Made by a program: the position numbers and the translations under genes
Part shown: positions 1 to 35,497 of the stretch, one piece after another
How the letters are laid out: the number at the start of each line of letters is the position of its first letter
Numbering within the stretch: the stretch's first letter is position 1
The notes under the pieces: generated by a model
The model's input: only the letters and a program-made list of their open reading frames with translations
The model's database searches: none
What the model was told of the DNA's origin: nothing
NCBI GenBank assembly: GCA_015493685.1
Contig: WGCS01000187.1
Span: 1 to 35,497, forward strand
DNA: 35,497 nt
Direction: 5' to 3'
Source: Bacteroidales bacterium
Lineage (GTDB): Bacteria > Bacteroidota > Bacteroidia > Bacteroidales > UBA1556

Positions 1-180
1 ATAAAGAAAAATATTTTTTCTTCTTTATCGCCTTTCAGTAAAACATACCCTAGCGAAAAAGTAAAATATACAAAAGCATAATTATGATATAACATTATTA
101 ATCAAAGTATTATAATTTATTTTATTAAATGACTGTTATTTCAATATTATTTCTATTTTCGTAGTCAATTATTTTTAATT

Positions 181-987
181 ATGACAGGAAAAGTTAGTAT
201 TATTACAGGAGCCTCTTCGGGAATAGGAAAAGCATTATGCTATGAGTTGGCAAGCAGAGGTTCAAATATTGTATTAGTGGCACGGCGTCAAGATTTAATT
301 CAAGAGATTGCCAATACCATTGAGAGTAAATATAATATTAAAGCCAAAGCCATAAAAGCAGATGTTTCGTTAGAACAAGACTGCAAATTAGTTATTGATG
401 AAACCGTAAAGACATTTGGTAAAATTGATATTCTCGTTAATAATGCAGGAATATCTCAGCGTGCTATGTTTGCCGATTTAGATCTTAGTGTTATTAAACG
501 CGTGATGGCTGTAAACTATTGGGCCAGTATATATACTACAAAATTTGCTTTACCGTATTTGCTAAAGACAAAAGGCAGTGTTGTAGCAATAAGTTCCATC
601 TCTGGTTTTAGCCCTTTGCCTGCTCGTACCGGCTATTGCTCTTCTAAATATGCCCTTCATGGTTTTATGGAATCACTACGTATTGAGCACCTTAAAACAG
701 GATTACATGTTATGGTTGTTGCCCCCGAATATGTAGCCAGTGAAATAAGAGAGCACGCACTTATAGGCGATGGCTCTGAACAAGGAAAAAGCCCACGTGA
801 AGAAAAGAAAATGCTTACAGCAGAGCATGTTGCAAAACGTATTGCAACAGGAATAAAAAAACGAAGACGAACGATGGTAATAGGAAAACAAGGAATGCTT
901 ATCGTAGGCATCTCAAGAATTCTTCCCAAATTATCAGATAGGCTTATTTATAATTTTATTAAAAAAGAAGAAAATTCACCCTACTAG
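181..987 (+). CDS. Short-chain dehydrogenase/reductase (SDR family)
   Basis: A 268-residue classical SDR, probably a cytosolic NAD(P)-dependent oxidoreductase acting on a hydroxyl or keto group; the substrate cannot be told from sequence. It has the cofactor-binding TGASSGIG at residues 9-16, the NNAG motif at 87-90, and a catalytic triad that reads Ser139, Tyr152 and Lys156 in YCSSK. Length fits the family. The C-terminal tail (about 220-268) is basic and more hydrophobic, as in membrane-associated SDRs of the DHRS7/YqjQ type, so a lipid-related substrate is possible but only inferred. The next gene starts 60 bases downstream on the same strand. A weak TATTTTCG -7-like box lies at 154-161. 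The family call is secure, the substrate is not. Confidence 0.9.
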   Translation: MTGKVSIITGASSGIGKALCYELASRGSNIVLVARRQDLIQEIANTIESKYNIKAKAIKADVSLEQDCKLVIDETVKTFGKIDILVNNAGISQRAMFADLDLSVIKRVMAVNYWASIYTTKFALPYLLKTKGSVVAISSISGFSPLPARTGYCSSKYALHGFMESLRIEHLKTGLHVMVVAPEYVASEIREHALIGDGSEQGKSPREEKKMLTAEHVAKRIATGIKKRRRTMVIGKQGMLIVGISRILPKLSDRLIYNFIKKEENSPY

Positions 988-1047
988 TACTTGTAGTTAT
1001 GGTGAATAATTATACTAAAATCGTAAAAACTAAAACAACATATTAAA

Positions 1048-1470
1048 ATGAATATAAAACTATTAGAAGGTATAGAAGGACTAAACTTTGGATTAAGCAA
1101 AGATGATTTTTTATTACAACACCCTGAGAATGCTAATTTTGAACTTCTGGAAGAAGAGGAAGAACTTAAAACTGAAGCCGTTTTCTTAGAGGAGATTAAT
1201 AGCACTCTATATTTTGAAGGTGATGAAACAGAAATGTTATTTACTGCTTGCGATACTGAGAATAAAGACGCCACACTTTTTGGAGTAAATGTTTTTGAAA
1301 AAACTGAAGCTGAGATCATTGAATTGATGAAACAACATGATTACAATCAATATGATAGTGATATTGAAGAATGGGGTGAGAAAAATATTAGCTTCCTTGA
1401 AGCCATGGCCGATTTCTATTTTATCCAAGGAAAACTTACAAGCGTTTCATGGGGAATTCTTATTCTATAA
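1048..1470 (+). CDS. Hypothetical acidic protein, 140 aa
   Basis: I do not recognise this protein. It is a soluble, strongly acidic 140-residue product with no signal peptide or membrane segment. A Glu-rich patch (LLEEEEELKTE) lies at about residues 33-43, and the second half alternates predicted strands with a helix around EAEIIELMKQH. The small, acidic, single-domain character resembles immunity-type or SMI1-like proteins, but no motif supports that, and no toxin gene lies beside it. It starts 60 bases after the SDR gene with no obvious promoter of its own, so co-transcription is plausible. Its 3' end faces a long repeat-rich gap that begins with a strong hairpin. Reading-frame integrity and codon use look like a real gene. 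Confidence 0.7.
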   Translation: MNIKLLEGIEGLNFGLSKDDFLLQHPENANFELLEEEEELKTEAVFLEEINSTLYFEGDETEMLFTACDTENKDATLFGVNVFEKTEAEIIELMKQHDYNQYDSDIEEWGEKNISFLEAMADFYFIQGKLTSVSWGILIL

Positions 1471-1561
1471 TTTCCCAATAGAAATAGAATAAGAAAGCCA
1501 AGTATTTATAATACTGAAGATAACCGTTTTTTATTCCATAAAAGATATATATAAAGGATGT

Positions 1562-1635
1562 TTGCCAAAGGGCAACACAAATTCCTCAAATACTGCCCCA
1601 ACCCTTAAAGGGAGGCATTAGAGGAATTTGTTTTT
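1562..1635 (+). terminator. Double hairpin with U-tract, probable terminator of the 1048-1470 gene
   Basis: A small stem TTGCC/GGCAA (1562-1566 with 1571-1575) is followed by a larger nested hairpin. The outer stem is CAAATTCCTC at 1578-1587 with GAGGAATTTG at 1621-1630. Inside it TGCC pairs with GGCA and CCCTT with AAGGG. A run of T follows at 1631-1635. The CCCTTAAAGGG core resembles short palindromes common in Bacteroidota intergenic DNA, so it may be a repeat serving as a terminator. Confidence 0.55.
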
Positions 1636-1749
1636 AGGAGAACGGACTTATTTACCTTATAAGCTGCTGCGCAAAACTTAAGAATAATCTCCGGTACTTG
1701 CTCTTGCTAATGGCAACAATCATCCCGCCTCAGGCTGATGAACGTCCGC

Positions 1750-1863
1750 ATTGGAAAGAATTAACTAAGTCAAACTAAAGTTTCGAGCACCGGCATTGGG
1801 TTTGGGTTTATCATTCGGAACGCGAAAGGATTGACTGCGTCGAATCTTCGATTTCGCGCACCC
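1750..1863. repeat. Dispersed dyad repeat, copy A
   Basis: This block matches a second one at about 22009-22116. Positions 1820-1862 are identical over 43 bases to 22074-22116, and GGCATTGGGTTTG at 1792-1804 also recurs. The upstream part is diverged. The core is an inverted repeat with arms CGCGAAA (1821-1827) and TTTCGCG (1852-1858), so it can fold as a hairpin. It has no coding potential that I can see. Size and setting suggest a REP-like non-autonomous element. Confidence 0.75.
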
Positions 1864-1962
1864 GCAAAGAACATCAATAATCTAATAAATTTAACACACT
1901 GTATATCAGTATTTAATAAATTGATAATTGTATTTTATATTTTTATCGGATAGTAATGAAAT

Positions 1963-1996
1963 AAAAAAGCGACTCTTCTGTTAACAGAAGAGTCGC
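1963..1996 (-). terminator. Rho-independent terminator of ffh
   Basis: A perfect 12-bp stem, GCGACTCTTCTG (1969-1980) with CAGAAGAGTCGC (1985-1996), closes a four-base TTAA loop. On the minus strand it is followed by six T residues (complement of 1963-1968). It lies about 25 bases beyond the ffh stop codon and is a textbook intrinsic terminator. Confidence 0.93.
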
Positions 1997-2020
1997 AACA
2001 ACAAAAATTATTTTATACTA

Positions 2021-3367
2021 TTATAATTTCATTTTAGATTTCATACTCTGCATCATACGCGCGGAATTTTTCATTCCGGCACCACCGCTCATCATCTTCA
2101 TCATTTTACGAGTACTATCAAATTGTTTTATTAGGTTATTCACCTCTTGTATATTAGTTCCGCTTCCCTTGGCAATTCTATGTCGGCGACTACCATTTAT
2201 CAACTTTGGGTTCTCACGTTCTTGTTCTGTCATAGAGTGGATAATTGCTTCAACACTTTTAAAGGCATCATCATCAATATCAACATCTTTTAAGGCCTTA
2301 CCCATACCCGGTATCATCCCCATAAGGTCTTTCACATTACCCATTTTTTTAATTTGATTGATTTGTTTTAAGAAATCATTAAAATTAAATTGGTTTTTAG
2401 CAATTTTCTTTTGCAAACGCCTACTCTCATCAACATCAAATTGTTCCTGAGCTTTCTCCACCAAGGAAACAACGTCACCCATTCCCAGAATCCTGTCAGC
2501 CATACGTGATGGATAAAAGATATCCAAAGCTTCCATTTTCTCACCTATACCGACAAACTTAATGGGTTTATCAACTACAGAGCGGATAGTAAGAGCAGCA
2601 CCACCACGAGTATCACCATCTAATTTCGTTAAAATAACACCCGTATAATCCAGCACATCATTAAATGCTTTGGCTGTATTTACAGCATCCTGCCCCGTCA
2701 TAGAGTCCACAACAAATAATGTTTCCTGAGGTTTTATCTTTTTATAAACCGCTGAAATTTCGTTCATCATCTGTTCATCTACAGCCAAACGACCGGCCGT
2801 ATCCACAATAACCACATTATAGCCATGCTCTTTGGCATATTTAACAGCATTATTGGCAATTTCAACAGGATTTTTATTTGCCTCATCAGCATATACCTCC
2901 ACTCCTATTTGTTCCCCAAGCACTTTTAACTGATTAATAGCAGCAGGCCGATAAACGTCACCGGCAACCAATAGAGGTTTTTTTCCTTTTTTGTTTTTAA
3001 GAAAATTAGCTAATTTTGCTGAAAAGGTAGTCTTACCTGACCCTTGAAGTCCAGCAATAAGAATAATTGATACACTGGCTTTCAAATCCAAATCAACTTG
3101 CTCTCCACCCATTAAATCGGCTAATTCGTCATGCACAATCTTAACCATCAACTGACTGGGAGAAACAGCGGTAAGCACATTGGCTCCAAGGGCTTTTTCC
3201 TTCACTGTAGCAGTAAAAGTCTTAGCCACCTTATAACTAACGTCTGCATCCAATAAGGCCTTCCGAACCTCCTTGAGTGTTTCAGCCACATTGATCTCTG
3301 TAATTCTCCCTTGACCTTTTAAGACTTTAAAAGCCCGGTCTAGTTTATCGCTTAAATTATCAAACAT
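2021..3367 (-). CDS. ffh: Signal recognition particle protein Ffh
   Basis: The SRP54-type GTPase binds 4.5S RNA and signal sequences and delivers ribosome-nascent chains to FtsY at the inner membrane. The 448-residue product has the usual order: N-terminal four-helix N domain, G domain with GLQGSGKTT at residues 106-114, DTAGR at 189-193 and TKLDGD at 247-252, then the M domain. The M domain has the RNA-binding GSRRHRIAKGSG segment and a Met-rich tail (KMMKMMSGG and onwards). Length is normal for the family. The gene stands alone, with a strong terminator downstream and a TAGTTTTG promoter element 33 bases upstream of the start. Nothing is degenerate. Confidence 0.98.
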   Translation of the reverse strand: MFDNLSDKLDRAFKVLKGQGRITEINVAETLKEVRKALLDADVSYKVAKTFTATVKEKALGANVLTAVSPSQLMVKIVHDELADLMGGEQVDLDLKASVSIILIAGLQGSGKTTFSAKLANFLKNKKGKKPLLVAGDVYRPAAINQLKVLGEQIGVEVYADEANKNPVEIANNAVKYAKEHGYNVVIVDTAGRLAVDEQMMNEISAVYKKIKPQETLFVVDSMTGQDAVNTAKAFNDVLDYTGVILTKLDGDTRGGAALTIRSVVDKPIKFVGIGEKMEALDIFYPSRMADRILGMGDVVSLVEKAQEQFDVDESRRLQKKIAKNQFNFNDFLKQINQIKKMGNVKDLMGMIPGMGKALKDVDIDDDAFKSVEAIIHSMTEQERENPKLINGSRRHRIAKGSGTNIQEVNNLIKQFDSTRKMMKMMSGGAGMKNSARMMQSMKSKMKL

Positions 3368-3399
3368 GCTCTTTACTATTAAATTTATATTTAGGGCTG

Positions 3400-3407
3400 C
3401 AAAACTA
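3400..3407 (-). promoter_or_regulatory. -7 promoter element upstream of ffh
   Basis: The minus strand reads TAGTTTTG, an exact match to the Bacteroidota sigma-ABfr TAnnTTTG -7 consensus, 33 bases before the ffh ATG. A convincing -33 TTG at normal spacing is not visible. Confidence 0.55.
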
Positions 3408-3775
3408 ATGAAAAATTTACAAAATATGGTGAGATTATTTCCAATGATATTTTATCTTGTTAATACTTACAGCAATATCTTATCATAATATTATATCCAA
3501 CTAGAAATCAGAATACTACACCAATAAATTAAATTTATTCTTCCTATGTACAGAATTGTGTTTTTCTAAATAAAAATGAGCGCAGTCTAAAAAGATAGAT
3601 TTTTATTAAAATCAAGACAGAAGAAATTTTTAAATCGGAGTTAACTAATTGTTAATGAGTATTCAAAAATTTCTGACAACACAGAGTTTGGAAACAAAGA
3701 CCCTTTTTAGAACAGTCTCAAGAATAAATTTGAAGCGAGTTTTTACAGGTAATGAAATCAATTAAGCCATTAAGC
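3408..3775. other. AT-rich gap between ffh and the FKBP gene
   Basis: Between ffh and the FKBP terminator I see no open reading frame, tRNA or structured repeat. The sequence is AT-rich and unremarkable apart from the terminator at its right end. Confidence 0.5.
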
Positions 3776-3809
3776 AAAAAAAAGCTGTTACAAGAGATTA
3801 TGCAACAGC
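3776..3809 (-). terminator. Rho-independent terminator after the triple-FKBP gene
   Basis: On the minus strand, GCTGTTGCA (complement of 3801-3809) pairs with TGTAACAGC (complement of 3784-3792) in a nine-base stem with one G-U pair. Eight T residues follow (complement of 3776-3783). It begins 22 bases after the stop codon of the 3832-5028 gene. Confidence 0.9.
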
Positions 3810-3831
3810 CACTAAAATAATAGTAAGAAAC

Positions 3832-5028
3832 TTACAGTTTTGGCTTTCCTTTGGAGATATTTTGAAGATAAACGTCAAAAATCAAAGTAGCTTTAGCAGG
3901 AATAATTGGTTCTCTTCCTTTTTCGCCATAGCCTAATTGATAAGGAATAATAAAGCGAACTGTTTCTCCTTTTCGCATGTGCATAATACCATAATCTAGC
4001 CCTTTGATAACACGCTGTGCTGCAATAACAAATTGTAGAGAGTCCCCTCTATCATAACTTGAGTCAAAAATTTTATTATCTTTTTGAAGGCGCGCAACAT
4101 ACTGAATGGTAACGGTATCATAAGGCAAAGGTCGGATTCCATTGGTAGAATCTATCACAATATATTTGAGTCCCGAAGGCAATGTAATGGTATCCTTACC
4201 ATCTAGTTTATAGTGGGGATAATTAATTTTTTCAAACTTTTCTAATTCAATATCAAAAATTAAATCTGCTTTTGGAGGAATAGGAGATCTCCCATTTTCG
4301 CCATAAGCCAATTTATAAGGTATTAATAAGCGACGTTTTTCTCCTTTTTTCATACCTATAACGCCCTTTTCCCAGCCTTGAATTACACGATGTCGTCCTA
4401 TAATAAAATCAAAAGCAGACCTTCCATTATCGTGAGAAGAGTCAAATTTACGTCCATCGGTAAAGTATCCTGTATATTGCACAAAAGCTTTATCTCCTTC
4501 TTCCATTTTTTTCCCTTTTCCCTTGGCCACCCGGATATATTCTAAACCATCAGCTAATTTCACCGTATCGAGTCCTTTCACATCAAATGGTTTAGAAGCT
4601 TTTTTTATTTGCTCCATTTTCACAGTGAAGTACAAGGTGGAATTAGCAGGAATATTACCCATATTCCGCGCTCCATAACCCAATTCAGGAGGAATAATAA
4701 GTAAGGCCGAATCGCCTTGATGTAAATATTTAAGGCCTTCTTCCCAGCCTTTTATCACTCTTGATTGTCCCAATTTGAAACTTATGGGTATTTTGCGACT
4801 ATACGATTCGTCGAAGACAGTACCGTCAGCTAATTTACCCACATAATTTACACTCACAAAATCATTGCTATCGGCTTTAGGTTCTTTTTTATGAATCGCA
4901 AATAATTTAAATTTCAATCCACTTTGTGTGGTATATTCTCTATTTCGTTTTATTTTTTTTGGAGCTGTTTGAGCAAAATTCCCCAAACTTATTCCCATAA
5001 ATAAACTCAGAATCATTAAATATTTCAT
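3832..5028 (-). CDS. Secreted peptidyl-prolyl isomerase with three FKBP domains
   Basis: The 398-residue protein is predicted to catalyse prolyl cis-trans isomerisation in the periplasm. An N-terminal signal peptide ends near FAQ at residues 18-20. Three complete FKBP_C domains follow at about 50-141, 172-265 and 295-395. Each keeps the YxG/FD/VI-G/YG/FDV signature: VIKGW at 91-95, VIQGW at 215-219, and VIKGL at 340-344, where the floor Trp is replaced by Leu in the last domain. A second three-domain FKBP gene lies directly upstream (5185-6516), separated by a terminator, so the two are probably separate transcripts that arose by duplication or co-option. FKBP identity is certain. Client proteins are unknown, but outer-membrane or secreted proteins are the natural guess. 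Confidence 0.93.
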   Translation of the reverse strand: MKYLMILSLFMGISLGNFAQTAPKKIKRNREYTTQSGLKFKLFAIHKKEPKADSNDFVSVNYVGKLADGTVFDESYSRKIPISFKLGQSRVIKGWEEGLKYLHQGDSALLIIPPELGYGARNMGNIPANSTLYFTVKMEQIKKASKPFDVKGLDTVKLADGLEYIRVAKGKGKKMEEGDKAFVQYTGYFTDGRKFDSSHDNGRSAFDFIIGRHRVIQGWEKGVIGMKKGEKRRLLIPYKLAYGENGRSPIPPKADLIFDIELEKFEKINYPHYKLDGKDTITLPSGLKYIVIDSTNGIRPLPYDTVTIQYVARLQKDNKIFDSSYDRGDSLQFVIAAQRVIKGLDYGIMHMRKGETVRFIIPYQLGYGEKGREPIIPAKATLIFDVYLQNISKGKPKL

Positions 5029-5071
5029 TATTGATATAATTTATTGTAAGCAATCTATTAATTATTATAGC

Positions 5072-5136
5072 AAAAAAAATCCTTTCCGATGTTTAGAAAT
5101 AACCAATAAGATTAAGACACATAAGAAAGGATTTTT
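5072..5136 (-). terminator. Terminator between the two FKBP genes
   Basis: The arms TCCTTTC (about 5080-5086) and GAAAGGA (5125-5131) are flanked by A-runs on the left and T-runs on the right, with a loop of roughly 40 bases. Read on the minus strand, the stem ends in eight T residues. It sits 49 bases after the stop codon of the upstream FKBP gene. The run structure would also work in the other direction. The long loop lowers confidence. Confidence 0.6.
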
Positions 5137-5184
5137 ATATAATTTCAGAGAACAATATTCTGAAAAACCATTAGGTTCAAGAAC

Positions 5185-6516
5185 TTATTTCTCCACTTTA
5201 ATTAATTCTACATCAAACACCAATGGTGAGTTGGGAGGAATAATTTTACCTGCGCCACGAGAGCCGTAAGCCAAATTAGAAGGAATAACCAATTTTGCCT
5301 TTCCCCCTTCTTTCATCATAGCAATAGCTTCGTCCCATCCCGGAATAACCTGATGTTGGCCAAGGGTGAATTCAAAAGGTTTGCCTCTATCTACTGAAGA
5401 GTCAAATTTAGTACCATCAAGTAAATAGCCTGTATAATGTACTTTTACTTTATCGCCGGCAACAGCTTGTTTGCCTGTACCCGCAACTTCTTGAATATAA
5501 TACAATCCATCAGCAGTAGGTTTCACATTAATATTGTGTGATTTTAAATACTTATTTATTAACGAAGCTTCTCCTGCCATAGCTTTCTTAGCTTGGGCTT
5601 CTTGTTGGGCTTTCATTTGCTTTGCAGAGGTAAGTTTTAACAGTTGAACATCATATACAATAGTAGCATAAGGGGGTACATAACCTCTCATGCCTTGCGC
5701 ACCAAAGGCAAGAGAAAAAGGAACAACCATAGTTGCTTTCTCACCCACTTTCATTTTCATTAAACCTGTCTCAAAACCAACACCCAGTTGTCCGGTACCA
5801 ATTTCCAAATCAATGGGTTTACCATCATTGTAAGTATTGATAAATTCAGCTCCTTTAGGACCAATAGTTTTAGCAACAATATTCAACTTGGCATATTCAC
5901 CGGCAGCTGCTTTAGCCCCTTTTCCTTTTTTAGTAACCAAGAAAAAGATACCACTTGGATCGGGTTTAACATTCAACTTATTGGTAGCAATATAGTTAGC
6001 TATGGTACTTTTCTCTAGTTGTGCCATAGCCTTTTCGGTCTGCATTCTCTCCTTATCCATTTCAGCAGGAGTCATAATCTTAATGACTTTTACATCAAGT
6101 AAGAAGGTAGAACCACTATCCAAAAGTGCAGGGCGAGGAGCACCAACGGTTTTCTGGAAGAAAGAATCAGTATTGATAACAAAAGTAGCGCTATCACCCG
6201 GGCTCATCATTTTCAAAGCAGCAAAAACATCCCCTTTATAGGTTGATTTCATCATTGGCAATTCAAAAGGATGCCCCGGTTGAGACTTACTAAATATAGA
6301 ATCATTCATGGTCCTATAATTCATATAGGCAGAAACCTTATCTCCTATTCTAGCCTTAGCAGTATCATCGCTACGCTTATAAAATTTATAATAAAGGCCA
6401 TCGGCAGCCTTAGTAAAACCTGGGTATTTGTTTGCTTTTTTGGTGGTACAAGCATAACTCATTCCAGCTAATAATACAACAGCTATCGCTGCCTTTGAAA
6501 ATCTTTTGAAGTTCAT
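5185..6516 (-). CDS. Exported FKBP-type isomerase, two degenerate and one intact FKBP domain
   Basis: The start at 6516 (MNFKRFSKA) is preferred to the in-frame ATG at 6543: it leaves about 30 bases of leader after the -7 box at 6554-6561 and puts a normal signal peptide first. The 443-residue product has LLAGMSYAC near residue 23, a possible but imperfect lipobox. The C-terminal domain (about 316-443) is a canonical FKBP with VHYTGYLLDG, KFDSS, VIPGW, LAYG and FDVELI. The two preceding FKBP-like domains (about 31-148 and 174-296) keep the fold spacing (FELPM...GDSATF; GVGFETGLMKM...FAFGAQ-like) but lack most active-site aromatics. They may serve substrate binding or dimerisation, like the N-terminal domain of FkpA/Mip. 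Its paralogue lies just downstream. Confidence 0.9.
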   Translation of the reverse strand: MNFKRFSKAAIAVVLLAGMSYACTTKKANKYPGFTKAADGLYYKFYKRSDDTAKARIGDKVSAYMNYRTMNDSIFSKSQPGHPFELPMMKSTYKGDVFAALKMMSPGDSATFVINTDSFFQKTVGAPRPALLDSGSTFLLDVKVIKIMTPAEMDKERMQTEKAMAQLEKSTIANYIATNKLNVKPDPSGIFFLVTKKGKGAKAAAGEYAKLNIVAKTIGPKGAEFINTYNDGKPIDLEIGTGQLGVGFETGLMKMKVGEKATMVVPFSLAFGAQGMRGYVPPYATIVYDVQLLKLTSAKQMKAQQEAQAKKAMAGEASLINKYLKSHNINVKPTADGLYYIQEVAGTGKQAVAGDKVKVHYTGYLLDGTKFDSSVDRGKPFEFTLGQHQVIPGWDEAIAMMKEGGKAKLVIPSNLAYGSRGAGKIIPPNSPLVFDVELIKVEK

Positions 6517-6553
6517 CACTCTACTTATTTTAGTTTTTATCATTAATAATGTG

Positions 6554-6561
6554 CAAAGCTA
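6554..6561 (-). promoter_or_regulatory. -7 promoter element of the 5185-6516 FKBP gene
   Basis: The minus strand reads TAGCTTTG, an exact TAnnTTTG match, 38 bases before the preferred ATG at 6516 and only 11 before the alternative ATG at 6543. That spacing supports the shorter reading frame. Confidence 0.55.
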
Positions 6562-6642
6562 CAATTATTTTTCCTACAAATACTTACTTAACTAAATTTA
6601 ACTTCCATTTACATTTAGGGTAATACCTTATTATAAAAAAGC

Positions 6643-6650
6643 TATTTTTG
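6643..6650 (+). promoter_or_regulatory. -7 promoter element of the glycosyltransferase operon
   Basis: TATTTTTG matches the TAnnTTTG consensus and would give a leader of about 57 bases before the glycosyltransferase ATG at 6714. No good -33 TTG is seen at the expected distance. Confidence 0.45.
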
Positions 6651-6713
6651 TGAACTTATTTGTACTTAATATTAATTGAAAGAAATCATTTTAAGACACC
6701 CATTTTATAAATT

Positions 6714-7442
6714 ATGATTAAAAAATTATCCATCGTAATTCCTGTTTATAATGAAGACAAGAGTGTTCATGAGATACTTGATTTAGTACGTGCAGTAAAA
6801 CTTATCAACGATATAGAAAAAGAAATTATCATTGTTAATGATGCCAGCACCGACAATACGCAGGCTGTTTTAGAGGCCTATCGAGATGCTCATCCCAATG
6901 ATGACATACAGCTGTACGAACACAAAGAGAACAAGGGAAAAGGGGCTGCTCTTCATACAGGAATAGCTTGCGCCAGTGGAGAATATTTAATTATTCAAGA
7001 TGCTGATTTAGAATACGATCCCCAAGAATACAATCTTCTGTTAAAACCGATACTCAAGGGAGTAGCCGATGTGGTATATGGTTCTCGCTTTGCCGGAGGA
7101 ACCCCGCACAGAATACTATTCTTTTGGCATTCCATTGGAAATAAATTTCTCACCATGACGTCTAATATGTTTACTAATTTAAACCTATCAGATATGGAAA
7201 CATGCTACAAATTATTCAGAACAGATATTATTCAAAATATAAAGCTAAAAGAAAACCGCTTTGGTTTTGAGCCTGAGGTAACAGCAAAACTCTCTCGGGT
7301 ACCCAATTTACGTATTTATGAAGTTGGTATTAGTTACTATGGACGTACTTTTGAAGAGGGAAAGAAAATTGGTTGGAAAGATGGTTTTAGAGCAATCTAC
7401 TGTGTTTTGAAATATAATATCTGGGACAAGAAGTATGAATAA
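6714..7442 (+). CDS. Family 2 glycosyltransferase (polyprenyl-phosphate type)
   Basis: A 242-residue GT-A fold transferase close to dolichol-phosphate mannosyltransferases, which move a sugar from a nucleotide donor to a polyprenyl phosphate. It opens with [11 protein letters not shown] (residues 8-18), then VNDASTDNT (41-49) and the metal-binding DADLEYDP (96-103), followed by the YGSRF and ETCYKLFR segments typical of the group. There are no membrane segments, so it would be a soluble or peripheral cytosolic enzyme without the extra membrane domain of GtrB. Its last eight bases overlap the methyltransferase start, so the two are translationally coupled. The pairing suggests that a lipid-linked sugar is both made and methylated, but that is inference. 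The sugar is unknown. Confidence 0.9.
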
Positions 7443-8178
7443 AGAATTTGAATATAAAGCCATTGACAAGGAAGGGATGGAAACCCTTGAAGTTGTTGCC
7501 GAAGCAGAGAATTTTAACACCTGGATGTATGAAACCATACACCCATTTTGCGAGGGTAATATTCTGGAAATTGGCAGTGGCATTGGAAATATTTCCATAG
7601 AGTTTCTGAAAGAGAACAAACAAATTAGCCTCACTGATTTGCGCGAAAATTATTGTAGTATTTTACGTAATAAATTCAACTCGTTTTCCAATCTACAAGC
7701 GGTACTTCAAATGGATATTATTGATCCTCAGTTTGACCAAAAACATGCCGATAAGTTTAACACTTATGATAGCATTTATGCTTTAAATATTGTGGAACAT
7801 GTAAAAGACGACAATCTAGCCATTGCCAATTGCAAGAAACTCCTTAAACCCGGAGGAAAATTAACAATTCTAGTTCCCGCATATCAAACATTATACAATA
7901 GTTTCGACAAGGAGCTGGAACACTACAAAAGATATACACAGCAGTCGCTTAATGAGTTACTTACAAATAACAACCTCAATATTATTCATCAACAATATTA
8001 TAATTTTGTTGGTATTTTTGGTTGGTGGTTTAGCGGCAACATACTGCGTAAAAAGACAATACCGGGCGGACAAATGAAATTATATAACCAATTGGTTCCC
8101 CTAATAAAGATAATGGATAAAATTGTTTTCAACAAAGCAGGCTTAAGCGTTATTAGCGTTGGACAGAAAGAAATATAA
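7435..8178 (+). CDS. Class I SAM-dependent methyltransferase
   Basis: The 247-residue protein has a Rossmann SAM-binding motif [10 protein letters not shown] at residues 43-52, an acidic motif at the end of strand two (LTDLREN), and [10 protein letters not shown], typical of Methyltransf_11/23 enzymes. The [16 protein letters not shown] segment is motif III. The C-terminal half, with YKRYT and a tryptophan-rich [13 protein letters not shown] patch, may face the membrane. The substrate is unknown. The coding sequence overlaps the glycosyltransferase by eight bases and ends two bases before rlmN. From this position a lipid-linked glycan or small-molecule target is more likely than RNA, but neither is proven. 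Confidence 0.88.
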
Positions 8179-8180
8179 TT

Positions 8181-9209
8181 ATGGAGAAAGAAATATTATT
8201 CGGGAAAACACTTGATGAGCTTAAAGAAGTAGCTGCAAAGGCAAATTTACCCAAATTTGCTGCCAAGCAAATGGCTGACTGGCTTTATAAAAAAGACATT
8301 GACAGCATTGATCAGATGAGCAATCTGAGTTTAAAAGCAAGAGAAGCACTAAAAAAAGAGTACACCTTTGGACTACAGTCGCCGGTAAGCCAAAGTGCTT
8401 CCAATGACGGCACCCGGAAATACCTTTTTAAAACGCCTTCCAATCAGTTTATAGAGACAGCATATATTCCTGAGACAAAGCGTAATACATTATGTGTATC
8501 CTCACAGGTAGGCTGTAAAATGGCTTGTGAATTTTGCATGACAGGAAGACAGAAATTTCATGGCAACCTCACTGCTGCAAGCATTCTTAATCAGCTCCGC
8601 TCGCTTCCTGAGTGGCATCAAGTAAGTAATATTGTATATATGGGCATGGGAGAACCTATGGACAATATTGATGAAGTACTCAAGAGTTTAGAAATACTTA
8701 CCGCTCCTTGGGGCATGGAAATTAGTCCCCGAAGAATCAATGTATCTACCATTGGCGTAATTCCTAATATGACCCGTTTTATCAATGAGTCGGAGGCTCA
8801 TTTGGCCATAAGTCTGCACTCCCCTTTTGATGATGAAAGGAAAAGTATTATGCCAATACAAAAAACATATCCCATCAAGGAAGTCATTGCTGAACTTAAA
8901 AAACATGACTGGTCCGGAAAAAGAAGACTTTCCTTTGAGTATATTGTTTTTGATGGATTAAACCATTCAGATCGGCATGTAAAAGAACTTGCCAAAATAT
9001 TAAATGGTTTAAAGTACCGTATCAACCTAATTCGCTTTCACCAGATTCCCGACAGCATATTACAATCGAGTATGGACGATCAGCTTTTAACCTTTCAGCG
9101 TAAACTCAAAGACAAAGGAATTATAACAACCATTAGAGCGTCGCGAGGACAAGATATTGATGCAGCCTGTGGACTTCTTAGTACAAAGGCAAAAAATCAA
9201 ACTAAATAA
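8181..9209 (+). CDS. rlmN: 23S rRNA (A2503-C2)/tRNA (A37-C2) methyltransferase RlmN
   Basis: This radical SAM enzyme methylates C2 of A2503 in 23S rRNA and A37 in some tRNAs. The 342-residue protein carries the cluster-binding CxxxCxxC as Cys112, Cys116 and Cys119 within VGCKMACEFCMTG. It has the GMGEP motif (YMGMGEPMDN) and a C-terminal Cys330 in DIDAACG that would form the methyl-transfer thiol together with a second cysteine. The N-terminal domain (about 1-90) fits the RlmN/Cfr family. It follows the methyltransferase gene by two bases, so it probably belongs to the same transcript. RlmN is preferred over Cfr on length and on the ordinary housekeeping setting. Confidence 0.96.
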   Translation: MEKEILFGKTLDELKEVAAKANLPKFAAKQMADWLYKKDIDSIDQMSNLSLKAREALKKEYTFGLQSPVSQSASNDGTRKYLFKTPSNQFIETAYIPETKRNTLCVSSQVGCKMACEFCMTGRQKFHGNLTAASILNQLRSLPEWHQVSNIVYMGMGEPMDNIDEVLKSLEILTAPWGMEISPRRINVSTIGVIPNMTRFINESEAHLAISLHSPFDDERKSIMPIQKTYPIKEVIAELKKHDWSGKRRLSFEYIVFDGLNHSDRHVKELAKILNGLKYRINLIRFHQIPDSILQSSMDDQLLTFQRKLKDKGIITTIRASRGQDIDAACGLLSTKAKNQTK

Positions 9210-9263
9210 TAATTTTTTTAAATTTATTTGTACTATTTTCAAGCAAAAGAAGTTAAGTAATTA

Positions 9264-10721
9264 ATGAATAGTAAAACCAAAATATCAGTTTATCTATTAA
9301 GTAGTATTTTTATACTTACACTACTATTGGCAGGCTCTTGCAAAAAAGCCAATCAGCTAACACAAGCTAAAGTTCAGCTTCAATTTTCAGCTGACACACT
9401 TCTTTTCGATACTCTTTTTACAACTATTGGTTCTTCAACACATACTTTATTGGTAACGAATAATGAAAGTCAGGCGGTAAATATATCGCAAATATATCTG
9501 GCAAATGGTTCTCAATCTAAATACAGAATGAATGTTGATGGCATAAGTGGATATTCAGTCTCAGATGTTAGAATAGAAGCCCACGACAGCATCTATATTT
9601 TTGTGGAAGTTACCATAGATCCTAATTCTGCTACAGGTCCTATGTTGGTAACCGACAGCATTATTTTCAATACCAATGGAAATATTCAGGATGTGGATTT
9701 AATAGCCTATGGAAGAGACGCCTATTTTATTCTTCCCAATACGCACATCAATGGATTGCCGCCATTTAATATAGTAGCCGGGGAACATACCGATACCACC
9801 TGGACCAATGATAAGCCGATTGTAATCTATGGTTACGCGGTAGTTGATTCTACGGCAACATTACACATCCAAGAAGGCACTCAAATCTATTTCCACAAGA
9901 ACTCAGGCCTTTGGGTTTATAAAGGAGGCTGCCTTAAAGTAATGGGAACTAAAGACAATCCCGTTAGCTTTGAAGGTGATCGGCCTGAGGATTATTATAA
10001 AAACTTACCCGGCCAATGGGATAGAATATGGATTAATGAAGGAAGTGTTGATAATGAAATAAATTATGCCATTATTAAAAATGGTTTTATAGGAATCCAA
10101 GCAGAGATATTACAACAGTCTATGGGTAATAAAATTAAAATTAATAATACCATTATTGAGAATATGTCGGGAGTTGGAATACTCAGTAAAGCCTATAACA
10201 TTGAGGGAAAAAATTTACTCATTGCCAATTGCAAACAATATAACCTGGCGCTAACGATGGGTGGAAGCTATGATTTCAACTATTGCAGCATTGCTAATTA
10301 CTGGAATTACAGCGTTCGAAAGACACCGGCCGTTTACCTCAACAATTATTATATGGATGCTAATAAAATTATTCATCCCTTTGATTTGACAAAAGCCAAT
10401 TTCTACAATTGCATTATCGTTGGTAGCAATGCGGAAGAACTTGTATTGGATAATAATGCCCAAGGAGGCAGTTTTAATTATCTTTTCGATCATGCTTTAC
10501 TAAAAACCCAACATATTGCAGGCAATACAAATTACTGGAAAGCAGTAATAAAAAACGAGAATCCTGATTTTATCAATGAGGGAAGCAACAACTACCACCT
10601 TGGGGCACAATCTGCAGCAATAGGAAAAGCCAAGGCCGGCATTTTACCCTTATTGGATTTGGATGGAGTGAGCCGAAATGTAGCCAATCCTGATTTGGGA
10701 GTGTATGAGTATGTCCCCTAA
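9264..10721 (+). CDS. Lipoprotein with predicted right-handed beta-helix
   Basis: The 485-residue protein starts with a lipoprotein signal peptide whose lipobox LLLAGSC places the acylated cysteine at residue 26. An N-terminal beta-sandwich-like segment (about 35-155) is followed by a Gly/Asn-rich region with repeated short strands. Examples are IYGYAVVDSTATLHIQEGT, KVMGTKDNPVSFEGD, NYAIIKNGFIGIQ and NNTIIENMSGVGI. This pattern is that of a parallel beta-helix (PbH1-type repeats), often found in right-handed pectate-lyase-like surface proteins. No catalytic residues can be named. It lies 54 bases after rlmN. Outer-membrane or periplasmic localisation is inferred. The role may be carbohydrate contact or purely structural. 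Confidence 0.85.
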   Translation: MNSKTKISVYLLSSIFILTLLLAGSCKKANQLTQAKVQLQFSADTLLFDTLFTTIGSSTHTLLVTNNESQAVNISQIYLANGSQSKYRMNVDGISGYSVSDVRIEAHDSIYIFVEVTIDPNSATGPMLVTDSIIFNTNGNIQDVDLIAYGRDAYFILPNTHINGLPPFNIVAGEHTDTTWTNDKPIVIYGYAVVDSTATLHIQEGTQIYFHKNSGLWVYKGGCLKVMGTKDNPVSFEGDRPEDYYKNLPGQWDRIWINEGSVDNEINYAIIKNGFIGIQAEILQQSMGNKIKINNTIIENMSGVGILSKAYNIEGKNLLIANCKQYNLALTMGGSYDFNYCSIANYWNYSVRKTPAVYLNNYYMDANKIIHPFDLTKANFYNCIIVGSNAEELVLDNNAQGGSFNYLFDHALLKTQHIAGNTNYWKAVIKNENPDFINEGSNNYHLGAQSAAIGKAKAGILPLLDLDGVSRNVANPDLGVYEYVP

Positions 10722-11032
10722 AAGTAACTATTGGTGATTTAATCCCCCATTAATTGGACAACATTACTCACTTATAAGCATAATCTTATCCCACTCTCTA
10801 TGAGCGTAAAAACCGATGAGAATTATTTTCAATACAACAGTCCTTAAAATAATATCTAGAGGTTGCGGCAGGGATAGAAGTGGCAGCTTGTTGGCTAGGG
10901 CAAAATGCGGCAGTTGGCGAGGGGAAGCTGGCGGAACAGAAGCTCTGCCCTCGCCATTACGATAGCATTGCCCTCGCTAACAACTATAACGAATAGCCCG
11001 TTCGACCGCCCTAAAAAATAAAAATAAAACCT
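10722..11032. other. Convergent intergenic region with a structured element
   Basis: This 311-base gap lies between the 3' ends of the beta-helix lipoprotein gene and yaaA. The first 140 bases are AT-rich with nothing recognisable. From 10861 to 11012 it holds a GC-richer, strongly structured block described separately. No gene is visible. Confidence 0.7.
10861..11012 (+). repeat. Structured intergenic element, possible Flavo-1-like RNA/repeat
   Basis: A 5' module (10861-10887, containing CAGGGATAGAAGTGGCAGC) and a 3' module (about 10984-11012, containing AATAGCCCG and CCGCCC) flank a large nested hairpin. The outer arms are 10888-10908 and 10965-10983, imperfect over about 19 pairs. The inner arms are GGCGAGGG (10916-10923) and CCCTCGCC (10948-10955). 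The module order resembles a repeat/RNA that I recall as frequent in flavobacterial intergenic DNA (possibly Rfam Flavo-1). That match is from memory and unverified. Confidence 0.55.
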
Positions 11033-11800
11033 TTAATTTCGTGTAAAAACCCATTCATCACCTTTGCTCAGGTGGTCGTTATATTCATAGCCTGCTTCGT
11101 TGAAAAGTTTGATTTCATCAGGAAGCGCTATCCTATTCTTCAAGATAAAAGAAGTCATAAATCCTCTAGCCTGCTTCGCATAAATGGTAATCATTTTATA
11201 CTGTCCATTTTTAAAATCTTTAAAAACAGGCGTGATAACTCTAGCCGATAATGACTTGGGTACTATCGCCTTAAAGTATTCATTAGAAGCTAAATTAACG
11301 AGCACATTTTCGTTGTTAGTATTGAGGGACTGTATAAGTTGTTGTTGTAATTTCTCTCCCCAAAAGTGGTATAAATTAGTAAAATAATCACTCTTTAAGG
11401 CGGTACCCATTTCCAAACGATAGGGCATAATGCCATCGAGGGGACGCAGCAAACCATATAATCCGGAAATTATATTCAGGTGATTTTGCGCATATTCCAG
11501 ATCCTGCTTAGAAAAAGAAGCTATGTTAATACCCTGAAATACAGCTCCATTGAAAGCAAAGATGGCGGGGATAGTATTTTTTGTTTCGAGAGGAAATGAC
11601 ATTTGCTGAAAGCGCTCAAAATTGAGTACCGCCAACTTATCACTAATTTTCATAAGTTTTGACAAATCCTCCGGAGTAAACGTTTTCATTAACTTAAGAA
11701 GCTCTTGCGATTGCTGTTGAAAGCGAGGCATTGTCGTTTTTATGGCAGGGATTTGTACTTCGGTATTAATATTTTTAGCGGGAGATATTACAATTTGCAT
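11033..11800 (-). CDS. yaaA: Peroxide stress protein YaaA (DUF328)
   Basis: The 255-residue protein belongs to the YaaA/DUF328 family, which in E. coli limits intracellular free iron and oxidative damage during hydrogen peroxide stress and has a DNA-binding HhH-containing fold. Recognition rests on the N-terminal ISPAKNIN, the central GLYGLLRPLDGIMPYRLEMG block, and the C-terminal YAKQARGFMTSFILKNRI block, all diagnostic. Length matches the family. It stands alone between the repeat element downstream and a long divergent promoter gap upstream. A TATTTTTG -7 box lies 74 bases before the start. Cytosolic location is expected. Regulation by an OxyR-type factor cannot be seen from the sequence. 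Confidence 0.95.
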   Translation of the reverse strand: MQIVISPAKNINTEVQIPAIKTTMPRFQQQSQELLKLMKTFTPEDLSKLMKISDKLAVLNFERFQQMSFPLETKNTIPAIFAFNGAVFQGINIASFSKQDLEYAQNHLNIISGLYGLLRPLDGIMPYRLEMGTALKSDYFTNLYHFWGEKLQQQLIQSLNTNNENVLVNLASNEYFKAIVPKSLSARVITPVFKDFKNGQYKMITIYAKQARGFMTSFILKNRIALPDEIKLFNEAGYEYNDHLSKGDEWVFTRN

Positions 11801-11873
11801 CTTTTGAAGTATTAATAATTTAGTTGAATTGCCTTGAACAATAATTGAATAATAGAATTACGATAATAGATTA

Positions 11874-11881
11874 CAAAAATA
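11874..11881 (-). promoter_or_regulatory. -7 promoter element of yaaA
   Basis: The minus strand reads TATTTTTG, matching TAnnTTTG, 73 bases before the yaaA ATG. The leader would be somewhat long, and no clear -33 element accompanies it. Confidence 0.4.
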
Positions 11882-12116
11882 GTCTATTTACTTAAATCAG
11901 CGCCAGAGATTATCTATTCCAAAGTCGGACGGTGCGCCATTGTTTAAGTTGCGCGATAATAGCTATTGACAACCAGTCATTTATGCAAGCTAATATCGAT
12001 TTCCAAAGGATTACACTGCAGCTGATATTTCGACTGCACTACTTTCTATTGACCTTTCTCAATATCAATACCCATTCCAGCTTTTTCGGCTGAAAGTCTT
12101 TGAGGATTAAAGGTAT

Positions 12117-12148
12117 TTGTTTTAGAAGTGGAAAAATTTGTATATTTG
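12117..12148 (+). promoter_or_regulatory. Full Bacteroidota promoter (TTG ... TATATTTG)
   Basis: TTG at 12117-12119 and TATATTTG at 12141-12148 are separated by 21 bases, a good fit to the -33/-7 pair of the Bacteroidota primary sigma factor. The ATG of the YkvA-fusion gene lies 26 bases beyond. This is the best promoter in the window. Confidence 0.68.
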
Positions 12149-12174
12149 AAATCTAAAATAATCACTTATAAATT

Positions 12175-13290
12175 ATGTTTACACTTTCAAAAGAAAATAA
12201 AGAAAAGTTTCAACAGCAGGTCAATAATATCGACAAACATGATGAGTCGAAGGTAAGGCAAAATATTGAAAAAGAGATTTCGATATTAGAGAATAAGATT
12301 AAGAAAAGGCCTTCACATAAGTTGGAACAACTAATCGAAAATACCAAATTACTTTATGAGATACTAAGCCGGAAGGACTTTCCTATCTCAGAATCCACAC
12401 GCAAATGGATTGTTTTTGGGCTAGGCTATTTAATTTCTGACATCGACTTAATACCGGACTCAATTCCCGGCATAGGCTATCTTGATGATGCCATGATTGT
12501 ATCGTGGGTGCTCAATATGATAGACCAAGATGTAACACGTTTTGAATATTTTAAGAAAGCTAAAAAGTATGCACAAGAAGGAAATATATTAAAGGAATTG
12601 GTGCAGGGAAATGGAGAACAGCTGATAATTCTTATTCCCGGTTTTTTGGAAAACAGCAGAAATGAAAAAGAGGACACTAAATGGCTTAAATCATTGCGTA
12701 GCATTGAACACAAATACCTTTCGACGGGCTATTCTTTACTCAATTGGAATATAGCCTATCTTCCTGAATTTAGCAATACAATAACCTTGATAGACCACAA
12801 ACTTAGTTTAAAACCCCAATATGACAGTGAAGCTTTTGGTATTGAATGGCAGCAGCTAAAACTTGATATGAATAATCTTGGAATAGCTTTATTAAAAGAC
12901 ATCAAAACGATAATAAAAACAAATCCTGAGAAAGAAATTATTATTATCGCCATAAATATTGGTTCAATAGCGGTTACAAAAGCCCTTAGTGAACTCGAAG
13001 ACGAGAGTATTAGTCGATTGTTTTTGTTGGGGGCAACAAGTACTGAAGATGAAATACAGAGAAGTATTTTTGGCAAATCAAACTATATTTACAATATATA
13101 TTCTACCAATGACCATGCAATACAATTTATTTACGATAACTACGAAGAAGGTTCAACAGCTTGTGGATTGAAATTTATTCGTAGCAGCAGTAAATCTTTG
13201 GTAAAAAATATTGACGCCGGAAAACAAATTGCACGACATCATGAATATAGGTATGAGTTGAGCAGTTTAATAATACAATGCTTGGAGTAA
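12175..13290 (+). CDS. YkvA (DUF1232) domain fused to a DUF726-like alpha/beta-hydrolase domain, nucleophile lost
   Basis: The 371-residue protein has three parts. The charged N-terminus (1-70) is probably helical. A YkvA/DUF1232 core spans about 76-112 and contains SDIDLIPDSIPGIGYLDD. The C-terminal domain (about 148-365) reads like an alpha/beta hydrolase of the DUF726/TMCO4 kind: IILIPGF (151-157) as first strand and oxyanion loop, IIIIAINIGSIAVTKAL (255-271) as the nucleophile elbow, LFLLGA (282-287), YSTND with Asp313 as candidate acid, and RHHEYRY with His355/356 as candidate base. The elbow, usually GHSLG, reads AINIG, so Asn261 stands where Ser is expected. This suggests a non-catalytic or re-purposed domain. 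The gene is monocistronic with its own promoter. The function is unknown; membrane association is inferred from YkvA proteins. Confidence 0.75.
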   Translation: MFTLSKENKEKFQQQVNNIDKHDESKVRQNIEKEISILENKIKKRPSHKLEQLIENTKLLYEILSRKDFPISESTRKWIVFGLGYLISDIDLIPDSIPGIGYLDDAMIVSWVLNMIDQDVTRFEYFKKAKKYAQEGNILKELVQGNGEQLIILIPGFLENSRNEKEDTKWLKSLRSIEHKYLSTGYSLLNWNIAYLPEFSNTITLIDHKLSLKPQYDSEAFGIEWQQLKLDMNNLGIALLKDIKTIIKTNPEKEIIIIAINIGSIAVTKALSELEDESISRLFLLGATSTEDEIQRSIFGKSNYIYNIYSTNDHAIQFIYDNYEEGSTACGLKFIRSSSKSLVKNIDAGKQIARHHEYRYELSSLIIQCLE

Positions 13291-13679
13291 ATTCCAAAAC
13301 TCCTTTTTACTCTTTCACTTGACAATATGTTGTTGGCTTTGGGCCGGCATGGTTCTTTTTTTATGCCACAATTTTATATTTACCTAGAATAGAGGATATT
13401 AATCACAGCTAATCTTACTCTCTTTCAATATTTATCTTACGGCAAAATTATTTTACAAAGTATCACGCTAAATATAGGCATGCTATGCAAGAGGTATAAT
13501 TATAGATTTAGATTTCCGGCCAGTTTAAGGCAGCAGCATACGATTACAGCATAGAAATAAATACTCCTTCTATTTTTATCATCTCTTTAGTATTTGATTC
13601 GTATCATCTCTATTTTCATTGGGAATTAAGGGCAAATAATAAACTTCGAACATCCACGACAAATCACTAATTTTGCTCC
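13291..13679. other. Intergenic gap upstream of the phosphatase-kdsD operon
   Basis: This 389-base gap contains no gene I can support. A weak dyad GGCAT/ATGCC with a T-run in its loop lies near 13348-13364 and could help terminate the preceding gene. The right end carries the -7 box at 13668-13675. The rest is AT-rich and unremarkable. Confidence 0.45.
13668..13675 (+). promoter_or_regulatory. -7-like element abutting the phosphatase start codon
   Basis: TAATTTTG matches TAnnTTTG but ends four bases before the ATG at 13680. If it is used, transcription would start at or just past the start codon, implying an almost leaderless mRNA. The start codon cannot move far downstream because the metal-binding HTDIHSH follows at residue 25. 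Confidence 0.38.
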
Positions 13680-14432
13680 ATGAGTTGGAAAAATTTTTTC
13701 AGGACAAAAAACACTGCACAATTGGTGGAAGCGCTTGATTTGGGCGTATTACATACCGATATTCATTCACACCTTATTCCCGGCATTGACGACGGCAGCA
13801 AGAGCATGGAAGAGAGTCTCAATCTTATTGAGCAGCTTTACGAATTGGGTTACCGAAAGTTGATCATTACGCCTCATATAATGAATGATTACTATAAAAA
13901 TACCCCTGAGATAATACATAAAGGGCTAGAGGAATTGCGCATACAATTGGAGAAAAATACTATTGCCATGGAGGTGGAAGTGGCAGCAGAATATATGTTA
14001 GACGATGGCTTTGAGGCCAAAATCAAGGCTGGCAATTTACTCACCTTCGGTGACAATTACATTCTTGTGGAAATGTCGTATATGGCTGAGCCTCCTAATT
14101 TGGCCTCTTTACTTTTTGAGCTTCAAACGGAGGGTTACCGCGTTGTATTGGCCCATCCCGAACGATATACATACTGGCATAACAACTTTAACAAATATCA
14201 GGAAATGGTAGATCGAGGGGTTATCCTACAAATGAATATCAATTCACTTACCGCTTGGTATAGTGAAGCCTCAAAACAGATAGCTCATAAACTTATCCGG
14301 GCAGATATGATTCGTCTTTTGGGAAGCGACTTACATAATCAGAACTACCTAAACGAATTAAAGAAATCGCGTTATATTCCTCTATTAAAAGACCTGCTTG
14401 CCAACCCTAAACTACTTAACACAAAGCTATAA
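13680..14432 (+). CDS. CpsB/YwqE-type tyrosine-protein phosphatase (PHP family)
   Basis: The 250-residue protein is a manganese-dependent PHP-fold phosphatase of the CpsB/Wzb-like YwqE group. This group dephosphorylates tyrosine residues on BY-kinases that control capsule or exopolysaccharide export. Metal ligands are visible: HTDIHSH at residues 25-31, GIDDGS at 35-40, TPH with His66, the Glu in VAAEYML, AHPERY, and SDLHN near the end. Length is normal. No tyrosine kinase (Wzc) or polysaccharide export gene is present in the window, so the substrate must be encoded elsewhere. kdsD follows 21 bases downstream, linking the gene to surface glycan synthesis. A histidinol-phosphatase role is less likely from the motif set. 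Confidence 0.88.
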   Translation: MSWKNFFRTKNTAQLVEALDLGVLHTDIHSHLIPGIDDGSKSMEESLNLIEQLYELGYRKLIITPHIMNDYYKNTPEIIHKGLEELRIQLEKNTIAMEVEVAAEYMLDDGFEAKIKAGNLLTFGDNYILVEMSYMAEPPNLASLLFELQTEGYRVVLAHPERYTYWHNNFNKYQEMVDRGVILQMNINSLTAWYSEASKQIAHKLIRADMIRLLGSDLHNQNYLNELKKSRYIPLLKDLLANPKLLNTKL

Positions 14433-14453
14433 AACTATTTAAGCCATAGCATT

Positions 14454-15416
14454 ATGAATAATAAGGAAATTTTAAGCATTGCCAAAAATGTAATCAGTGA
14501 AGAGATAAACGCATTGGAACAACTGAGCAATCAACTAAGCGAAGATTTCGTATCGGCGGTAAAACTAATCCATAATTCCAAAGGAAGACTAATAGTTACG
14601 GGTATAGGCAAGAGTGCTAATATAGCGACAAAAATAGTAGCTAGCTTTAACTCAACGGGGACGCCGGCAATATTTATGCATGCCGCTGATGCCATTCATG
14701 GCGACTTAGGTATTGTACAAGATGATGATGTGGTAATGTGTATCTCAAAATCGGGCAATACGCCAGAGATAAAAGTGTTAGTACCATTACTTAAATCCTT
14801 GGGTAACAAACTTATTGCCAATGTAGGAAATTTAAACTCATTTTTGGCCAAACATGCCGATTATGTCCTCGACAGCAGTGTTAGCAAAGAAGCCTGCCCC
14901 AACAACCTGGCGCCCACTTCCAGTACAACAGCCCAGTTGGTGATGGGTGACGCTTTGGTAGTTGCATTATTGCAGATGCGCGGTTTTACCGACCGCGATT
15001 TCGCCAAATATCATCCAGGAGGAAGCTTGGGAAAACAGCTCTATTTAAGTGTAGAGGACCTATGTATTAACAATGAGAAACCGCAAGTAAAATTAGAGGC
15101 AGGCATTAGAGATGTAATTATTGAAATCTCATCAAAGCGATTGGGAGCCACTGCTGTTATTGACGAGGGTAAACTTCTAGGAATAATTACCGATGGAGAT
15201 ATTCGCCGTATGATGCAAAATTTTGATCATGTTGACAATCTAAAAGCAATGGACATTATGAGTGCTAATCCCCAAAAAATAGAAGCCTCAATTCTGGCAG
15301 TAGAAGCATTAAAAATTATGAAAGAAAAAAATATCACTCAATTGCTAGTTCTTAAAAAAGGGAACTATTTTGGGGTAATTCATCTCCATGACATCCTTAA
15401 AGAAGGAATATTATAG
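14454..15416 (+). CDS. kdsD: D-arabinose-5-phosphate isomerase (SIS + two CBS domains)
   Basis: The enzyme interconverts D-ribulose 5-phosphate and D-arabinose 5-phosphate, the first step towards Kdo for lipopolysaccharide. The 320-residue protein has a SIS domain (about 30-180) with VTGIGKSANIA, STGTPA, HGDLGIV, ISKSGNTPE, LAPTSSTT, GDALVVALL and YHPGGSLGK, all characteristic of KdsD/KpsF. A tandem CBS pair (about 205-320) follows, with GIITDGDIRR and GVIHLHDILKEGI. It lies 21 bases after the PHP phosphatase, so both are probably one operon. It indicates that the organism makes a Kdo-containing outer membrane or capsule. The symbol kpsF would be the alternative if the pathway is capsular. 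Confidence 0.95.
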   Translation: MNNKEILSIAKNVISEEINALEQLSNQLSEDFVSAVKLIHNSKGRLIVTGIGKSANIATKIVASFNSTGTPAIFMHAADAIHGDLGIVQDDDVVMCISKSGNTPEIKVLVPLLKSLGNKLIANVGNLNSFLAKHADYVLDSSVSKEACPNNLAPTSSTTAQLVMGDALVVALLQMRGFTDRDFAKYHPGGSLGKQLYLSVEDLCINNEKPQVKLEAGIRDVIIEISSKRLGATAVIDEGKLLGIITDGDIRRMMQNFDHVDNLKAMDIMSANPQKIEASILAVEALKIMKEKNITQLLVLKKGNYFGVIHLHDILKEGIL

Positions 15417-15484
15417 AATAACATTAAAATTAACCAATACTAAACATAAATTAATATTAAAGATTAACACTAAAAACAAAGCCC

Positions 15485-16909
15485 ATGAAATACCTAAAAA
15501 TAATCCTCAGCCTATTGCTAATATTAAACTTTACTGTTCAGAATGTATATTCACAAAAAACAAAATTAGATAGACGATTAGGCAAAACGCAATCGGAAGA
15601 TCTCAAGGAACAAGTTGGTATATATCCCAATAAGGCAATGACAAAATACATAAGCGCTGTTGGCAACAAGCTCGTAGTACAACTTGATAGCGCCAAATTT
15701 GATTATCACTTTACCATACTCGACGATAGTACTCCCAATGCATTTGCCCTGCCGGGTGGATATATTTATATTAGCAGAGGAATGATACCTCTATTGCAGA
15801 ACGAAGATGAACTTGCCTGTGTCCTGGGCCACGAGATTATACATGCCCAAAATAGACATGGGATAAAAAAGATACGCCGAAAGATAATTCCTCTTGTACT
15901 AGAAATACCGGGCAATTTGGTAGGGATATTAAATCAAGGACTCGGAGCACTTGTCAATGCTCCCATCGAGATTCCCGATAAAGTTATAGATGCTACCCAA
16001 AGCAGACAACTGGAAAGTCAAGCCGATCATCAAGGGATTATCCTTGCTGCAAAGGCAGGCTATAATCCCGAAGCCTTATCACCTACACTGGATCGCTTAT
16101 CTAGTTTTATTGAGGCCTCGACAGGTAAAGCAGAACAAAGGAGCTATTTTAACGACCATCCTTATACTGCCAACCGCAACAAAAGAATTGATAAATTAAG
16201 TACACACTTAAACGTTGCCGATAAAAATAGCATCAGCAAGGATTTTATGCACGAATTTGATGGAATTGACTATGGTGATAATCCCACAAAAGGAATTATC
16301 ATTAAAAGCAGCTATATAGATTTATCACACAATTATCGTATTCTCTTTCCCAACTCATGGAAGATAAAAAAAGGAAAGCAAGAAGTAATTGCTTTCAACA
16401 AAAGTAAAACGGCCACAATAACTTGCAAAGAAGCAAGCTCATTTAACAATACAAAAGAGGCAGGCATTCATTTTGTAAAAGAACTATCAAAAGGGGCTAA
16501 AAGATACCTCCGCGACAGCAAACCAATTGTTGTCAATGGCAAATCAGCTTATCTGGTAAGTATGGTAGAAAATAATAGAAACAAAAACATTTATGCCTAT
16601 TCACTATGGATGCCTGTTGGAAAAAGAATATTCCAAATTAAAGCCATTGGCACCCAAGACTTATTGAAACTTGTTGAGAAAAGTGCCGCCAGCATACGCC
16701 CACTTGATAAAAAAGACAAAAAACTTATCACTAGAAAACGTATTAGAATTGTGAAAAGTACCGGTAATGAAACCATCATTGAGCTAAGTAAGCGAACACA
16801 TAATTATTTAAGTCCTGAACTAACAGGTATTATTAATGATATTGATATTAATAAAAGTCTCAAAAAAGGAAAAGAAATCAAAATTGTTGTTGAGGAAGCC
16901 TATTTTTAA
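15485..16909 (+). CDS. Secreted M48-family zinc metalloprotease (BepA/YfgC-like)
   Basis: The 474-residue protein has a signal peptide ending near residue 23 (NVYSQ). The M48 catalytic domain carries the zinc-binding HEIIH at 116-120 and the third ligand Glu177 in ESQAD. NAFALPGGYIYISRG (85-99) is the usual strand upstream. The C-terminal half (about 255-474) holds a domain seen in Gram-negative periplasmic M48 proteases, ending with a LysM-like segment (ETIIELSKRT, then KGKEIKIV). Such proteins help quality control of outer-membrane assembly. The gene follows kdsD by 68 bases on the same strand, possibly in the same transcript. Its last 15 coding bases and stop codon are duplicated immediately downstream. 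Confidence 0.92.
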   Translation: MKYLKIILSLLLILNFTVQNVYSQKTKLDRRLGKTQSEDLKEQVGIYPNKAMTKYISAVGNKLVVQLDSAKFDYHFTILDDSTPNAFALPGGYIYISRGMIPLLQNEDELACVLGHEIIHAQNRHGIKKIRRKIIPLVLEIPGNLVGILNQGLGALVNAPIEIPDKVIDATQSRQLESQADHQGIILAAKAGYNPEALSPTLDRLSSFIEASTGKAEQRSYFNDHPYTANRNKRIDKLSTHLNVADKNSISKDFMHEFDGIDYGDNPTKGIIIKSSYIDLSHNYRILFPNSWKIKKGKQEVIAFNKSKTATITCKEASSFNNTKEAGIHFVKELSKGAKRYLRDSKPIVVNGKSAYLVSMVENNRNKNIYAYSLWMPVGKRIFQIKAIGTQDLLKLVEKSAASIRPLDKKDKKLITRKRIRIVKSTGNETIIELSKRTHNYLSPELTGIINDIDINKSLKKGKEIKIVVEEAYF

Positions 16910-16944
16910 TTCTTCAATAGCGAAGCCTATTTTTAATTCTTCAA
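16895..16944. repeat. Tandem duplication of the M48 gene 3' end
   Basis: The 23-base sequence at 16895-16917 recurs exactly at 16922-16944 (period 27). The first copy encodes EAYF and the stop of the metalloprotease; the second lies in the gap before the TauE/SafE gene. It looks like a recent slippage or small duplication and does not alter either protein. Confidence 0.9.
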
Positions 16945-16956
16945 GAAAATAGTACA

Positions 16957-17736
16957 ATGACACTATATGAAATAAGTATTTTAATAATAGGCGGTGTATT
17001 TGTCGGTTTTATCAACACCTTGGCAGGAGGAGGATCTATTATCTCGTTAAGCATATTGATGTATGTAATGGGATTGCCTGCCGGAATGGCAAATGGAACC
17101 AACCGAATAGCGGTAATGCTACAAACTTTTACGGCAACACGAAACTTCAAAAAACAGAATGTACTCGATTGGCGCAAGGGTCTGAAACTCGGTATCCCCA
17201 GCGTATTAGGCTCCATATTGGGAGCTTGGATAGCAGTAGATATTCAAGAAGAGATATTTGAGAAAGCAATGGCTGTAATAATGATACTTATGTTGGTATT
17301 TATTTTTTACAAACCCCAATTATGGCTTAAAGGACAAGAGGAACTCATCAACAAGAAAGTAAGTCCTTTTTTAATGTTTATATTCTTTCTCATTGGTATC
17401 TATGGGGGCTTCATTCACGTCGGCATTGGATATCTTTTACTTATCTCTATTGTGCTTGGCACCGGCTATGACTTGGTTAAAGCCAATGCCATAAAAGTAT
17501 TTATTGTACTTCTCTATATTCCTTTCAGTTTACTTGTTTTTATGTATAATCATCAAGTCAATTACCTCTATGGTTTTGTATTAGCCATCGGCAATATCAT
17601 TGGTGCACTGGTTGCCAGTAAATTTGCCATAAAAAATGGAGCTAATTTTGTCCGTTGGGTAATTTTTGTTGTCGTTATTATTATCGCTGCCAACATCTTT
17701 GGGTTTATTAATATCAAAGAAATTCTTCAAAAATAG
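16957..17736 (+). CDS. TauE/SafE-family membrane permease
   Basis: The 259-residue protein is largely hydrophobic with about eight predicted membrane helices, in two halves separated by a charged loop near residue 125 (LKGQEELINKKV). The N-terminal GGVFVGFINTLAGGGSIISL segment and the second-half GGFIHVGIGYLLL segment are the paired Gly-rich repeats of the TauE/SafE/DUF81 family. These are inner-membrane carriers of sulfite, sulfonates or related small organic anions. The substrate cannot be predicted. It starts 47 bases after the metalloprotease stop, across a small tandem duplication, and no sulfur-metabolism gene is nearby to suggest a substrate. Confidence 0.9.
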   Translation: MTLYEISILIIGGVFVGFINTLAGGGSIISLSILMYVMGLPAGMANGTNRIAVMLQTFTATRNFKKQNVLDWRKGLKLGIPSVLGSILGAWIAVDIQEEIFEKAMAVIMILMLVFIFYKPQLWLKGQEELINKKVSPFLMFIFFLIGIYGGFIHVGIGYLLLISIVLGTGYDLVKANAIKVFIVLLYIPFSLLVFMYNHQVNYLYGFVLAIGNIIGALVASKFAIKNGANFVRWVIFVVVIIIAANIFGFINIKEILQK

Positions 17737-18030
17737 TTTTTCACTCCTCTCTTGACTCAACTTTAGCGGAAATGTTAAAACTCGAAAAACACAATTTTTT
17801 TATCTCCACTTTCTAAAGCTCTTCTCATTATCATTTTCATATATTATCAATTACTTTCTATCGTATATAATAGCCCAATTACAGAAAATAATACCATCAA
17901 AAATTCATTCATTTTATTTCCTCTTGTTCCTGTTTTTTCATTTTCTTTGTATGAGCGTTGTAAAAAACCAATAGACATTCTATTATCCACACATACTACT
18001 GAGGCACAATAATTTATTAATATTACTATA

Positions 18031-19014
18031 ATGCATAAAACCAACATATTTATTATTCTATTGTTAAGTATAGGATTATTATCTGCATTTTTTATTTATT
18101 CTAAAGTTGATACTAAGCAAGTAGAGCATTCGTACATTCAATCGTACAAAAAAGACTATAAAATATATAATCCACCATTGCCGACGACTGTTGACTTTGC
18201 CGGCGAGAAAGCGCCATTAAACATTTATTATGTGAGCGAAAAACTCGAGCGTGAAATATTGGTTAATACCTACTGGCATTCCAATACACTATTATTATTT
18301 AAACGAGCTAACAGGTGGTTCCCTATTATTGAGCCCATACTGAAGAAAAACAATATCCCCGATGACTTCAAGTATCTTGCATTGATAGAAAGCGGACTTA
18401 CCCAAGCCGTTTCTCCTGCCGGAGCAAAAGGATTTTGGCAACTGTTGAAATCCACAGGAACGGAATATGGTCTGGAGGTAAATAAAGAAGTTGACGAGCG
18501 CTATCATGTGGAGAAATCTACTCAGGCAGCCTGCGACTACCTCAATGACTCATACAAAAAATTTGGCAGCTGGACATTGGTAGCAGCCTCCTATAATATG
18601 GGTAAAGGAGGGCTTCAGAAACAATTGGACCTACAAAAGGTTCATAACTATTATGATCTGGCTATCAATGATGAAACCTCGCGCTATGTATATCGACTTC
18701 TCGCCCTCAAAACTATCTTTTCTCAGGCTTCAAAATATGGATTTCAATTAAGAGAAGCTGATTTATATCCGCCATTGGAAATAGATAGTGCGCATACCGA
18801 TTCCACCTTTATCAATTGGGCCGATTATGCCATTGCAAATCATATTTCGTATCGCATGCTCAAAGAGCTGAACCCATGGCTGCTTAGCAGCACATTACAT
18901 AATAGCAAAAAGAAAAATTATACCATCAAATTACCCGGAGAGAGCCTCTATAAATACCAAGAGATTAAATCTAAAATGAGTACAAGGATAGGCATCTACG
19001 GAGAAAAGCAATAA
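18031..19014 (+). CDS. Membrane-anchored lytic transglycosylase (SLT, MltD-like)
   Basis: The 327-residue protein has an N-terminal membrane segment (about 5-24) that could be an anchor or signal peptide. A GH23/SLT domain (about 100-235) follows, with the catalytic Glu120 in YLALIESGL, then SPAGAKGFWQLL and AASYNMGKGGL, the diagnostic family-1 motifs. Such enzymes cleave the MurNAc-GlcNAc bond with 1,6-anhydro formation during cell-wall turnover. The C-terminal part (about 260-320) resembles the LysM-spacing region of MltD (ISYRMLKELNPWLL, then YTIKLPG) but a full LysM is not obvious. uvrA starts nine bases after its stop, so co-transcription is likely. A 294-base gap upstream has no clear promoter. 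Confidence 0.92.
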   Translation: MHKTNIFIILLLSIGLLSAFFIYSKVDTKQVEHSYIQSYKKDYKIYNPPLPTTVDFAGEKAPLNIYYVSEKLEREILVNTYWHSNTLLLFKRANRWFPIIEPILKKNNIPDDFKYLALIESGLTQAVSPAGAKGFWQLLKSTGTEYGLEVNKEVDERYHVEKSTQAACDYLNDSYKKFGSWTLVAASYNMGKGGLQKQLDLQKVHNYYDLAINDETSRYVYRLLALKTIFSQASKYGFQLREADLYPPLEIDSAHTDSTFINWADYAIANHISYRMLKELNPWLLSSTLHNSKKKNYTIKLPGESLYKYQEIKSKMSTRIGIYGEKQ

Positions 19015-19023
19015 ATGAGCTAA

Positions 19024-21852
19024 ATGAAAGAGCAAGATATTTTAAGAGTAGAAGGAGCCAGAGCTCATAATCTAAAAAACATCAGTTTAACCATTCCACG
19101 AAACAAATTAGTTGTTATTACCGGATTGAGTGGAAGTGGAAAATCAAGTTTAGCATTTGACACTATCTATGCAGAAGGCCAACGGCGATATATGGAGACA
19201 TTCTCTGCCTATGCCCGTCAGTTTTTAGGCAATATGGAGCGCCCTGATGTGGACAAAATCAGTGGACTGAGTCCGGTAATTTCCATAGAACAAAAAACCA
19301 CCAATAAAAACCCACGCTCTACGGTGGGCACAGTAACAGAAATATACGATTTTCTACGCCTGCTATATGCCCGGGTAGCCGATGCTTACTCCTATAATAC
19401 GGGTAAAAAGATGGTGCAATATACCGACAAACAAATTATAGAACAAATAACTACGGATTTTGTCGGCCATAAGATAATCATTCTTGCCCCATTGATAAAA
19501 GCCCGCAAAGGACACTACAGAGAACTCTTTGAGCAACTGCGTAAACAAGGATATTCCAAAGTCAGAGCCGACGGAAAAATAATGGACATCGAATTTGGTA
19601 TGCGTTTAGACCGATATAAAGTCCATGATATAGAACTCGTCGTTGACCGAATAAAAATCACCCAAGAGGTGGACCAACGGTTTATTAAATCCTTAGACCA
19701 TGCCATGACATCGGGCAAGGGAATGCTTCTTATCCTTGATTATGATACCGGAGAATTGCGCCATTACAGTAGAAACTTAATGTGTACCGAAACGGGCATT
19801 GCCTATTCCGAACCGGAACCTAATAATTTTTCTTTTAACTCACCCTATGGTGCTTGCCCCACTTGCAAAGGACTGGGACATATCACTCAAATTGATATCA
19901 ACAAGATTATCCCCGATAATAGACTAAGTATCAGAGCAGGAGGCATTCTTCCTCTTGGAGAATATAAGCGCAATTGGATTTTTCAACAATTGGAAGGTAT
20001 CGGCAAAAAATATGGCTTTGACCTGGACACTCCCATAAAAAATATTCCCAAAGAGGGAATGGATATTATTTTCTACGGCACTCACGATACAGTGGAAGTA
20101 AAGAATGCCTATTTGGGTGTTACAAATACTTATAAACTTAGCTTTGAAGGCATCATCAATTTTGTGATGAGCCAGCAAGAAGAAAGCAATAGCAACAGTA
20201 TTAAAAAATGGATTGGCAAATTCACCAATGAAATAGAATGCCCGGAATGCCATGGAGCCCGATTAAAAAAGGAATCTTTAAACTTTAAAATCGAGGGCAA
20301 AACCATTAGCGATTTGGCAGAAATGGACTTGGTAACATTAAATAAATGGATAATAGAAACTGAAGAATCTATTGCTGACAGAAAAAAAATTATTGCCCAT
20401 GAGATATTAAGGGAGATAAAAACCCGTTTAGGATTCTTGCTGAATATTGGCATTAATTATCTTAATTTGAATCGACCGGCCAAGAGTTTATCAGGAGGAG
20501 AATCGCAGCGAATACGATTGGCTACACAGATAGGCTCGCAATTAGTTGGAGTACTTTACATCCTTGACGAACCCAGCATAGGACTTCATCAACGCGATAA
20601 TAAACGTCTTATCAAATCACTCAAAGAGCTAAAAAATATTGGCAACTCTGTAATCGTTGTAGAACATGATGAAGAAATGATTCGTTCGGCAGATTATATT
20701 ATCGATATAGGTCCCGGCGCAGGACGACATGGCGGTGAGATAGTGGCAGCAGGCACTCCAAAAAAAATCCTCCAGTCAAACTCATTGACGGCTCAATATC
20801 TTAATGGCAAAAAGGAAATAGCTATTCCTAAAAACCTTAGAGCAGGCAATGGAGATTTTATTGAACTTAAAGGAGCTAGCGGCCATAATTTGAAGAATGT
20901 AAATTTAAAAATTCCTTTGGGGAAATTTATTTGTGTTACCGGCGTCAGTGGCAGTGGAAAGTCGAGTCTTATCAATGAGACCCTCTACCCTATTATTAGC
21001 CATCAATTTTATCGTTCAGAAAAGACTCCTCTGCCCTATAAAGAAATTAAAGGCCTGAATAATATTGATAAAGTTATTGAAATAAACCAATCGCCCATAG
21101 GAAGAACCCCACGCTCTAATGCAGCTACTTATACCGGTGTCTTTAGTGATATTAGAAATTTATTTGCCATAATTCCCGAAGCCAAAATAAGAGGTTATAA
21201 ACCGGGGAGATTCTCTTTTAATGTAAAGGGAGGCCGATGTGAAACCTGTAAAGGGGCCGGCGTAAAACTTATCGAGATGAACTTTCTCCCTGATGTTTAT
21301 GTTCCCTGCGACGAATGTTATGGCAAAAGATACAATAGAGAAACTTTAGAAGTTCGCTTTAAGGGGAAATCCATTAATGACATCCTTGAACTCACAATTA
21401 ATCAGGCAGTTGTATTCTTTGAAAACCACCCTCATATATTACGAAAGATTAAAACATTACAAGAAGTAGGTTTAGGATATATCACCTTAGGACAGGCCTC
21501 TACCACCCTGTCGGGAGGAGAAGCACAAAGAGTAAAATTAGCTACTGAACTCTCGAAGAAAGATACCGGAAAAACCCTTTACATCCTTGACGAGCCAACA
21601 ACAGGACTACACTTTGAAGATGTAAAAGTACTCTTAGAAGTACTTTATAAACTTGCCGACAAAGGCAATACCATTATTGTAATAGAACACAATATGGATG
21701 TGATAAAAGTTGCTGATCATATTATTGATATTGGTCCCGAAGGAGGTAATGGCGGTGGAAAAATTGTTGTCCAAGGGAGTCCACAGGAAATCATAAAAAA
21801 AGGAAAAGGCTTTACCGTAAAATATCTAAAACAGCTTTATAAACCACAATAG
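19024..21852 (+). CDS. uvrA: Excinuclease ABC subunit A
   Basis: The DNA damage-recognition ATPase of nucleotide excision repair, working with UvrB and UvrC. The 942-residue length is typical. Two ABC modules are complete: Walker A GLSGSGKSS early and GVSGSGKSS in the second half, signature LSGGESQRIR and LSGGEAQRVK, and Walker B YILDEPSIGLH and YILDEPTTGLH. Zinc-binding cysteines are seen in CPTCKGLG and CPECHG in the first half and in CETCKGAG with CDECYGKRYN in the second. It lies nine bases after the lytic transglycosylase gene; this pairing looks incidental. Its 3' end faces the murD gene across a 606-base repeat-rich gap. Not a truncated UvrA2. Confidence 0.98.
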   Translation: MKEQDILRVEGARAHNLKNISLTIPRNKLVVITGLSGSGKSSLAFDTIYAEGQRRYMETFSAYARQFLGNMERPDVDKISGLSPVISIEQKTTNKNPRSTVGTVTEIYDFLRLLYARVADAYSYNTGKKMVQYTDKQIIEQITTDFVGHKIIILAPLIKARKGHYRELFEQLRKQGYSKVRADGKIMDIEFGMRLDRYKVHDIELVVDRIKITQEVDQRFIKSLDHAMTSGKGMLLILDYDTGELRHYSRNLMCTETGIAYSEPEPNNFSFNSPYGACPTCKGLGHITQIDINKIIPDNRLSIRAGGILPLGEYKRNWIFQQLEGIGKKYGFDLDTPIKNIPKEGMDIIFYGTHDTVEVKNAYLGVTNTYKLSFEGIINFVMSQQEESNSNSIKKWIGKFTNEIECPECHGARLKKESLNFKIEGKTISDLAEMDLVTLNKWIIETEESIADRKKIIAHEILREIKTRLGFLLNIGINYLNLNRPAKSLSGGESQRIRLATQIGSQLVGVLYILDEPSIGLHQRDNKRLIKSLKELKNIGNSVIVVEHDEEMIRSADYIIDIGPGAGRHGGEIVAAGTPKKILQSNSLTAQYLNGKKEIAIPKNLRAGNGDFIELKGASGHNLKNVNLKIPLGKFICVTGVSGSGKSSLINETLYPIISHQFYRSEKTPLPYKEIKGLNNIDKVIEINQSPIGRTPRSNAATYTGVFSDIRNLFAIIPEAKIRGYKPGRFSFNVKGGRCETCKGAGVKLIEMNFLPDVYVPCDECYGKRYNRETLEVRFKGKSINDILELTINQAVVFFENHPHILRKIKTLQEVGLGYITLGQASTTLSGGEAQRVKLATELSKKDTGKTLYILDEPTTGLHFEDVKVLLEVLYKLADKGNTIIVIEHNMDVIKVADHIIDIGPEGGNGGGKIVVQGSPQEIIKKGKGFTVKYLKQLYKPQ

Positions 21853-22008
21853 AGAGATTAGCTAAGAAAAAGATCCCCTTTTGGCTATCCCTTTAAAAAA
21901 AGGAGATAACTTTATTCTGCAAGTTTGACATAAGCTTCGGTTGATTATATTCTTTAAAATTTATCTCCAATATTGCCAAAAGCCTGGATTAAAAAAAATA
22001 AGGCCTTG

Positions 22009-22116
22009 CGAAAGGATTGGCAAGGTCGAACTAAGGTTTCGCGCAGCGGCATTGGGTTTGTTAATCATTTGGTACGCGAAAGGATTGACTGCGTCGAATC
22101 TTCGATTTCGCGCACC
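22009..22116. repeat. Dispersed dyad repeat, copy B (two tandem units)
   Basis: Positions 22074-22116 are identical to 1820-1862, and the upstream part matches copy A with divergence. This copy also shows an internal tandem: GCGAAAGGATTG occurs at 22009-22020 and again at 22076-22087 (period 67). Each unit ends in a TTTCGCGCA arm that pairs with its GCGAAA start. The unit is therefore a short hairpin-forming repeat in two diverged copies. Confidence 0.75.
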
Positions 22117-22142
22117 TAGTAGAATAGGTTTCCACGACATTG

Positions 22143-22192
22143 GTGCAACCTATGTAGATACGGTTCGTGAACCGTATTTACATAGGTTGCAC
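22143..22192. repeat. Near-perfect 50-bp palindrome
   Basis: Left arm 22143-22166 and right arm 22169-22192 are complementary over 24 positions with a single G-T mismatch, around a two-base centre. It begins GTGCAACCTATGTA and ends TACATAGGTTGCAC. As RNA it would be a very stable hairpin with one G-U pair. No T-run follows on either side, so it is not a classic terminator. Confidence 0.85.
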
Positions 22193-22458
22193 TATTTGGG
22201 TTTTGTTGTAATTTAGATGGAATACAAAGGGATTCGTAGAGCAGCGGGGGCCCACCGCAGGCAACACACGATCTACAACATACCTAAATTGATTTAAGAT
22301 AAGAGCGTATTTTTCTAACTTAGTTTATTAAATCTAATTGAAAATTACAGTACTAAAGCCGGTACGGAACATATCGCCATCGCGGAAGCAATAAATAGAA
22401 TTGGTCGTAAATAGAAAATAAAGTGTATAGAAATGCCAAAGGCCGCATATTAAAACCG

Positions 22459-23835
22459 CTATTCCCCGGCTCTTATTATCGTTTTAAAACGCTCCCCTCG
22501 TTCCTCAAAGTTTTTAAACTTATCGTAACTAGCTGCAGCCGGCGAAAGCAAACAAGCTTTTGCAGGTTTAGTAAGTTGCATTGCCTTTGCAATAGCGCTA
22601 TCAAAATCATCGTAATACAATAATTGCCCGGAATAACTTTTCTCCTTAAGCATCTTATGTAAGCGAAGACCAACTTCCCCTAATAACAATATTGTCAGTG
22701 GAGAATACTGTAATAAAAAATTAACTAAAAGCGTATAGTCGATACCCCTGTCGAACCCACCTAATATCAGGGTCTGCACCGAAGGAACACTCTCCAAGGC
22801 TTTAATGGTAGCCTCAGGAATGGTGGCGATAGAATCGTTATAAAACACAGCGCCATCCACTTCCGCCACCAACTCTAAACGATGGGCCAAAGCGGAGAAA
22901 CCATAGGCTTGTTGCAAAGCTAATTCCATAGGTATTTTCAAACTATTACATACCAATAAAGCGGCCATTAGATTATTAATATTATGTTGTCCCAAAAGAG
23001 AAAATCTATCTTTATCAAAAGGGATAACCGCATTTGAAGTAATAAAAGCATTTTTCATAAAATCGAACTGTATATCTGCTTTTTGCTCCATGCTAAAGTT
23101 AAGAATACGAGAACGTATATGATGCGAGCCAATATCGGTGCTCACTTGAGCCTCTTCGGCCGGCAAAATAAGATAATCCTGTGGTAACTGGTATTTAGCA
23201 ATATTCCATTTTGCCCAGCGATAACTTTTATAGTCTTTATAATGATCAAGATGTTCCTGATATAAGTTTAGCAGTACAGCAATATGTGGGGCGTGATTAA
23301 TATACTCCAACTGATGTGATGATAGTTCAAAAACCACCATGGTATTCTCATCAATATCACTTGCTACATCCAAAGCAGGCACGCCAATATTACCAATAAG
23401 CAATACCTGCTTATAAAATGATTTAAGAATATGCTGTATTAGGCTAGCCGTAGTACTTTTTCCTTTTGTCCCTGTTATGCCAACACACTGACTACCAAAA
23501 TATTTCAAAAATAAATCCGTTTGTGAAGTAATTTGCTGCCCTGTTATTTTTTTATAGTGCATCAAACTTATTCCCGGACTTTTAATCACCAAATCATAAT
23601 GTTCGATCTCGTCAAGATAAGTATTGCCAAGATGAAATATCAAATGATTATCCTCATTGAGATCCACTTCCTGCCCAATGGCCGTATTGGCATCAGCAAT
23701 AGCCAAATTAATTGCCGGCAATAATTTACGAATAAAATAATAAGACGATCTACCTTCGCGACCAAAGCCCAAAATTACAATCCGGTGCTGCGCAAGGAAA
23801 TCGCGCATTAAATTAATGTTTATGGTCTTATTCAT
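22459..23835 (-). CDS. murD: UDP-MurNAc-L-Ala-glutamate ligase, MurD; probable MurD2 (L-Glu) type
   Basis: This Mur ligase adds glutamate to UDP-MurNAc-L-Ala in the cytosol using ATP. The 458-residue product (ATG at 23835, giving an ATGA overlap with the murL stop) has GTKGKST (122-128), ELSSHQLE (170-177), NLYQEHLDHY (190-199), a candidate carbamoyl-Lys near 209, HRLE (318-321), GGFDRG (359-364) and the C-terminal LLSPAAASYDKFKNFEERG. Canonical MurD has Lys after Asn-Asp-Ser; here 333-338 reads NDSIAT. Adjacency to a MurL-like gene suggests that it uses L-Glu rather than D-Glu, as Xanthomonas MurD2 does. It is isolated from the usual dcw cell-division cluster. Mur ligase identity is secure; the MurD2 assignment is inference. 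Confidence 0.85.
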   Translation of the reverse strand: MNKTININLMRDFLAQHRIVILGFGREGRSSYYFIRKLLPAINLAIADANTAIGQEVDLNEDNHLIFHLGNTYLDEIEHYDLVIKSPGISLMHYKKITGQQITSQTDLFLKYFGSQCVGITGTKGKSTTASLIQHILKSFYKQVLLIGNIGVPALDVASDIDENTMVVFELSSHQLEYINHAPHIAVLLNLYQEHLDHYKDYKSYRWAKWNIAKYQLPQDYLILPAEEAQVSTDIGSHHIRSRILNFSMEQKADIQFDFMKNAFITSNAVIPFDKDRFSLLGQHNINNLMAALLVCNSLKIPMELALQQAYGFSALAHRLELVAEVDGAVFYNDSIATIPEATIKALESVPSVQTLILGGFDRGIDYTLLVNFLLQYSPLTILLLGEVGLRLHKMLKEKSYSGQLLYYDDFDSAIAKAMQLTKPAKACLLSPAAASYDKFKNFEERGERFKTIIRAGE

Positions 23836-25208
23836 TCCCAAAGTTTGTTTTTCAATTTTTCAAGAAATACAGGGTCCAAAAAATTAGCCTGTTCATCAAT
23901 GGAAGAAAGTTGAATATTATTTGCCTTTTCGCAATTATCAGGAGGTAATTTTTTAAAATAATACTCCAATAAATAAGGCAACTTATCCCGATAAAATTCT
24001 TTGGACAAACAAAGGGCAATATTTACCTCATCCACGGTTCCTACACATTCAAATGGTTTTAATTCTGCTATTCCTGTCAATTCATCAAAATAGGACAGTA
24101 ATTCCTTATCATCGAGTAAATTGGCACCGAAGATATCAGCCAATACTTCCGGACTGACAAATGGTGAAAGAATGATAAAAGTAAAAAGACATTTAGAACA
24201 TTTTCCGCACCAAGAATTGGTTTTACTCCCCACATTACAACTTTTAAAATCCATAAAATAAGCTGAATTTTTAGCAAATATAGAAGCAATTTGCAATTCG
24301 CTTAATGGCCGTAATAAGGAAAAATAATTAATATCGTGACTCAAATATTTATGTGAATACTTTCTGAAATCGCTTTCAAACTCCAAGGATTTGGAATACT
24401 GGTGATTAATCTTTGTGCCTATAACAGTACTTTCGTTGGCACTGGACTCATTGGAAAGAGCAATATATTTTTTGTGACTTATTGCCGCAGCGAGAAAACT
24501 TACAAAGGCCAGCAGAGCAGAAAAAGGTGTATGCCCGTTTAAATAGCCTTTTGCATTAAGTTCCAACAGCTTAGCATCCAGAGTTCTATTAATAATTAAC
24601 ATTTTATTTTCGAAGCCGGCAATATTGGCCGTAGCAATACTTGCCCCTCTGGGATTCATTATCAATGCAATATTAGTTCCTTCCGATTTAAGCACTTCCA
24701 TACTTACCACCGAATCCTTTCCGCCTCCCACAGGAATCAATGCCAATTCTTCAACTTTGATGGTTTCTGCATGCATTGTTATACCTTGAGGGTTGGAATC
24801 AATAGCCATAAAATCGTTTTGGCTAATTTCAATTCCATTAAGAAAGAAGAACTCTCCCAATCCGTGATAATAAATCTTTTTCCAGAATTTAATTTGGTCG
24901 GCAGTGAGATGAAAAGCCTGAATATAGACCTCCTTGGGACATATCACTTTCCAATAGCTTATCAGCTCAACCATTCCAATATTGAATATCAGCTGCTCCA
25001 GCATAGATACTGAAATCGAATGGAAATCAACAAACTCCTTATTAGGAATATTTAATTTGGGATGAAATTCGACAAAATCATCAATCTCGAAATCAAATTC
25101 CATGAACAAAGCTTCCTTAGTAATTTTATAATGAAAACCACGATAGATAAACTGCTTATGCTTTAATCGAAGATTCTCAAACTTATGCTGTAGGTGTTTA
25201 ATGGCCAT
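23832..25208 (-). CDS. murL: UDP-MurNAc-L-Ala-L-Glu epimerase (MurL-like)
   Basis: In Xanthomonas, MurL inverts the terminal L-Glu of UDP-MurNAc-L-Ala-L-Glu to D-Glu using ATP. The preferred start is ATG at 25208 (MAIKHLQHK; 458 residues), not GTG at 25226, because the -7 box TATTTTTG overlaps that GTG. Visible features: a PP-loop-like VGGGKDSVVS near residues 160-169, NESSANEST at 253-261, and CGKCSKC at 334-340. This matches my memory of the family's ATP-pyrophosphatase-like core and Cys motif. It overlaps murD by four bases, so the two are translationally coupled. Another PP-loop enzyme (7-cyano-7-deazaguanine or tRNA-modifying type) is the main alternative, but length, NESSANE and the murD linkage favour MurL. 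Confidence 0.8.
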   Translation of the reverse strand: MAIKHLQHKFENLRLKHKQFIYRGFHYKITKEALFMEFDFEIDDFVEFHPKLNIPNKEFVDFHSISVSMLEQLIFNIGMVELISYWKVICPKEVYIQAFHLTADQIKFWKKIYYHGLGEFFFLNGIEISQNDFMAIDSNPQGITMHAETIKVEELALIPVGGGKDSVVSMEVLKSEGTNIALIMNPRGASIATANIAGFENKMLIINRTLDAKLLELNAKGYLNGHTPFSALLAFVSFLAAAISHKKYIALSNESSANESTVIGTKINHQYSKSLEFESDFRKYSHKYLSHDINYFSLLRPLSELQIASIFAKNSAYFMDFKSCNVGSKTNSWCGKCSKCLFTFIILSPFVSPEVLADIFGANLLDDKELLSYFDELTGIAELKPFECVGTVDEVNIALCLSKEFYRDKLPYLLEYYFKKLPPDNCEKANNIQLSSIDEQANFLDPVFLEKLKNKLWE

Positions 25209-25225
25209 ATTTATAATATTTAACA

Positions 25226-25233
25226 CAAAAATA
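25226..25233 (-). promoter_or_regulatory. -7 promoter element of murL-murD
   Basis: The minus strand reads TATTTTTG, an exact TAnnTTTG match ending 17 bases before the ATG at 25208. It overlaps a possible GTG start at 25226 and thereby decides for the ATG. A good -33 TTG is not seen. Confidence 0.5.
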
Positions 25234-25346
25234 CGATTGTATTATACAATATTAGGTACACTTTTGCATTGTTATTAAGAAAATTATTAACTTCGTAATT
25301 CTAAAAAACGCCTATCATTAACGCTTAGAATATTAACTTTTGTCCA

Positions 25347-25937
25347 ATGAACACAATAGATAACATACTGAATTTCAAACAAACAGGAATAAAAATAGAG
25401 AAAGCACGGCTCTTGGTATCTACGCCTCTACTCAACGATTTTTACTTTGGGCACAGCGTTGTATTATTATTAGAGCATGAACCAAAGGGTTCCATTGGCT
25501 TGGTATTAAACAAAAAAACCGACCAAGCAATATCCAATCTAATCCCCGAACTGGAAGGGATAAGTTCTCCCATCTTTATTGGAGGTCCGGTGGAACATAA
25601 TCATGTGTTTTTTATCCACAAAAATGCAGCTGTAGAAGACAGCAACAGCATTGGCACCGGTCTGTTTTGGGGTGGGAATATTCATCAGATAAGCGATTTT
25701 ATTAAGGAAGGTATTATTCCCTTATCGGACATAAAATTTTTTATTGGTTATTCGGGCTGGGGAGCAAATCAACTGGAGGAAGAATTAAAGAGTAATTCAT
25801 GGATTGTCAGCCATATAGAAGCGGCAGGGGATATTTTAACAAGCGACAGCGATTCAATGTGGAAAAACACTATTGCAAATCAAAAGTTGAACTACAAAAG
25901 CTGGTTTAACTTCCCCATAAATCCTCAAGATAACTAA
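25347..25937 (+). CDS. YqgE/AlgH family protein
   Basis: The 196-residue protein belongs to the UPF0301 (DUF179, YqgE/AlgH) family, widespread but without an agreed biochemical role; in Pseudomonas, AlgH was linked to alginate regulation. Family blocks are clear: DFYFGHSVVLLLEHEPKGS, GLVLNKKT, FIGGPVEHNHVFFIH, and FIGYSGWGANQLEEEL, followed by SWI. Cytosolic, no signal peptide. It is divergent from murL, 138 bases away. A TAACTTTTG box lies just four bases before the start codon, one base longer than the -7 consensus. Nothing is truncated. Confidence 0.93.
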   Translation: MNTIDNILNFKQTGIKIEKARLLVSTPLLNDFYFGHSVVLLLEHEPKGSIGLVLNKKTDQAISNLIPELEGISSPIFIGGPVEHNHVFFIHKNAAVEDSNSIGTGLFWGGNIHQISDFIKEGIIPLSDIKFFIGYSGWGANQLEEELKSNSWIVSHIEAAGDILTSDSDSMWKNTIANQKLNYKSWFNFPINPQDN

Positions 25938-26022
25938 TTACTCTATTTGCCTGCATTTTTTTTGTAACTGATAAAGTGAAGGTATAATACAAAGCCATAA
26001 TTAACATATCAAAAAGCACTTT

Positions 26023-26928
26023 ATGAAACAAACTTATACCACCACACTAGTAATAATTGCCTCTCTCCTACTAATTAGTTCTTGCACTTTGAGTGTAAAA
26101 AATACCAAACAGGAATTGCAGGATAACAAAAACTCAGCAATAAAAAACACGCCTATTACAAAATCAGCTGAAGATATTCCAATTAACAACACTCCATTAA
26201 GAATAAAAACATATAGGCTACCTGGCTGTTATAAAGCCCCTTATTATACTAATTATGAGATTTCATATTCAATAAATCCATCTACCAACGAAATACGTAT
26301 TGCCATTCCCATTATCAATATCAACTCAAAATATCCGGTATTTATGGGCACTAAAGGAGGCACCACTTATATTGATTTTGAAGTTCCCATAACCGATAAA
26401 AAGATAAATGCTAAAGGATTTGCGTATTTCACCATTGCCAATACAATTTTAAAAGAAGGAGCTCATTTTTCAATACGTGTATTTAATAAAACTGCGGATT
26501 CTACCGGCCATCTGTTAAGAGAAAAAAGTTTTATCATTATCAAAAAAGACATTGCCATTAAAAAAGAGCATAAAGCAGTATTTAAGCAAACAACAATAGG
26601 CATCAATAGCCCTGAACATTATAAACGTTTCTTTGCGCAAGATTCCACATTTATGATTTATCAAATTACAGATAATGGAGATTGGGACATTAAAATTACA
26701 AAAACAAGTCCAGAATTTACCATCGACAGTATTACTTATGGAGAAATTGAGCATGGAAATATTGAATTTATCATTTACGATAAGCACAGCATCAATGAAT
26801 CAACAGAATTGAAAGACTACCTAATTCAATTTAACATAAAAAAGGCAAACCTAGCCTCAACTCCCCACTATGTGTTGATAAAAGACATAATGGGCAAACA
26901 CAAAAGCCAGAAAATGATAAGGCTATAA
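26023..26928 (+). CDS. Lipoprotein of unknown function, 301 aa
   Basis: I do not recognise the family. The lipoprotein signal peptide has LISSC with the modified cysteine at residue 21. The mature part starts with an Asn/Lys-rich linker (about 22-60), followed by a mainly beta region with repeated strands such as NEIRIAIPIIN, TYIDFEVPI and FSIRVFNKT, suggestive of one or two beta-sandwich domains. No catalytic motif is visible. It follows the AlgH-like gene by 85 bases on the same strand and converges on the tolC-like gene across only 40 bases. Outer-membrane or periplasmic attachment is inferred. Confidence 0.8.
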   Translation: MKQTYTTTLVIIASLLLISSCTLSVKNTKQELQDNKNSAIKNTPITKSAEDIPINNTPLRIKTYRLPGCYKAPYYTNYEISYSINPSTNEIRIAIPIININSKYPVFMGTKGGTTYIDFEVPITDKKINAKGFAYFTIANTILKEGAHFSIRVFNKTADSTGHLLREKSFIIIKKDIAIKKEHKAVFKQTTIGINSPEHYKRFFAQDSTFMIYQITDNGDWDIKITKTSPEFTIDSITYGEIEHGNIEFIIYDKHSINESTELKDYLIQFNIKKANLASTPHYVLIKDIMGKHKSQKMIRL

Positions 26929-26968
26929 ATAGGTATAAACAAAAGGCTCAGCAGCTATCTTACTACTT

Positions 26969-28447
26969 TTACTTTAGTATTTTATTAAAATCTACTTCTA
27001 TTGATTTTTGTGATTTAAAATCGAATAAAGTACTTTTTCTAAGGGAATAAAAGGACGTCCAGAAATTCTGTAAAGCTTTTAAGTAATTAATTCTAGCCTG
27101 ATCATTGGAATTTTGAGCAATATTCAAATCTGTTACGGTTATCTTTCCTAAGAAATATCTATTTTTAGTAATAACATAACTCCGCTGTGCAACAGTATCA
27201 CTCTTGGCTGCGATATATAATTGATTTTGCTGCATATTAAATTCAGCCACTTGCAAATAGATTTGTTGTTGAAAATCGATACGACTTTGTTCCACATTAC
27301 TTTTTACAATTGATAAGTTACTTTCTGCAATTTTCACCTGTCCTTTTCTCAATCCCCAATCAAATATTGGCACTTGCAATCCTAATCGTACATTCTGCTG
27401 CTGGTATGGATTTTTATACACCTCGTTCAGCATCTTTGAATTCTGTGTAAGCCCAAATACGGCATATAAATTAGCATTAAAACCATTGGCTTTTTTTGCT
27501 CTGTCTAATTCCGAATTCGCCTGGAGCATCTGCCTGTCCATGGCTAAAATATGAGAGTTATTTTTCAGCGCATGGTCCAATGCTTTAGCTTTATCAACAA
27601 CCATAAAATGCACCGGCTTGGGATCTACCAATACAATATTATCTTCAGGGCTAAGGCGTAAGAATGACTTAAAACGATACATCGCATTCTCGTAATTCAA
27701 CTTCGCCAATTGCAAGGAAGATTTTGACTGCAAAGTTTTCAATTCCAACTGCAGCAGATCATTTTCCTCTATTTTCCCCAAACTATACCTCCCCTTGGCC
27801 ATTTGATACAGTGTATCATAGTTTTGCACATTAATCTCATTAATCTGAATTTCGAGTTGAGCTTTAAGTAAGTTAAAATAATAATTTACTGCCGTAATGC
27901 TCACCTGTTCCACTGCTTCCAGATATTTAATCTTAGCCTCTTGATATTTTAAAGGTTCTATTTTTTTACTCCACTTGTATGGATTATAATTAAACAAAGG
28001 CTGCATAATACCAAGATTCACAGGAGTAGAAAGGAAATTGTGTGTCTTGGAGCTATCGCTATAGTTATCAATACGTTGAAGACCTGTTGATAAAAACACA
28101 TTACCTCCGGTTAAACCAAGTGTTTTTTTAATCTTTAAACTTCCTGAATAGGAGACATAGCTTTGACCTATATAGGTTTCGGTACCATCGGAACCGGTAT
28201 ATTTGGTAAAAGCATGATTTAAGTTAGGCAGCTCTCCTGAGAAATCAACTTGGGGCAATAAACCTCTTTTAAAATTACGATATGACCAATAATTACTTAT
28301 TAACTCGAATTTGGCAATTTGAGCATTAGGCGATTTTCTTTTGGCAATTTCAATAACATCTTTTAAAGTAAGCACCTTTTGGGCTTGGACAACATCAAGA
28401 GATAAAAGAATTAGTATCAATAAAACAGAACTTTTTTTAATAATCAT
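26969..28447 (-). CDS. TolC-family outer-membrane efflux protein
   Basis: The 492-residue protein (ATG at 28447; a TTG two codons upstream is less likely) begins with a signal peptide ending at VQAQ. It has the two internal OEP repeats of TolC-type channels: long helical stretches rich in Gln, Asn and Leu (QVSITAVNYYFNLLKAQLEIQ; TDLNIAQNSNDQARINYLKALQNFW) and strand segments between. It should form a trimeric outer-membrane channel with a periplasmic helical barrel. It is the last gene of a three-gene set with the permease (12-base gap) and the adaptor. Cargo is unknown; macrolides, lipids or peptides are typical for MacAB-like systems. Confidence 0.9.
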   Translation of the reverse strand: MIIKKSSVLLILILLSLDVVQAQKVLTLKDVIEIAKRKSPNAQIAKFELISNYWSYRNFKRGLLPQVDFSGELPNLNHAFTKYTGSDGTETYIGQSYVSYSGSLKIKKTLGLTGGNVFLSTGLQRIDNYSDSSKTHNFLSTPVNLGIMQPLFNYNPYKWSKKIEPLKYQEAKIKYLEAVEQVSITAVNYYFNLLKAQLEIQINEINVQNYDTLYQMAKGRYSLGKIEENDLLQLELKTLQSKSSLQLAKLNYENAMYRFKSFLRLSPEDNIVLVDPKPVHFMVVDKAKALDHALKNNSHILAMDRQMLQANSELDRAKKANGFNANLYAVFGLTQNSKMLNEVYKNPYQQQNVRLGLQVPIFDWGLRKGQVKIAESNLSIVKSNVEQSRIDFQQQIYLQVAEFNMQQNQLYIAAKSDTVAQRSYVITKNRYFLGKITVTDLNIAQNSNDQARINYLKALQNFWTSFYSLRKSTLFDFKSQKSIEVDFNKILK

Positions 28448-28459
28448 ATTCAATAAATT

Positions 28460-29806
28460 TTATTCGTAATGTAAAGAATCGACAATATCATTATCAGCTG
28501 CTTTTTTGGCAGGCATATAGCCAAATATTATCCCCACTGCAGCTGAAACTATAAAGGAGACTAATACTGAAAACCAGGAAACAATAGTTGGAATATCTGT
28601 TACTTTAGAAATAATACTAGCCATAACAACGCCTAAGATAACGCCAATAAATCCGCCAAAAAGAGAGATAATGGCAGCTTCGGAAAGAAACTGAAAGACT
28701 ACATCCGAGGCTCTTGCTCCTATGGACCGTCGAATACCAATTTCTTTGGTGCGTTCCATCACCGATGCCAGCATAATATTCATAATGCCAATGCCACCAA
28801 CGATAAGCGATATACTGGCAATAGCTCCCAATACGATATTAAAGATATCCCTTGTTTTTTGTTCCTGTTTTAACAACAACTCAGGAATACTTATGGTAAA
28901 ATCATCGGCCTGAGCATGTTTCCGCTTAAGCATACGACTGATCAGGTCTGCTGAGGCTCTTAAGAATTTTGATTCATCAACTTGAACCACAATAACATCC
29001 ACTTGGTTTCTATTGGGATTAACATCAGCACCATTACGTTTCGATATTTTTTGTTTGGTAACAATAGATTTATCATTATTTCTTTTGAGGTACGAAGTAA
29101 TGGGAATATATACTGTATTATCAAATTCATCAATTCCCGCACTGGCGCCCACGCCGGAAATTTGTCCTCTAATGGCAAGTACACCAATTATTTTATACCA
29201 ATTATTTCCACATTTTATTTGTTTACCTATGGCATTCACTGTGGGGAACAATCTACTTTTAACACCATGTCCGATAACACATACTTGCGATGATTTCATA
29301 TAATTGAGCCTATTCGGAAAATGGCCTTCCTTGGTTTTCAATTGAAAGATCTTAAAAAAGTCTGCGTTCACTCCTGACAATTCCCCCTTAAAATGAGCGC
29401 CACTATAAATAATATCTACTTCATCTTTTGTCTCTACGCTTACTTCTTTCACCGTAGGCAAAATATACTTTATCGACTTGGCTTCAGCAATACTTAAGCC
29501 TGCCGATAAATTCTTTTTTGATTCTTTTTCTTTTTCCTGTTCTGATTGACCTGCTTGAGCTGACTTGGTATTTTTATCCACTTTTTTTGCCTTAATAATA
29601 ATATTATTAACGCCTATCATTTTCATCTGTTCCAGCACTTCTTTCTTCGCCCCATTACCAATGGCAAGCATTGAAATAACAGCACTAACGCCAAATATTA
29701 TTCCTAATGCCGTTAAGAAAGTTCGAATTTTATTAATAAAAACTGCTTCGAATGCAATTTTCAAATTCATTAAATAATGTTCAAATTGTTTGGAGCTTAG
29801 TTTCAT
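28460..29806 (-). CDS. MacB-like ABC transporter permease (FtsX fold), no ATPase domain
   Basis: The 448-residue protein has a TM segment at the N-terminus (IRTFLTALGIIFGVSAVISMLAIG), a large periplasmic MacB_PCD domain (about 60-300), and three C-terminal TMs of the FtsX domain, with the cytosolic loop motif VMERTKEIGIRRSIGARASDV. The periplasmic domain carries an unusual Lys/Glu/Gln-rich insert (about 75-97). A second ATG at 29770 (MNLKIAF) could be the real start. It lacks the fused ATPase that E. coli MacB has, and no ATP-binding gene lies in the window. It sits between adaptor and TolC genes, with a 143-base gap to the adaptor. Confidence 0.9.
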   Translation of the reverse strand: MKLSSKQFEHYLMNLKIAFEAVFINKIRTFLTALGIIFGVSAVISMLAIGNGAKKEVLEQMKMIGVNNIIIKAKKVDKNTKSAQAGQSEQEKEKESKKNLSAGLSIAEAKSIKYILPTVKEVSVETKDEVDIIYSGAHFKGELSGVNADFFKIFQLKTKEGHFPNRLNYMKSSQVCVIGHGVKSRLFPTVNAIGKQIKCGNNWYKIIGVLAIRGQISGVGASAGIDEFDNTVYIPITSYLKRNNDKSIVTKQKISKRNGADVNPNRNQVDVIVVQVDESKFLRASADLISRMLKRKHAQADDFTISIPELLLKQEQKTRDIFNIVLGAIASISLIVGGIGIMNIMLASVMERTKEIGIRRSIGARASDVVFQFLSEAAIISLFGGFIGVILGVVMASIISKVTDIPTIVSWFSVLVSFIVSAAVGIIFGYMPAKKAADNDIVDSLHYE

Positions 29807-29894
29807 CTAATTAAAAGGTATTACAATAATATGGTAAGAATTAAGTGTCATTATTTATAGAATTATTAACCGAAAAAAGAATTCATACATTAAG

Positions 29895-29921
29895 AATGGT
29901 ATCTGTTTCTATCGTACCATT
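29895..29921 (-). promoter_or_regulatory. Intercistronic hairpin between adaptor and permease genes
   Basis: AATGGTA (29895-29901) and TACCATT (29915-29921) form a seven-base inverted repeat with a 13-base spacer in the 143-base gap between the two cistrons. It could be an operator or an RNA processing hairpin. No T-run follows on the minus strand, so it is not a standard terminator. Confidence 0.35.
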
Positions 29922-29949
29922 TTCACCGGATAAATTATTGGCAGCTCAG

Positions 29950-31179
29950 CTACAAGCGTTTCAGCTTCCACGATTCAGCTCCTGCAGGAGGAACAAGATA
30001 CAATTCCTCTCCTTTTGTCAGTCCCTTCTTTATCACTATTTCATCTTGATTACTTTTTCCGGCTTTTACTTCAATACGTTCGCCATTACCATAAACATAA
30101 GATACACTATCTTTTGTATTTAAGGCTTCAAGCGGAATGAAATTGACAGAGTCTAAGACTTCAACTTGAATATTGTTTTTTGTGGACATTGCTGGACGCA
30201 GATCAGAATCCTGCCCCATAACATTAATAGTAACTTCAAAAACGTGTGCACTGGTATTCTGTATTTCTTCACCAATATTAGCCACAGAACTCACTTCTCC
30301 TTTTAATACTTTTTGAGGAAAAGCATCAACAGAAATCTGTACTTTCTGCCCTTGCTTCACTTTACTAATATCAATTTCATTAACATAAGTTTTTACTACC
30401 ATCTGTGATAAATCAGGTAACTTTGCCACCACCGGATTCCAAATACTGATTTTAGACCCTGTTTTTATCTTTTGACCTCTCCATGTTTTGGTATAAATAA
30501 GCATTCCTGCTTGGGGCGCCTTTATTTTAAAACCCTTTAACACATCCAAAAAGCGATTTTTCTTCGTCAGCTCTTTTTGGTAATCAATCATTGAGGTACG
30601 GACAATATTTTCTTCCTTGCGCTTTTTAAGTTTGTAATTATTCAATGTTTGCCGATATTGGCGTTTTGTCTTTTGTATTGATATTCTGAGTTTCTCTTTG
30701 GTAACCGGCGATTCATATTTAGAATTTTTCAATTCCATTTGTAACTCCTTTAATGAATAATTAATATTAACAAGATTATCTCTGGCAGCTCTTAATGTTA
30801 ATGCTGAATCTATTTTTGATTGATTGATTTTGGCTTCAAATTTTTCCAGATTAGCATCCAGCACCTTTATTTTATTTAGCACAGGTGTTGGATCAATAGT
30901 GGCAATATAATCTCCAGAATCAACAATTGTACCTTCGGGAATAATATTATTTAATTTCAAATCTTCATAAATCCCCACTCCTCGCAAACCTGCAGGCCCC
31001 TGAATATTGGTCGAGTTTTTCGAGTCTAGCTCTCCACTGGTAACAACATTAATTACAAATTCACCGTTTTTTACTTTAGTTTTAATTCCTTCATCCGACT
31101 TACTACCACTATAATACCATATTCCAATGACAAGTACAACAGCAAGAGAAATCAAAGTAATTTTAACTTTATTCTTCAT
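29950..31179 (-). CDS. Periplasmic adaptor (HlyD/MacA-like membrane fusion protein)
   Basis: The 409-residue protein starts with one membrane anchor (about 7-24, ITLISLAVVLVIGIWYY). A beta-barrel/lipoyl half-motif follows, then a long antiparallel coiled coil (about 110-210), the second lipoyl half (FKIKAPQAGMLIYTKTW), and beta-barrel and membrane-proximal domains with SVDAFPQKVLKGEVSSVANI. It links an inner-membrane permease to TolC. Closest in kind to MacA-type adaptors of ABC exporters, but the RND class has similar folds. It is the first gene of the adaptor-permease-TolC set. The 357 bases upstream show no strong promoter or sigma-54 box. Confidence 0.9.
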   Translation of the reverse strand: MKNKVKITLISLAVVLVIGIWYYSGSKSDEGIKTKVKNGEFVINVVTSGELDSKNSTNIQGPAGLRGVGIYEDLKLNNIIPEGTIVDSGDYIATIDPTPVLNKIKVLDANLEKFEAKINQSKIDSALTLRAARDNLVNINYSLKELQMELKNSKYESPVTKEKLRISIQKTKRQYRQTLNNYKLKKRKEENIVRTSMIDYQKELTKKNRFLDVLKGFKIKAPQAGMLIYTKTWRGQKIKTGSKISIWNPVVAKLPDLSQMVVKTYVNEIDISKVKQGQKVQISVDAFPQKVLKGEVSSVANIGEEIQNTSAHVFEVTINVMGQDSDLRPAMSTKNNIQVEVLDSVNFIPLEALNTKDSVSYVYGNGERIEVKAGKSNQDEIVIKKGLTKGEELYLVPPAGAESWKLKRL

Positions 31180-31536
31180 TTTTTTAGATTAGATTTATTA
31201 AACAAATGCTTGCTTTCATTTCTGCATATCCAATTAATTTATTTTTATATTATCTTTCCAAAATAAAGGCCGGAAAAAATAGCATGAGAATAATTGAAAT
31301 TACATTATCAAACGCTCAAAAGTAACAATTATTATACGCAAAGAGCTCTGAGCATTTATTAAAATATCACAAAAAAACTTAATATCTATCTTCAATCAGC
31401 ATCTTAGGCAATACTATCATCAACACCGAACTAGGACTTAATGCTTTGTATATTACTCAATTACATCACACTATCATTGTATCACAGCACTTAGTATTCG
31501 TTGGAAAAAGCTAATACCTATTCAAAAAGACTTCTA
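31180..31536. other. Intergenic region upstream of the export operon
   Basis: This 357-base AT-rich gap lies between the regulator and the adaptor gene. I looked on the minus strand for a sigma-54 GG-N10-GC box and did not find one that I trust, nor a clear TAnnTTTG; a TTTATTTTGG near 31258-31267 is the closest. No frame, tRNA or strong hairpin is visible. Confidence 0.4.
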
Positions 31537-32700
31537 CTATTTCACCAATGGCTTCACATACATCTCAATATCAGCAGGAGTAATATCTTGTGAGCAAAGT
31601 ATCAACAAACGCTCTATTACATTTCTAAGCTCTCTAATATTCCCTGTCCAAGGCAGTTCTTTAAGCATTTGCATTGCCTTGGCATCAAATCGTAAAGGAG
31701 CTCTTCCGTTGAGTGCTGCGATATCATTCATAAAATAATTGGCAAGAATAGGTATATCGTCCTTTCGTTTTCGTAATGGCGGTACTTCAATGGGGATAAC
31801 ACTTAAACGGTGATACAAATCTTCCCTAAAATTTCCTTTCTTTATTTCCTTGTCCAACTCTTTATTGGTGGCGGCAATTATTCTCACATCCACTTTAATC
31901 TCTTTCTCACCACCCACTCTGGTAATTTTATTTTCCTGCAAAGCTCTGAGCACCTTAGCCTGTGCCGAAAGACTCATATCACCAACTTCATCGAGGAATA
32001 ACGTTCCTCCATTGGCCAGCTCAAAGTTACCTTTCCGCTGTTTATGTGCTGAGGTAAAGCTTCCTTTCTCATGACCAAACAACTCGCTCTCGATAAGTTC
32101 AGATGGAATTGCGGCACAATTTACTTCGATAAAAGGAGCATGAGAACGTTGACTTTTTTCGTGGAGCCAATGGGCAACAAGTTCTTTACCGGTACCATTC
32201 TCCCCATAAATTAGCACCCTTGCTGTACTGGGAGCTACTTTTTCTATCATCTCTTTTATATGCACTATCTCAGGACTCTCACCTATCATTTCATATTTCC
32301 TGCTTACTTTCTTCTTCAGTACCTTAGTTTCTTTTATCAGTTTACTCTTATCCATAGCATTACGGATGGTAACCAACAAGCGATTCAAATCGGGAGGCTT
32401 TGAAATATAATCGTAAGCTCCTTTTTTAATTGCCTCAACAGCTGTATCAATAGTGCCATGGCCCGAAATCATTACAAAGGGCACATCGGTAAATAATCGT
32501 GATTCTTCCAAAACTTCTATCCCATCTTTTTCGGGCATTTTAATATCACAAAGCACCAAATCGTACTCACTTTCCTTTAACTTTTCCAATGCAACAACCC
32601 CATTCTCTGCCTCCTCAACTTTATACTTCTCATATCCCAATATCTCCTTCAGCGTTCTGCGTATAGGTGCCTCATCATCAATTATCAATATTTTTGCCAT
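31537..32700 (-). CDS. NtrC-like response regulator (receiver + AAA+), lacking the DNA-binding domain
   Basis: The 387-residue protein has a receiver domain (1-120) with phospho-acceptor Asp52 in LVLCDIKMP and the conserved Lys101 in SKPPD. The sigma-54 AAA+ domain (about 137-365) has Walker A GENGTGKE (166-173), Walker B GGTLFLDE (231-238), FREDLYHRLS, and a GAFTGA loop that reads GSFTSA (213-218). It stops shortly after WTGNIRELRNVIERLL, about 60 residues earlier than NtrC. The Fis-type helix-turn-helix is absent, and the sequence ends in a normal stop. I recall this HTH-less form as common in Bacteroidota; it may act from solution like Helicobacter FlgR. No histidine kinase is adjacent. 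Confidence 0.93.
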   Translation of the reverse strand: MAKILIIDDEAPIRRTLKEILGYEKYKVEEAENGVVALEKLKESEYDLVLCDIKMPEKDGIEVLEESRLFTDVPFVMISGHGTIDTAVEAIKKGAYDYISKPPDLNRLLVTIRNAMDKSKLIKETKVLKKKVSRKYEMIGESPEIVHIKEMIEKVAPSTARVLIYGENGTGKELVAHWLHEKSQRSHAPFIEVNCAAIPSELIESELFGHEKGSFTSAHKQRKGNFELANGGTLFLDEVGDMSLSAQAKVLRALQENKITRVGGEKEIKVDVRIIAATNKELDKEIKKGNFREDLYHRLSVIPIEVPPLRKRKDDIPILANYFMNDIAALNGRAPLRFDAKAMQMLKELPWTGNIRELRNVIERLLILCSQDITPADIEMYVKPLVK

Positions 32701-32800
32701 TGCTTTATCTATTATATGTGTAGTGTATTTTATTAACTATCAGCCTATTATATAATTATATGTTATTTATAAAGTAGCTTATAAACTCATTTAATAAATA

Positions 32801-33619
32801 TTATAAGCGCTTAATTGCTATACTCTTAAATGTATTGTTCTTCAAAAGAAGATACATTATTTTACTATTCGATCTAAATTCTTTTACTCCATCAAGAGCT
32901 AATCTAAGCGTATCAACATCCATAGTATTAGGATGGAAGAAATATACCGTATCGTTTCGCAATAGCTGCCATGTACCACTACGAATATACATATCTTCAA
33001 GGCTAAAAAACGGAACTCTTCGAATATAATTGCCATAACGATCAAAAACAAAAATTCCATTCTTTTTGTCTCGCAATACCAATTGATTATCTCTTTCGAT
33101 AAGCTGTACCGGATTTATTTGGTAGCCCGTAATACTATATAAATCACCACTATTATCTGTTTTTTCCAAGCTTTGATTAAAACGAATTAGCGCTCTCCCC
33201 ACAGGATCGTATATCCAGAAGCCTCCATTATAAGACAAGCAAGCCACCGAACTTTGATCATAACCCAAATCGGAGATGTCGATAACACTATTCTTTATGC
33301 TTAATTTATTATCAAGCATTACCAACTTATTATAATCAGAATAATAGACTAAAATATTCATTGGATCACTCACATCCAAAGTGCTAATAGGTCCAAAAGT
33401 AAGTCGTGAGTAATCGCTTTTTAATCCCGTACTCGGAGCATATTTATGAATAGTACTATTTGAAATAAAATATAAGTTTCCTAAGATATCAAGTTCAAAA
33501 AAGCGACTATCTTGAGGAAAATAATAGGTATTTTTCAAGGGGAAAGGGATGGCCAATAGAAGTACAACTACCGCAATGGGGTAGATCAATTTAATACAAT
33601 AATGCCCTCTTCTTTTCAT
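32801..33619 (-). CDS. Membrane-anchored protein with predicted beta-propeller
   Basis: I do not recognise a named family. The 272-residue protein has an N-terminal hydrophobic segment (about 8-26, IKLIYPIAVVVLLLAIP). The rest is a repeating beta pattern with blades of about 40 residues: LDILGNLYFISNSTIHKYA, DPMNILVYYSDYNKLVMLD, YNGGFWIYDPVGRALIRFN and RDNQLVLRDKKNGIFVFDRYG. This resembles NHL or six-bladed propellers. The C-terminus is GVKEFRSNSKIMYLLLKNN. Its start codon overlaps the GH3-like stop by four bases (ATGA), so translation is coupled and a functional link to the GH3-like enzyme is likely. Periplasmic exposure is inferred. Confidence 0.75.
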   Translation of the reverse strand: MKRRGHYCIKLIYPIAVVVLLLAIPFPLKNTYYFPQDSRFFELDILGNLYFISNSTIHKYAPSTGLKSDYSRLTFGPISTLDVSDPMNILVYYSDYNKLVMLDNKLSIKNSVIDISDLGYDQSSVACLSYNGGFWIYDPVGRALIRFNQSLEKTDNSGDLYSITGYQINPVQLIERDNQLVLRDKKNGIFVFDRYGNYIRRVPFFSLEDMYIRSGTWQLLRNDTVYFFHPNTMDVDTLRLALDGVKEFRSNSKIMYLLLKNNTFKSIAIKRL

Positions 33620-35184
33620 CGACTAATGCTTTTTGATGTATTAACAACTTCGATTTCTTCAATGGCATTATCATTATAATCTCTCTTAAGCAATGCTTTA
33701 ATATCTTCAATAAATCCCCTATCATTCGACAGGCGAGGAATCTTATATTGCCCTCCCAATTTACCATTTTGTCTTAGCCAATTATAAAAAGTATTTTCGG
33801 GCACACTAATAACTAAAGGCGTCTCTAAAACCATATTAAGGAATCGTTTAGCTTCATAATCCGAATTTTTTATCTTTAATGCATTATCCAGCAGTTCTCC
33901 AAAGAACATAAGATCTTCAGGTTCCTTCTCAAATTCAATAAGCCATTCATGAGTAATTTTGGAATCATTTATCAGCAAAGGGCCGGCGGTATATTCCTTC
34001 ACAATAGCATTGGTCTTTTGACAAGCGTAATTAACAGCAAATTCAGCATTCTCCACTATAATTTCCTCACCGGCGATATTAATAAAACTCTTGGTACGGC
34101 CACTAATTCTTATGCGAAAGGGATTGAGAGAAGTAAATACCACAGTATCACCTATTAAATAACGCCAAAGTCCGGCATTAGTGGTTATTATCAAGGCATA
34201 ATTGGTATCGATTTTCACATCCTGAAGGCTCAATGTAATGGGATTCTCTTTTCCCAATTCTTCAATGGGCATAAATTCATAAAAAATCCCATAATCTAAC
34301 ATCAACAATAAATCATTGCGATTGGCAGAATCTTGAATAGCAAAAAAACCTTCCGATGCATTATATACTTCCTGATAATTAATTTTCTTTCCCATTATAG
34401 CTTCAAAACGACGCTGATAAGGCTCGAAATTGACCCCACCATGTATCACTAATTCAAAATTAGGCCACAACGCATGAATAGAAGATTTTCCTGTTTTTTC
34501 CAACACCCTGTTCAAGACTAATAACATCCATGATGGGACTCCCATTACTGCTCTAATATCTTCTTCAATAACACTATCAACAATTAAGTCAACTTTATTG
34601 GTCCAGTCCTCCATTACGCCAATGGACAAATCGGGTGATTTGGTGAAATGAGCCCATAAAGGAAGGTTTGATACTAGTATGGCAGACAAATCACCCACAT
34701 AATAATCCGAAGAATCACTTATGCGCGCACTACCGGCAATTCCCAATGTTTTTCCACTAAGAAATTCTGCTTCAGGATTTCGATGAAGATATAAAGCAAG
34801 CATATCTTTACCCCCTTTATAATGACACTCCTTTAAACTGTCGAGGGTTACGGGAATATACTTGCTCTTTGCATTAGTAGTACCCGATGATTTTGCAAAC
34901 CAGCGGGTTTCGGTTGGCCACAACAAATTGTGTTCTCCTTTTTTTAACCGCTGAATATAAGGTTCTATCTGCTCATAAGTAGAAATAGGCACATAGCGTT
35001 TATAATCTTCTAAGCTATTTATTTTATCATAATGATATTTCTTTCCCCATTCAGTATCAATAGCTTGCTGAACTAAAGAATCTAATAATTCATTTTGAAC
35101 ATCAATGGGATAATGCATAAAAAGCTCCATTTGATGATATCGCTTTTTTAAAAACCATGCGGCAATAGAACTTATAAACGCCAT
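33616..35184 (-). CDS. GH3-like acyl-acid amido synthetase family protein
   Basis: The 522-residue protein belongs to the bacterial branch of the GH3 family (ANL adenylating fold). Plant members conjugate amino acids to jasmonate, auxin or benzoates. It shows the ATP-binding SSGTTNAKSKYIP (99-111), a central VYNASEGFFAIQD (motif two), and a later YRYLIGD-like segment (LWRYLIGDTVVF) with GRTKSFINIAGE. Length is normal. The bacterial substrate is unknown. It is the first gene of a pair with the propeller protein (four-base overlap). A TATTTTTG -7 box lies 36 bases upstream. Cytosolic location is expected, since no signal peptide is convincing. Confidence 0.9.
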   Translation of the reverse strand: MAFISSIAAWFLKKRYHQMELFMHYPIDVQNELLDSLVQQAIDTEWGKKYHYDKINSLEDYKRYVPISTYEQIEPYIQRLKKGEHNLLWPTETRWFAKSSGTTNAKSKYIPVTLDSLKECHYKGGKDMLALYLHRNPEAEFLSGKTLGIAGSARISDSSDYYVGDLSAILVSNLPLWAHFTKSPDLSIGVMEDWTNKVDLIVDSVIEEDIRAVMGVPSWMLLVLNRVLEKTGKSSIHALWPNFELVIHGGVNFEPYQRRFEAIMGKKINYQEVYNASEGFFAIQDSANRNDLLLMLDYGIFYEFMPIEELGKENPITLSLQDVKIDTNYALIITTNAGLWRYLIGDTVVFTSLNPFRIRISGRTKSFINIAGEEIIVENAEFAVNYACQKTNAIVKEYTAGPLLINDSKITHEWLIEFEKEPEDLMFFGELLDNALKIKNSDYEAKRFLNMVLETPLVISVPENTFYNWLRQNGKLGGQYKIPRLSNDRGFIEDIKALLKRDYNDNAIEEIEVVNTSKSISR

Positions 35185-35219
35185 TGAAGTTATTATTTGT
35201 TGTTAATTGGGCTAAATTA

Positions 35220-35227
35220 CAAAAATA
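35220..35227 (-). promoter_or_regulatory. -7 promoter element of the GH3-like gene
   Basis: The minus strand reads TATTTTTG, an exact TAnnTTTG match, 35 bases before the ATG at 35184. A -33 TTG at normal spacing is not clear. Confidence 0.52.
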
Positions 35228-35348
35228 TAAAATGAACATAACAATTTTTAATCACAAATTGCCCCACAAGGCCATGATTAAAATAGTGTTATGAAACTCA
35301 TATTCCCAAATAAATATTTCTTAAAAACAGATATAACTCCTACACAAA

Positions 35349-35497
35349 TTACTTCTCCTGCTCCCTTTTAAGGATATCCTCTATTTCTCCAATACAAGAG
35401 CCACATCCTGTACCGGCACCTGTAATATCCATTATATCTTGCAAATTAACTTCCTCATTATTTTTTATCGTATAAACTATCTCATGTTCAGTAACAT
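35349..35497 (-). CDS. BFD-like [2Fe-2S] protein, C-terminal part
   Basis: Only the last 48 codons are inside the window; the 5' end is beyond position 35497. The readable part starts VTEHEIVYTIKNN and contains DITGAGTGCGSCIGEIEDIL before ending KREQEK. The TGAGTGCGSC segment and the spacing after VTE are those of the Fer2_BFD ([2Fe-2S]-binding BFD-like) domain, with the last two cluster cysteines visible. The first CxC pair would lie just upstream. Possible identities are a bacterioferritin-associated ferredoxin-like protein or the BFD-like domain of a larger redox enzyme; the missing end would decide. It is separated from the GH3-like gene by 164 bases. Confidence 0.75.
   Translation of the reverse strand, partial: VTEHEIVYTIKNNEEVNLQDIMDITGAGTGCGSCIGEIEDILKREQEK

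Follow-up and report, generated by a model that had tools for sequence, protein, structure and literature searches.

A YkvA domain fused to an alpha/beta-hydrolase-fold domain with Asn or Asp at the nucleophile position: a probably repurposed hydrolase in a Bacteroidales genus

The window, i.e. the whole stretch of DNA analysed here, comprises 35,497 nucleotides of a contig from a Bacteroidales bacterium. An open reading frame of 371 codons at positions 12175–13290 (+ strand) encodes a two-domain protein, in which a YkvA domain precedes an alpha/beta hydrolase that lacks the serine, and the gene is present as a single copy in its genome. The DUF1232/YkvA match (Pfam PF06803) spans residues 77–111 (12403–12507, +) with an E value of 2.3e-12 and 46.9 bits (cut-off 23). 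The DUF726 match (Pfam PF05277) spans residues 249–366 with an E value of 4.2e-8 and 33.0 bits (cut-off 22.6) and covers positions 215–337 of the 343 in the profile, so that only its C-terminal part is matched and the first 214 positions are not. The fusion of the two domains, proposed earlier in a sequence-only reading of this DNA, is thus supported by two matches above the Pfam cut-offs, and both domains are also matched in all nine members found in the genus (E up to 0.1).

The divergent neighbor of the two-domain gene is yaaA (11033–11800, − strand), identified by its Pfam name as encoding a peroxide stress protein, and the two genes are separated by a gap of 374 bases (11801–12174). The upstream gene is visible in seven of the nine loci that carry the two-domain gene, and in six of these it is a divergent yaaA homologue at a distance of 83–468 bases (the window, L023, L025, L026, L027 and L029; the window copy is the one named by Pfam). 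In the seventh, L024, it is what we take to be a threonyl-tRNA synthetase-like gene. The retention of the yaaA pairing in six of seven visible loci makes a shared promoter region possible, and as YaaA is a peroxide-stress protein, such a promoter could possibly be stress-responsive. In L024, L028 and L030 the homologue is followed by related genes downstream. In the latter two loci, a large gene (1236–1238 aa; L028 1480–5187, L030 1426–5139) lies directly downstream of it, and its product in L028 matches TraB/PrgY/GumN in two stretches. Elsewhere in the window, a 485-aa protein without a Pfam match is encoded at 9264–10718 (+), and its homologue also lies beyond yaaA in L026, L027 (partial) and L029. 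Another protein without a Pfam match (458 aa; 23835–25208, −) adjoins a MurD-like Mur ligase (22462–23835, −), with a divergent AlgH-like gene (25347–25934) beside it. The same trio is found in L023 (190–3644), where the 458-aa homologue is 65% identical. Genes for OEP outer-membrane efflux, MacB/FtsX and HlyD proteins occupy 26969–32700 (−) and adjoin a sigma-54-dependent response regulator.

Full-length homologues are encoded in nine of the 11 genomes of the genus, including all six with a completeness of 90% or more and a contamination of 5% or less; the two genomes without a homologue are 70% and 75% complete. Among 99 relatives searched, which included the genome of the window and 10 others of the genus, 17 genomes gave matches. 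Nine of these were the full-length homologues and the other eight matched the DUF1232 part only (for one of them, L012, Pfam reports DUF1232 alone). A profile of the C-terminal domain matched 13 of 393 genomes of the order, six from the genus (E up to 2e-91) and seven others (E from 4e-4 to 9e-3), and the seven weak matches were taken for chance. DUF1232 occurs in 135 of 247 Bacteroidota genomes, and most of the listed matches are in open frames of fewer than 260 codons. These stand-alone YkvA/DUF1232 proteins share the DUF1232 motif with all nine members, but in 10 longer DUF1232 frames the C-domain profile found no match (0/10), although the whole-length profile matched every one. DUF726 is rare in the phylum, with five of 395 genomes matched at E up to 0.001 and two over the cut-off, that of the window included. 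Among the Bacteroidota genomes, to which the profile sampling was confined, the YkvA-hydrolase fusion was found only in the genus; it may also occur in other phyla. Among the papers searched, none named both DUF1232 and DUF726. Plasmids, phages, viral contigs and PADLOC gave no match, and a mobile or defence element was rejected on this basis.

The AlphaFold2 model of the full-length protein, based on the nine-sequence alignment, has a pLDDT of 87.2 and a pTM of 0.87. It is helical up to residue 135, with N-terminal helices 6–17, 21–44 and 48–65 in residues 1–76 (12175–12402, +) followed by the DUF1232/YkvA core. The YkvA loop 94–100 is the only stretch of three or more residues with a pLDDT below 50. 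From residue 139 strands and helices alternate, and the domain extends to residue 371 (12589–13287, +). Hydropathy, assessed by a 19-residue scan only, has its maximum of 1.65 in a segment starting at residue 254–255, within a core strand of this domain, which leaves the membrane association raised in the earlier reading a possibility only. Superposition of the full model with VIA-align gave the carboxylesterase 4fhz as the best match (Z 13.3, rmsd 3.7, 199 residues). When the C-terminal domain was modelled alone (pLDDT 86.7), the best match was a lipase (Z 12.4, rmsd 3.5, 163 residues). Alpha/beta hydrolases predominate among the entries listed by Foldseek and VIA-align, and a sequence search of solved structures gave only chance matches, to IQGAP1. 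The earlier reading had called this region hydrolase-like and had named a predicted structure without a hydrolase fold as evidence against itself; the model and the VIA-align superpositions instead allow us to assign residues ∼139–371 with confidence to a predicted alpha/beta-hydrolase fold.

Foldseek ranked two Nir2 structures first for the C-terminal domain, Nir2 DDHD (9jyx, E 1.1e-4) and Nir2 NirD (9c37, E 1.6e-4), which match in fold only (12% and 10% identity). The DDHD domain takes its name from four residues, D, D, H and D. The DDHD/NirD domain belongs to a lipid-transfer protein, and in fly RDGB its conserved residues matter for localisation, according to PMC7990853. Nir2 chains are absent from the 50 entries listed by VIA-align for the C-terminal domain, so the Foldseek match is no specific evidence for lipid binding.

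Residues 255–271 (IIIIAINIGSIAVTKAL) had been aligned in the earlier reading with the nucleophile elbow (GHSLG) of DUF726-type alpha/beta hydrolases, and this placement is borne out by the model, in which residues 254–273 (12934–12993, +) form a strand, the elbow and a helix. Residue 261 lies in the elbow turn between strand 254–260 and helix 263–273 and is an asparagine in place of the catalytic serine (codon AAT, 12955–12957, +). Asp313 (13111–13113, +), the acid, follows the penultimate strand (302–309), and His355 (13237–13239, +), the base, follows the last one (342–347). Residues 261, 313 and 355 thus occupy the positions that PMC11878206 and PMC7034887 describe for the nucleophile, the acid and the base of the alpha/beta-hydrolase fold.

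The nine members found in the genus, the window protein and relatives 35–60% identical to it, have N N N N D N N D N at position 261, i.e. Asn in seven and Asp in two. Ser is absent from all nine, as are Gly, Ala and Thr, whereas Asp313 and His355 are invariant. The loss of serine with retention of the acid and base, first noticed in a single sequence, is therefore common to the genus, and the Ser-bearing homologues that would have made the window gene one decayed copy did not appear among the nine. The earlier reading asked whether Asn261 itself is conserved; the position is in fact Asn or Asp, not Asn alone. Of the two adjacent histidines put forward as the base, His355 stands, while His356 was rejected, as position 356 is His in only two of the nine. 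Within the C-terminal domain of the window protein, two of 10 Asp residues (D207 and D313) and one of five His residues (H355) are invariant across the genus; D207 is also one of the invariant genus-specific polar residues, the others being N307, S310 and N345. The residue before the nucleophile position is Ile, Leu, Phe or Met and the one after it Ile, Thr, Ala or Val. Residue 347 (13213–13215), which closes the last strand and adjoins the invariant Asn345, is also confined to Asp and Asn (D D N D D D N N N). Two serines were considered as possible displaced nucleophiles and set aside: at position 264 the genus varies between Ser, Thr and Ala, while Ser310, although invariant in the genus, precedes the acid by three residues and is replaced by Asn or Thr in four of five Ser-bearing relatives.

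A tree of the homologues, computed with column 261 omitted and with only three of its six inner branches well supported, requires at least two changes between Asn and Asp at this position. One of them separates L007 (Asn) from L009 (Asp), the two closest members, which are 81% identical over the protein and whose genes are the same two as in loci L028 and L030. Identity between them is 126/140 residues in the N-terminal part and 173/229 in the C-terminal part, with dN of 0.055 for residues 1–140 and 0.138 for the remainder. Synonymous change is saturated in the C-terminal part, and for the N-terminal part one method gave a dS of 1.33. Both parts thus look constrained, the C-terminal one less so.

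Relatives that retain the serine came from profiles run against 345 genomes from the phylum and 195 from the class of G325, in both cases outside the order. These five DUF900/DUF726-like bacterial hydrolases (L050–L054; open frames of 269–310 aa) have Ser at the nucleophile position in an elbow of the form GHS[LM]A or THSMG, always with His before Ser, and their Asp and His align with Asp313 and His355 in all five. Their best Pfam match is DUF900, and Pfam found no DUF1232 match in any of them. Comparison of the nine-sequence C-domain alignment with one of these relatives by hhalign gave a probability of 95%. In the joint alignment of 14 sequences, which combines one genus with five distant sequences at 17–18% identity and is unreliable at residues 183–219, six of 225 columns of the window C-domain are identical: G156, K229, D313, G331, H355 and Y358. 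Gly156 (12640–12642, +) aligns with the 'HG' of the oxyanion loop in the Ser-bearing relatives, and the residue before it in the genus is Pro in eight members and Ser in one. Three proteins from the phylum-wide DUF726 search were left out of this alignment; by eye, L020 and L021 have a Ser elbow (GHSMG), and L022 has a stop in frame. As Ser is absent from all nine genus members and present in all five distant relatives, it was replaced before the divergence of the species sampled, and the His-Asp pair stayed constrained.

Set against known families, the window protein shares with DUF726 (PF05277; human TMCO4) a sequence match over the cut-off and the alpha/beta-hydrolase fold, but it is bacterial, is fused to YkvA and lacks the Ser nucleophile. 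PF05277 is a eukaryotic protein family whose members mostly have a single domain, according to PMC11878206. Of the features of serine hydrolases of this fold, the window protein has the predicted fold, the acid and the His, but at the elbow, where Ser (or Cys) belongs, the genus has Asn (7/9) or Asp (2/9). Because Ser is missing in 9/9, an ordinary serine esterase is excluded, and we infer that the window protein no longer works as one. Random decay is unlikely, as the other two catalytic residues are kept and only Asn and Asp occur at position 261 in the sample; a decayed single copy or a sequencing error at codon 261 was rejected, since nine genomes agree. With the serine esterase and random decay set aside, a repurposed site remains: in this small group of uncultured bacteria, the two-part protein is most likely not a broken gene but a hydrolase that has been put to another use, as a sensor, a scaffold or a different enzyme.

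Four readings of this site were ranked, in an order that rests on judgement. The first, to which we give about an even chance, is a pseudo-hydrolase module that binds a ligand, is attached to YkvA and serves as a sensor or scaffold. The old active-site pocket would still bind a small ligand, probably acyl- or lipid-like, or a partner, through a network of Asp313, His355 and Asn261, with the YkvA domain either receiving the effect of binding or localising it. Replacement of the His before Ser by Ile, Leu, Phe or Met, together with the invariant genus-specific polar residues, is more readily explained by a rebuilt pocket than by drift. However, invariance of the Asp-His pair is what a working enzyme would show, and a protein that only binds could do without it; the nine sequences also all belong to a single genus, so that their conservation is partly due to common descent.

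The invariant pair beside a non-serine nucleophile position would find a direct use in the second, rather unlikely reading, in which His355 and Asp313 supply general-base catalysis, no covalent nucleophile takes part and the substrate is held in position by Asn/Asp261. No DUF726 member is known to us to operate as such a dyad, and the neighboring genes (yaaA and a CpsB-like gene) point to no substrate or pathway. Precedents exist in the same fold: according to PMC10548524, in HOD-type cofactor-free dioxygenases the His-Asp subset suffices and the Ser can be lost, being Ala in some organisms, and MKS1 lacks the canonical triad and keeps the His. The likeness drawn between the window protein and the HOD-type enzymes concerns fold and residues.

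Ranked third, and improbable, is an exchange of Ser for an Asp nucleophile with epoxide-hydrolase or dehalogenase chemistry, in which Asn261 would be deamidated in the folded site. It draws on the restriction of column 261 to Asn and Asp and on the N/D changes in the tree, one of them between 81%-identical members, and two members do encode the Asp that haloalkane dehalogenases and epoxide hydrolases have at the elbow. A haloalkane dehalogenase whose nucleophile had been engineered from Asp to Asn was reportedly activated by hydrolytic deamidation (Pries et al. 1995, as cited in PMC3005927). The window protein itself, however, encodes Asn, and in haloalkane dehalogenases Trp follows the nucleophile, where the genus has Ile, Thr, Ala or Val; moreover, Asn and Asp may suit the strained elbow backbone for purely structural reasons. 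Slimmer still is the chance of the fuller scenario, in which the lineage switched its nucleophile from Ser to Asp/Asn with His and Asp kept, the Asn forms deamidate themselves to Asp and YkvA is an attached module. The last reading, an inactivated hydrolase domain left as a structural extension of YkvA and conserved through fold stability and shared descent, would accord with the faster evolution of the C-terminal domain in the two closest members and with tolerance of Asn and Asp by the elbow backbone, but it too is improbable given the selective retention of Asp313 and His355, the lack of stops within the match in nine genomes and the absence of Gly, Ala or Thr at 261.

The genus offers a clean example from nature of a very common fold that has exchanged one catalytic residue and kept the other two. 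The pattern holds across relatives that share only 35–60% identity with the window protein, and a direct test of the origin of a pseudo-enzyme, or of a nucleophile switch, is thereby possible. We know of no function for the widespread YkvA/DUF1232 domain, and it may gain a handle here, where it shares one polypeptide chain with a recognisable ligand-binding fold.
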